Below, piece after piece: positions 1 to 64,000 of a stretch of 64,000 nt of DNA. The notes under the pieces were generated by a model that worked only from the letters and a program-made list of their open reading frames with translations, did no database searches and was not told where the DNA came from. This stretch comes from Castor canadensis. Taxonomy: Eukaryota > Chordata > Mammalia > Rodentia > Castoridae. The stretch covers positions 7,319,333 to 7,383,332 of the forward strand of contig NC_133399.1 in the NCBI RefSeq assembly GCF_047511655.1. Reading direction: 5' to 3'. The first letter of the stretch is position 1. Every line of letters starts with the position of its first letter. A program made the position numbers and the translations under genes.

Positions 1-1685
1 AGAGAAGGGGACACTTTGCAGTATGGAATTTTAGAATAATTTCAACCACTTTTGTGTCTCTCAATGATTCTTATAAATTTTAAAAGCAGAGTTATTCCTT
101 TCAAAAGGTTAGGTGCTGGTTTATGATCAGGGTCTGGTGGTTGCTTTAGGTAGGATTGTTTGCCATGGAAGATTTTGATTTCCTATTTCTGTTTTCACCA
201 CCTATGTGTCTGAACTGTAAAGTTTTTTTTTAACCAATTGATCTCTAGATCTTCATATTTAGTGAACTAAACCAAACTCAGAAATACAACACTTGCATGC
301 TTGCTCTCATAAGTGTAATTTAAGGGCATAAAAATTAAAAGGTGACCACATAGTCGAAGGGAGACTAGAGGAGGAAGGGAAAGAGGACCAGTAAGAACTA
401 ATAGGGAAGGGTCTATAGGAGCAAAGTGCATATTATTCATACATGAAAATATCACAATGAAACCCATTATTTTATAGTGTATAAATTTATAATTTTATGC
501 AGTATTAAACATTTGTTATAAAAGGAAGACCTGTGTCAATGACAGGGGAAGAAATGTTTCTGCTGAGATCAGCAGGAGCAGAAACTGAGGAAGCTCTGTG
601 TACCTGAGTGAGGGCTTTGCTATCAGAAAAGAGATTCCATGGATTTCCATGACTAGGGCAGTCTTTGGGTTGCAGACTGGATCTGGGACAGAGGTTACCC
701 AGGCCTAGGGAACGAAAAACAGAAGGGATATTTATCTCCTGCAAACCAAGATCAGATTTCATTGACTTTTTGAAGAAATCCATTTTGTTCTAATCAGGTT
801 TGTTTCTCACATCTCTCTGTTGTCCATCTACTTCCTGGAGCAGCAGATGTTCATTTATCTGGGGCTCAGTTGTGGTTCCTACAGGCCACAGGGAAGCTGA
901 AGAAATCTACTCTCCATGGCTCAAGGAATTCCCATTGTCCTCTCTACTTCATACACTTGAAAAACAGAAGTAAACATATGCTGACAAAAGTAAGGCGCTT
1001 TGTTCAAAATGGAATGTCAATGTAGCATAGATATTATTCTTATCTGACTGTCAAGATTCACCTTCATCACCTCATCACCAGTGCCCTTGGTGAGAGCAGG
1101 TGATGGACACCCAGGTCTTCTGAGACCTCTAGGTTGAGTCAGTGGAGAGGGAGGGGAACTCAGTCATAAGTCATAAGGCTGACCACCAGAGAGCAGCCAG
1201 GAAGTGCTGGGCAGGAGCTGAAGGTGTAGTCATCATGGAATTTCATTTTTTTATATTTGCTCTGAATAAGTAAGAAATAGTCAGGACAATTCTGCTGACT
1301 TGGAGTTTACTAATAATAATACAATCTAATTCCATGAATTAAACACCTTCAGTGCAATACTATGCATAGTGAGGAGGGTAGTAATTGGAGTATTGAGCCA
1401 GACATATTGACACTACACATCATTATTTAATATTTTATACCATTCCTTATTATTTAATATTATTACACATATCTATTTAATATTTTGTATTCATCATTAC
1501 TATACATCATTATTTAATATTTTGTATTTGACAACAAATCCTGGTTCATGTTCCATGAACGTTTCCTACTAGGTTTGGATACTCAGGGCCTAGTGAGCAC
1601 AAGACCTGAGGACAGGATAGGATTGCATGACATGTGCATTTTAAAATTTGAGTTTGCAAAATTGTCCCCTGGTACATGAGTGCCC
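1..1685. other. Intergenic, no gene recognised
   Basis: No protein or RNA gene is recognised here. The longest open frames (for example 505-783, minus) resemble no family I know and have no supporting context. The sequence is moderately AT-rich with a short degenerate AT repeat near 1.4-1.5 kb. Confidence 0.5.
1412..1530. repeat. Degenerate AT-rich tandem repeat
   Basis: The motif ATTTAATATT recurs four times in about 110 bases, in most cases with flanking CATCATT or TTTTGTAT. This looks like a short degenerate local duplication. No function is implied. Confidence 0.6.
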
Positions 1686-1689
1686 ACTG

Positions 1690-1792
1690 CAAGGAAGGGT
1701 ATTTGGGTGTTAGAGTGTCTGCCTAGCAAGTTGGTGGCCCTGAGATCAAGCCCCAGTACCACCTAAAAACAAAGAAAAAGAAAGAAAGAGTA
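1690..1792 (+). mobile_element. ID-like tRNA-derived SINE
   Basis: The segment contains TTAGAGTGTCTGCCTAGCAAG, then a B-box-like GAGATCAAGCCCCAGTACCAC, then an A-rich GAAA-type tail. This is the layout of rodent ID-family SINEs, which derive from a tRNA and are transcribed by Pol III. The copy is diverged. Confidence 0.7.
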
Positions 1793-2003
1793 CTTGGTTG
1801 GAAATTTCTAAAACACCATGTTCCTCTTCTAGGCCTGCATCAATTCCATCACAGAACTCAACCAAGAGTGAAGGAAGCACCAGGTTGTGTCATATGCACA
1901 ACAGAAAGATGGACTCAAGGAAACAGTGGGTGCCTTTGTCTTTCACCTTCCCTTCATCTGAAGACACTCAAGGTGAACTTCAGGGACCAGCCTGTTACCC
2001 AGG

Positions 2004-2771
2004 CTACCAGCACATATGGGAGGCCTCTTGCATTTGAATGGGAATATTTTTCTCTAGATTTGGAAAATTTTCCATTATTATTTTGTTGAATATATTACGC
2101 ATTCCCTTCGCTTGCACCTCTTCTCCTTCTTCGATGCCCATGATTCTCAAGTTTGGTCTTTTGATGGAGTTGGTGAGTTCTTGCATTTTCTTTTCACAGG
2201 TCTTGAGTTGTTTAATTAGTAGTTCTTTGGTTTTTCCTTTAAATACCATTTCATCTTCAAGTTCTGAGATTCTGTCTTCTGTTTGTTCTATTCTGCTGGA
2301 TTGGCCTTCCGTTTTGTTGTGCAGTTCTGTTTTGTTCTTTTTTCTCAGGTTTTCCATATCCTGGGTGGTTTCCTCTTTAATGTTGTCTACTTTTGTCCTG
2401 AGTTCATTTATCCGTTTATTCATCATATTCTCTTTTTCACTTTGGTGTTCATACAGTGCTTCTATGGTTTCCTTTATTTCTTCTTTTGCTTTTTCAAATT
2501 CTCTATTTTTGTTGTCTTGGAATTTCTTGAGTGTCTCTTGTACATTTTGGTTGACCCTATCCAGTATCATCTCTATAAAATTCTCATTGAGTACCTGTAG
2601 TATGTCTTCTTTTAAATTATTCTTGTGGGCTTCATTGGGTCCTTTGGCATAGTTTATCTTCATTTTGTTGGAGTCTGGATCTGAGTATCTGTTCTCTTCA
2701 TTCCCTTCTGGTTCCTGTAGTAATGTTTTGCTGTGGGGAAACTGGTTTCCCTGTTCTTTCTGTCTTCCCAT
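2004..2771 (-). pseudogene. L1 ORF1 N-terminal part (copy A), truncated
   Basis: L1 ORF1 encodes an RNA-binding, trimerising chaperone that packages L1 RNA. The likely start is the ATG at 2771 (protein begins MGRQ), matching MAGRQ and MTGRQ in the other copies; the frame stays open upstream but without a better ATG. Visible parts are the basic N-terminus, a long charged coiled coil (repeated EKAKEEIKETIEALYEHQ-type heptads) and the beginning of the RRM (RPNLRIMGIEEGEE). After EAS the frame runs into non-L1 sequence and stops after three more residues, so the rest of the RRM and the C-terminal domain are missing. The product would not be functional. Confidence 0.85.
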
Positions 2772-3311
2772 TATTGTCTTTGGTGTTGTTACTGTCTCTG
2801 TACTGTGTTCAATGAAGTATTTTTTAGCTTGTAATAATAACAATGGTAATATTTAGAATGGAAGGGTGAGCAGAGATGGAAAGCAAGAAGTTAAAGAAAA
2901 GGGAAAAACAAATATACAGATAAGAAGGAGAAAAAAGAACAAGGTATCATACAAGAAAGTTTCAAAGGTATAAACAGGCAGTGTTAGTGTACTGATCGAC
3001 AGTAAGCTGAACAGACATTAGAGAGACAGAGAGATGGCTGAAAATCAAAACTTAAAAAAAATAAAGATAAGAATAAAAATAAAAATAAGTAAATGAAAGA
3101 AATATCTATATATAAAAATAAATTAAAATAAAATGAAAAGTAGAAAATTAAAAAAAAACCCAAAAAACCAAAAAACCTCCAAGTTCAAATGCAATGAAGT
3201 TTCAGTCTTAATAATTTGGGTGTCTGTCTCAGCCTCTAATCCTGGAAATGGTGCCTCAGATGTTGTTCCATAGTTGTCTCATCCAATGGGACGTATAAAG
3301 TAGAACAAATC

Positions 3312-3335
3312 TACACACACACACACACACACACT
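3312..3335. repeat. (CA)n microsatellite inside L1 5'UTR
   Basis: A run of about eleven CA repeats. The equivalent place in copy D (58975-58998) also has a (CA)n run, so it belongs to the L1 family and is not a local feature. Confidence 0.85.
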
Positions 3336-3684
3336 CACAATACCCCATCAAGTGTCCCAAGTTCAAATGCAGTACAGTTTCAGTAAGTTTTTCAGGTGTA
3401 ATTCGGTTGTTCTCTCATCAAAGGTAGGGAGAAAAAGAAAAAAAAAGAGTTTGGAGACAGTTCTGAGAATGGTATCTGTGGCTGTGGCTTGCTTGCCTAC
3501 TGCTGTCAGACTGCTGTTGCGGGTGACGTTATTTATGCAGATCCCTGGGGTGAGCTTAGCATTCACCTGGCCCCACAGGCTTTGTTTACTCAGAGTTCTC
3601 CTGTGCGGGAGCCTCTGCTACAAGCTTTCCCCTTTCCACGCACACTGGGAAAGGTGACACTGCACCCGCGTTCTCAGGCCTGCG

Positions 3685-3985
3685 TGTTTATTTACAGTTC
3701 ATGTGGCAGGTGGGTCTTCCCCCCTCTCCTGTGAAGTTTTCCTCTCACCGCCACTTTCACAAGCTTTCCTGCTCCTGATTACTGGGCGGTGCTGCTGCTC
3801 CTGCCAGCCACCATGTTTATTTACAATTCATGTGAGAAGTGGGTCTTTCCTCCTCTCCTGTGGAGTTTTCCTCCCTCCGCCACTCTCACAAGCTTTCCCA
3901 CTCCTGGTTGCTGGGTGCGTACCCATGCTCCCACCAGAGCCTCTCTGGCCCTCCCAGCTTGTTTATTTACAGTCCTGGGAAGGAT
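3685..3985 (-). repeat. Monomer-like tandem repeats in L1 5'UTR (copy A)
   Basis: On the plus strand, GTTTATTTACA recurs at 3685, 3814 and 3961, spaced 129 and 147 bases. The first two repeats share following blocks (TTCATGTG, GTGGGTCTT, CTCCTGTG, CACAAGCTTTCC). The same arrangement is present in copy D at 59354-59640. Confidence 0.75.
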
Positions 3986-4429
3986 TCCCTTCCCCCAATG
4001 TTTGGCGCTCAGTGCGCCCCACCCTCTTTCCCACGTGCCTTTATTGTTCTTATTGCTTATTAGTCAGTTTCTCTTTTTTCCCCAAGTGGAGGTCAGTCTG
4101 TCCAGGGGGCTAGGCTGCTCTGGCCCAGGCTTGTCTGTGGGAGTACTGCAGTACCACGAAGCTCACCTGGTCCTCGTCTTCCCAAGCCATCTGGGCATGG
4201 GCAACTGACGGCCCGGGGGCCCTCCTGGTTTCTCCGTTTAACATGAAGTGGAGATTCTCTGCGCCAACTGGAGGTGTGGAGAGGTCAAAGTTATGCCTCT
4301 TCTCAGTGATTATGCCTGCAAAATGTGTCTCCAGTGTCTCTCTAAGATTTCACTATAGGAGGCTCGCTTTCTGCTTCCTCCCTCTAGCTGCCATCTTGGA
4401 ATCCTCTCCTAATAATTTTTTTAAGAAAA

Positions 4430-5355
4430 GAAAAATTGATTCAATTTTTGTCTGACTTTTGTCAGAGGCTTTTCTGCATCTATTGAGATGTTCATGTGAT
4501 TTTTATCTTTGCTTTTGTTTTTATGCTCTATTACATTTATTGATTTGCTTATGTTGGCCTATCCTTGCATCCCTGGAGTAAACACCATAGTCATATTGTA
4601 TGATGTTTTTGACATGTAGTTGAATTCAGTTGAGAATTTTTGCATCTATGTTCATTAAAGATACTGGTCTTCATTTATCCATTTTTTTGTTGTTGTTGCA
4701 TCATTATGAGGTTTTGGAATGAGTATAATACTGGCTTCAGAGAATGAATTTTGTTGTGTTCCTTCTCATTCTATTTCCTGAAAAAATTTGAAGAGAACTG
4801 ATATTAGATCTTCTGTAAGGGTCTGGTAGAATTCAGTTAAGAATTCATCAGGTACTGGGTTATTCTATGTTGGGAGAATATTTATTACAGCTTCAATATC
4901 ATTGGTTATAATAGATTTATTTAAGTGGTTAACAACTTATTGGTTCAATTTTTGTTGGTAAATCCATCTAGAAATTTATCCATTTCTTCTACATTTTTCA
5001 GTTTTCTTGAAAATATGTTTTCAAAGTATTTCCTAATGATCCTCTGAATTTTGCTAGGAATGGTAATCATGTACCTTTTCTCATCTTTAATTTCATTAAT
5101 TTGTGTCTTTTACCTCCTAAATCTAGTCTGGATGGCTAGGGTTTATCAAACTTATTAATCTTTCCTCACACCCAAATTTGGTTTCACTGATTCTTCACAT
5201 AGTTTTTTTTTTTTTTTTGGTCTGGATCTCATCGATCTTAGTACTAATCTTTATTAGTTCTCCCCATCTGGTAGTTTGGGCTTTGATTTATCCTTTTTGT
5301 TTTAAAGGATTGAGGTGCATCAGTAGGTTGTTTATTTGAGATTTGTCATTGGGGA
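4430..5355 (-). mobile_element. Old L1 ORF2 fragment (minus)
   Basis: Minus-strand translation and nucleotide patterns match the L1 reverse-transcriptase region: the complement of CATCTATTGAGATG (the IDAEKAFD region) near 4478, the complement of the CCxGGxATGC region near 4570, and the finger/Z region towards 5340. Many frame breaks and substitutions show that it is much older than copies A-D. Confidence 0.8.
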
Positions 5356-5779
5356 AGGATGAATAGACAGAAAAACAAAAATAGACACAACAAAACTGCA
5401 AAAATAATATGAGAACCTATTTATCCACTATAAGTATTGGTAGCAAAGGAGGATTGTGGGTTGATAGACAGGAAAAGGGGAAATCAGGAGGTAGGAAATG
5501 GTTATGGTTGTTGATAGGAGGAAAGTGTAAGTTGTGGAGGATGTAGGGGAGGAAAAGAAAAGTTTAAGATTGTACACTGAAAGGCAGGTTAGGGAGCTGT
5601 CATATGATGACTACCAATTGGTGTAGTAGTTAAGGTAGGACTAAAGGGAAAATTGGGGGACAAGAATGCAAAACTGCTATTGGAGTAAACAGAAAACAAG
5701 GTACTGGTAAACAAATAACACTTTTCCTCAATTGAAGACAGAAAATAACTTACCAGAACTTTAGGGATTCAGCACAGAC
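5356..5779. other. Intergenic, unassigned
   Basis: A purine-rich stretch between two opposed old L1 fragments. It may be diverged L1-related sequence, but I see no diagnostic motif. No gene is supported. Confidence 0.35.
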
Positions 5780-7225
5780 TACCGACAGAAAAAATGAGGC
5801 AAATCTCGAGCAACCTAATGAAATACTTCATGGTCTTAGCAGAGCAAGAACAAGTGAAACCTAAAGTTAGTACAAGGGACTAAACAATAAATGTCAAGGC
5901 AGAAATAAGTGAAATTAACACTAACAAAACAGTATAAAGAATTAATGAAAAAAAAGAACTGGTTCTTTGATGGGATAAGCAAAATTGGTGAACCTTTAGC
6001 CAAACTAACCAAAAGAAAAAGAGGAGGCCAAAATTAATAAATTCAGTGATGAAAAGAGAATTACAAAAAATATGAATGAATTTCAGATTCATTAGAGAGT
6101 ATTTTGAAAACACATTCCAATCATTTGGAAAGTATGAAAGGAAATTGAACCAAAAGGACACAAACAACATAATCAGAATGGTAACAAGCCATGAAATAGA
6201 GGCAGGAAGAAATAATTTCCCAAAAGAGGAAAGCTAACAAGGGATGCATTTATTGCTGAATTCCACCAGAGTTTTAGGAAACATGCAATACCAATGATCT
6301 TCAAATGATTCCAGAAAAGAAAAAGGAAAGAAAACTACCAAACTCTCTCTATGAAACTGATATTACCTTAATACCAAAACCAGATAAGGAAAAAAACCAT
6401 GAAGAAATCTATAAACCAATTTCCATTATGAATTCTTAATAAAATACTTACGATCCAGTCTTACCAACACTTTTAAAAGATCATAAAGTATGATTAAGTT
6501 AGTTTCATTTGAGGCATGAGTGGATGGATGGTTCAATATACACAAATCCATAAATGATGTGTCACATAAATAGAACCAACGGGGAAAATCATGTTATCAT
6601 GTCCACATTTGCAGTAAAAGACTAAGACAATGTTAAACCTCCTTTCAAAATAAAAGTAATGAAAGAAGAAGGAAGAGAAGGAATCTAACTCAACATTATA
6701 AAGGATATATAGAACAACCTTTAGTCAATATTATCTAATAAATGGGGACAGTTGCAATCATTTTCTCAAAAGTCAGAAATGGTACAAGATGACCTGGGTC
6801 TCCACTCTTATTTAATATAGTGCTTGAATTCTTAATCAGAGCAATAAGGCAAGTGAAAGAAATAAATGGGATGCAAATAGGGAGTGAAGAAGTCAAATGT
6901 TATCTTTTTGTAAATCACATGATTCTGTACTTTTTGTTAGTGTATATCAAATTGTATAGTTTTCATCACAGCATTTCTGTATATACATATAATATGCTGT
7001 GATCATAATAACTCCCATCTATCACTCTTTCTGACAATAAATACTTCCCTCTCTCTTTTTCCTTCTACTTCCACTTCTATAGTACTCCCTGATTTACTCT
7101 CATGTTCTTGATTGCTTGGGAGGTTGTCTTGTTTTTTCTTCCTCCAGCTATATGTAAAAGACCCTAAAGTTCTACAAAAAAACTTGTATGTGATAAATGG
7201 TTTTGCAAAAGTAGCAGGACATAAT
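5780..7225 (+). mobile_element. Old L1 ORF2 fragment (plus), split by a later insertion
   Basis: Recognisable ORF2 landmarks appear in order: a region equivalent to [24 protein letters not shown] near 5935-6010, the RT palm, and LFVNHMILY (degraded LFADDMILY) near 6905-6930. The match breaks near 6943 and resumes near 7159 with a decayed KDPKVLQKNL...FAKVAGH. The intervening 6943-7158 is a foreign insertion. Multiple frameshifts are present, so this is a dead relic. Confidence 0.8.
6943..7158 (-). mobile_element. Short L1 3'-end insertion within an older L1
   Basis: The sequence TCTATCACTCTTTCT followed by pyrimidine-rich text resembles the minus-strand L1 3'UTR at 46265-46560. It interrupts the older plus-strand L1 ORF2 between codons that are adjacent in copy B (MILYL and KDPK). 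Confidence 0.6.
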
Positions 7226-8019
7226 GTAACACACAGAGGCTTACAACAAGTTGGTGGAATTGACTCTGACTGACTCCATGAATGTGAAGAGTTGGGGTAA
7301 CAAAGGAGAGTTATGTCAGGAAAATTTTGTTAAAGGAGCACAAATAACAGGGGCTAGTGGACTACTCTGGTTCCTAGAGATTCTGACTGGTTGTTGGAAT
7401 TTGCTGACAGGAGGGATTTGAGACAGAGCACCACAGAGATGAGACCCAAAAAGAACTTCAGCAAGGCATATTATAGTTAAAATATTAAATGCAATGAAGA
7501 AGTAAAAATACATCATATATAAAGGAAAACCCATCAGAAAAATAGGGAATTTCTGAACAGAAACTAATACCAAGGATGGCATAGAATGTTGTATTAATGC
7601 TGTGAATGAAAGAATGGCCAACCTGGGCCAAATACAGCAGAAAACATCTTGACAGAGGTCAAGATGTTCATAACTCCAGGCAGATCAATTAGCTTTTCTG
7701 AACTCCATTTTTTCAAATCAGAAATTACTTTCCAATAATACTGACCATATATAATATAGATAGGTAAATATTAAATGAGATAATCCTTGTGAGAGTCTAA
7801 GTTCAATAGTGGTTCATGAAAATTCTAAATGCAGTTCTTCAAATCACCTAATATTTCACAAAAAAGAAATGATAATTCTTGATATGTTCCAAGCACAACT
7901 CTTCTCAGTACTTTGTAGAAATCATAATAAATTCAAGGATTATTGTAACTTCCCAGAGTTTTATAATAAATGAATAGTTTTATTTCCATTCCTTCTATAT
8001 CAAGGTAAAGGAAATAACA
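7226..8019. other. Intergenic, no gene recognised
   Basis: No family is recognised. A 101-codon open frame on the minus strand (7316-7621) has no recognisable domain. Confidence 0.4.
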
Positions 8020-8110
8020 ATTTTGTTAAGATATCAGAAACTGTGTCCCTCTACAAATCAGTGCTTTGGAAGTCCAAGGTGTCTGACAAAATGAGGATTC
8101 TCAAACACTG
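8020..8110 (+). other. Sequence conserved among OR duplication units
   Basis: The stretch around GATATCAGA...TTTGGAAGTCCAAGG resembles, in opposite orientation, the sequences near 40250-40330 (GGAAGTCAAGG on minus) and 30350-30420. This places the segment upstream of the intact OR as part of the same duplicated unit. The alignment is by eye and imperfect. Confidence 0.5.
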
Positions 8111-8224
8111 GACCAAATTGGCACAAAGGATTGGGCAAATGTGGGCAGCAGGTTAGATTTCTGGAAGATAAGAGATTTCATTGAAGAGACATAATAAATA
8201 TTTAAGTTACCGCATTTCTTTTTT

Positions 8225-8303
8225 TATGGTACTAGGGTTTGAACTTGGGGGTCTTGTGTTTCCTATGCAGGTGCTACACCACTTATCCCACCACACCAGC
8301 CAG
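8225..8303 (-). mobile_element. ID-like tRNA-derived SINE (minus)
   Basis: The complement of a tRNA-like SINE: GGTACTAGGGTTTGAACTT is a reversed B box, followed by GCAGGTGCTACACCACTTATCCC, a reversed A-box region, and CACCAGCC. It matches the module seen at 38108-38185 and in the composite SINEs at 60205 and 60512. Confidence 0.75.
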
Positions 8304-8589
8304 AGTTACCTAATCTCTAACATGATCTATTGGGAACACAATGAGAAGAAAAAATTTCCTTTGTTGTCAGACCAATGTCCCTCAGGGAAATCAAGTAGTT
8401 GCTCAGAGGTTTTCAGGAACAAAGGAAAATGTAACAAATGAGCAGATAGAAGCTGTAAATATGTCTGTTGATGCTTTCCCTCAGAGGGTCAAATCTTTCC
8501 AAAACAGGATTCAGCTCCATTTGAAGTCCTAAGAGTCCAAATCTGACTAGAAGATCAATGGTTCACTTCCTCCTGATTTCTTTTATGGG

Positions 8590-8673
8590 GCATAGATTCT
8601 TGCTCTGCATCCATCATCCAGCACAGAATCCTGACTTCCACACAGAGATCTTCACCTAACAGACCCCATCCAG
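8590..8673 (+). other. Candidate noncoding 5' exon of the OR gene at 13514
   Basis: The segment ends CCCATCCAG|GTGAGTCC, a near-perfect splice donor. A similar block with the same CCATCCAG|GTGAGTCC end is present on the minus strand at 29878-29960, upstream of the broken OR at 27.5 kb. A related block at 39802-39870 ends TTCAG|GTAAGTG, upstream of the OR at 36 kb. Many mammalian OR genes have short noncoding 5' exons several kilobases upstream of the coding exon. Start and extent are uncertain. Confidence 0.5.
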
Positions 8674-10584
8674 GTGAGTCCTTGACCCCAGTGTGTTCTA
8701 AGGAAAGGTGAAATAAGAATGGAAACTGATAAAATTTACCTCATGTCAACTGATAACCAATCAAGCCTTGTCCAGAGGTGTGAAATTACTGTGTGCCTTG
8801 GCTTGTATGAATAATTAATTGAAAACATATTTAATATATTAAAAAAGATGAGGGTTTACCCCCTGCAATGCATAGATCATTAACAATCTTGTGATGGGAA
8901 TGGAAGTCCAGGTGTAGTCTAATGAAGAAGTACTATGAAGTATTTCTCATAAAAATAGAATGTATCCTGTTTGGGTCCTATGAATATAGAATATTGGAAC
9001 ACTAGTTGCTCATCATAGTTGTAAAAGTTTATGCTTTCAGTTTTTACTTTTATTTGCTGCAAAGGGACTACATATACTTGGGTCTGTTAATGAATGTGAA
9101 CAGTTTTTAATGATTTTTGCCAGTAAACAGTTCTGCAATAAAGATATACATAAATTATAAAATGACTATAAAATGTTATGAAAGACTTGTAGAATGAGAT
9201 TTTTGCCATGGTCAAAATTAACTAAGATTTGATGATTAATAAATCACATTTTAAGAAAGCTTATCAAATATTGTATAGTCATGAAACTTTTATTTAGTGT
9301 ACTCTGTTAAAGTGATTCTTCTTTTAGATCATTGTCTTCCTTTTGTTAAGCAGCAAAAAAATAATTTTCTTTAAAAGAATAGAATTTATCCAAGAATATT
9401 TCTACTAGCCAGGAGGAAATTGAGTTTTAGGTATGGAAATGTGTGAGATGAAATTAGGGCATTTTCTTCTTTAGTTTGTAATATGCAGCATATTTGAGCC
9501 AGTTTTCATATTCATTAAAAAGGCAAGATGAATGGAATCCTTGTCATCTTTACCTAACAACAAGAGCTTGTAAAGCACACTTCACAGTGCCTGCTCCCAC
9601 ATTGGCATTCACACAAAAGAGTTCTTTGGTCTTACAGGGACTAAGTATTTTTATCTTTTGATTTGAAAAAGTGAATCGAAAGTTATTTGACTAAGTTTAG
9701 CATTTTCTGTTTATGTGTTTTAAATATGCCTTGATATGTTTTGGAGAGGGATGTGTGAAATTTTATGCATTTTGTGGAATCAAAATTATCTGTTGTTCAT
9801 TGTCATAGTCATTCCCCCACTGCATTTTAAATCTGAATATTGCTGAATCATTACTATTAATAAGTTGTTTTTTACCTGTAGCCATCTTACTTTCTGTTTT
9901 TCCTGATTACTAGAGCTCTGCCTTTTGTGATTTTTTCCTGGTTTTTACAAAAGCAATCATCTTCTAATTTTGGGCCAAGTGTGATCTTCTCAATTCATCT
10001 AAAGATACAACTTCTGTAGGCATATTTTCACACACATCTGTTTCATCACCTGTGTGGGGATTCCCTTTCTGAACAGAGGTTATAAATTACTGGCATCACA
10101 GTTCAGTGTGAGAATTAAGTGTGATAATTCATGTGCTGCCTGAGCCCAGGGTGTGTTGAGACTTCAGGAAGGGAGCTGGTAAAATAATGCAATCAAGGTT
10201 TTACTTAATTTTATTACTGTTACCTAGAGTTGTGTCCAGTGAAAGCAGAATATAGTCATTCTATGCATATACTATGTGAAATTATATCTTCAGATAGTGT
10301 ATATTCTACTGTTCCAAAAAAAGAGTATCTTTCCCAATTTCATTTCCAGGTCTAGTCAATTAAAGTTGGACTTAGACACTCATTTTCATATCATTAAATA
10401 TTTATTTCAGATTTTTTTATTGAGAAGTTATTTTAGATTTCCATTGACTTTCATTTATGGCAAGCTGCATGGATTCCATTTATTTACCTGATAATTTTTT
10501 TTATTGGACAGTTCTCTATTTCTTAATTGTTTTCTAGATTTTATAATTTTTTATCTTTTCAGTAAACCAAAAGGAGTGAAATAC
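8674..10584. other. Proposed first intron of the OR gene, no element recognised
   Basis: AT-rich sequence without recognisable coding or repeat content. If the candidate exon at 8590-8673 is real, this belongs to a 4.8-kb intron ending at the acceptor at 13500. Confidence 0.4.
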
Positions 10585-10735
10585 TTAGATCTCTGCTTGT
10601 TTGGATCTCACTTTATCATGAAAGTGTACAACTCAATGAAATTAGTGCATGTGTGGATCAGTGATCCCACAGATAATCACATGCAGACAGAGGATAGATG
10701 TCCCAACAGGCACAGCATCTCATAGAGCCTTCCTC
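10585..10735 (+). other. Conserved OR-cluster segment, inverted relative to 38560-38685
   Basis: The block TTTGGATCTCACTTTATCATG and its preceding CTCTGCT matches the reverse complement of 38630-38665 (with TTCATCATG). Both lie a few kilobases upstream of an OR coding exon and in the same orientation relative to that exon. This supports duplication of whole units including intronic sequence. Confidence 0.6.
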
Positions 10736-11187
10736 AGAGCACTAGGGCCTGAGCTCACATATTTTATACTGGGAATAACACTTTTAAGATGCTGTTGATT
10801 TCACTTTGCAAGCATTCCGTTGAGGATGGTTGCATCTACAATCTTCAAGAACATGGCCTATAATTTTCTTTTCTTTCATGGTTGTCATCTAACCCAATTG
10901 TGTCCCTTGCAATCCTGACATAAAAGATAAACACAGGAAAATAAACTTGAATCCACTTCTATATACAGCATGCATTTGAGATCAGAATAAAGCATGATAA
11001 CATGTACATAGGATAGCAAATGTATTCAGACTCATAGATACATGGAATAGAACATTGGTATAGAAAGAATGGAAAATGTGCAGTTATCTCTTAGTGGATA
11101 TAAGGACACAGTTATATAAGATCAATTTTTAGATACCTGCCCTACAGTGTAATGCAGAGAACTAACAGTATGATGTTGTGCACTTCA

Positions 11188-11325
11188 AGAGGTATCACAA
11201 GGGTGCAAACACCCATAATTCCAGCACAAAGGCAAATGAGGCAGGATAGATCATGAGTTCAAGGCCAGCCTACCTTACATAGGAAGACTTTGTCCCAAAA
11301 CACAGAAAAAGAAAAAGACAGAACT
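11188..11325 (+). mobile_element. B1-like (7SL-derived) SINE
   Basis: The elements CACCCATAATTCCAGCAC, GGCAAATGAGGCAGGATAGATCATGAGTTC, AAGGCCAGCCT and a final A-rich tail are typical of B1-type monomers. It is moderately diverged. Confidence 0.8.
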
Positions 11326-11924
11326 AGAAAGAACTTTTGTGAAGAGAATAGATCTGATATTAACTGTTTCTCAAAGTAGAAAAATAAAACAAATCTAAAG
11401 GGATAAAGACAACTTCATGAGGTGACAATTATGCCTGTAACTTTGATGGTGGTGATAATGTGACTAGAGTGTGCCTGCTCTAAACTCATCCATGTGCACA
11501 CATGACACGGTGCAGTTCTTTGCATATGGATTATAGCTGCTTAAAACTGAAGTATAAGAACAACAGTGGAATCAAGTTCTCTGCATCTGAAAATCTTAAA
11601 TTTTTACCTGTTCCTGGAGGTTACCTCCATGCTCAACTTTGTTGGACATGGTGTCTCTTTCATCTCATTCTTGCTCTTTCTCATGCCACAGTGCCTGCAT
11701 TTTGAAATTTAATGTACAATAAAAACACCAACCTTGGTGTCATTGCACTGCTCATGCCTGATGCCAAACACAGCCTTCTGAGATCACCTCATGGCTTCAC
11801 TCCCATCCTCAAGGTTGTCTAATTTACCTGTCTTCTTGAACCCCATAAAAATCACCTATGTCCACTCCACTTTTACCTGCTCATTTTTTAATAGGCATTA
11901 TAACCATCTGATATATTATATGGT

Positions 11925-13068
11925 AAATTTCTGTATTTTTATATTGGCATATAATAATTATGCAAGGGGGATACATGGTGACATTTATATATGTGCTTAC
12001 AATTTATCTCAATTAGATTCATTCCTTCCATCATTCTTTCTTATTCCTTCTCCTATCCTTCTTAGGTCAACTTCAACAGATTTCACTTCTCTATTTTCAT
12101 ACATGTATACAAAATACCCTGAACATATTCCCCCTCCTTCACCCTCTCTTGCAACCCTTCCCCTCCCTATGATACCCACTCCTGGACAAAACTTGTTTTA
12201 TCTTCCTGTTCATCACATTTTAAGTACCTTAGATTCCAGACATATATTGTGCTTTAATCAGATTAAACATGCATTACTTACACTTTTTCTATCACCCTTC
12301 TCCTTTATCATTCAGAAGTTTACAGTGCTCTCTGTTATATTATCTTCATACACAGATGTATTGCATTCCATTCTCTTTTCCTCGCCTGCCTCCCATAATT
12401 CCATCAGAGAGAAGGACAAATATAATCATGTTCTATATCACTCTATTATCTAGCTAGATAGCCAGCTGTATCTTTATCTATTTATGTGAATATGTACATA
12501 AGATCATATGTGTCCATTGACCTTTTTGTTCTAGGTTCCACAAATGAGGTAAAACGTGACTTTTTTTGTACTGTGCTTGGCTTACTTCCTTAACATGAAC
12601 ATCCCACTTACCTACAAACAACATAATTTCATTTTCTTTATGGATGAGTAACACTCCATTGTTTATATATACAACAATCTCTTCATCTACTCATCAATGA
12701 TAGGGCATCTGGGTTATTTTCAAATCTTGGCTGCTGTGAATAGAGCTTCAATAAGTATGAATGTGCAGTTAGTGCTATTACATCCTGACTTACATTCCTT
12801 TAGGTTTCTGCCCAGGAGTAGTATTGCTAGATTGTAAGATGGCTCTATTTTAGGTTTTTGCAGAGTCTCCATATTGCTTTCTATAGTGCTTGAACTAATT
12901 CACACTCCCAGAAGTGGTTGATAAGTTTCCCTTTGCCCCACATCCTCACCAGTGCCTGTTTTTTGTGTTATTGATAATAGCCATTATAACAAGAGTGAGG
13001 TGAAATCTCAGTGTGGTTTTGACTAGTGTTCTTTTTATGGTTAGGATGTTGAGCATTTTAACTGACAC
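11925..13068 (-). mobile_element. Old L1 3' end (minus)
   Basis: On the minus strand this contains the end of ORF2 and the 3'UTR. The complement of the zinc-knuckle region and of GGTGAGGATGTGGGG lies near 12940, and the complement of the GAATGG...GGATGGAACT-type tail near 12560-12720. It lies inside the proposed OR intron, antisense to the OR gene, and ends about 440 bases before its coding exon. The open frame at 11791-12453 (+) is an antisense reading of this repeat and is not a gene. Confidence 0.85.
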
Positions 13069-13480
13069 ATTAAAAAATAAACATGCTGATGGCATACCAT
13101 GTGATATTTAATTAAATGAACAGATTGTAAGGTGTCCAAGTCTATCTATGTTTTCAAAAATGTATCATTCATTTAAGGTGAAAAATTCAAAATTTTCTTT
13201 TATGTCTTAATGTTGTGAATTCCCTTATCTATTTATATGCTTTATTCATAAAGGTCTGTGAGGACTTTTATATCTCAGTAATGTACACCCATTGCCTACA
13301 CAGTGCTAAGAACAAGGATGTATCTCAATTTACATTATTCAAATACATGATAGAATTGTGTAACAAAACTTTGGAATATACAGTATTTTAAAGAAAGTAT
13401 AGACATGATAGGAATTACTAACTAGAGAGGCCATCAGTGGTGTCCTACAGGGGATCAGGCACAAAAAGTGTTGTCATATA

Positions 13481-13513
13481 GTTTTTCTTTTTTCTGAAAG
13501 TCACATACAACAC
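13481..13513 (+). promoter_or_regulatory. Predicted 3' splice site and 5'UTR end of the OR exon
   Basis: A T-rich tract followed by CTGAAAG gives a plausible acceptor at 13500. Thirteen bases of leader (TCACATACAACAC) precede the ATG. The related gene at 36458 has the same design on the minus strand: a pyrimidine tract, GGTAG, then CCACATCAACAC and ATG. The conserved spacing between paralogues supports both the acceptor and the start codon. Confidence 0.65.
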
Positions 13514-14482
13514 ATGGAACCAAAAAATTATACACAAGTTTCAGAATTTATTCTTCTGGGATTTTCAGAACATGAACTTCTACAGCCTCTCTTCTATGGA
13601 CTGTTCCTGTCCATGTACCTGGCCACTGTCCTTGGGAACCTGCTCATCATCCTGGCCACCATCTCAGACTCCCACCTGCACACACCCATGTACTTCTTCC
13701 TGTCTAACCTGTCCTTTGCAGACATCTGTATAACCTCCACCACTGTCCCAAAGATGCTGGTGAATATCCAGACACACAGCAAGGTCATAACATATGAAGG
13801 CTGCATGACCCAGATTTATTTTTTTGTTTTATTTGTGGTGTTGGACAACTTTCTCCTGGCTGTGATGGCCTATGACCGTTTTGTAGCTATCTGTCACCCC
13901 TTGCATTATACAGTCATCATGAACCATCACCTCTGTGTGTTATTGGTTATGTTGTCTTGGATCACAAGTGTTCTGGATGGAGTATTACAAAACTTCGTGG
14001 CATTGCAGCTGTCCTTCTGTACAGAGGTGGAAATCCCTCATTTTTTCTGTGAACCTAATCAATTAAGTCAACTTGCCTGTTCTGATACATTTCTTAATGA
14101 CATGGTGACATACATTACAGCTATGCTGCTGGCTGTTTGTCCCCTCAGTGGCATCGTTTATTCCTACTCCAAGATCGTGTCATCCATCTCTGCCATCTCC
14201 TCAGCTAAGGGGAAATACAAGGCATTTTCCACATGTGTGTCTCACCTCCTGGTTGTCTCCTTATTTTACTGCACTAGCCTAGGAGTGTACCTCACTTCTG
14301 CCATGACCCAAAACCAACACTCAACGGCAAGAGCATCAGTGATGTACACTGTGGTCACCCCTTTGATGAACCCCTTCATCTACAGCCTGAGGAATAAAGA
14401 AATCAAGAGGTCTTTGAAAGCACTCTTTGAGAAAGAAGATATAAAAGTTGTCTTTGCTTTTGGTTTAAAAAAGCACTGTTGA
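13514..14482 (+). CDS. Intact odorant receptor, OR7-family type
   Basis: A 322-residue seven-transmembrane G-protein-coupled receptor, expected in the cilia membrane of olfactory neurons and coupling to the olfactory G protein. Hallmarks in order: an N-glycosylation site at N5 (NYT), GN at 41-42 in TM1, [13 protein letters not shown] at 55-67, C97, [15 protein letters not shown] at 118-132 ending TM3, second-loop cysteines 169/179/189, SY in TM5 near 217, [10 protein letters not shown] at 236-245 opening TM6, and NPFIY at 286-290 in TM7. The single coding exon and overall sequence fit the OR7 family; I cannot fix the subfamily or ligand. PLMNPFIY replaces the usual PMLNPFIY, and the C-terminal tail is rather long. 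The start is supported by the paralogue at 36458. This is the only apparently intact cellular gene in the window. Confidence 0.93.
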
Positions 14483-14689
14483 GCACAAGAATGGAGCCCT
14501 TGGAACATGAAATTACTATGTTTTGATCTGATGTTCCTTTTATTTAATTACTGTTTCTTTGATTTCAACTTCTCTATAAAATGAAAGTAATTGAGTTTAT
14601 AAAAATTCTGCTTCTTCTGATATCAAAATAAGGTCAGTTTATGAAACTGGTACTTTCTCAGTTATTTAAAATATTGAATAGCTTGGCTT

Positions 14690-14965
14690 AAGTCTATAAT
14701 TCTATCTACATGGGAGGTGGAGATTAGTATTGTGGTTCAAGGGCAGTCCAGGCAACCTGTTTCAAGTCCCCATCTCAAACAATCGCTGGATGGAATGGAG
14801 TTCGGCAGTTACCCCAGCTAGAAAGGAAAAACAAATAGCAGGATGTGATCCAGGCAAAAACTGAGATCCTATTTCATAAGTAACCAATGCAAAAAGGGCC
14901 TATGGAAAGTCTGAATTGGTAGTGCACCTACCTAGAAAGTGTAAGATGATAAGTTCAACCCCCCA
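14690..14965 (+). mobile_element. Three-part composite SINE (old)
   Basis: A first B1-like part (GGCTTAAGTCTATAATTCTA, CATGGGAGGTGGAGATTAG), a middle arm with GCAGGATGTGATCCAGGCAAAAACTGAGA, and a final ID-like part (GGTAGTGCACCTACCTAGAAAG, AAGTTCAACCCC). The same three-part order occurs at 45205-45515. Confidence 0.6.
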
Positions 14966-15779
14966 GAACTGCCAAGAAACAATCACAGTTTGGAATATCA
15001 GAAATTCTCAATGTGCTAAACATTTATCTTCAGATTTTATTCCCAAGTGCCTTAGGTCACACTTAGTTATGTTTCTTTATTGTTTCTCAAGGTCATACTC
15101 ATTCCTGACACTACTCCTATGGGGAAAAAACATACTTAGCTGCTTAAACTGTTAATCCATTTTCATACCAGAGAACATTCTGACTGCATAATTGAGCACT
15201 ATAAGTCCATCATTACTGCAAGCTTCAGTATGTCAATTGCTTCTCCTGATAAAGTAGGTTTTAAGAGATCAGTGTGTTTCCTTGGTCTCATTTGAAGGAT
15301 TATATTTTCTTATTCAGCCTGGTGCCCACAGAATGTACCACAGTCGCCAGTAAAAGATGGTTATCAAATATGTAACACCGTGTGAAGTCTAAGTGTAAGA
15401 TGTTTTGAAATATGAGATGGATTTATTTGGTCTTAGAATGTGAACTTTACATAAGATGAGTTCAATGCTGACATTAAACATTGAGCAACTGTAGAAGATA
15501 TTTCTTTTTCATACTGTAAATATAAGCATTTTGGTATGTAAGAATACTGTTCAGTGTAAGGGGATTTACTCACTGAGGATTTGTTCACCTGTTTTGTAAA
15601 TTTTATTATTGAATCCTCCCTCTGGTTCCACTGGAAAACTTCAAATGCTCCCTACAACTATGATTCCTTCCATTGCTCTAAATTAAATATTTATTTTTCT
15701 AAATTGGATCATAGCCATTAATGTGGGAGTAGATGAACAACATTAATATCATCCATTAGATAGCTCTTTCATGCTCACA
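14966..15779. other. Intergenic, no gene recognised
   Basis: AT-rich sequence with no recognisable coding or repeat signature, between the OR gene region and the old L1 that hosts copy B. Confidence 0.4.
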
Positions 15780-15990
15780 GATTATTTAAATGTTATGATC
15801 AAAGAATTTACAGGAAGCTCAAAAAATAAATTCACAAACAATCAGCATACAAATGAAATAAATGAGAAAATAACCTGACAGAATTTTTTTTCAAATGAGA
15901 ATTCCAAAGTGCTGAAAATCACATACAGAAATGCTCATTGTCTCTGGCCATAAAGAAATGCATATAAAAGCCACATCAAGATTCCACCAC
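15780..15990 (+). mobile_element. Old L1 fragment, left part of the host of copy B
   Basis: From about 15870 it reads like a diverged ORF2 3' portion (ATGCTCATTGTCTCTGGCCATAAAGAAATGCA). It resumes after copy B at 22045, so the young L1 inserted into this older one in the same orientation. The left boundary is approximate. Confidence 0.7.
15978..15990 (+). repeat. Target-site duplication, left copy (L1 copy B)
   Basis: AAGATTCCACCAC immediately precedes the L1 5' end and is repeated exactly at 22032-22044 after the poly(A). This is the signature of target-primed reverse transcription. Confidence 0.95.
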
Positions 15991-16232
15991 GGAGAATTCC
16001 AAGATGGCGGCTAGAAGTAGGAAGCAGAAAGCGACCCTCCTATAGTGAAAACTTGGAGAGACGCTGGAGACACACTTTGCAGACATAATCACTGAGAAAA
16101 GGCACAACTTTGACTCCTCCACATCTCCAGCCGGCGCAGAGAATCTCCACTTCACGTTAAACGGAGAACCGAGGAGGGCCCCCGGGGCCGCCAGTGGCCG
16201 GCGCCCATACGGCATGGGAAGACGCGGACCAG
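15991..16232 (+). promoter_or_regulatory. L1 5' end and first 5'UTR exon with YY1-like motif
   Basis: The first 242 bases up to the inferred splice junction. Copy D has exactly 242 bases for the same part (60076-59835) and copy A about 243. CCAAGATGGCGGC at 15999-16011 matches the YY1 recognition core (AAGATGGCGGC), and human L1 has a YY1 site at a similar distance from its 5' end. Transcription-start positioning by YY1 is inferred from that parallel. Confidence 0.7.
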
Positions 16233-16236
16233 CTTA
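16229..16236 (+). other. Exon-exon junction scar in L1 5'UTR
   Basis: CCAG|CTTA. In copy A, CCAG is followed by GTGAGC and an 1160-base segment that ends in TTCAG before CTTACTGTCGAT. In copy D the segment is 1128 bases. Copy B joins the two flanks without an inserted or missing base. Confidence 0.88.
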
Positions 16237-16464
16237 CTGTCGATTAGTACACTAACACTCCCTGTTTATACCTTTGAAACTCTCTTGTCTGATACCTTGT
16301 TCTGCTTTCTCCCTCTTGTCTGTATATTTGTTTTCCCCTTCTCTTTAACTTCTTGCTTTCCATCTCAGCTCACTCTTCCATTCTCAATATTACCATTGTT
16401 ATTATTACAAGCTAGAAAATACTTAATTACACACAGTACAGGGACAGTAACAACACCAAGGACA

Positions 16465-17666
16465 ATGACAGGAAGACAGAAAAAACAAGGAAACCAGTTT
16501 CCCCACAGCAAAAAATTAGTACAGGAACCAGAGGGGAATGAAGAGAACAGAAACTCAGAGCCAGACTCCAATAAAATGAAGATAAACTATGCCAAAGGAC
16601 CCAATGAAGCCTACAAGAATAATTTAAAAGAAGACATACTACAAGTACTCAATGAGAATTTTATAGAGATGATACTGGATAGGGTCAACCAAAATGTACA
16701 GGAGACACTCAAGAAATTCCAAGACAATAAAAATAGAGAATTTGAAAAAGCAAAAGAAGAAATAAAGGAAACCATAGAAGCACTGTATAAACACCAAAGT
16801 GAAAGAGAGAACACAATGAATAAATGGATAAATGAACTCAGGACAAAAATAGACAACAATAAAGAAGAAAACAGCCAGGATATGGAAAACCTCAGAAAAA
16901 AGAACAAAACAGAACTGCAAAACAAAACGGAAGGCCAATCCAGCAGAATAGAACAAACAGAAGACAGAATCTCAGAACTTGAAGATGAAATGGTAATTAA
17001 AGGAAAAACTGAAGAACTATTAATTAAACAACTCAAGACCTGTGAAAAGAAAATGCAAGAACTCACCGACTCCATCAAAAGACCAAACTTGAGAATCATG
17101 GGCATCAAAGAAGGAGAAGAGGTGCAAGCGAAGGGAATGCGTAATATATTCAACAAAATAATAACGGAAATTTCCCAAATCTAGAGAAAGATATTCCCAT
17201 ACAAATGCAAGAGGCCTCCAGGACACCAAACAGACCAGATCAAAATAGAACTACTCCATGACATATCATCATTAAAACAACAAGTTCAGAAACTAAGGAA
17301 AGAATATTGAAGGCTGCAAGAGAGAAAAAACAAGTAACATACAAAGGTAAACCCATCAAAATCACAGCAGACTTCTCAACAGAAACATTAAAAGCAAGAA
17401 GAGCGTGGGGTGAGATCTTCCGGGCACTGAATGAAAATAACTTCAACCCCAGGATACTCTACCCAACAAAGCTATCATTCAAAATAGATGGAGCAATAAA
17501 AGTCTTCCATGATAAGCAGAAACTAAAACAATATGTGACCACAAAGCCACCATTACAAAAGATTCTGCAAGGGATCCTGCACACAGAAAGTGACACCCAA
17601 CTTAACCATGAAAAGGCAGGCAGCACCAAACCACAGGATAAGAAAAAGCAAGACAGTAGAGAGTAA
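16465..17666 (+). pseudogene. L1 ORF1 (copy B), frameshifted and with a stop
   Basis: L1 ORF1 RNA-binding protein, normally about 400 residues in this family as judged from copy D. The ATG at 16465 gives MTGRQKKQG; the upstream frame is open to 16285 but that extension is 5'UTR. The coiled coil covers most of the first half. An A missing near 17168-17170 (GGAAATTTCCC against GGAAAATTTCCC in D) ends the frame at 17184. Downstream, CCA-CGA has become CCA-TGA at 17259-17261, a second stop consistent with CpG decay. The C-terminal RNA-binding part (ARRAWGEIFRALNENNFNPR) is open at 17307-17666. Confidence 0.9.
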
Positions 17667-17716
17667 CATCAAGTTAGGTACACACAATCAAACCTTCAAA
17701 CAACTAAGATAACTAA

Positions 17717-20700
17717 ATGGCAGGAATCACCACATACCTATCAGTACTAACACTTAATGTTAATGGACTTAATTCACCCATCAAAAGACACCGTTTGACA
17801 AAATGGATTAAAAAAGAAGATCCAACAATTTGTTGCTTACAGGAGACTCATCTCACCGACAGAAATAAGCATATGCTTAGGATGAAAGGCTGGAAGAAGA
17901 TTTACCAAGCCAATGGCCCCCGAAAACAAGCAGGAGTAGCAATACTTATCTCTGACAAAGTAGACTTCAAACCTACATTGATCAAACGAGATAAAGAAGG
18001 ACATTCCATACTAATAAAAGGGGAAATAGACCAAAAGGAAATAATAATCATCAATCTGTACGCACCCAATGTCAACGCACCCAATTTCATCAAACATACC
18101 CTGAAAGACCGAAAAGCATATATAAACGCCAATACAGTGGTTGTGGGAGACTTTAACACTCCATTATCATCAATAGATAGGTCATCCAAACAAAAACTCA
18201 ATAAAGAAATCCAAGATCTAAAATATGCAATAGACCAAGTGGACCTAGTAGATGTCTACAGAACATTTCATCCAACCTCTACACAATATACATTCTTCTC
18301 AGCAGCCCATGGAACCTTCTCCAAAATAGATCATATCCTAGGGCACAAAGCAAGCCTCAGCAAATATAAGAAAATAGAAATAATACCATGCATACCATCT
18401 GACCACAATGCAGTAAAAGTAGAAGTCAACAACAAAAGTAAAGACAAAAAACATGCAAACAGCTGGAAACTAAATAACTCGTTACTTAATGAAGAATGGA
18501 TCATCGATGCAATAAAAGAGGAAATTAAAAAGTTCCTAGAAGTCAATGAAAATGAAAACACAACCTACCGGAACCTATGGGACACAGCTAAGGCAGTCTT
18601 GAGAGGAAAGTTTATAGCCATGAGTGCATATATTAAAAAGATTGAAAGATCCCAAATCAATGACCTAATGATACATCTCAAACTCCTAGAAAAAGAAGAA
18701 CAAGCAAATCCCAAAACAAATAGAAGGAGAGAAATAATAAAAATAAGAGCTGAAATCAACGAAATAGAAACCAAAAAAAACATACAAAGAATTAATGAAA
18801 CAAAAAGTTGGTTCTTTGAAAAAATAAACAAGATCGATAGACCCCTGGCAAACCTGACTAAAATGAGGAGAGAAAAAACCCAAATTGGTAGAATCAGGAA
18901 TGCAAAAGGGGAGATAACAACAAACACCATGGAAGTCCAGGAAATCATCAGAGACTACTTCGAGAACCTATATTCAAATAAATTTGAAAATCTAAAAGAA
19001 ATGGACAGATTTCTAGATACATATGATCATCCAAAACTGAACCAAGAGGAAATTAATCACCTGAATACACCTATAACACAAAATGAAATTGAAGCAGCAA
19101 TCAAGAGTCTCCCCAAAAAGAAAAGTCCAGGACCTGATGGATTCTCTGCTGAATTCTATCAGACCTTTAAAGAAGAACTGATACCAACCCTCCTTAAACT
19201 GTTCCATGAAATAGAAAGGGAAGGAAAACTGCCAAACACATTTTATGAAGCCACTATTACACTTATCCCAAAACCAGGCAAAGACACCTCCAAAAAGGAG
19301 TACTATAGGCCAATCTCCTTAATGAACATTGATGCAAAAATCCTCAACAAAATAATGGCAAACCGAATTCAACAACACATCAAAAAGATTATTCAGCACG
19401 ACCAGGTAGGCTTCATCCCAGGGATGCAGGGGTGGTTCAACATACGAAAATCAATAAACGTAATAAACCACATTAACAGAAACAAAGACAAAAGCCACTT
19501 GATCATCTCAATAGATGCAGAAAAAGCCTTTGATAAGATCCAACATCATTTCATGATAAAAGCTCTAAGAAAACTAGGAATAGAAGGAAAGTTCCTCAAC
19601 ATTATAAAAGCTATATATGACAAACCTACAGCCAGCATTATACTTAACGGAGAAAAATTAAAACCATTCCCTCTAAAATCAGGAACCAGACAAGGATGCC
19701 CACTATCTCCACTCCTATTCAACATAGTACTGGAATTCCTAGCCAGAGCAATTAGGCAAGAAGAAGGAATAAAAGGAATACAAATAGGTAAAGAAACTGT
19801 CAAAATATCCCTATTTGCAGACGACATGATCCTATACCTTAAAGACCCAAAAAACTCTACTCAGAAGCTTCTAGACATCATCAATAGCTATAGCAAGGTA
19901 GCAGGATATAAAATCAACATAGAAAAATCATTAGCATTTCTATACACTAACAATGAGCAAACGGAAAAAGAATGTATGAAAACAATTCCATTTACAATAG
20001 CCTCAAAAAAATCAAATACCTAGGTGTCAACCTAACAAAAGACGTGAAAGACCTCTACAAGGAAAACTATACACTTCTGAAGAAAGAGATTGAGGAAGAC
20101 TATAGAAAGTGGAGAGATCTCCCATGCTCATGGATTGGTAGAATCAACATAGTAAAAATGTCTATACTCCCAAAAGTAATCTACATGTTTAATGCAATTC
20201 CCATCAAAATTCCAATGACATTCATCAAAGAGATTGAAAAATCTACTGTTAAATTTATATGGAAACACAAGAGGCCACGAATAGCCAAGGCAATACTCAG
20301 TCAAAAGAACAATGCAGGAGGTATCACAATACCTGACTTCAAACTATATTACAAAGCAATAACAATAAAAACAGCATGGTACTGGCACAAAAACAGACAT
20401 GAAGACCAGTGGAACAGAATAGAGGATCCAGATATGAAGCCACACAACTATGAGCAACTTATCTTTGACAAAGGAGCTAAAAATATACGATGGAGAAATA
20501 GCAGCCTCTTCAACAAAAACTGCTGGGAAAACTGGTTAGCAGTCTGCAAAAAACTGAAACTAGATCCATGTATATCACCCTATACCAAGATTAACTCAAA
20601 ATGGATCAAGGATCTTAATATCAGACCCCAAACTCTTAAGTTGATACAAGAAAGAGTAGGAAATACTCTGGAGTTAGTAGGTATAGGTAAGAACTTTCTC

Positions 20701-21533
20701 AATGAAACCCCAGCAGCACAGCAACTAAGAGATAGCATAGATAAATGGGACCTCATAAAACTAAAAAGCTTCTGTTCATCAAAAGAAATGGTCTCTAAAC
20801 TGAAGAGAACACCCACAGAGTGGGAGAAAATATTTGCCAATTATACATCAGACAAAGGACTGATAACCAGAATATACAGGGAACTTAAAAAACTAAATTC
20901 TCCCAAAACTAATGAACCAATAAAGAAATGGGCATGTGAACTAAACAGAACTTTCTCAAAAGAAGAAATTCAAATGGCCAGAAAACACATGAAAAAATGC
21001 TCACCATCTCTAGCAATAAAGGAAATGCAAATTAAAACCACACTAAGATTCCACCTCACCCCTGTTAGAATAGCCATCATCAGCAACACCACCAACAACA
21101 GGTGTTGGCGAGGATGCGGGGAAAAAGGAACCCTCTTACACTGTTGGTGGGAATGTAGACTAGTACAACCACTCTGGAAAAAAATTTGGAGGCTACTTAA
21201 AAAGCTGGACATCGATCTACCATTTGATCCAGCAATACCACTCTTGGGGATATACCCAAAAGACTGTTACTCCAGAGGCACCTGCACATCCATGTTTATT
21301 GCGGCACTATTCACAATAGCCAAGTTATGGAAACAGCCAAGATGCCTCACCACCGACGAATGGATTAAGAAAATGTGGTATCTATACACAATGGAATTTT
21401 AGGCAGCCAAGAAGAAGAACGAAATGTTATCATTCGCTGGTAAATGGATGGAATTGGAGAACATCATTCTGAGTGAGGTTAGCCTGGCTCAAAAGACCAA
21501 AAATCGTATGTTCTCCCTCATATGTGGACAGTA
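17717..21533 (+). pseudogene. L1 ORF2 (copy B): endonuclease-reverse transcriptase, broken
   Basis: The replication enzyme of L1, nicking DNA and reverse-transcribing L1 RNA at the target. The endonuclease has N14 (LTLNVNGLN), E43 (CLQETHLT), [13 protein letters not shown] and SDHNAV. The Z region and RT follow, with [20 protein letters not shown] and FADD at residues 700-703 (19814-19825). A C-terminal zinc knuckle CX3CX7HX4C ([18 protein letters not shown]) lies near 21104-21157. Two lesions are visible: one A lost from an A-run at 20005-20011 shifts the frame (first part ends 20023, second part open 19972-21402), and TAG at 21400-21402 replaces a tyrosine codon about 43 codons before the normal end. 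Every catalytic motif otherwise reads intact. Confidence 0.93.
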
Positions 21534-22031
21534 GATCAAGGGCAAACACAACAAGGGGACTGGACAATGAGCACATGATAAAAGCTAGAGCACACAAGGG
21601 AGGGGTGAAGATAGGTAAGACACCTAAAAAACTAGCTAGCATCTGTTGCCCTTAATGCAGAGAAACTAAAGCAGATACCTTAAAGCAACTGAGGCCAATA
21701 GGAAAAGGGGACCAGGAACTAGAGAAAAGGTTAGATTAAAAAGAATTAACCTAGAAGGTAACACCCACGCACAGGAAATCAATGTGAGTCAATGCCCTGT
21801 ATAGCTATCCTTACCTCAACCAGCAAAACCCCTTGTTCCTTGCTATTATTGCTTATACTCTCTCTACAACAAAATTAGAAATAAGGGCAAAATAGTTTCT
21901 GCTGGGTATTGAGGGGGGGAGCGGGAGGGGGTGGAGTGGGTGGTAAGGGAGGGGGTGGGGGCAGGGGGGAGAAATGAACCAAGCCTTGTATGCACATATG
22001 AATAATAAAAGAAAAATGAAAAAAAAAAAAA
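21534..22031 (+). other. L1 3'UTR with G-rich tract and poly(A) signal
   Basis: The 3'UTR contains several runs of three or more G at about 21910-21970, then TGTATGCACATATGAATAATAAAAG with AATAAA at 22004-22009, and an A-rich tail. The same tract appears as a C-rich block in copies C (43375-43440) and D (53260-53325). Several such G-runs could form a G-quadruplex, a feature known in 3'UTRs of other mammalian L1s. Confidence 0.85.
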
Positions 22032-22044
22032 AAGATTCCACCAC
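22032..22044 (+). repeat. Target-site duplication, right copy (L1 copy B)
   Basis: An exact repeat of 15978-15990. The adjacent poly(A) makes the 5' boundary ambiguous by a few A residues. Confidence 0.95.
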
Positions 22045-22197
22045 ACTCCTATTAGAGTATGCACTTTCAAACAACACTAACAACAACAAATGTTGGAGAG
22101 GATGCACTGAAAAAGGAACCATCATAGATTGCTGGTAGGAATGTAAGCTAGTATAAGCACTATGGAAAACACTATGAAGACTCCTCAATAAACTAAA

Positions 22198-22245
<48 letters not shown>

Positions 22246-22850
22246 GCATTTATATATATAGAGAGAGAGAATGTACTGCATAATATGCAATTATATATAT
22301 AATGTGTTTCCATAACTGAAACTTTTAGAAGAGACTAAGAGAAGAGGGAAAGAAGAAGAGAATGAAGAAGAGAGTGAATAATATTGAAATGCATCACAAC
22401 TTTATGGGAATAAGACACAATGAAACTCACTGAAAATTCTTGGACTATACAAGATAGGGTAAAATAGTAAGGTAAAGTACCCGGGGGTTAGACTGACCAA
22501 AGTACAATATATTTTCAGGTAAAATACCCAGGCAAAACCCCACTGAAAAATGAACAGACACTTAAACATTTAAGGACAATATTTTAAAACAGGTCATGTT
22601 AAGGGGAAGGCACAAGTGGGAGGTGGACAATAAATGAAGAGGATAAAAGTGGGTGAAAATGGTAAATGTGTTTTCAATACATGTATGAATATGGAACATT
22701 TAAGCCTAATGAAGTCATTTTAAGAAGGTGGATGGGAAAGAGTGAGAAAAATGGAGGAAATGAACAAAGCCATGGTACATTGTTTGCCTATGTGAAAATA
22801 TCACACAGAATCACTGTACAACTCATATACTAATAAGAAATAAATTAAAT
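22045..22850 (+). mobile_element. Old L1 3' part (right half of the host), then old L1 3'UTR
   Basis: It begins with ACTCCTATTAGAGTATG and AATGTTGGAGAGGATGCA, the ORF2 C-terminal region, directly continuing the L1 broken at 15990. A (TA)n tract at 22200-22262 follows. From about 22320 to 22850 it resembles an older L1 3'UTR (GGGAAAGAGTGAGAAAAATGGAGG, an A-rich end). Confidence 0.7.
22200..22262. repeat. (TA)n microsatellite
   Basis: Roughly twenty TA repeats, then a short TATATA/GAGA mix. It is self-complementary and could form a cruciform or be length-polymorphic. Confidence 0.95.
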
Positions 22851-22859
22851 CAGAAAGAA

Positions 22860-24895
22860 AAATGTACTAACACCAATGCTTCTGAAATTATTCCACAATT
22901 TTGAAGCTGAAGGAATCCAATGAAAGTGACTATACAAAGTCAGTAAATATGAAATACCACAGAAACTGAATAAAGGACAAAAACCATACTATCATCTCAA
23001 TAGATGAAGAAAATGCCATTGAGAGACTCCATCTTCCCTCTATGATAAAAAGCCTTAAGAAACTATAATAAACAAAATGTAGTTAAGAATATGTACAATA
23101 AATTTGGGTCAAAAATTACCTAAAATGGGAGAAAACAAACCATTTTCTCTAAATTCATGAATGAGACAAAGGTATGTGCTGTCACTACTCTTATTCAATA
23201 TATTGCTATAAAACTTATTCAAAATTGGAAAGGAAGAGAAAGAAATAAAAGGGATGCAAACAGGACAGGAAGAACTGAAATTATGCCTTTTTGCAGATGA
23301 TATGACCCTGTATTTAAAAGTCCATAGAGATATCACTAGAACACTCCTAGATCTACTAAGCATTTTCAGCAAAGTAACAAGACAAAAAAATCAATATAAA
23401 ATTCTGGAGCTGTTTTTATATACCAATAATGAAGAGGCTGAGGAAGAAATCAAGAAAATCATCACATCCACAATTGCCTAAAACTTAAATATCTAGGAAT
23501 AAACCTAATGAAGGGGATGAAAGGCCTCTACAAGAAATACTATAAAATATTGAAGAGGAAATTGGAAACAATAGGAGATTAAAGGACCTCTTATGTTCAT
23601 GTATCAGGAGAACTTACACTGTAGTAATGGCATATTAATAAAACCAATCTACATATTCAATGCAATGACCATCAAAATCCCAGTGTCATTCTTCACAGAA
23701 AAAAGAAAATCAATCTTACACCTTGTATGGAAACATAAAATACCCAAATTAACCAAAAGCAATCCTGAGTAAAAAGAGCCATGCTGGGGATGTCACAATA
23801 CCTTACTTAAAATTATAATGCAAAGCTATACTGAAAAAACAGTATGGTGCTGGCACAAGAACAGATACAATGATGAACAGAATAGAATTGATGATCTAAA
23901 CAAAAGCCCTTATACTGACAGCCATCTGATTATGACAAGGCAGCCAGAAACCTATGTTGAAGAAAATACAGTCATTTCAACAAAGGTTGTTGAGAACACT
24001 GAATATCCACATTTAGAAGACTGAAATTACATGTTTATATCATCCTGTACAAAAACTAATTTAAAATGAATCAAAGATTATAATGTAAGATCAATAATTT
24101 TGAAACTACTACAGGAAGCATAAGAAGAACTCTTGAAAATATAAGCATTAGTAACCCTTTTCTGAATAGAACTCCAGTTACTCAGAGGATAAAAACAATA
24201 ATTAAATATGGATAATGGACTGTCTAAAGAAGAATGAATATAGAATTGTCAAACCTATTGAAATTACCACAAGGAGACTAAGGTAGAAAGAAGAAAAATA
24301 GAGGAGATGAACCAATTGGGGTTATTACACATGTATACATGAAAATGTACATAGAAGCTCCCTCTATAGCTATCTTAAACATATAAAAAATGTAAATTTT
24401 ATTTATCTTTTACACAATTGCAGGACAGGAGAACAGAATAGGTCCTGTCCGTTGGTGTTGGTACAAGTGGGAGGATGGAAAAATCTTGTAGGAAAGTGAA
24501 TAAGGTGCAAATTCAGTGTACATATGTCTATAAAAGGAAAAATGAGACATGTTGAAACTATTCTATGATTGGGGGGAGGGGAGAATAAGGAGAATGATGG
24601 AAGAGGTGAATTCAACTATAGTATATTTGGCATATTGTAAGAAACTTTGTAAATGTCACAGTGTACCACCATCACAATAAAAAATTTAAATTACAAAATG
24701 GAACCACAATAAATTAAAAGTTATGCAATAATAAGGAAGCAATTGACCAGAATCAAAAGAAAAACTGCAAAATGAAAGTAATCTTTCCCAGGTATTCATC
24801 AGATAAAAGATGAATATCTAGCTCTTTAGAGCTCCAAAAATTAAGCACCAATAAATAAAACAATACAACCAATATATGTACAAATAAATTGAGCT
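22860..24895 (+). mobile_element. Old L1 ORF2 (plus) with a nested L1 3' end
   Basis: A decayed reverse transcriptase: ATCTCAATAGATGAAGAAAA (IDAEKA region) near 22995, and LFADDMTLYLK at 23287-23319, so the FADD box is still readable. Then come the thumb and C-terminal region with many frameshifts. Around 24225-24695 an L1 3'UTR-like segment interrupts it. ORF2-like text (TTCATCAGATAAAAGATGAATATCTA) resumes near 24795. Confidence 0.8.
24225..24695 (+). mobile_element. L1 3'UTR insertion inside the older L1
   Basis: The purine-rich text GGGGGGAGGGGAGAATAAGGAG, GATGGAAGAGGTGAATTCAACTATAG and a terminal AATAAAAAATTTAAAT tail are typical of L1 3' ends. The older ORF2 is interrupted on both sides. 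Confidence 0.6.
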
Positions 24896-26339
24896 ATAAT
24901 ATGATGTAAAGGGAAGTACCTGGGAGAAAGGTGACAGAATACACCTCAATTTATAAGTTGAGTATATGAAATATATTTTAGATTAATGGGAAAATGAATA
25001 ATATATCCAGTAACATCATACATGAGAGAAGCAAGAGTTGGTGCTCATAGGTGGAAAAGGATTTGTGCTTGTCCCTGAATGGTGAAAATGTCTGAATGGA
25101 GGTAATCATAGGCTAAAAGAAAATAATCCCAGAAAGGGAAACACAGAGAAGAATGATCACAGAATACTTAAAAATTTTATTGAGGAGAGTGTACAAAATG
25201 GGTGAGCTTCATAACTTCAGAAAGATCAGATAAGATTACTTCCCTCTTATATAGAAAGTATGAAGGAAAAGAAATAAACATTTATAAAATCCATACACTT
25301 AGAAAAAGTACCATCTAGGCTGCTGTGTCTCTCAGCTTCCCCACAGCCAATAGGATCATAAATTTGGGAGTTTGAAGGGCAACATTGGTTATAGTCCCAA
25401 TTCTGATAATTTCATCATCCAACAGTTTTAAATTGACATGAAAAACAAACTTCCTCAGAGACTGTCTTATAACTACTTGATCCCAAATGTCCAGAATAAG
25501 GTAAAAACAAACCCAGTGTCGGCATGAATTCATTCCTTTTATTTATCTGCTTTTATCAGAAAAATATGCTAAGGTGATTTGAAGCACAAAATATTATTGT
25601 GACATGAATATGAAATTACCCATAGGCACAGGTATTGTCAATTGGTTATCATCTGATAGACTTTGCGGGAAGTGATTGCATTCTAAGTGCTCTGATCTAA
25701 TCAATTGATTGATCCTTTCACGTATTTCAACTTGGTGAGAGTGTTGAGTGATAGTGAAAAGTAGTTGGTGGGGCTCAGTTAGATGATGTGAGCTGCAAAG
25801 CTGTACCTTGTCCCCTTTCTCCTCATCAATGTGCCCTGCTTCCTGGCTGCCATGAGGTGAGGAGCTTTGCTCCAACACATACTCTGTGCTCTTCTGTGTC
25901 ACCACAGACAAGAAAAAATGGTGAGGTCACCTTGTATTGAAATCTATAAAACCATGAACCTAAGTAAATTTTTCTTCAAGTTTTTTCTCTCATATATTTA
26001 TCCTAACAATGAAAAAAAAACCTAACAGTTATTCTGACACCACGTGATAATGTGGGGGAAATTGAAAGCAATTTTAAGTGGAAGAGGAAAAAAGGAAGCC
26101 ATGTCAAAATTTGAACTGTTTTATCAATGGCTTGATCTGTAGAATTTTACTTTCTCAAATGCAATTATCACTAAACTGTTTATTTTGACTTAACTCTTGA
26201 TTAACGTGCAGTAGGAATAACTGACACTGAGAGATACAGGTACCCTGAACTCTGCTTCCATAATGATAACATGATATAAAACTCTGATAGAATATTACTC
26301 CAAGGATGTTAATGCATGTAACAATGAAATGAAATCCAT
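24896..26339. other. Intergenic, unassigned; two small open frames
   Basis: No family is recognised. Minus-strand frames at 25594-25911 (105 codons) and 25315-25533 (72 codons) lie in tandem and could be one decayed gene or chance. I see no domain, splice sites or poly(A) tail to decide. Confidence 0.35.
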
Positions 26340-26735
26340 AGACAACAGTGGCAAATGCGAAATCTTATTTACTGTGGCACTATTCACATTATTCAACCAA
26401 GTGTTCATCACAGCATGAATGGATGAAGAATACTAGAGTCATAAAGAAGAATGAAATCCTGTCATTTGTGGTGACATGGATGGACCAGCAGGAAATTCTT
26501 CTAGGTGCAATGAGATAGAAGCATGAACTCAAGGACCACAGGTTCTCTCATCAACAGATAGAAATTTAAAAAGGTGATATGAATACAGAAGCATGATTGC
26601 CCTAATTTGAAAAGTGATAAATGGAGGGTGAATAATGGGAGGCTTGATTTAATCAGCACATGTGTGGAAACATAACCCCTAAATATCATTCCTAGTGTAA
26701 AATTAATGCATGTTAATCTAAGGAAAAATAAATTA
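26340..26735 (+). mobile_element. Old L1 3' end (plus)
   Basis: The text TGTGGCACTATTCACATTATTCAACCAAG, GAATGAAATCCTGTCATTTGTGGTGACATGGATGGA and a following 3'UTR match the ORF2 terminus. It is truncated at its 5' side and diverged. Confidence 0.85.
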
Positions 26736-27279
26736 TGCAATACAGAAAAGTTCCATGAAACCAGATCCCTCAGTTTTGTACCTTCCCAGCTAATTCTTGT
26801 CCCTCCTTTCTCAAACCCTGATCCACCAATGTATTCATCATTTACATGTTATCGTTTTAAAAATACTATCTATATTATGAAAACATTCACCCAGCAAAGA
26901 TAGAAAAGTAGCTAACTTTGTGAGCCTCTTTTGCACATTGACTATGGTAGTAGAAATTTTTCCAACTATGGTATAACTCCAGTACCTATTTCTCTGTTTT
27001 CAATATATTTATGCAAATTTAACACTCCATTCACTTGGTTGCAATTTCTTTTATGACATCCAATCATCTCCTTCATCCTTGGAAATTCCCATTTGTCTCT
27101 TAGAACATATTTTTAGGAATTATTCCACCCTAATGTGTGACATATATCACACTAAATAACTTTTCATTTATTTTATTAAAATTTGTCTTTATATCACCAG
27201 AGGATGGATGTGGGAATCTGTTTCCACAAAAAAATTCCATAGAATCCATTTCCACAAAAATCACAGATCCTTGAGATCC
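26736..27279. other. Intergenic, no gene recognised
   Basis: AT-rich sequence between an old L1 tail and the end of the recognisable OR homology. Nothing else is seen. Confidence 0.4.
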
Positions 27280-27765
27280 ACAAACATTGAAAACCACTAA
27301 GCTATGTAGGATGGAGTTCAGGGCACTCACCATTTAGGACACCAGAACCAACAACATATAGAACTAGAGGTTCATGGTGACTGTGTAATGTAGAGGGTGA
27401 CAAATGTCCACAAAGTGATCAAACTCCATCATGGTGAAAAGAAGGATGTGCGATTGTTTAAGTTGCATGAAAAACTACATTTGAGTAATGCAGTCTTTGT
27501 AAGTGAAGGCCGTGGTCTGCATTTGGGTCTTCACCAGCATCATTGGGATGATGTTGGAGGCAACACAGATGTCCACAAAGGACAGGTTAGAGGTGAAGAA
27601 CTACATGGGTGTGTGCAGGTGAGAGACTGAGATCATTGCCGGGATGACTACATTCCCAAACACAGGTACAAGGGCAGAAAGAGTCCAGAGGATGGGCTGC
27701 AACCTGTGGTCTTCTGAAATCACCAGAAGAAATTCTACAATCCATGTGTCAAACTCTGGCACCAT
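27280..27765 (-). pseudogene. Odorant receptor pseudogene (OR7-like), 5' half, heavily decayed
   Basis: Read on the minus strand from ATG at 27765: EFLLVISEDHRLQPILW, GNVVIPAM (TM1, GN retained), SHLHTPM, then a stop where tyrosine of MYFF should be. SNLSFVDICVASN, KDCITQM and CHPLHYTV follow, where [15 protein letters not shown] has become MEFDHFVDICHPLHY. Several in-frame stops and small shifts are visible. Homology ends near 27280 in about the fourth transmembrane segment, so TM5-TM7 are missing. The acceptor-like TTTTTTCATTAAG before the leader GCCATCAACTAC matches the layout in the other two genes. Confidence 0.88.
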
Positions 27766-27829
27766 GTAGTTGATGGCCTTAATGAAAAAGAGGTATGACA
27801 CAATTGTGCAGAAGTAATCAGACAAAAAT

Positions 27830-28925
27830 AATGTCTTATATGTTCTCTATTCAATACTTGAATTCCTAGGTTTTGCATATGCATCTGCTCCTCTGTAGAG
27901 AATCCCCTTGCATTCTCTCTTTGGAATTCCTGTTCACTCTCAGACTCTTTCTAAGAGGTCATGTATTGAAAAATGTTAATCACTAATGCTTTCATGCATT
28001 TGAGGAATGTAATGTAGCGATGATCATGTTCTGGTCAGTGTGCAAGAAATGATTGATCTGCACAAGAAAGAAAATAACTCTAAAATCCACTGTGACAAAT
28101 AATACAGGGAAATGAATGAAAATACAATCACATAAAGAAATTATAATATAACATGTCAGGAGATTTCAGAATTTGGAAAAAAAATAAGAGCTATGAAGCA
28201 AAGTACATCAGGAGTGGTATTTTTACTGGGCTTTCAGGCAAGAAGAACATACAGATGATACTGGCAAAGAAACCCCAGGAAGACAAAGAGGGAGTCACAG
28301 TTATCTGCAGAACTGCATTTGTGGTAGGAGGAACAGCCATGCAAATTCTTATGGAAGATACTTCATTCAGAAATTCAAGGTGCATAGGAAGCAAATACGA
28401 CTAGGAGAATGAACAGGATAGAGATGGATGAGAGGGGTGCCAGGGAATAAACAGACACATCACTTATGGAATTTCAAGACACAAGGAGTCTGTCTGTTCA
28501 GATGCTCTTACACTAGCATTTTAAGCTACAAAGTTGCACTGTTGATTGAAATGCATCACCTGTTTGTTACTATTGTTGGCTTGCATTATAACCTATGCTT
28601 TTTGCATTACATTTTGAAATATATTAAACCCAGGTCCACTTTCTGTTAAACCTCCTTTCACTTTTAAAGATACACACACAACACTTGAAAACATGCCACA
28701 TGTGGTGGTTTGTAAGGGCTATGTTAATACCAAGTTCTTCTCATTCTCAGTCTCACATGAGGAAGGAAAAGACACAAAACAGCTATCTTCATCTTATTAT
28801 GTTTCTGTGAAGGGATGTATGAATTACACTGAGAATTTCCACGTTATAAATTTCCCATACACATTTAAACTTGAGAAGAGCCTTGGTAGGGACATTTCCT
28901 ACCGTGTATTTAAAGAAATATTTTT
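27830..28925 (-). other. Upstream part of OR duplication unit 1
   Basis: The blocks CTCCTCTGTAGAGAATCCCCTTGC near 27890 and GAAATGCATCACC...GAATATATT-type text near 28545-28640 match 36590-36620 and 37125-37215, in the same order and orientation, upstream of the second OR. The open frame at 28153-28404 has no coding support and is not conserved. Confidence 0.7.
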
Positions 28926-28929
28926 TAAA

Positions 28930-29003
28930 GGGCTGGGAATGTAGCTCAGGGGTAGAGAGCTTTCCTAGCATAGACCAGAAATAGATTTGATCTCTAGCAA
29001 TGA
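28930..29003 (+). mobile_element. ID SINE (shared with the paralogous unit)
   Basis: GGGCTGGGAATGTAGCTCAG and GGGTAGAGAGCTTTCCTAGCA are close to the rodent ID consensus (A box to B box). A comparable ID element sits at the corresponding place in the second OR unit (37521-37597). Confidence 0.85.
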
Positions 29004-29519
29004 ACAGATAAAAATATGGGTGAGGGGAGACACAGAGGCCTTAGGGAAGTCAGAGTCAGAAATGAGGCACCTGAGAGAAATTAAATTTCCTTAATGGAGA
29101 AAAGGTCTATCAAGTTCAAGTGGTCCTGGAGAGGTTGTATAGAACAAACAGCTTTCATGTTTTTGACTGGATTCTAACTCCAACCATATCCACTTGGGAA
29201 CTAGTAAAAAATCATAAAAGATCAAAACAGCAATTCTCAAATAAGAAAAGAAATGGCATATTCTGAGTGGTATAACACACACTGAACACACATATGGGGA
29301 AATAAAACTCAAAGAAGAAATAAAGTCTTAAAGAAATACACAAAGAAGAATAAAATTTGTGAAATATTGGGAGATATCTTACCTGAAATCTTCAATATTT
29401 ATTAGGCTAATTGTGCAAAATTGGATCTTCCATTGAAAGGCTGTTATCTGTGGAATATAGGCATAGCATAATAATAAAATGAAAATGCTGCCCTATCTGA
29501 CAAATAAGAAATGCATATT
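29004..29519. other. Unit-1 intron sequence, no element recognised
   Basis: Part of the duplicated OR-unit sequence (CAATATTTATTAGGCTAAT near 29391 matches CAGTATTTATTAAGTTAAT near 37780). No gene is seen. Confidence 0.45.
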
Positions 29520-30440
29520 CTTCCACAGGTAGTCACTGTTTCTCTTTTCCACCTGAGTGGATGCAAGGGTCCTAGGAATACAGTATCTACACACAATGAA
29601 CCCACATTAAGAATCTCAGTTCCTCTTCTAACTGGGCTTCCATTGGCATCACTTTACTGTCAACAATGATCCTGTACTGCTGAGCTCAATATTCACTTCC
29701 TTTTATAGAATGGGAAATAAACACATCAGTGAATTAATCAAAATAGCAGCAGACAGCTACAGCCATCTCTCAGTTTTTGGGTGGGTTGAATGGGTTATCA
29801 GGTGACTTTGGGTAAATGCTCCTATCTTCCATCTCTCCGAAGCTCACCTGAAGCCCTTGAAAGGATTTTGGACTCACCTGGATGGGCTTTCTGCACAAAT
29901 GTCTTACCATGGAAGTCCAGATTCTATTCTTGATGTGACAGTGGAAACTGAAGGTAGGTTCACACCCAAGGCAGCAGGAATTGCTCAAGCATCACTCCCT
30001 GACCGAGATGATTACCGCACAGGACACAACCATGTCCCACCCAGCCCAAGTCTCTCACACACACACAGAGGACAATGGCAGGGGAGGTATTGCAGCACCG
30101 TGTATGCTCACTGGGCACATTTCCCTTCTATATTCCAGTCTGGAGAACATCATTTCCCTATGTTATGTTGCTCTGCAGGCAGCCAATTTCCTTACTGATT
30201 CTCTGTTCCCAAGATCTCAGGTGAATTGATCTTTACCACCTCTTCTTCAGCTCATTTGCCCTCTAAGGATATAACCCCTAACACCTTATCCAAAAGCTCA
30301 CTTAGTCTTCTCCAGCGTCTACATCTGATGAACCCATCTTATCTAGGTCCCTTGGCTCCGCAAAGCCTTGACTAGTGTTGGAGACACGGTCCCTGATAAC
30401 TTCAAAATGTTTACTAAGTTTTCTTCAATAAGGGGGTGAT
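29520..30440 (-). other. Conserved upstream block of OR unit 1
   Basis: It aligns by eye with 39465-40400 and, in part, 47090-47350. Shared landmarks include TTTACTGTCAACAATGA, GGGAAATAAACACATCA, and CTTGACTAGTGTTG followed by GGGGGTGATCTGC. Three copies of the same upstream DNA therefore exist. It contains the candidate noncoding exon at 29878-29960. Confidence 0.75.
29878..29960 (-). other. Candidate noncoding 5' exon of OR unit 1
   Basis: On the minus strand it ends GCCCATCCAG|GTGAGTCC at 29878/29877, the same donor as the candidate exon at 8673 (+). A second donor-like TTCAG|GTGAGC follows about 30 bases downstream. The coding exon it would serve is a pseudogene. Confidence 0.5.
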
Positions 30441-31044
30441 CTGCGATCCATTGATAGAAAAGCATAAGTGTCATAAAACTTGGCTTCATGCAGTTTTCAA
30501 AATAATAAAAGTGTTAGGTTTATGATACAAATTACGAGATTATATTTAGCCATGCATTTTAAAATTATTTTAGTATAAATTAATTTGTACAAAATTGGTT
30601 CCTTTTCACAATTATATTCAATCATATGGAACACTGATTCACTTTTTCTACATCACTGTTTCATGGCTACCCTCATCACATCTTTTAACCATTTTACTGA
30701 GCTTCATTATGCTATTTTCATATGTACATATCAAAGTGTTCTTTAATTACTTTGAAAATTATAAAACGAATGCATTTAAATGATTACATGTACACTTCCC
30801 TGAAATTAACAACTAATAAATATTGTCTGATTCAGCTTTCATAAATGTCTATGCTTTGTGGTCTGAACTGTTGTGAACCCCATTCCAAATTTACTTAGAA
30901 TGGTCAAGGGATCAGCCTTCCTGGGTCCCTTGGGAGTCAAGATCTCAAAACATTAATTTTAGAGGAGACAGAAATATTCAGAGTATAAAAATGAATCCAA
31001 AATTCAAGACTGTGGGGCCAAAATGCCCAAAACCTGGCAGGTGC
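30441..31044. other. Intergenic, no gene recognised
   Basis: AT-rich sequence within the upstream region of OR unit 1; no recognisable element. Confidence 0.4.
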
Positions 31045-31540
31045 TCAGTAGATATTTATTTTCTCAGTGAACTCATAAATGATGTTAGCACATGTGGCTT
31101 GAGATTTCAGTGTGAAATGCTGTTGAAGTAGCTCATAATAGTTTATGAATATTGTTTTGAAATATGGATAAAGTGTTTGGGGAAGGAAATAAGGGAAATT
31201 TAGTGGGCTAGAGGTATGGTACATTTCAGCAATGTCCAGGGAAGGCCCTTGACTGTTCTGCTGGTCTTGAGTAGTGACTCTCCAGACTGTGAGAGGCCCT
31301 TGTGGTAAGAAACTGAGAATAGTTACCAACGCCATAGGGGGCCCTGTGCAACACCCACCATGACAACAGCCTTCAGTGCTAACAGCACTGAAGAATGAAC
31401 TCTTCTCATGAGCTGAGTGAGTCTGGAGGAGCTTCCTGAGCTCCAGATGATAACTCAGCCTGTGCAATAGTAGTAACTGACCCATATAAAACTCTGAACA
31501 CAAAACCCAACCATGCCATGCCAAGAATTTTTTTCACAGA
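31045..31540 (-). other. Distal upstream block of OR unit 1
   Basis: It shares GGCAGGTGCTCAGTAG-like text and TTCTGCTGG...TTTAAG/TTGAG landmarks with 40770-41160 and 47440-47930. A 159-codon open frame (31045-31524) spans it. The corresponding segments in the two other copies do not preserve that frame, so I treat it as noncoding. Confidence 0.6.
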
Positions 31541-31682
31541 TGAAAAGATAACAAATGGGTATTGTTTTAGTTAGTTTCTGGTAATTTGATTCACAAAAAC
31601 TACAACCTAATATGTGTGTTGTTTCTCTCTAGTGTTTATGCCTTCTTTTTTATTTTAATTTATTTATTCATTCATTCATTTT

Positions 31683-31890
31683 CCAGGGCTAGGGATTAAA
31701 CTCATGGTCTCATATTTCCTAGGTATTTGCTCCACAACTTGATCCACAGTTCTAGCTTATTTTGTGTTTGCTTGTTTTCATATAGGGTCTCATGATAATT
31801 TTTCCCAGGCTGGCCTCAGATAATGGTTCTCTGTCCTGTACCTCCTGAGGAGGTGGGACCACAAGTGTGTGCAACCACACCCAACTTTTA
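31683..31890 (-). mobile_element. Composite ID-B1-type SINE (minus, old)
   Basis: A reversed tRNA-like part (GGGCTAGGGATTAAACTCATG, GCTCCACAACTTGATCC) is followed by a reversed B1-like part (GGGTCTCATGATAATTTTTCCCAGGCTGGCCTC, CACAAGTGTGTGCAACCAC). The same composite is at 60205-60395. Confidence 0.75.
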
Positions 31891-31894
31891 CTTT

Positions 31895-33235
31895 TTAATT
31901 TTTATTGGACACATAATTGTACAGTGCTTGCTATTTCAATATGTAATTTAGATGTATAGTGATTTATTCTGCTATATTACCATACACATCATCTTAAACA
32001 TTTTTGTATTCATTGGGAACATTCAAAATATCATTTTCTAACTATATACAAACCATAAATTATTGTTAGGTATATTAACCCTATTGTGCTGATGAACTTG
32101 AGAAATTTTTACTCCTATGTAATATTTTCTACTGAATCACAAGTCTCTGTCTCTCCTCTCTCCTGCTTAACGAGTCTCAGCCTTTAATACACTCTATTTT
32201 ACTCTCAACTACTATGAATCAGTATAATAATAATTTATTATAATTTATATATCTCTGCATCTGAGTAGGCATGTGTGCTATTTTTGTTTTTTACCTGGCT
32301 TCTTTCATTTAACACAATTTCCTTCTGTTCCATCTGAGTTTCTGAAAATGACACAATTTCATTCTATCTATGGCTCAGTGATATGGTATTGTGTTTATAT
32401 ATCAAATTTTCTTTATCCATCTGTCCTTAAGTGGACACTCAGGTTTGTTCTATAACTTGGATATTGTAAATAATCCTGAAATGAAGGGCTGTGTTTCTCT
32501 TTTCAGCATTCTGATTTCCCATTCTTTGGATGTCTATTGAGTAGTGGCACTGCTCAATCATATGGTAGGTCCATCTTTAATTTTTTTGTGTAATTTCCAT
32601 ACTATTTTCTATAATGACTGCATTATTTTATGTTCTATTAACAGTGTATGTGGATTTCCCATACCACACTTCCAAAGAAAATTTTTAAATATAGTCATTC
32701 TGACTGTGATGATATGGTAGTCTCTTATGTGTCAGTCTGCATCTTCCTTATGAATAGTGATGTTGAATATTTTCTGTATCATTTTACCATTTACATCTTA
32801 TTCTTGGAAAAGTGTATTCCAATCAGTTATCTGTTTTTAAATCAAATTGTTTGACTATTAACCATTGAATGTTTTGAGTGTTTATATACTCCGGATTTGA
32901 TTCTCTTGTTACAGTAACAATTTGTAATTATTTTCTCATATCATGCTTGATCTTAAACTGCTCATGGTCTCCACTGCTCTGTAGAGGATTTTTGGTTTGA
33001 TGTAATTCTATTTGTATAGTTTTGGTTTTATAATTATGCTTTTGGGATCAGATCCATGAAATCTTTGCCCATAACAGTTTCTTCACATATTTCTCCTGTT
33101 TTCTTAGTGGTACTTGAATGTTTTGGAACTTACGGTTGAATCTTTCATCTCTGTGAGGATTTCTATGTATTGTGAAATTTAAAATTCTGTTTTTTAAATT
33201 CTGCATGCAATTATTTAGCTTTCCCAAAACCACTT
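31895..33235 (-). mobile_element. Ancient L1 3' end (L1M-type, minus)
   Basis: It starts with the complement of an ancient-L1 3'UTR (ATTGTACAGTGCTTGC, GGAACATTCAAAATATC) and continues into diverged ORF2 C-terminus on the minus strand (complement of the AATCCTGAAATGAAG / TGGCACTGCTCAATCATATGG region). Open frames here are repeat shadows. Confidence 0.8.
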
Positions 33236-33239
33236 GCTG

Positions 33240-34865
33240 AAGGTATTACTGTCAATATTTGGTTTTGCTTGTTTATTAGCATATGTTAATTGTAAAAGTG
33301 AGAGTTTCACTGCGGTATTTCCCTACATGCATGTAGCATGCTTTGATCATATTATCCCTCTGTACCTCATTTTATTCCTTCTGTCACCTCTTTATAACTT
33401 TCCTATCAATTATTACATGGGATTCATTATGAACTTTTCATACATATTTACAATATTCTTCGATTCTATTCTTCCATCTCCTCCCTCATCCTCTCCAAAT
33501 CTCAATAGTAATCAATCATTTTTTCATTTCCTTTTATGCATTTTTGTCATTGTATATAAATTATACTAAGGGTTTTATTGTGATTTTCCATACATACGCA
33601 TGAAGTAATTGATCAGATCCACTCTGTCTGTTGCACCTCTTTGTCACACTTCCTCCCTTTCAACTAATTTTGGTGAGTTTAACTACCTTATTTTCATACA
33701 TGTGTATCAATAAATTCAATCATAATCACCCTCTCACACTCTCTTTTAGCCCTCCTCCATCCCAGTGGTTCCGCTCCCCAAACAGTTCTTGTTTCATGTT
33801 CATGTAATTTCCTCTTTTTCTGTCTGACTTATTTCACTTAACTTGATTATTTCTACTTCTGTTCATCCATTTCCTGCAAAGGACATAATTTCATTCATCT
33901 TTATAGGTAAACGCTACATTGTATATATACACCACAAATTCTTTACCCAGTCAATGGTTGATAGGAACCTAGGCTGGTTCTATAGCTTAGCCATTGTGAA
34001 TGGTGTTGTTTTAAACATGAGTGTGCCCATGTCTCAATTGTATGCTGACTTACTTTCCTTCTGATGCTGTCCAGGATTGCTGTAACAGAATCATATGATA
34101 ACTCTATGTTTAGTTTTTTTTCAGGAATATCCACTGAATTCCATAGTGGCTGCACTAACTTTCCTGCCCACCAACAGTCCATAATGATTCCCTTTCCCCT
34201 GCATCCCCTTTGTCACTTGTTTTCGTGATGATTGCCATTGAGACTGGGGAAAGACAGAATCTCGGAGTTCTTTTGAGTTGCATTTACTTTACAGGTAAGG
34301 GTGTCGAACTTTTATTCACGTATTTATTAGCCATTTATACATCTTTTCAGAAGTGTCTATGTAATTCATTTCCCCATTTATTAATTAGATTGTTACAGGT
34401 GTTTAATTTTTGGGTCTCTTTACATATTGTGAATATCAATCCTTTATCCCATGACTAGCTTGCAAAGATTTTCTCCCATTCTGAAGATCGTTTCTTGATT
34501 CTGGTGATTGTTTCCTTCTGTGCATAAAACTACCAATTTGGTACCATTCCCTTTGTCAACTCTTGCTCTTATATCCTGAGTAATTGTATTTCAAATGAGA
34601 AATACATTAACTATGCCTATACATTCAGGGGTCTTTCCTTTAGTAGTTTCAATGTTCTGTGTCTTACTTTTAGACCTTTGATCCACTTGGAATTCATTTA
34701 ATATACAGTGAGAGAGAATTGGATCTAGCTTGACTCTTCTATATGTGGATATGCAGGTTTCCCAACATCATTTGCTGAAGAGACTATCTTTTCTCCACTG
34801 CAAGTTTTTGGCACCTTTGTTGAAAATCAGATAGCTGTAGTTACAAGGGCTTATTTCTCTGAATA
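33240..34865 (-). mobile_element. Old L1 3' end (minus)
   Basis: A 3'UTR-like pyrimidine-rich start, then the complement of the ORF2 end (CTATAGCTTAGCCATTGTGAATGG near 33980, GGATTGCTGTAACAGAATCATATG near 34073) and further RT/thumb region to about 34865. It is younger than the adjacent ancient L1 but degraded. Confidence 0.85.
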
Positions 34866-35554
34866 TGAGGAAGATGATACCCCTAAGGCTTTTCGTGTCC
34901 ATGATTATAATAGGGACTGAGGAAATCTAATTGAAATAAAAACAAGAAGCAAAAATGGCAATAAAATGCAACAGTTATAATACACCCTAATATAGTAAAT
35001 TATACATTATCAAGAAGGGCAGCAAACAAATGACACACAAATAATGAGAAACAAACAAGCAAAAAACTGTAGTCTCATATTTTTTCCACTAAAATCCTAA
35101 AAGTGGCCTGTGTTTTCAAGTGTAGTTTTTCATCCGAAGGAGTACAGCTTATGACTATTTTACCCAAACCAAAGAAAAATTATGTGATGTAATATATGTC
35201 ACATGAGGTGAAATAGTTCCTAAAAGTTTACTATGAGATAAATGAGAATTTATCAAGAAATTCTGAAACAAAGATGGAAGAATTTGAGGTAAAATAGAAA
35301 ATGATATAATGGAGATAATAGGACATTGTAGAGATCAGAAGGTATAAGAGCATGAATTTTGTACTTCAGTTGTATAGAGTAGCTGAAATCAGAGACAGAG
35401 AAACTCCAGGAATAAAACAGAAGGAACAAGATCTATCTCCACGACCTGTTCAAGGAATCTGAATCTTCAGATTCATGGGTTTTGAGTCCTGCAATCATGG
35501 GCACTTCCTCATCCTCAGTACAATTTTCCCTTTTAGAGTTTCTATCTGAAAAAG
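34866..35554. other. Intergenic, downstream of the second OR
   Basis: AT-rich sequence that would include the 3'UTR of the OR at 35555-36458 if transcribed. No repeat or gene is recognised. Confidence 0.4.
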
Positions 35555-36458
35555 TCATTTCAGAGCACACTGGATATCTTTGTTCCTCAGACTATAGATG
35601 AAAGGGTTCAGCATGGGGGTGACCACACTGTACATCACCGAGGCTGTTGGAGTTGAGTGTGTGTTTTGGCTCACAGAAGAACTGAGGAACACACCAAATC
35701 CTGTGCAATAAAATAAGGAGACAACTGAGAGGTGAGATGAACAGGAGGAATATGCTTTATATTTCCCCTTAGCTGAAGAGATCGCACGGATGGAGGAAAA
35801 TATCTTGGAGTAGGAGTATATAATGCCAACAAGAGGACAACAAACGAATAGGAAAACTGAAAAGTATGTCACCACATCATTGAGATGGATGTCAGAACAG
35901 GCCAGTTTTACTACCTGATTAAGTTCAGAGAAAAAGTGTGGGATTTCCAAGTCAGTATAGTAGGAGAGCTTCACTACCAAGAAACTGTGTACCATGGAAT
36001 GCAGGATATTTATGATCCAGGACACCAGACCCACAACACAGAGACAGGTGTTCATGATAACTGTGTAATGCAGGGGGTGACAGATGGCCACAAAGCGGTC
36101 ATAGGCCATCAGTCAGCAGAAAGATGTCCAACACTGAAAAAAGCAGGAAAAAAATCATTTGAGTGATACAGGATTTATAGGTGATGGCCTTGCTCTGCGT
36201 CTGGATGTTCACCAGCATCTTTGGGACAGTGGTAGAGGTTAAAGCAAGGTCCACAAAAGACAGGTTGGAGAGGAAGAAGTACATGGGTGTGTGCAGGTGT
36301 GGGTCTGAGATTGTGGATATGATGATGAGCAGATTCCCAAGCATAGTGACCAGGTACATGGACAGGAACAGCCCAAAGAGGACAAGCTGGATTCTGGGGT
36401 CCTCTGAAATTCCCATAAGGAGAAATTCTGAAATTTGTGTGTCATTCTTTTGCCTCAT
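35555..36458 (-). pseudogene. Odorant receptor (OR7-family type), single 2-bp frameshift
   Basis: Nearly complete seven-transmembrane odorant receptor on the minus strand. ATG at 36458; the first 119 codons read through GN in TM1, [14 protein letters not shown] and the TM3 region. At about 36107 the frame breaks: ACT-GTG-ATG-GCC of the intact paralogue at 13514 appears here as ACT-GATGGCC, two bases short. The next frame continues with [15 protein letters not shown], second-loop cysteines, [19 protein letters not shown] and [14 protein letters not shown], then stops after ALK. The rest looks well preserved, so loss may be recent, polymorphic or a sequencing error. The acceptor GGTAG at about 36471 and leader CCACATCAACAC match the intact gene. 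Without the frameshift it would be a normal-length receptor with a short tail. Confidence 0.93.
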
Positions 36459-36470
36459 GTGTTGATGTGG

Positions 36471-36500
36471 CTACCAAAGAAAGGGAAAAAATATATCATA
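36471..36500 (-). promoter_or_regulatory. Predicted 3' splice site of the second OR
   Basis: On minus, a T/C-rich tract followed by GGTAG lies 12 bases before the ATG. It is conserved in position with the intact OR at 13514. Confidence 0.65.
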
Positions 36501-37520
36501 ATCCTACAATTGTCAGCTGAGAGAAATATTATCATGTATATTCAATACTGAAGATTTGAATTAATAAGTTTTATGTGGGAATTCTCCTCTGTAGAGCATC
36601 CCCTTGCCATCTCTGATTTGGAATTCCTGTCCCATACTCAGACTTCTTAGACGAGGATCTGTGTTCAAAAATTTCAAATGCTAACTATTCATGCCTTTGA
36701 GAAAGAATATTTAGTGATGATCATGTTTCATATATTAAAAAATCAAACACTCCTAAAATACAATGCAGAAGAAGTCATATAAGCAAATGTATCCAAAGAC
36801 AGTTTGGTGCTGAAAAAACATGTTACGTGTTATTTGGTGGCAGGAGGAGCTAAAAATTGATCTACAGATGTGTGTTCATGTGGGATAAATGGCCAGTGGG
36901 ATAAATGGCCAGTAGAATAAAGCCCTTGTTTCATATGTTCACGATCAAGAGGAAACCAGGGTGACAAGAATACTGGCCAAGAAGTAGAGTGATAAGTGAT
37001 GGTGTCAGAAAATAATAAGAAACAGACTGGATACATTGCTGCTGAACTTCAGTACATTGGGATTTGTGCTGTCCAGATGTTCCATATGCTTTTTAAGTAG
37101 GCTGTAATATGCCTTATGAATTGAAATGCATTCCCTACTAATTTCAATACATTGCCTTAGTCCTGGCCTCTGTATTATTAGTTATCATTTAGAATATATT
37201 GAATCCAGGTACTCTTTCTGTCACTCATAAATAAAAACAAACAAACATGCACACACACACACACACAAACTCAAACACACACCACAAAAAACATGTCATA
37301 TTTTGCAGTTTCTCATGGCGATGAAAACATCATGCTCTTCTCACCCAAAGTCACAATATAAGAAATGAAAATACAGCAGGCAAGATGTCTGTATCAAATT
37401 ATGACTAGGTGAACAAATGTATGAAATGAACTCAGAAATTCCAAGGTGTAAAATGCCATACAAAGGCTCCCTTTGTATGGCCATTTTTTATTCTATGCTT
37501 TAAGAAATCTGGTAAATATA
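36501..37520 (-). other. Upstream part of OR duplication unit 2
   Basis: It matches 27830-28925 block by block (CTCCTCTGTAGAGCATCCCCTTGC near 36590, GAAATGCATTCCC near 37125). A short tandem duplication GATAAATGGCCAGTGG / GATAAATGGCCAGTAG occurs at 36885-36916. No conserved open frame is seen. Confidence 0.7.
37240..37283. repeat. (CA)n microsatellite
   Basis: CA-rich run with short interruptions. Unit 1 has only a short ACACACAC at the matching place (28673-28681), so it expanded after duplication. Confidence 0.85.
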
Positions 37521-37597
37521 GGATGGGAGTAGCTCAGTGGTAGAATCTTTGCCTAGTAAAATAATGGCCTGGTTTCCATGCCTAGCACCATAAAGAG
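37521..37597 (+). mobile_element. ID SINE (shared with OR unit 1)
   Basis: GGATGGGAGTAGCTCAGTGG, TAGAATCTTTGCCTAGTA and CATGCCTAGCACCATAAAG define an ID-type SINE. It sits at the same relative place as the ID at 28930, so the insertion probably predates the duplication. Confidence 0.82.
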
Positions 37598-37620
37598 AAA
37601 AGATTACAAAAAAACTTGCT

Positions 37621-37700
37621 CAGTGTAAGTACAGGGAGAAGAGACGGAGAAGGAGAGAGAGTGAGCAAGAGAGAGAAGGAGAGAGAGAAAATGAAAAATT
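37621..37700. repeat. GA-rich simple repeat
   Basis: Purine-only GAGA/GGAGA tract of about 65 bases following the SINE tail. Confidence 0.7.
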
Positions 37701-37809
37701 TAATAAAAAGTATTCACAGAGAACACCAATATAGGCATTTCATATGTTAAATATTAGTAGATTTTTTTCCTGTAACATTCAGTATTTATTAAGTTAATCA
37801 GGTTTTTAT

Positions 37810-38285
37810 GTTTTCCTGCATTTTAAATAATATATAATAGTTCTACCTATATATGGGGCACAGCGTAAGTTTCAATACATGCATACATTGTGTAATGACA
37901 AATCAGGATAATTAACATATCTGTCACCTAGAACATTAATCATTTTGCTTCACTGAAAATATTAACATACTCTAGCTATTTCAAACACACAATTCATTAC
38001 TATTAAATTTAATCAATTTACTATGCAATAGAATAATAAAATTTATTCTTCCAATGTGCTTGTAAATTTGTACCCTTTGATCATATTTTCCCCAGTCATT
38101 TTGTTGTTGTAAGTGCTGGGGTTTGAACTCAATGCCTCACATTTGATATGCAGGCATTCTACCATTTGAGTTATTACGTCAACTTGATTTCTCCCACTTC
38201 TTGCTTCCTTTCCTCACTCCAGTCTGTGGAAACCACTATTCTATATTCTACATCTATGAGATGACTTTTGTAGATTCCACAGGGA
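37810..38285 (-). mobile_element. Ancient L1 3' end (minus), containing a SINE
   Basis: TATATATGGGGCACAGC, TTTCAATACATGCATACATTG and GGATAATTAACATATCTGTCACC are the complement of an ancient mammalian L1 3'UTR. It is absent from the equivalent place in OR unit 1, so it may be unit-specific. A reversed ID-like SINE interrupts it at 38108-38185. Confidence 0.85.
38108..38185 (-). mobile_element. ID-like SINE (minus) inside ancient L1
   Basis: GTAAGTGCTGGGGTTTGAACTC (reversed B box) and GCAGGCATTCTACCATTTGAG (reversed A-box region). Confidence 0.8.
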
Positions 38286-38559
38286 AAACTAATTATTATT
38301 TCTCATCCTAGTGAGTTAGCCAGATTCAGGAAGACAAGTAATAAGTGGATTTTGTGGACAATAGCAGATGAGGCAGACTGCTTCCTATATTTATTGTTTG
38401 ATATCCTTTCTTTTTTATTATCCCACTTTCAGCTTTGAAGTATTTGGAGAAATCCAATGAGCACACTACCAAACCCGCCTCTGTTTTTAACAAATTTCTG
38501 AAGACTTCCTGAGAATAAATAATATAAATTCTGCACACACCACGACAATTCTTTCCTTT

Positions 38560-38685
38560 TACACTGAATAGAATCCTGGCTGTGACTGCCCCCCAGGGAC
38601 ACTGCATCACACTCTCCACTGTGTGAGAGTCTCAACATGATGAAGTGAGATCCAAATGAGCAGAGATTCACCTGCTTTGTTCACC
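38560..38685 (-). other. OR-unit segment conserved with 10585-10735
   Basis: On the minus strand AATCTCTGCTCATTTGG followed by ATCTCACTTCATCATG matches the plus-strand block near 10600, giving an inverted pair about 28 kb apart. Confidence 0.6.
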
Positions 38686-39059
38686 TTTCTGTTTGCACAA
38701 TAGCATGGATATGTTTGTATTTTATAGAATAAAATTAAACAAAAGAAGGAGTTATAAAATGCAAGAATTATAGGAAAAATAGGCTAAGTTGAGTGGTTTC
38801 AAAATAACCTGTTTAAACAAACTTATTTGGAGTGTCAAGCATTCACTGGAAAAAGATATATGACTCTAATAATTTGATACTATCAATGGATTAACAGTTA
38901 AGTTGGGGAAGTCCTAGACATAGGGTAAAGGAAAGTCCAAGACAAAGGACATAATGAAAGTGTTCTCAAAGGTTATGATGTGATAGACACTTATTTGCTG
39001 TTATTTATAAATACAACACATGGAAATTTTGTATTTTAACTGGGTTGGAGAATTTGAAT
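38686..39059. other. Unit-2 intron sequence, no element recognised
   Basis: AT-rich sequence; no gene or repeat recognised. Confidence 0.4.
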
Positions 39060-39400
39060 ATTACAATAAAAATGGTACAAATGGTTGTCTCTCTTGAGGA
39101 AAATAAGTTGCTTCTTATCCCTATACCTTATGAAATATCAGTTGAATTAAAGACATCAGTATGAAAGTAAACCATGCATTTTAAACAAACATCAAGAAGA
39201 CTACATAATGAGTTTACAGGTTGGCAAAAGCATCCTGAATAAGGCAAGGAACTCAGATGTAAAAAGGGAGACTTATTTCACTAAATGTATTTAAAACTTT
39301 TATGAGCAAAAGATCACTCAAAAAATAGAAAAATGGTAAATTGGACAATTCAATGACGGAGATGAAAACTTTGAATAATGGGCTTAGATTACAAACAAGC
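39060..39400 (+). mobile_element. Ancient L1 ORF2 fragment (plus)
   Basis: Text such as CAGTTGAATTAAAGACATCAGTATGAAAG and AAGAAGACTACATAATGAG...GGTTGGCAAA resembles the ORF2 thumb region of ancient L1s. A similar piece lies at 46640-46900 in the same position relative to the next conserved OR-unit block. Confidence 0.6.
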
Positions 39401-39464
39401 AAGAGCAAGGTAGTGCTCCATTTTAGAAACAAGAAATGCTCTCACAACACTGTGTGTCTTTCCA

Positions 39465-40400
39465 CAGGTAAAGCAGTGTTTCTATTTTCCACCTGATTAA
39501 ATTAAAAAGTCTATTTTGTCACACATTCTACTCACACCAAAACCACTTTAAATCTCTCAATCTGTCTTATAGCTGTGCTTCCATTTGCATCGATTCACTG
39601 TCAACAATGACCCTGCATTGCTGAATTCAATATTCCCGTCCTTCTAGCATGGTAAATAAACACATCCAGGATGTAATCAAAGAAGCAAGCAGCCACAGCA
39701 TTCTCTCAGCTCTGGGCTGAGCTGCATTGAATCTTGGGTGATCTTAGGTGAATGTTCTTGTCTTTCATCTCTCACAAGCTCATCTTGTCTTTCACACTTA
39801 CCTGAACTGAAGCTCTCTTGTGGAAGTCCAAATTCCTTCTTGGAAGCTTAACAGTAGAGACTGAATTGATGTAGGCAGACAGAAGTGCAGGAAGGGTGGA
39901 GCATCAGTTCCTAAGCCAGATGAAGGACTCCAATATTTATAACCATGCCTCATCCATATCAAGGTGGCACAAACATGAGACAACGGTATTGGAAGGATTG
40001 ACATCTCTGAATGTGTATGTGTTAGACAGATTTCCCTCTTGTTACCTTAATCCTGAGCTCATCGTTTTCCTGTGGGACATTATGCTACACAAGAAGCAAT
40101 TTTTTCTTGTTGTTTCACCATTCTCAAGATATCTTAGAAACTGTCACATAAATCATTCTTTATTCCCACTCCATGACCTCTTCCTGGTGTTCTAAACTCC
40201 TGACACCTTACCCCAACACAAAATTCAATTTTTCTCCACAGTCTAAGACCAATGAGCCTGTCTTGACAAGGTCCTTGACTTCCCAAAGTCTTGACTAGTG
40301 TTGAGATTGCAGCCTCTGATATCTCCAAAAAATTTACTAATCTTTTCCAGGAGGGGGTGATCTGCAATCCCTTAATATTAAAACTTGAATACTACCATCC
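39465..40400 (-). other. Conserved upstream block of OR unit 2
   Basis: Counterpart of 29520-30440, including ATTCACTGTCAACAATGACC near 39593 and GGGGGTGATCTGCAATCC near 40354. It contains the candidate noncoding exon. Confidence 0.7.
39802..39870 (-). other. Candidate noncoding 5' exon of the second OR
   Basis: On minus, ...GGACTTCCACAAGAG...TTCAG|GTAAGTG is an ideal donor at 39802/39801. GGACTTCCA is shared with the unit-1 exon. It would be spliced to the acceptor at about 36471, a 3.3-kb intron. Start unknown. Confidence 0.5.
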
Positions 40401-41220
40401 TTGGCATCAACCTTTTCACAATGTACAAAAATATGTTTATAGTCCAAGTTAGAGCTACTTTTGTCATCCATATAAAAAACTGAGATTAAAAATTCAAAGA
40501 TATGTTTTGACCATTTCATGAACTCTTCCCTGAGATTAGCAACTAATAAGACTTCTATAGTTTGTCTTTATAAAATTCTTCTCTTGTCCACACTACTATG
40601 AAATTTATTCTACATTCCTGCAAAAGAATCTCAGAGTGATTAAGTCTTCTATCTAATTGGGCCCATTGGGAGTTGGGATGCCAACATATGAATTTCAGAG
40701 GAGACCAAAAGATTCAGTCCATAACAGAATGGAAATGGGATGACGGCAGGGTCTCTATCTCTATGCCTGGAAGCGAGAAGTGCTCGTTAGCTCTTTGTTG
40801 AACCAAAAAATACATGAAAGATTTGATAGGGCAGATGGATTTAGATGTCAGTGGGAAATTCTGAGATAGCTCAGGTTGGTGGATGAGTGAGTGTATGGAG
40901 TGATAGGATTGAGAATAGGCTTAGAAGATTTTCAAATGTGTACAAACGTGTTGAAGAAAGTGAGTATGAATGTTTTCTGGGCCAGAGAAACGGAATGATC
41001 CCACAATGTCTATGGGAGGCGTAGCAATCTTGGTTGTTCTGCTAGACTTTAAGCCCTAATCTGCCATGTTGAAAGAGGCTCATGGCTAGAAATTGTGGAC
41101 AGTTCCTAGTGCTGAAAGTGAGATTTGTCAAACAACGAGAAAGGTATGAAGAACTCATTCCTAACTACACAACTCACTACGTTGCCTCTATTACCTTAAA
41201 GAGCTTGGAGGATTTTCTTT
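40401..41220. other. Distal upstream region of OR unit 2
   Basis: The part from about 40770 to 41160 resembles 31045-31540 and 47440-47930 (for example TTCTGCTAGACTTTAAGCCCTAATCTGCCA against TTCTGCTGGACTTTAAGCACTAAGCTGCCA). No gene is recognised. Confidence 0.6.
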
Positions 41221-41224
41221 CTCT

Positions 41225-42900
41225 CTGTTGGCATTTTCATTTTATTTTGTTTATTATTGCTGTTCAGGGGATATGTTGTGACATTTACAAAGGTTCTTAC
41301 AATATATCATAGTCAACATCAGCCCCTCCATCATTCTCCTTTACCCCTTCACTGTCCTTGTTAGGATAGTTTCTATAGACCTTATTTTTCCATTTTTGTG
41401 CATGAGTACACAGTATTTACACCATGTTCCTCCACCTACTCCACTGCTGACTGGTAATAACCTCCTAAACAGGACCTGTTTTTGTCTTCCTTTTCTCCAT
41501 TTTTATAAAAATAAATGACAGGGTTTTTGTTTAAGATAGCTAAACAATGAGATCATTGTGACATTTCCATATCTATGTATTATAACCTGAATTGATTCAT
41601 CTCCTCTAATTTTTGCCTTTCTACCTTAGTCCCATTTTATGGTAATTTCCACATATTTAAAATTCTATATTCATTCTTGTATAGAAAGTACATTTTATTT
41701 TGATAATTGGCTATTTCAAACAATTGACCATTTTTGTTTAAAATGGTTTGATTTTTTTGTGTTAAGTTTTTTTAAATATTCCATTGATGTTCTAGATATT
41801 AACCATCTCTCCCATGAGTAGGTTGCAAACATATCCTCCTTTTCTACAGGGGGTGTCTCTATTGTATTGAGTTTGCTCTGCCCTGCAGAAAAGGTTTAGT
41901 TTGATGTGATCCCATTTGTGCACCTTTTCCTTCTTATGCTTTGTGATTCTGTTTTGAAAAAATCCTTTTCCATTCCAATTGCCTGACATATCTCCATGAC
42001 ATTTTCTTCTAGTCATTTTAAATGTTGTAACTTGATTTTTTTCTTTTTTTATTGTTTGTGTAATGTGAATGCATTGGGACATTTGCCAAAGTTCTTACAA
42101 TATAGCATAGTTAAATTCACCCCTTCCAAAGTTCTCCTTTATCCCTGTCACCCCTATTCCTGGAGTAGTTTCAACACATTTCATTTTTACGTTTTCATAT
42201 ATAAGTACATAAGATTTCAAGCACTTTCACGCTTCAAAACCCTTTCCTTATATTCTCCCCACTACTACTGGTGCTCACCCCTTTTTTTTGTTTAAGATCA
42301 CTAATACAGGGTGTTTCGTTGTGACATGTACATATTTATGTATTACAGCCAGAATTTGGTATCCCCTCTGTTGTTCTTTTCTACCTTAGTCCCCTTCTTA
42401 TGGTGACTTAACAAGTTTAAAAATTCTGTATTCATTCTTGTATATAACGTACAGCAACAATATTCACTTTCTTAGCTTCCTTGTTTTAATCTCCCTCTCC
42501 TGTTAGTGACCTCCTCTTAGCACAGCCAGTTTTTCAAAATATTGCTGTATTTGTGTTGGGTCTGTGTTTCACATATGAGAGAAACATGCACCCTTTGGCT
42601 TTCTGAAGCTGGTTAACTTCACCTAAGAAATTCTCCAGTGCCATCCATTTACCTGCAAATGATGCAATTTCATTCCTCTTTACATCTGAATAAAATTCCA
42701 TTGCATATAAACACCACATTTTAAAATCCATTCGACAGTTTTGGGCCATCTCGACTTATTTCCAAAGCTTAGCTACTGTTAATAGTGTTGCAGTAAACAT
42801 GGGTTTGCAGGTGTCTTAATCATAGTTTCTTTGGGTCTATCCCTAAAAGTGGTAATGATGAAGATTTAAGACTTAGATCTATTTAAGTTTGTTTTTGTTA
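41225..42900 (-). mobile_element. Nested old L1 3' ends (minus)
   Basis: At least three 3'UTR-like starts with similar text (GGGGATATGTTGTGACATTTACAAAGG at 41268; ATGAGATCATTGTGACATTTCC near 41548; GCATTGGGACATTTGCC near 42071) precede degraded ORF2-end segments on the minus strand. The ORF2 C-terminus is readable at 42534-42749 (MEFYSDVKRNEIASFAGKW). These are stacked insertions. Confidence 0.75.
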
Positions 42901-43327
42901 TAGCAAATTGTCAATATCCAGTTTTTCTCACCTGCACATACATGTTCAGTTTTCTAAGAAGCATATATTAAAGATATTATCATTTTTCAAATGTGGAGAA
43001 TTAATAGGCTCTAATTGTATGGATTCATTCCTGGTCTCTTTATTCTGTCCACTGTTTAATATCTGATTTATTGTCAGTAGCATGTGATTTGAGTTATTTC
43101 TCAATAAAGCAAAACATGACCATGGGAGTTTTTTTTCCATTATGAGTGTCTTCAATTTCTTTCATTGTTTTGTAGACTCTACTGTATATATCATTCACAT
43201 TCTTCATTACATTTATTTGTAGTATGTTTTAGCTGGTATGAAAGAAACAAAACTCAGCATAATAAAATATATGTGACAAAATTATAAACTAATGTATTAA
43301 ACGGAGGAAAACTGGAGCGATACTCTT
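42901..43327. other. Mostly unassigned; possible old L1 piece
   Basis: Around 43130-43215 (GTCTTCAATTTCTTTCATTGTTTTGTAG) the text resembles minus-strand ancient L1 ORF2. The rest is unassigned AT-rich sequence. Confidence 0.45.
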
Positions 43328-44236
43328 TTTTAAAATTTTATTATTCATATGTGCATACAAGGCTTGGGTCATTTCTCCCCCCTACCCCCACCCCCTCCCT
43401 TACCCTCCACTCTGCCCCCTCCCTCTCCCCCCCACCCCCTCAATACCCAGCAGAAACTATTTTGCCCTTATTTCTAATTTTGTTGTAGAGAGAGTATAAG
43501 CTATAATAGGAAGGAACAAGTGATTTTGCTGGTTGAGATAAGCATAGCTATACAGGGAGTTGACTCACATTAATTTCCTGTTCATGTGTGTTACCTTCTA
43601 GGTTAATTCATTTTGATCTAACCTTTTCTCTAGTTCCTTGTCCCCTTTTCCTATTGGCCTCAGTTGCTTTTAAGGTATCTGCTTTAGTTTCTCTGCGTTA
43701 AGGGCAACAAATGCTAGCTAATATTTTAGGTGTGTGCTCTCGCTTTTATCATGTGCTCAAAGTCCAATCCCATTGTTGTGTTTGCCCTTGATCTGATGTC
43801 CACATATGAGGGAGAACATATGATTTTTGATCTTTTGGGCCAGGCTAACCTGACTCAGAATGATGTTTTCCAATTCCATACATTTACCAGCGAATGATAA
43901 CATTTCGTTCTTCTTTATGGCTGCATATCATTCCATTGTGTGTAGATACCACATTTTCTTAATCCATTCGTCACTGGTGGGGCATCTTGGCTGTTTCCAT
44001 AACTTGGCTACTGTGAATAGTTCCGCAATAAACATGGGTGTGCAGGTGCCTCTGGAGTAACCTGTGTCACAGTCTTTTGGGTATATCCCCAAGAGTGGTA
44101 TTGCTGGATCAAATGGTAGATCAATGTCTAGCTTTTTAAGTAGCCTCCAAATTTTTTTCCAGAGTGGTTGTACTAGTTTACATTCCCACTAACACTGTAA
44201 GAGGGTTCCTTTTTCCCCACATCCTCGCCAACACAA
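43328..44236 (-). mobile_element. Young L1 copy C, 5'-truncated (minus)
   Basis: It starts with a T-rich tail and TTATTATTCATATGTGCATACAAGG (complement of the young L1 3' end), a C-rich block, the rest of the 3'UTR and the last part of ORF2. It breaks at the zinc-knuckle region (GATCCTCGCCAACAC on plus, equivalent to about 21100 in copy B). About 0.9 kb, a typical 5'-truncated insertion. No convincing target-site duplication was found. Confidence 0.92.
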
Positions 44237-44244
44237 CATTTGAT

Positions 44245-46015
44245 TATATACTTAAAATATGCTAAAGACCACATCTAGAATTCATATATCAATAATGAAG
44301 CAACTGGCAAAAAGTCAGGAAAAATTATCCTATTACCAGTAGCCTCAACAAATAAATACTTTGGAATCAATTTAACTGAAGATGTCAAGGACCACTACAA
44401 TGAAAACCATACAAAGTTAAATTTAAAACAAAAGTTGAAGATGAAACTAGAATGTGGAAACACCTTCCATGTTCATGGATCAAAGAATTAATAGTGTAAA
44501 AATGGCTATACTATCAACAGCAATCTACAGCCTCAAAGCAACCCCCATCAATGTCTCAATGTCATTCTTCACAGAAATGGGAAACTATATCCTGAAATTC
44601 ACATAGAAGCACAAAAAAATCCACAAATATCCAAATCAATCCTGAGCAGAAAGACCAGTGCTGGAGGTAACACAATACCTTGCTTCAAATTATAAAGCAG
44701 AACCAGAGTAATGAAAAGCAGTATGGTACTGCAATAAAAATCGACACATAGACCTTTGGAATGGAATGGAATGTTCACAAATAACCCCTCACAGCTACCG
44801 ACATATGAGTTTTGACGAAGGCACCATAAACTAATACTGGTGAAATATCAGCCTCTTCAACAAATGTTATTGGTAGCCAAATGTAAAAGATATAAAATAA
44901 TTCCTATCTTTAACCCTGTATGAAACTTAATTCCAAAGATCTTAATGTAAGACCTGAAAATTTGAACTACTAGGGGAAAATTCATGAAAATATAGGCATA
45001 TGCAGTACTTTTCTTGATAGGACTCTAATAACACAGGAAATAAGAGAAGTAATAGACAAACTGGAAGATATCAAATTAAAGTTTCTACATAGGAAAGGAT
45101 ATAATTAATAGCATTCAGAGACTATCTATAGAACTAAAGAGCATGCTTTCTAGCTTTTCATCAGATAAAGTACTAATATTCATGTCATATAAAGAACTCC
45201 AAGACAGATGTGATGATTTATGCCCGGAATCCTAGCTACTCAGGTGCAGAGATCAGGATTATGCTTTGAGGACAGCCAGGGCAAACAGTTAGTGACAACC
45301 CAACTCAACCACTACAAACCTGGTTATATTGGTACATGCCTGCCATTCCTGTTACATGGGAAGCAAACTGGAGAGATCATTCCAGAATACCCCAGGCATA
45401 AAAACAAAAATAAGTAAAGCATAAAGTTTGTAGCCATGTCTCAAGCAGTAGAGTGCATACACACTAAGTGAAAGGGCCTGATTTCAAATTTCAGCACCGA
45501 TCATAAATAAGAGTTCCAAAAATTAAACACTAGAAGAGGCAATAATACAATTACTAAATGAGCACATGAATTTTACTGACAGTTCTCAGAAGGATTACAA
45601 ATGGAAAGAAAATGCATGAATCAATGTTTAACATCCTTTCCTATAAAGGAAATGCAAATTGAAAGATCACTGAGATTCTATCTCACCCTAATCGGAAAGC
45701 CTACCCTCATCAAACTAACATTATAAAATGTTAGTGAGGATGCAAGGGTAATGAAAATCTGTATACTTATGGTAGCAATGAAAATTACTACAGCCATTGT
45801 GGAAACTACTATGAGAGTTCCTCATAACTGAGAAAAAGCTATGAAATGATCCTGCTATACCACTCGTGGGAATATAACTGAAGTAATGTAAATAGCTATA
45901 CAGTGAAGACACCTGAACACCCATGCTTATAGCTGTAACCAATCTCTGTAATCACCTGGATCTCCATCAACTGATCAATGGGTAAAGAAAATACGATGTA
46001 TACACACACTTCTGG
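44245..46015 (+). mobile_element. Old L1 ORF2 3' half (plus), split by a SINE
   Basis: Decayed ORF2 text (AATAAATACTTTGGAATCAATTTAACTGAAGATGTCAAGG, counterpart of [13 protein letters not shown]) through to GGAAATGCAAATTGAAAGATCACTGAGATTC and the C-terminal region. It is interrupted by a composite SINE at 45205-45515. Confidence 0.85.
45205..45515 (+). mobile_element. Three-part composite SINE
   Basis: A B1-like arm (CCCGGAATCCTAGCTACTCAGG), a middle arm (CCTGGTTATATTGGTACATGCC, CATGGGAAGCAAACTGGAGA) and an ID-like arm (CATGTCTCAAGCAGTAGAG, TTTCAAATTTCAGCACCG). Its insertion splits old L1 ORF2. Same structure as 14690-14965. Confidence 0.7.
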
Positions 46016-46264
46016 GGGCATACATTGAAAGTGCATGATTTTATATATTTAAAAATATATTTAAAAGTGAAAAACATATCATCACTGTTCAAAACTGAAA
46101 AAGTGCCAGGTTGTGGGTGTGAAAATGATATTCAGTGTTCAGTGTGACTTCATAAGGACATAAAGTATATAATGAGTAATGACACTTCAATGCTGTAATC
46201 CATTACATATATTTGGTTGCCATGCATTATCGTTAGTATACAGGGACATTTAACATCTGATACG

Positions 46265-46560
46265 GTTTATTATTTGGGATGTTACTGATTTTAATTGGGG
46301 TACATTAAATTGCACAAAGCAGTTTTCCACAAAGACATTTAAGCAAATGTATATGATGAACTTTGAACGAATTCACCCCTCTATCACTCTTTCTTCTCCC
46401 TTTCCTTCTTCCTCTATTCTCATCCCCCTTTACCCTCCCTAATAACTCCCTTTTTACTTTCATGAACTTGGTTCTTGTTTTCCACCCTAGCTCCTACAAA
46501 TTAGATGAAAACATGTAATACTTGTCTTATGGAATAGGCTTTTTTTAATGTTACATGATA
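46265..46560 (-). mobile_element. Old L1 3' end (minus)
   Basis: GGGGTACATTAAATTGCACAAAG and CCCCTCTATCACTCTTTC, then pyrimidine-rich text; the same type as the nested piece at 6943-7158. Confidence 0.65.
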
Positions 46561-46639
46561 ATCTCCTGTTAAATTATATTCAAATTTGAGCTGGAAACAC
46601 TTAAATACATTTTTTAAAAGCTGGTACAATTGAGTATCA

Positions 46640-46900
46640 ACATGAAAGAAAATGGTCCCTTAACTCATGTGTCTTACAAAAACCCAGAAGAATTAAACAT
46701 GTGACTATGCAAGTCACAATATATTTAAGAGGATCATCAAGAAAAGCACATATGAAGTTCAATCAAGAGTAAAATCCTCAATAAGGCCAGAAAGTTAGAC
46801 GTAAGAAGATGGAAATATTTTCTTCAGTGAAATTTTAAATCTTCATGCCCAAAATATCACTATAAAAATAAATAGAGAAAAAATAGACTAGAAAATTACA
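46640..46900 (+). mobile_element. Ancient L1 ORF2 fragment (plus)
   Basis: It resembles 39060-39400 and precedes the third conserved OR-unit block, as that fragment precedes the second. Confidence 0.5.
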
Positions 46901-47089
46901 TTGAAATGGTGAAAATTGTATTAACTAGACATAAAATAATAATAATATTGGTAATAATAATAATTAAAGTATATTTTGTGTTTCATATCAGAAAAAATAA
47001 CTTCAGAGCTTGTCCCTGCACATTAATGCCCAATTTCTCCTTTCCTATTTATTTACTGGCAAAGTCCCAGGACACATGTTCTATTCACA

Positions 47090-47940
47090 CTGAATTCACT
47101 TTAAGCCTCTCAGTCCCTCTTCTAACTGGGATTCCATTGCCATGCTTCAATTGTCAACAATGACCCTGCATTGCCAAATTAAAAGTTCACTTCCCTTTCT
47201 AGCATGGGAAGAAGACACATCAATGAACTAATCAAACAGCAAGCAAACAGCCACAGGCATCTCTCAGGAGTGGGTTGGACTGAATTGGCTCTCTGATGAC
47301 CTTATGTAAATGTTCTTGTCTTCCATGTCTCGGAAGTTCTCCTGCATCACCTGCATGGAGGGACCACATTTAGGCAACACAGCCAGCACAAAATGAGTGT
47401 TTGTTAAATGGTGAATACACCAATCATTTTGAGGAGACAGGTGGTTTCAGATATCACTGGGAAATGCTGGTGAAATAACTCAGGCTGATGGATGAGTTAG
47501 AATACACAGAGACAGGAAAGGGAATAGGGCTTTATGATGCTTATGAAAATAGTAAAAGTGTTGAGGGTAACAATAAGGGAAGTTTAATGGGTAGCTAAGG
47601 GTAAATTCTCATAAATATCAGGGAGGGGGTCCTGAAGATCATGATTTTTCTGCTGGACTTTAAGCACTAAGCTGCCATTTTGTGAGATGCCCATGTGGCT
47701 AGAAGCAGATGAGTTGACAGTGCTGAAATGAGCCTTGTTCCACAACCAGCAAGATAGCAAGACCTCAGCTCCACCAACACAAGCAAATTAATTCTGTCCA
47801 TCACCTGAGGGAGCTTAGAGGAGCCTCCTAAGCACCAGTTGAAAACTCTTCTGACCAATGGTTTGCACTGGTCGTGTGAGACTCTAAGCAATTGAACCAG
47901 ACATGCTATGCCTAGAATTCCAATCTAGAGAACAGAAGGA
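47090..47940 (-). other. OR duplication unit 3, upstream remnant without a coding exon
   Basis: It contains CAATTGTCAACAATGACCCTGCATTGCC (matches 39595-39620), and TTCTGCTGGACTTTAAGCACTAAGCTGCCA near 47647 (matches 41037). Where the coding exon would be expected, several kilobases to the left, only L1s are found. The exon was therefore deleted, or this is an incomplete duplicate. Confidence 0.68.
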
Positions 47941-48079
47941 CAACAAATGGTGTTCTCTTATAGCATTATTTTTGTGGTAATCTGGGGGGAGAAAAGGGGC
48001 ACAGCAAACTCACCATATGTTTGTTGTTATGTGTGTTATTATATATGTGCTGGATCACTCCAATTGGTTAGTTTTTCTT

Positions 48080-48600
48080 TTTTGTTTTAAGGGACACTTA
48101 ATTGAAAATATTTATGGGGTGTGGTTTATTCTTTCAATACATATTTAACATGTGTAATGATATATTTGAGATGATTTTTATATCTGTCATCTCAAATATT
48201 TTTATTTATTTGCATTGACAACATTCAAAGTGCTCTTTGTCTTGCTGTTTTGCAATACACACTAAATTATTATTAATGATATTCACTCTTTTGTGGCATA
48301 GATAACGCCAACTACACTTGTACCTAAATACAAACGTCAGTCTATGTCCCACTCCATCTACACTTTCCAGCCTAGGTAACTCTATTTTGCTGTCATCTAT
48401 GAAAAAAAATTAATACAGTTTCAATGTTGGAGTAACAACATGTAGAATTTGCCTTTCTGTGCCCAGCTTCACTCACTTAACTTAATATCCTTCATACTGA
48501 TACAGTGACAAGATTCAATTGTTTATTATGCCTGAATAATATTCCATTTTGTATATACACCCTATGTTCTTGTTCTTTTGATAGGTGGAATATTGCAAGG
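48080..48600 (-). mobile_element. Ancient L1 3' end (minus)
   Basis: TATTTATGGGGTGTGG, CAATACATATTTAACATGTGTAATG, then CATTCAAAGTGCTC and CTGAATAATATTCCATTTTGTATATACACC: an ancient L1 3'UTR followed by the end of ORF2. Confidence 0.8.
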
Positions 48601-49589
48601 AAAACTTGACCATTAAGAACTGGTGACTCTCCAGTCTAAATTCAGGAAATGGGACACAACTAAGTCAAACTGAAAATTGTCTTAGATGTTTCCTGGGTTC
48701 AAAGTCATCTATCCATGACACTCTTACTATAACATGTTGCTGTCTTTTGATATCAGGGTTCAAACAGATTCAGACAATTTTCAGGGATATTTATTTTCAT
48801 GTAATTCCAAATAATTTTTATAGACTGAAAGTAAGTTATACTTCAACATTAGTAATTTGGCAGCTTTTCTTTCATGAGAAATAAATTGTTTCAAAGAAGT
48901 GGTTTCTTTGCTTGCGATGGGGCCATTATATTTTAATTAAAAATACCTCCATTGAACAGAAATTATGGCTTTATCATCACTCAGGAGAATTATGTATATC
49001 TACATATTTAAATGTTTATTAAACTCACAATTACTTATTCTTACCATCTCTATTATTATGAATTTTAAACACAAAGTCAAAAGCAACTCAAACAAAATCT
49101 GTGATGATGAAAAATGGCCAACCAGCTGTCAAGGCAATTGAATAAGTGATGTAGCTTGGGGCTCTAAATTCCATTTTCTCTCTTGGTTTTCCAGTTCTTT
49201 TGGCACCACAAGAGAAGATGGTGGCATTTGGAATCCCCAATTTGGCAAACAGAGAATTAATCATTAAGTTAATGCCTCATATCTTTAACGCACTGAGTGA
49301 AAGGTGAATTCAATCTCATTGCTCAGCTGCCTGTGGCTTCTTAATTAAGTCTTTCTGCTGTATGTCTCTTGTGGAAATTTACTTTACTTGAAACTGGAAA
49401 ACCACAGGGAGTTCCAAGTATTTCTCTTTGGGAACTTCATAAGAAATCAGAATGACCCAAACATTGTATGCACATATAAATAAAAGAAAGAAAATAAGAA
49501 GTCAGAAATTCAATGTGTCCTCTTTGGGTTTTCCCAACTTTAGAAACTTGCTCATTGGAGAATGTTATGCACATGTACTTATTCCTCCA
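48601..49589. other. Intergenic, no gene recognised
   Basis: AT-rich sequence left of the OR tail fragment. No recognisable gene or repeat. Confidence 0.4.
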
Positions 49590-49800
49590 CAAGTTGTCAT
49601 TCTCATCTCGTGGTGATCTCGCTGTTCTATGGAACCAGCCTGAGTGTCTAAGTCAGCTCGTCATGTGCATACAACCATCATGGACAGGAGTGGTACCTTC
49701 CATCTTATCCACTGTAGTCACTTCTGTGATGAACCAATTCATCTACTGCATGAGGGGCAGGATATGAAGAGAGCCCTGAACATGTTTTTCTGCACCTGTT
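49590..49800 (+). pseudogene. Odorant receptor C-terminal fragment
   Basis: Decayed TM6-TM7 of an OR on the plus strand: CATCTCGTGGTGATCTCGCTG (HLVVISL, as in TM6) followed by FYGTSLSVY, then STVVTSVMNQFIY (normally [13 protein letters not shown]) and DMKRALNMFF. Frame changes separate these blocks. No upstream receptor domains are detected, so it is a 3' remnant. Orientation is the same as the intact OR at 13514 and opposite to the decayed units between them. Confidence 0.75.
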
Positions 49801-50049
49801 CTTCTCATGGTGGACTGATCTTGACTTTGTGTCTGGACAAGTGTGATCAAAGGCAATGGAACAGAGCTGTTAATAGTCTGCATGCATGACTCGAGATGAA
49901 CACTGATGCTTAATGTATTGTGCTTACAGGGAACTTGTAAATTTTCAGATATGAAGAGAATGTTTCAAGACCTTTGCCCATTTTATACATTTTTTTCTTC
50001 TTTTCAATCTGGGGAGGAATTAAATTTCTATCAGATTTATACTATATAT

Positions 50050-50090
50050 ACTGCACACACTCATACACACACACACACACATATATAATC
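50050..50090. repeat. (CA)n / TATA simple repeat
   Basis: Short CACACA run flanked by TATATA. Confidence 0.85.
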
Positions 50091-50099
50091 TGTATGTTA

Positions 50100-50939
50100 C
50101 TTACCAATCCTTCCATTTTATTAATTGGTCTTATGTCAAACTTAGAAAGTTCTGAAAAATTCCACCTTATCTCTCTTTACTTATCTTCTTCTGTAGTATA
50201 AAATTTAAGATCATAACAACTATTTGAACCCTGAAATTAACTCATATAAATGTCCCCAGCATGTGATGTTTAGACTTCTCAATGATGTGCCAGTCACACA
50301 CATTGAGTGAAAGCCCTAGTCTAAATGTTGGATTTCTATCTTCTCCTGGGATAGCTTCTGTATTTTAATACTTGGGTCTTTGCTGGTTCTACACTGATTC
50401 TCTGAGTGGTTGCTCACTTAGCCTGTGGAGTGGGAGAATTCCATGTAATTTGAAAAAGTGCAGAGTCTTCTGCATTCTCCTCCTGAGAGGTTTTAGTAAG
50501 ACCTTACCTGAGATGACTGCCCTCTACCACACAAGTGGCAAACTACAAAGTGCTGTGGACCCTTCACCAGCATCTACTTGCTGTGCAGTGTGGAGATCTC
50601 CCATCTTAAACTTTATTTCTGTACAGTCCCAGCTGATGCACAGCTGTAGGTCTCCATGAGGTTTGCTTTTCCTCTTTTTCTCACAGCTATGCTGAAGATG
50701 ACTCTCCCTCTGCTCTACTACTTTTCTCATTACTTAGTTAAGACTTGTTGTTACTTTTATAAATCTAAAGTTCAGTATTTCTGGCTTTCATCTGTTTTCT
50801 GTCTACTATTTGTTGTTACTCTCCCTTACCTTTGATTCTCACCCAAGTCTCCCTGAGCCTAGAATATGCTAAATTTGTTTCAAATTTGTGAACATGCAGT
50901 GAGGTGACCGGTGTCTCTACTCTGTCATAGTAAAGCCTC
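50100..50939. other. Intergenic, no gene recognised
   Basis: No recognisable coding or repeat content. Small open frames at 50372-50659 (+) and 50524-50730 (-) overlap on opposite strands and have no family resemblance. Confidence 0.4.
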
Positions 50940-52015
50940 TCTTCTCAGAATGATAGAGTAATTATATTGAAATGCATTACATCTGTGCATGAAGATAATA
51001 AAAAATGCACTGAAAGCTGTTTAATGCTTGTGAAGAAGGGTAATAAAGCATAAGAAATAGAATGGGTTAGTCTGACTATAGTAGAATACATATACATGTG
51101 TGAAATACCAAGGCAAAAAGCCTTTGAACAATCATTACATATTTTATGAACACACAAAACCAAACATGATCATATACAAATTCACATGGAGAACATATTT
51201 TTATAGCTGAACCAGTCTACGGAACTCAGGGAAAGAGGGAATGGAAAAGATAATGATAGAGCATAAGTAATATTGTAAAACATAAATCTGTGAATGTAAA
51301 GGATATAAGGATGTGCATTGAAACCTGTTGGAAAAGGGAAGGTAGGAGATAAAGGGTTAAGGGAGAGTAATGGAAGGAGTTGAATGGACCAAGTAAAATA
51401 TACGCACAGCAGGCATACATTGAGAAACACCTTTTAACATCAACTTAAATATTAAAAACAAAAGACATTACTGTAAAATAGGTACATTGTGTGGAGGGGC
51501 ACTAAGGTGAGGGGGGAAGGAAGGAGGTTAATTTGAGGGTGTACAGTTGATGGACTTCACATGCCTAAATGAAATAGAAGAAAGATACCTATCACAATTT
51601 CTTTAACTGGGGTGGGGAGTGGGTACAGGGAGAGAGAAGATGGGGAGATGTAACAAATATACAATATATGTCTAATCTGAAGTATCACTATAAATCCCCC
51701 ATGTATAACAACTATATCTTAATAAAAATTTATTTAAAATAGAAATGAAAGACAGGAAGAAAAAGATAACCTTTCTGAATTAGGCACACTGGGAGGGGGG
51801 AGGTAAGCAGAGAGTGTGAAAGTGGGCAAATATGACAGATGAATTTTCTATTCATGTATGACAATTGAGCAATAAAACCTGTTGAAATTGTTCAAAAAAG
51901 GTAGAGGAAGACATAAGGGAGAATAATGGAGGGGTGAATCTCATTATGATATATTGTAAACACATATGTAAATGTAACAATGAAATCCTCCATCTGACTA
52001 ACATGTACCAATAAA
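50940..52015 (+). mobile_element. Run of L1 3'-end segments, head to tail
   Basis: Four consecutive plus-strand segments look like L1 3'UTRs: about 50940-51180, 51181-51475, 51480-51742 and 51745-52015. Each has a purine-rich body (for example GGAAGGTAGGAG, GGTGAGGGGGGAAGGAAGGAGG, GGGAGGGGGGAGGTAAG). The later ones end in A-rich tails such as CTTAATAAAAATTTATTTAAAAT. No ORF2 sequence is seen between them. Confidence 0.65.
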
Positions 52016-52019
52016 TAAT

Positions 52020-52180
52020 CTCTCCTCATTCATTTTCCTTTGCTGACCAGTAGTCCATCACGTATGTAGAATACATTTTCTTTATCCATTTATCTACCCA
52101 TTGGTACTGTTATAAATAGTGCTATAAAAATATTCTACTTTTGGAGGAACCTCTTTGCTATTAAACATTGATTTTTGTCG
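52020..52180 (-). mobile_element. Ancient L1 fragment (minus)
   Basis: TACATTTTCTTTATCCATTTATCTACCCATTGG is the complement of the ORF2 C-terminal region in old L1s. Confidence 0.6.
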
Positions 52181-52590
52181 TCAATCAGAATTGAGAAGTA
52201 TCCTGTGTTTGTTGTCTATTGTTAAACATATCACTACAAACCTTGTGGCTTAAGGTTGTGTTATCTTATAGTTCTTGGATTCAAAACTCAGTAGCTTGCC
52301 TCATTGGGTAATGTCACAGTGTTGGTGTGAGTGGCTTTGGAAGCACCCAGAATAGAGTGAGATGTCTTGATTTTTTCATCTTCCAGTGGCCACCTGTGTT
52401 CCTTTGCCTAAATCTCATTCTCAATCCTATTCTGCTTCTGTTATCCCTTTTGCTTCTCTTCTGTAGCCCAAGCTTCCTTTCCCTCCATCTTATTAAGGAC
52501 AATTTTGATTTTATCTAAGGTCTATATAATATGGAATAGAGCCCCTATCTTGATTATTTAATCACATCAGTGGAGTTCATTTTGCAGATA
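52181..52590 (+). repeat. Ancient mammalian repeat, family not assigned
   Basis: It shares, in order, GTCTATTGTTAAACATATCACTACAAAC...GTGGCTTAA and a later CCATCTTATTAAGGACA with 61505-61765. The pattern is typical of an old dispersed LTR- or DNA-type repeat. I cannot name the family with confidence. Confidence 0.45.
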
Positions 52591-52597
52591 TTGTTAT

Positions 52598-52722
52598 TTT
52601 ATTTTTGCAGCCAGAGTATTACTGTGTATCCCAGGCTGGTTTCAATCTCATGATCCTTCTGCCTTGGTTTCCTGAGTCTTGGCACAAGAGCTGTGCACCA
52701 CCACACCCACCTAATTTTATCC
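52598..52722 (-). mobile_element. B1-like SINE (minus, old)
   Basis: GTATCCCAGGCTGGTTTCAATCTCATGATCCTTCTGCC and GCACAAGAGCTGTGCACCACCACACCCACC are the complement of a 7SL-derived SINE. Confidence 0.8.
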
Positions 52723-53200
52723 TTGTAAGTGACATGGACACATTTTAATTTTATTTTCACCAGCCGCAGAACTGATTAGCTCCAGCAGAAACTTGTTTCT
52801 GTTGTAAGACATAGGTGATTTGGAAAGTTAAGCACAACAATGACCGTAAGGGGTGATAATTATTACTGTTCTCTGTAATCCAGGACAGAGTGACCTTGTT
52901 CCATAAGATCATGGGTGTCTTTGTATATTGCATCTATTATTCAGGCTTTTGTCAAATGCATGAGTTAAAGATAGCAAAAAAGCGTTATAATGCCATCCTG
53001 CCATAAATTTTAAATAATATACCTTAAAAATCATAAATTCCTAAATAATGACTTAACATGGTACAAAATATATTGATAGACACATAAAAATATTGAAATC
53101 CTTAAATATGAAAGGTTTAATATTAAATACTAATACAGAGAACTACATCTACCAGTTATGTTGGAAATTAACAAATTTTCTGAGTGTATAGTTGTGTCTA
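52723..53200. other. Intergenic, no gene recognised
   Basis: AT-rich flank of L1 copy D. Confidence 0.4.
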
Positions 53201-53213
53201 CACACTATGGGAT
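53201..53213 (+). repeat. Target-site duplication, left copy (L1 copy D)
   Basis: CACACTATGGGAT, repeated with one mismatch as CACACTATAGGAT at 60077-60089. It lies next to the poly(T) of the element. Confidence 0.88.
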
Positions 53214-53701
53214 TTTTTTTTTATTATTCATATGTGCATACAAGGATTGGTTCATTTCTCCCCCCTACCCCACCCTCTCCTTTACCACCCACTCTGCCCC
53301 CTTCCTCTCCCCCCCCACCCTCTCAATACCCAGCAGATACTATTTTGCCCTTATCTCTAATTTTGTTGTAGAGAGAGTATAAGCAATAATGGGAAGGAAC
53401 AAGGTTTTTTGCTGGTTGAGATAAGGATAGCTATACAGGGAGTTGACTCACATTGATTTCCTGTGCATGGGTGTTACCTTCTAGGTTAATTCTTTTTGAT
53501 CTCACCTTTTCTCTAGTTCCTGGTCCCCTTTTCCTATTGGCCTCAGTTGCTTTTAAGGTATCTGCTTTAGTTTCTCTGCGTTAAGGGCAACAAATGCTAG
53601 CTAATTTTTTAGGTGTCTTACCTATCCTCACCCCTCCCTTGTGTGCTCCCATTTTTATCATGTGCTCATAGACCAATCCCATTGTTGTGTTTGCCCTTGA
53701 T

Positions 53702-56700
53702 CTAATGTCCACATATGAGGGAGAACATACGATTTTTGGTCTTTTGGGCCAAGCTAACCTCACTCAGAATGATGTTCTCCAATTCCATCCATTTACCAGC
53801 GAATGATAACATTTCATTCTTCTTCATGGCTGCATAAAATTCCATTGTGTATAGATACCACATTTTGTTAATCCATTCATCGGTGGTAGGGCATCTTGGC
53901 AGTTTCCATAACTTGGCTATTGTGAATAGTGCCACAATAAACATGGGTGTGCAGATGCCTCTGGAGTGACCTGTGTCACAGTCTTTTGGGTATATCCCCA
54001 AGAGTGGTATTGCTGGATCAAATGGTAGATCGACGTCTAGCTTTTTACGTAGCCTCCAAATTTTTTTCCAGAGTGGTTGTACTAGTTTACATTCCCACTA
54101 ACAGTGTAAGAGGGTTCCTTTTTCCCCGCATCCTTGCCAACACCTGTTGTTCGTGGTGTTGCTAATAATGGCTATTCTAACAGGGGTGAGGTGGAATCTT
54201 AGCATGGTTTTAATTTGCATTTCCTTTATTGCTAGAGATGGTGAGCATTTTTTCATGTGTTTTTTTGGCCATTTGAACTTCTTCTTTTGAGAAAGTTCTG
54301 TTTAGTTCACTTGCCCATTTCTCTATTGGTTCATTAGTTTTGGGAGAATTTAATTTTTTAATTTCCCTATATATTCTGGTAATCAGTCCTTTGTCTGATG
54401 TATAGTTGGCAAATATTTTCTCCCATTCTGTGGGTGTTCTCTTCAATTTAGAGACCATTTCTCTTGATGAACAGAAGCTTTTTAGCTTTATGAGGTCCCA
54501 TTTACCTATGCTATCTCTTAGTTGCTGTGCTGCTGGGGTTTTGTTGAGAAAGTTCTTACCTATACCTACTAACTCCAGAGTATTTCCTACTTTTTCCTGT
54601 ATCAACGTTAGAGTTTGGGGTCTGATATTAAGATCCTTGATCCATTTTGAGTTAATATTGGTATAGTGTGATATACATGGATCTAGTTTCAGTTTTTTGC
54701 AGACTGCTAACCAGTTTTCCCAGCAGTTTTTGTTGAAGAGGCTGCTATTTCTCCATCGTATATTTTTAACTCCTTTGTCAAAGACAAGTTGGTTATAGTT
54801 GTGTGTCTTCATATCTGGGTCCTCTATTCTGTTCCACTGGTCTTCATGTCTGTTTTTGTGCCAGTACCATGCTGTTTTTATTGTTATTGCTTTGTAATAT
54901 AGTTTGAAGTCAGGTATTGTGATACCTCCTGCATTGTTCTTTTGACTGAGTTTTGCCTTGGCTATTCGTGGCCTCTTGTGTTTCCATATAAATTTCACAG
55001 TAGATTTTTCAATCTCTTTAATGAATGTCATTGGAATTTTGATGGAAATTGCATTAAACATGTAGATTACTTTTGGGAGTATAGACATTTTTACTATGTT
55101 GATTCTACCAATCCATGAGCATGGGAGATCTCTCCACTTTCTATAGTCTTCCTCAATCTCTTTCTTCAGAAGTGTACAGTTTTCCTTGTAGAGGTCTTTC
55201 ACATCTTTTGTTAGGTTTACACCTAGGTAGTTGATTTTTTTTTGAGTCTATTGTAAATGGAATTGTTTTCATACATACTTTTTCCGTTTGCTCATTGTTA
55301 GTGTAAAGAAATGCTAATGATTTTTCTATGTTGATTTTATATCCCGCTACCTTGCTATAGCTATTGATGATGTCTAGAAGCTTCTGAGTAGAGTTTTTTT
55401 GGGTCTTTATGGTATTTTTCTGCATCTATTGAGATGATCAAGTGGTTTTTGGCTTTGCTTCTGTTAATGTGGTTTATTACGTTTATTGGTTTTCATATGT
55501 TGAACCACCCCTGCATCCCTGGGATGAAGCCTACTTGGTCGTGGTGAATAATCTTTTTGATGTGTTGCTGAATTTGGTTTGCCATTATTTTGTTGAGGAT
55601 TTTTGCATCAATGTTCATTAAGAAGATTGGCCTATAGGTCTCCTTTTTGGAGGTGTCTTTGCCTGGTTTTGGGATAAGTGTAATACTGGCTTCATAAAAT
55701 GTGTTCAGCAGTTTTCCTTCCCTTTCTATTTCGTGGAACAATTTAAGGAGGGTTCATCTCAGTTCTTCTTTAATGGTATGATAGAATCGAGCAGAGAATC
55801 CATGAGGTCCTGGACTTTTCTTTTTGGGGAGACTCTTGATTGCTACTTCAATTTCCTTTTGTGTTATAGGTCTATTCAGGTGATTAATTTCCTCTTGGTT
55901 CAGTTTTGGATGATCATATGTATCTAGAAATCTGTACATTTCTTTTAGATTTTCAAATTTATTTGAATATAGGTTGTCAAAGTAGTCTCTGATGATTTCC
56001 TGGACCTCCATGGTGTTTGTTATTATCTCCCCTTTTGCATTGCTAATTCTACTAATTTGGGTTTTTTCTCTCCTCGTTTTAGTCAGGTTAGCCAGGGGTC
56101 TGTTGATCTTGTTTATTTTTTCAAAAAACCAACTTTTTGTTTCATTAATTCTTTGTATGGTTTTTTGGTTTCAATTTCATTGATTTCAGCTCTTATTTTT
56201 ATTAATTCTCTCCTTCTATTTGTTTTGGGACTTGCTTGTTCTTGTTTTTCTAGGAGTTTGAGATGTATCATTAGATCATTGATTTGGGATCTTTCAGTCT
56301 TTTTAATATATGCACTCATGGCTATAAACTTTCCTCTCAGGACTGCCTTAGCTGTGTCCCATAGGTTCTGGTAGGTTGTGTTTTCATTTTCATTGATTTC
56401 CAGGAACTTTTTAATTTCCTCTTTTATTTCATCAATGATCCATTCTTTATTAAGTAATGAGTTACTTAGTTTCCAGCTGTTTGCATGTTTTTTGTCTTTA
56501 CTTTTGTTGTTGAGTTCTACTTTTACTGCATTGTAGTCAGATAGTATGCACGGTATTATTTCTATTTTCTTATATTTGCTGAGGCTTGCTTTGTGCCCTA
56601 GGATATGATCGATTTTGAAGAAGATTCCATGGGCTGCTGAGAAGAATGTATATTGTGTAGAGGTTAGATGAAATGTTATGTAGACATCTACTAGGTCCAT

Positions 56701-57221
56701 TTGATCTATTGCATATTTTAGATCTTGGATTTCTTTATTGAGTTTTTGTTTGGATGACCTATCTATTGATGATAATGGGGTGTTAAAGGGTCCCACAACC
56801 ACTGTGTTGGCGTTTATATATGCTTTTAGGTCTTTCAGAGTATGTTTGATGAAATTGGGTGCGTTGACATTGGGTGCATACAGATTGATGATTATTATTT
56901 CTTTTTCATCTATATCCCCTTTTATTAGTATGGAATGTCCTTCTTTATCTCATTTGATCAATGTAGGTTTGAAGTCTACTTTGTCAGAGATAAGTTTTGC
57001 TACTCTTGCCTGTTTTGGGGGCCATTGGCTTGATAAATCTTCTTCCAGCCTTTCATCCTAAGCATATGCTTATTTCTGTCGGTGAGATGAGTCTCCTGTA
57101 AGCAACAAATTGTTGGATCTTCCCTTTTAATCCATTTTGTCAAACAGTATCTTTTGATGGGTGAATTAAGTCCATTAACATTAAGCATTAGTACTGATAG
57201 GTATGTGGTGATTCCTGCCAT
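53702..57221 (-). pseudogene. L1 ORF2 (copy D), deleted and frameshifted
   Basis: Endonuclease-reverse transcriptase remnant starting at ATG 57221 and ending SLICGH-stop at 53702. The endonuclease frame breaks near 57000 (one base missing in a C/A run against copy B). Later open pieces are 56113-56802, 55754-56011, 55493-55741, 55153-55425, 54210-55202 and 53702-54001. Near 55411-55420 the sequence jumps from SIDAEK directly to [11 protein letters not shown], removing about 310 bases of copy B (about 19525-19836) including FADD. A run of nine A (T9 at 55235-55243) shifts the frame where copy B has seven and the reading frame needs eight. The zinc-knuckle region also carries differences. Confidence 0.92.
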
Positions 57222-57271
57222 TTAGTTGTCTTAGTTGTTTGAAGATTTGATTGTGTGTACCTAAGTTGAGG

Positions 57272-58474
57272 TTACTCTCTACTGTCTTGCTTTTTCTTTT
57301 CCTGTGGTTTGGTGCTGCCTGCCTTTTCATGGTTAAGTTGGGCTTCACTTTCTGTGTGCATAATCCCTTGCAGAATCTTTTGTAGTGGTGGCTTTGTGGT
57401 CACATATTGTTTTAGTTTCTGCTTATCATGGAAGACTTTTATTGCTCCATCTATTTTGAATGATAGCTTTGCTGGGTAGAGTATCCTGGGGTTGAAGTTA
57501 TTTTCATTCAGTGCCCGGAAGATCTCACCCCACGCTCTTCTTGCTTTTAATGTTTCTGTTGAGAAGTCTGCTGTGATTTTGATGGGTTTACCTTTGTATG
57601 TTACTTGTTTTTTCTCTCTTACAGCCTTCAATATTCTTTCCTTAGTTTCTGAACTTGTTGTTTTAATGATGATATGTCGTGGAGTAGTTCTATTTTGATC
57701 TGGTCTGTTTGGTGTCCTGGAGGCCTCTTGCATCTGTATGGGAATATCTTTCTCTAGATTTGGGAAATTTTCCATTATTATTTTGTTGAATATATTATGC
57801 ATTCCCTTTACTTGCATCTCTTCTCCTTCTTCGATGCCCATGATTCTCAAGTTTGGTCTTTTGATGGAGTTGGTGAGTTCTTGAATTTTCTTTTCACAGG
57901 TCTTGAGTTGTTTAATTAATAGTTCTTCGGTTTTTCCTTTAATTACCATTTCATCTTCAAGTTCTGAGATTCTGTCTTCTGTTTGTTCTATTTTGCTGGA
58001 TTGACCTTCTGTTTTGTTTTGCAGTTCTGTTTTGTTCTTTTTTCTGAGATTTTCCATATCCTGGCAGTTTTCTTCTTTAATGTTGTCTATTTTTGTCCTG
58101 AGTTCATTTATCCGTTTATTCATTGTGTTCTCTCTTTCACTTTGGTGTTTATACAGTGCTTTTATGGTTTCCTTTATTTCTTCTTTTGCTTTTTCAAATT
58201 CTCTATTTTTGTTGTCTTGGAATTTCTTGAGTGTCTCCTGTACATTTTGGTTGACCCTATCCAATATCATCTCCATAAAATTCTCTTTGAGTACTTGTAG
58301 TATGTTTTCTTTTAAATTATTCTTGTGGACTTCATTGGGTCCTTTGGCATAGTTTATCTTCATTTTGTTGGAGTCTGGATCTGAGTTTCTGTTCTCTTCA
58401 TTCCCCTCTGGTTCCTGTACTAATTTTTTGCTGTGGGGAAACTGGCTTCCCTGTTTTTTCTGTCTTCCCGCCAT
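57272..58474 (-). CDS. L1 ORF1 protein, intact open frame (copy D)
   Basis: A 400-residue ORF1p that binds L1 RNA and forms trimers in the cytoplasmic L1 RNP. The start is the ATG at 58474 (MAGRQKKQG); the frame is open a little further upstream but lacks an ATG there. Basic N-terminus, coiled coil about residues 50-180 (EKAKEEIKETIKALYKHQ and similar heptads), RRM beginning near RPNLRIMGIEEGEE, and a C-terminal domain with ARRAWGEIFRALNENNFNPRI and YPAKLSF, matching the human L1 C-terminal domain pattern. No stops. It is the only intact ORF1 in the window and serves as the reference for the breaks in copies A and B. It sits 50 bases upstream of ORF2, as in copy B. Expression would need the element's own promoter. 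Confidence 0.88.
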   Translation of the reverse strand: MAGRQKKQGSQFPHSKKLVQEPEGNEENRNSDPDSNKMKINYAKGPNEVHKNNLKENILQVLKENFMEMILDRVNQNVQETLKKFQDNKNREFEKAKEEIKETIKALYKHQSERENTMNKRINELRTKIDNIKEENCQDMENLRKKNKTELQNKTEGQSSKIEQTEDRISELEDEMVIKGKTEELLIKQLKTCEKKIQELTNSIKRPNLRIMGIEEGEEMQVKGMHNIFNKIIMENFPNLEKDIPIQMQEASRTPNRPDQNRTTPRHIIIKTTSSETKERILKAVREKKQVTYKGKPIKITADFSTETLKARRAWGEIFRALNENNFNPRILYPAKLSFKIDGAIKVFHDKQKLKQYVTTKPPLQKILQGIMHTESEAQLNHEKAGSTKPQEKKKQDSRE

Positions 58475-58974
58475 TGTCTTTGGTGTTGTTACTGTCCCTG
58501 TACTGTGTGCAATTAAGTATTTTCTAGCTTGTAATAATAACAATGGTAATATTTAGAATGGAAGGGTGAGCTGAGATGGAAAGCAAGAAGTTAAAGAAAA
58601 GGGGAAAACAAATACACAAACAAGAGGGAGAAAGCAGAACAAGGTTTCAGATAAGAAAGTTTCAAAGGTATAAACAGGGAGCGTTAGTGTACTAATCAAC
58701 AGTAAGCTGAACAGGCATTAGAGAGACAGAGAGAGGATTGAAAATCAAAGATCAAAAAAATAAGAAATAAATACATGAAATAAATATATATAAAAATGAA
58801 TTAAAATAAAATGGAAAATAGAAAATTAAAAAAAAAACTCCAAGTTTATATGCAATGCAGTTTCAGTGTTAATAATTTGGGTGTCCGTCTCAGTCTACAG
58901 TCCTGGAGATGGTGCCTCAGATGTTGTTCTGTAGTTGTCTCATCAAAGAGTACACATAAAGTAGAACAAAACTA

Positions 58975-58998
58975 CACACACACACACACACACACACA
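58975..58998. repeat. (CA)n microsatellite inside L1 5'UTR
   Basis: A CA run of about twelve units with the same flanks as the copy A tract at 3312-3335. Confidence 0.9.
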
Positions 58999-59353
58999 TA
59001 CACACAGCCCCACCAAGTGTCCCAAGTTCAAATGCAATACAGTTTCAGTAAGTTTTCCGGCTTGCAGGTGTAATTTGGTTGTTCTCTCATCAAAGGTAGG
59101 GAGAAAAAGAAAAAAAAGCATCTGGAGACAGTTCTGAGAGTGGTATCTGCAACTGTGGCTTGCCTGCCTGCTGCTGTCAGTCTGCTGTAGCTGGTGGCAT
59201 TATTTATGCAGATCTCTGGGGTGAACTTAGCACTCACCTGCTCCCACAGGCTTTGTTTGTTCAGAGTTCTCCTGTGCGGGAGCCTCTGCTACAAGCTTTC
59301 CACTTTCCAAGCACTGGGAAAAGTGACACTGCACCTGCATTGTCAGGCCCACG

Positions 59354-59640
59354 TGTTTATTTACAGTTCATGTGGGAGGTGGGTCTTCTCCCCTCTCCTG
59401 TGCCATTTTCCTCCCACCGCCACTTTCACAAGCTTTCCTGCTCCTGATTACTGGGCAGTGCTGCTGCTCCTGCTGGCTGCCATGTTTGTTTACAGCTCAT
59501 GTGGGAAGTGGGTCTTCCCTCTTCTCCTGTGGAGTTTTCCTCCCTCCGCCACTCTCACAAGCTTTCCCACTCATGATTGTTGGGCGTGTTCCCCACTCCC
59601 GCCAGAGGCTCTCCTGCCCTCCCGGCTTGTTTATTTACAG
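59354..59640 (-). repeat. Monomer-like tandem repeats in L1 5'UTR (copy D)
   Basis: On plus, GTTTATTTACAG (59354), GTTTGTTTACAG (59484) and GTTTATTTACAG (59629) head similar blocks, spacing 130 and 145 bases. The spacing is almost the same as in copy A (129, 147). The first two blocks share CTCATGTGGGA-type text, GTGGGTCTTC, CTCCTGTG and CACAAGCTTTCC. Confidence 0.75.
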
Positions 59641-60052
59641 TCCTGGGAAGGGTTCCCTTCCCCCAATCTTCAGTGCTCAGGGCGCCCCACCCTCTTTCCA
59701 GTGTGTCTTAATTGTTCTTATTGCTTATTACTCAGTTTCTCTTTTTTTCCCAGGTTGGAGGTCAGTCTGTCCAGGGGCTATGCTGCTCTGGCCCAGGCTT
59801 GTCTGTGGGAGTACTGCGGTACCGCAAAGCTCACCTTGTCTGCGTCTTCCCAAGCCATCTGTGTGCTGGCCACTGGCAGCCCAGGGGCCCTCCTCGTTTC
59901 TCCATTTAACGTGAGGTGGAGATTCTCTAGGCCAGCTGGAGATGTGGAGGGGTCAAAGTTATGCCTTTTCTCAGTGATTATGCCTGCAAAGTGTGTCTCC
60001 AGTGTCTCTCCAAGATTTTACTATTGAAGGCTTGCTTTCTGCTTCCTACCTC

Positions 60053-60070
60053 TAGCTGCCATCTTGGAAT
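60053..60070 (-). promoter_or_regulatory. L1 5' end with YY1-like motif (copy D)
   Basis: On minus GATTCCAAGATGGCAGC lies a few bases from the L1 5' boundary at 60076, corresponding to CCAAGATGGCGGC in copy B and CCAAGATGGCAGC in copy A. Confidence 0.65.
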
Positions 60071-60076
60071 CTCCTC

Positions 60077-60089
60077 CACACTATAGGAT
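60077..60089 (+). repeat. Target-site duplication, right copy (L1 copy D)
   Basis: CACACTATAGGAT, paired with 53201-53213 with one difference. Confidence 0.88.
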
Positions 60090-60204
60090 ATTTAAAATTT
60101 TGCAATTGACTCAGCATTTTAATTGAAAATTAAGAAAAATAAATAAAACTCAGAGTTCATTGTGCATTGAGTATTATTGTAAAAATTGCAAAATGTATAT
60201 TTTT

Positions 60205-60395
60205 CTGCATTGCTGGGTTTTGAACTCAGGGCCTACACCCTGATCCACTCTGAAGGCCCTTTTTTGTGGTGCAATTTATTGAGGCAGAGTCTTGTGAACT
60301 ATTTGCCCAGGATTGGCTTTGAATCACGATCTTCCTAAGCTCTGGCTCCTGAGTAGTTAGGATTATAGGTGTGAGCCACTGGTGCCCAGCAAAAA
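60205..60395 (-). mobile_element. Composite ID-B1-type SINE (minus)
   Basis: Reversed tRNA-like part (GCTGGGTTTTGAACTCAGGG, CCTGATCCACTCTGAAGG), linker CCCTTTTTTGTGGTGC, reversed B1-like part (CAGAGTCTTGTGAACTATTTGCCCAGG, GATTATAGGTGTGAGCCACTGGTGCCC). Less diverged than 31683-31890. Confidence 0.85.
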
Positions 60396-60511
60396 TGCAT
60401 TAATTAAATGCTAAATAGGGCCTAACATACCCTCCTATGGGGATCATCATTCAGCATTCATGGAGGAAAGTTGATTAGAATCTTCTGTGCAGAAAAAAAA
60501 AAGTAAAAATT

Positions 60512-60725
60512 ATAGGCGAGGCATGGTGGAGCATGCTTGTAACACCAGCATGTGGAACAAAGAATCCAGATGATCTTGAGTTCAAGGGAAGCCTATGTAG
60601 CCCATAGCAAGAACCTATTTGAAAATACCATGGGCTGAATTATTGAGGTCAAAGGTAGAGTGTTTGCCTAACTATTCAAAGTCTTAGGTTTGGTCCCTAG
60701 CACCACAAAAAAGACAGAAAAATGA
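60512..60725 (+). mobile_element. Composite B1-ID-type SINE (plus)
   Basis: B1-like GGCGAGGCATGGTGGAGCATGC and TTCAAGGGAAGCCTATGTAGCCC, followed by ID-like GGTCAAAGGTAGAGTGTTTGCC and GGTTTGGTCCCTAGCACCAC, then an A-rich tail. Confidence 0.85.
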
Positions 60726-61504
60726 AAAGAGAAAACTACAGATCAGCAAATATTTGATGACTTTTAAGAAGAGGCTCCCAGAGGGCTACAACATAACATG
60801 TGCAATGTGTTCAAAGTGTATACAGTGGAGTTGAACAGAAACAATCAACACAATTAGATGTTGAATGCTTAGCCTCAGCGGTCAAGGAATTGGTCATAAA
60901 CTACTTCTTCCTTCTACACAGTCTTTAAGGAAATGCACTCCTGGGATCACAGTGGTCTAATGAGGAACTTTGGAAATTGAGCAGCAGGGATGCAGAGGCT
61001 GTAGGAGTTGGCATTTGCCTCAATCACTCAACAGCTCTGCCAAGTCAGGAATGAACATCTGAGCTTCCCCTCAGTCATGATCCTTCCTGACCAGGATTCT
61101 GTAGTACCAAGTGATGTGTCTACCTGTTCTGAGAACAGGATGCTTCTACTTTCAGAATCTCGGTGAGATGCAGACCACTTACCAGTGAAGTCAGCAGGTA
61201 ATTAATACTAATTAAATACTTTCAAAATTGGGCAGATATTTATGACAATTTCATCCTGAGGGGGAAGTAGGAGAGAACATGCATGAGAATATGAGAAACA
61301 AGTCCCCATGCTGCTCCTGTCAATTGTGTGTCATCCTCTTGACAAATTCTTATATTGGCATGAATGCTCACCCGGAGTACTGGCCTCATTCTCTCATCAA
61401 GAACAGGATACATTTCTGTCAGAGCAGACATCTTTCCTTCCTCGAGCATGACTGTTTCCAAATATATTGATGTTCACTTGAGTTCTTGTGCAGGTGTTAA
61501 TGGG
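60726..61504. other. Intergenic, no gene recognised
   Basis: Small opposed open frames near 61240-61470 overlap each other on opposite strands and match no family known to me. Confidence 0.4.
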
Positions 61505-61765
61505 GTTTTGATCAATGTATTAGTTTTCTATAGCAAACTACCACTAACTAGGTGCTTTAAAATTGAAGTTTAGTTTCTCATAGGTGCAGCTAGTATTACA
61601 AAGATCAAATGTCATCAGGGTTAGTTTCTTCTGAAGCATTTCTTCATGGCTTGTAATTGTTTTAGGGTAGTCTTGTTTCCATAGGGTGTCTGTGTCCTAG
61701 TGTCTTCCTATTAGGACACTGGTCATATTGGATGATGGCTTACACAAATGAGTGCTTTGTACTTT
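61505..61765 (+). repeat. Ancient mammalian repeat, same type as 52181-52590
   Basis: GTATTAGTTTTCTATAGCAAACTACCACTAAC...GGTGCTTTAAAA then TATTAGGACACTGGTCATATTGGAT correspond in order to the earlier copy. Family not assigned. Confidence 0.45.
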
Positions 61766-63015
61766 GATTATATTTGCCAAGAACTGTCATGTTCTGGGTT
61801 ATTGAGGTTTGAGATTTCAATATATGCATTTTGATATTTACATATTTCAGCAAATAGCAATCTATTTCTCTCTTATTCTCCATGATGATTGATTAATCAT
61901 GGTACAAACAGCTTTTGACCTATTGCTGTGAGGATGCTATGAGGATTCTGGGGAAAGATGTGGAGCTTCACCTTGCAGCATTCTAGTCCCATATTTTGCT
62001 TCCTAAAACTACAAAATATTTTCAACAAGAGCAGCAGAGGTGGTGTAAATAGCAACACCTCTCTTCTTTCCACAATTAATCATTGATACCATTTTTCTCT
62101 GTTTCAGGTATTTTCAATGAAGTAATAAAATGATAAGAATATAGAATTCACCGTTATCTTATTTCCCTCCATACTGCTTCTTCTTCTCCCAAAGACAGGC
62201 TATCATGAATGTGGTTCTCTCTCCCATGAATGGACCTATATCTAAAAGGCAGTAACCATAAGTTAGGAAATATAGAAATGCATTTTTGTGACAGGATGGT
62301 GCAGTATTGTGGGACTTACCATAAATGAAGGAGGACTGATATGTCAGTATTGATCAAAACTTAAACTAAGAATACCAATTTTAAATGTTATATACAGTCA
62401 TGTGCTGGCAATATAAAATATTTAAAGTCAAACAGATTTGCTATTTAGAAAAGTACTATGAAATACAATAAATTTGTGAGAAGAATAATGTTTACCATGA
62501 TAATGTGGTGATTTTCCTAGGAAGGAAAGTTTTCAAGGTTGTACATGGGGTGTGGGGCTTAAAAAATGCCTGTATTATTTCTTGCAATAAATGTAACTGC
62601 AGCAAGAAGGGTAAAGTATGTGAATTTTGTGCTGTTGGCTCCTGGGCATCCAGCCATTCTTTTTTCTCTGTACTGTCTATTATGCACACAGAATCCATAA
62701 CAAAAATACAGTTATCTGTACACCTTCAAAGATACTTCACATTTTCTCATTGTGTGTACATTTTTCATGCAATGTATTTCCTAGACTAGCTATTCAAAAG
62801 TTATGTATCACATTGTCTTATTTAGGTATTATTTTATTCATTTCATTGTCATACATGCTATTATATGTCTAAGCCAAACAGACATAACCAAGATTCCGGT
62901 GGTCATGTCATGACAGACACTTCCTTTAGCTTGCATTAACCAAGTTAAAATGTCCTCTTTTCCCTCTTGAATCAACACCCCCAACCTATCACTTCCTTCT
63001 GAAGGGACCTGCCAC
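61766..63015. other. Intergenic, no gene recognised
   Basis: No recognisable gene. The frames at 62505-62789 (+) and 62492-62698 (-) overlap and lack any domain. Confidence 0.4.
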
Positions 63016-63019
63016 AAAT

Positions 63020-63215
63020 TCTCATTCATGGGAGACACACTCGCACACATACATACACCCCTCTGTTTCTCACAAATGCACATTCACACGTCTCTCCTTC
63101 ACATACACACACACACAACTCTCTCCATCTCTCTCATACACACATTTGTCTCTCTCACCTCTCTCACTTTCTCTCTCTCATGCAGTTGTCTCTCTGTCTT
63201 TCTTACATTCAGAGA
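63020..63215. repeat. CA- and CT-rich low-complexity region
   Basis: Interleaved ACACAC and CTCTCT tracts over about 190 bases. Open frames crossing it are artefacts of composition. Confidence 0.85.
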
Positions 63216-64000
63216 AAATCTGCTCCCCGCTCCACGCAATAGCAGAACAAGTATCCTGCATTCCCAGCACTGTGCTGGTTGCTCATTTTCTGTCCATTTC
63301 TCATCATTGTGACATCTCCATTAGGTCTTCCCCCAACTTTATTCAGATCTTATTGCACATGTAAATGTTGTGAACTTTTGTGATATGAAATATCATGGTT
63401 GGAAAAGTAGTTTGTGTAATGAGTCTGACACCGCAGCTAATTAACACATCCACCAGGAAGTCCCACAAAGGAAATGAGCAGAGCAGATTTTTTGCTCACA
63501 TGAAAATTTTCCCCATTCATAAAGCTAATGAAGGAGCCTGGGCTGAATTCAAGATGAGTTTGTATAATATGAGAGTTGCTGACATATATGTCCTTCTTCC
63601 CCATGAGTGGAAGACCATTGCCCTCAGGGACACCTCTAGTAGTACACTTGATTATCTAACTCCTTGTTATCTTGTAAGTCTCTCTTCTGAAAACCAACAA
63701 ATTATTCAATTTCTATACAATCTTATAGGAGCACTACATTTAATCCTTTATTTAATTTAGCAATTTTCCTGGTATTTATTATATTTAATCGTGTACTGTC
63801 TATCTCATTAAAGGGAGAGATTCCATTAGATTGAGAGAGAAAATTTCATCCACATTGTAACCAAGCTTGTCTTAGAATCAATTCCTAAAGCAGATGGTTT
63901 CCAAGGGAGACTCTCATAAGTTTTAAGCTCAGGTTTTATAGTGTTCACTCACAGTTAACTAGATGGATACTCTCCACCTGCTTTAATAAACTTAATGTGT
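63216..64000. other. Intergenic, no gene recognised
   Basis: A 121-codon open frame at 63395-63760 (+) has no recognisable domain, splice site or paralogue in the window. Confidence 0.4.

Follow-up and report, generated by a model that had tools for sequence, protein, structure and literature searches.

Three copies of one L1 family

In the window, the whole 64,000-nucleotide stretch of Castor canadensis DNA analysed here, three copies of one L1 family extend as far as the 5'UTR; they are called A, B and D (Table 1). The preliminary description had given A and D an extra segment of 1160 and 1128 nt, running from GTGAGC to TTCAG, and had copy B join the flanks of this segment to the base; lengths, coordinates and join all proved exact. 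It had also made the exon part before the join equal in B and D, at 242 nt, which is off by 1 nt: counted from the shared anchor ATTCCAAGATGG, this part measures 237 nt in B and 236 nt in A and D. As proposed, copy B is a true insertion with the element boundaries claimed, its 13-bp target-site duplications (TSDs) enclosing the element and its poly(A), and it lies at an endonuclease-like integration site (CATC/AAGA).

Copy B is a LINE-1, with an AP-type endonuclease (PF03372) and a reverse transcriptase (PF00078) in the first open piece of its ORF2 (Pfam, 17717-20020); Pfam matched neither the ORF1 piece nor the second piece of ORF2. ORF1 starts with an ATG at 16465 and is open to 17184, with an early stop. 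The ORF1 frame is stop-free over 16114-17184, a stretch that begins inside exon 1 and spans the join, and its first ATG is the one at 16465; this open frame across the join is probably due to chance. Exon 1 contains CAAGATGGCGGC, which we take to be a YY1-like site.

Table 1. Features of the three L1 copies, in window coordinates
Feature	Position	Strand	Details
Copy A	left end of window	minus	intron-bearing
Copy A, retained 5'UTR intron	3007-4166	minus	1160 nt; CAG/GTGAGC ... TTCAG/CTTACT
Copy B, 5' TSD	15978-15990	+	13 bp; AAGATTCCACCAC
Copy B, element	15991-22031	+	intron-less, bounded by TSDs
Copy B, leader exon 1	15991-16232	+	242 nt; contains CAAGATGGCGGC; last letters GACCAG
Copy B, splice join	16232/16233	+	GACCAG/CTTACT
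Copy B, exon 2	16233-22031	+	remaining 5'UTR, ORF1, ORF2 pieces, 3'UTR and poly(A)
Copy B, ORF2	17717-20023 and 19957-21402	+	two open pieces in different frames
Copy B, 3' TSD	22032-22044	+	13 bp; AAGATTCCACCAC
Copy D	right end of window	minus	intron-bearing
Copy D, retained 5'UTR intron	58707-59834	minus	1128 nt; AAG/GTGAGC ... TTCAG/CTTACT
Copy D, second donor	59230-59240	minus	CAG/GTGAGTGC; coordinates counted by hand

Spliced copies across the genome

Exact sequence patterns were counted over the 2.81-Gb assembly that holds the window. Anchored at the acceptor, a 30-base pattern across the join occurs in 220 copies and its reversed control in 0, which excludes chance; the intron end precedes the acceptor in 4317 copies, so that 4.8% are spliced. 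The genome-wide search for the join that the preliminary description had called for, here anchored at the donor, finds the exon end followed by G (as in the intron) in 5210 copies, by a base other than G in 462 and by CTTA in 246. The donor-anchored spliced share is 246/5456, or 4.5%; copies were classed by the next base alone, G as unspliced and A or T as a mutated donor, and the G rule misses rare splices from a donor further inside. All 30 unspliced loci fetched carry at least part of exon 1. Exon ends of the AAG type were counted by hand in 27/100 listed spliced and 20/100 listed unspliced copies (Fisher p = 0.32).

Among the first 100 listed exon 1 ends that are not followed by G, counted by hand, the next base is C in 52 and A or T in 48. 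The latter are most simply read as point-mutated donors, and one such was seen (L032, GACCAG/ATGAGC). Of the 52 C-type ends, 51 were checked and at least 49 share the same join, some with later mutations in exon 2: 28 are in the join-pattern list, 18 were found among 20 fetched and three are in the donor-anchored CTTA list. The preliminary description had held that related copies with shifted boundaries would speak against splicing; the start of exon 2 is constant in these copies. The join likewise stays in place whatever the length of the intron, which is 937-1172 nt in the 29 unspliced copies measured. In B and A the join is flanked by CAG on either side, so that its position is ambiguous by up to 3 nt; the AAG exon end of D and of many other copies leaves less ambiguity. 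To the base, the join matches the removal of a GT-AG segment from an L1 RNA.

The two C-type ends that join elsewhere are L073 and L078. In L073 (G000:C1:118625773-118625951), the end of exon 1 is joined to CTAGAAAATAC, 3' of the usual acceptor, which is either the use of another AG acceptor or a join at the 5-bp homology ACAAG. L078 and L108 (G000:C1:195312340-195312800) pass from the donor into what appears by eye to be an old antisense L1, starting CTTTTTAAG, and possibly stem from a chimeric spliced RNA.

The acceptor tract CTCTCTGTCTCTCTAATGTCTGTTCAG looks good by eye; a crude scan for acceptors, which required at least 75% pyrimidine and no AG close by, missed the true acceptor and picked two others. 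Among tandem repeats in the intron of D, an AC run alone passed. A younger unspliced sublineage (L009, L013, L015, L017, L018, L022-L025, L035, L037) has a shorter intron of 979-1008 nt. About 155 nt, corresponding to 283-438 of the D intron, are missing in its nine resolved members, and CTATTG replaces CTAATG in nine of the ten copies with a visible acceptor.

A second donor inside the intron

A scan of three unspliced copies over exon 1, the intron and 1500 nt beyond (the first 2.7-2.9 kb) found the strong donor motif MAG/GTRAG at two sites only, the exon end and a position about 440-570 nt into the intron; copy B has no MAGGTRAG from end to end. Both strong donors are in use, the second by at least two copies and with the same acceptor. 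In L066 (G000:C2:157763928-157763957), the first donor is present and unspliced and the join runs from the second donor to the usual acceptor; this copy has a 13-bp TSD of its own. L106 (G000:C7:2769950-2770484) carries intron text from about 90 nt in to the second donor and then the same join with one letter changed; the sequence fetched does not extend to its first donor. The second donor of D is the counterpart of the one used in both. An exact search for the inner-donor join gave one match (L066), and L106, with its changed letter, came from the search for trapped host exons described below; two is thus a minimum count. That two predicted donors are both used is what splicing predicts and deletion does not.

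L066 has about 48 nt of extra sequence between the usual 3' end and its TSD, perhaps a 3' transduction. A search for host exons trapped onto the L1 acceptor, with a pattern in which the bases normally found upstream were disallowed, gave 34 matches. No trapped exon was found in the three odd-looking matches fetched: two are normal joins whose exon end is mutated, and the third, L106, uses the inner donor. The remaining 31 were assessed from their six upstream letters only.

Integration by the L1 machinery

The 3' ends of 16 other spliced copies were fetched and 15 were recognisable, the exception being L040. TSDs of at least 10 nt flank 8 of these 15 copies, compared with 1 of 225 cross-pairings of their flanks; at 8 nt, the figures are 10/15 and 13/225. 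The remaining seven of the 15 lack a TSD of at least 10 nt, theirs being shorter or absent. The spliced copies were thus integrated by the L1 machinery.

Independent origins

The relatedness of spliced and unspliced copies was determined from a stretch of about 1494 nt that lies 3' of the join and does not include it. Both trees are rooted at the midpoint without an outgroup, and their bootstraps are not fully settled. In the 68-copy tree (38 spliced, 30 unspliced), the spliced state changes 18 times, with at least eight changes forced by well-supported branches, and a single spliced clade is absent (0% of bootstrap trees). The labels are slightly more clustered than shuffled ones, which need 22.3-22.4 changes on average; 18-23 of 500 shuffles came out this low. 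The 56-copy tree (28 spliced, 28 unspliced) leaves out L047 and L048 as duplicates of L046, L027 and L036 for their long branches, and L001-L008, which had been picked for their likeness to B (L001 is copy B itself). It has 17 changes, at least nine of them forced by well-supported branches, and 125-126 of 500 shuffles are as low (mean 18.8-18.9). A single spliced clade, which the preliminary description had named as evidence against splicing, is rejected here (AU p = 2e-58), and the sampled spliced copies have independent origins and do not form one lineage. Their near-random scatter in this sample of 28 suggests that spliced copies rarely become sources. L046, L047 and L048 (G000:C1 113.6-114.6 Mb) have flanks that are 98-100% identical; they go back to one spliced insertion that segmental duplication has multiplied.

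The spliced copies have intron-bearing contemporaries. The preliminary description had counted a lack of intron-bearing sources active at the same time against its reading; unspliced copies that match even the youngest spliced ones in age are found, among them the pair L018 and L024, which are 99.8% identical over 1500 nt. Median identity to L018 is 98.5% in spliced (n = 28) and 98.0% in unspliced copies (n = 27; p = 0.15), and this like divergence indicates that splicing went on alongside transposition. The divergences of exon 1 and exon 2 agree in spliced copies (Spearman 0.88, n = 33, with L001-L008, L047 and L048 included), as expected from one RNA spliced in cis; the value for unspliced copies is 0.91 (n = 26). 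Among spliced copies, the five that differ most from L018 (L041, L046-L048 and L062; 93.5-94.9% identity) have AAG at the end of exon 1, and the others fetched have CAG.

Weighing the explanations

One ancestral deletion, or one spliced insertion, might have founded an intron-less subfamily that was then amplified. The 40 copies scored are indeed spliced-type and 97-98% like B, which follows from the design of a query that spans the join, and three old spliced copies are nearly identical; these are the segmental duplication L046-L048. Given the rejected clade and the forced changes in the 56-copy tree, which refutes a single founder for the sampled copies as a whole, we lend this account hardly any credence; small spliced-only sublineages are possible. 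An intron-less ancestor into which a 1-kb block was inserted later is just as hard to believe. L1 5'UTRs gain sequence, spliced copies are also among the most diverged, and the root is a midpoint root only; but some of the most diverged copies in the sample bear the intron (L038, L032, L010 and L029, at 91.4%, 94.1%, 94.6% and 94.7% to L018), spliced copies are scattered among intron-bearing ones in both trees, and a later block would leave the second donor unexplained. On these trees, which lack an outgroup, ancestral absence of the intron is disfavoured.

Recurrent deletion of DNA between the short repeats CAG...CAG, or template jumping of the reverse transcriptase between them, would fit the CAG on both sides of the segment and the 5-bp ACAAG homology at the displaced join of L073. 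We rejected it as highly improbable because the listed C-type joins fall at the same base in 49 of 52 cases, AAG-type ends join there too, and the segment ends in GT...AG and has a second GT donor that is used with the same acceptor. A further reading accepts splicing and makes the intron a working part of the element: most RNA would be spliced for translation and an unspliced minority would serve as the genome, in a retrovirus-like division of labour. It draws on the upstream ATGs, four of five or six of which lie inside the intron in four young unspliced copies, and would make the 4.5% of spliced copies a leakage of the message form into insertion. We regard this reading as quite unlikely, if somewhat less so than the others.

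Proposed mechanism

One GT-AG segment has been lost repeatedly and independently at one place, and the resulting copies were inserted by the L1 machinery. The scattered tree, the constant join and the TSDs support the earlier proposal that the 5'UTR of this L1 has a functional intron and that spliced copies are retrotransposed. We consider it very probable that the family has a real but inefficiently spliced 5'UTR intron and forms SpIREs, that is, retrotransposed spliced L1 RNAs, recurrently and mostly as dead ends. The GT-AG intron of about 0.94-1.17 kb lies wholly within the 5'UTR, and a minority of L1 RNAs may be spliced in the nucleus. Because the intron stops short of the ORF1 ATG, splicing does not touch the protein-coding sequence, and the spliced RNA could be packaged in cis by its own unchanged ORF proteins. 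Ordinary target-primed reverse transcription would then insert it, giving intron-less copies like B, and such insertions have arisen independently and many times in the part of the family's history that was sampled.

Spliced copies would mostly be dead ends while the intron-bearing lineage persists, probably because most of the CpG-rich, promoter-like leader is intron. Exon 1 and intron together contain 39-42 CpGs in the four young unspliced copies; 26-29 of these fall within the intron, whose first 480 nt have 59% GC. We infer that promoter strength is reduced in the spliced product.

Relation to known SpIREs and implications

The kind is known from human L1, and the present family is a new and more frequent instance in another genome. 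Larson et al. 2018 (PMC5860796) describe three human SpIREs that arise within the 5'UTR, SpIRE97/622, 97/790 and 97/853, of which the first is the commonest 5'UTR class (116/6609, about 1.8%, counted by BLAT). As described there, the human elements share with the present L1 splicing within the 5'UTR, L1 insertion hallmarks, untouched ORFs, recurrence (in several subfamilies in human) and a small share among full-length copies. The comparison is between different 5'UTRs in different genomes and implies no homology of splice sites. The intron is about 0.94-1.17 kb here and about 0.52-0.76 kb in human, as taken from the positions in that paper, and a single donor-acceptor pair predominates here, with rare use of a second donor, whereas the human classes pair one common donor with several acceptors. 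The spliced share is 4.5% (246/5456, exact patterns) here against 1.8% by BLAT for human SpIRE97/622, a significant difference across these two counting methods (Fisher odds ratio 2.6). Human SpIRE97/976, of the 5'UTR/ORF1 type, is also a retrotransposed spliced L1 RNA but loses the ORF1 start (PMC5860796), whereas the acceptor here lies upstream of the ORF1 ATG (16465 in B).

As described in PMC13174262, the RAP1GDS1 L1PA2 SpIRE is a spliced copy that became a source by capturing a host promoter; unlike that case, no spliced-only family was seen in the present sample. Mouse L1 is reported to have splice sites on both strands with exonization, a related but not identical phenomenon (PMC2176070). 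Among the top matches in the open-licence literature, we found no non-primate 5'UTR SpIRE.

About 250 natural splice products beside more than 5000 unspliced sisters would thus form a fossil read-out of splicing over the history of the family, at about 4-5%; in the sample, spliced and unspliced copies showed no difference in age. The donor of human L1 is located in a RUNX3 site needed for promoter strength, and why L1 keeps splice sites that cost it copies is a question raised by the human work (PMC5860796). The present family may provide a second case for asking whether donors persist for a promoter role at the DNA level.
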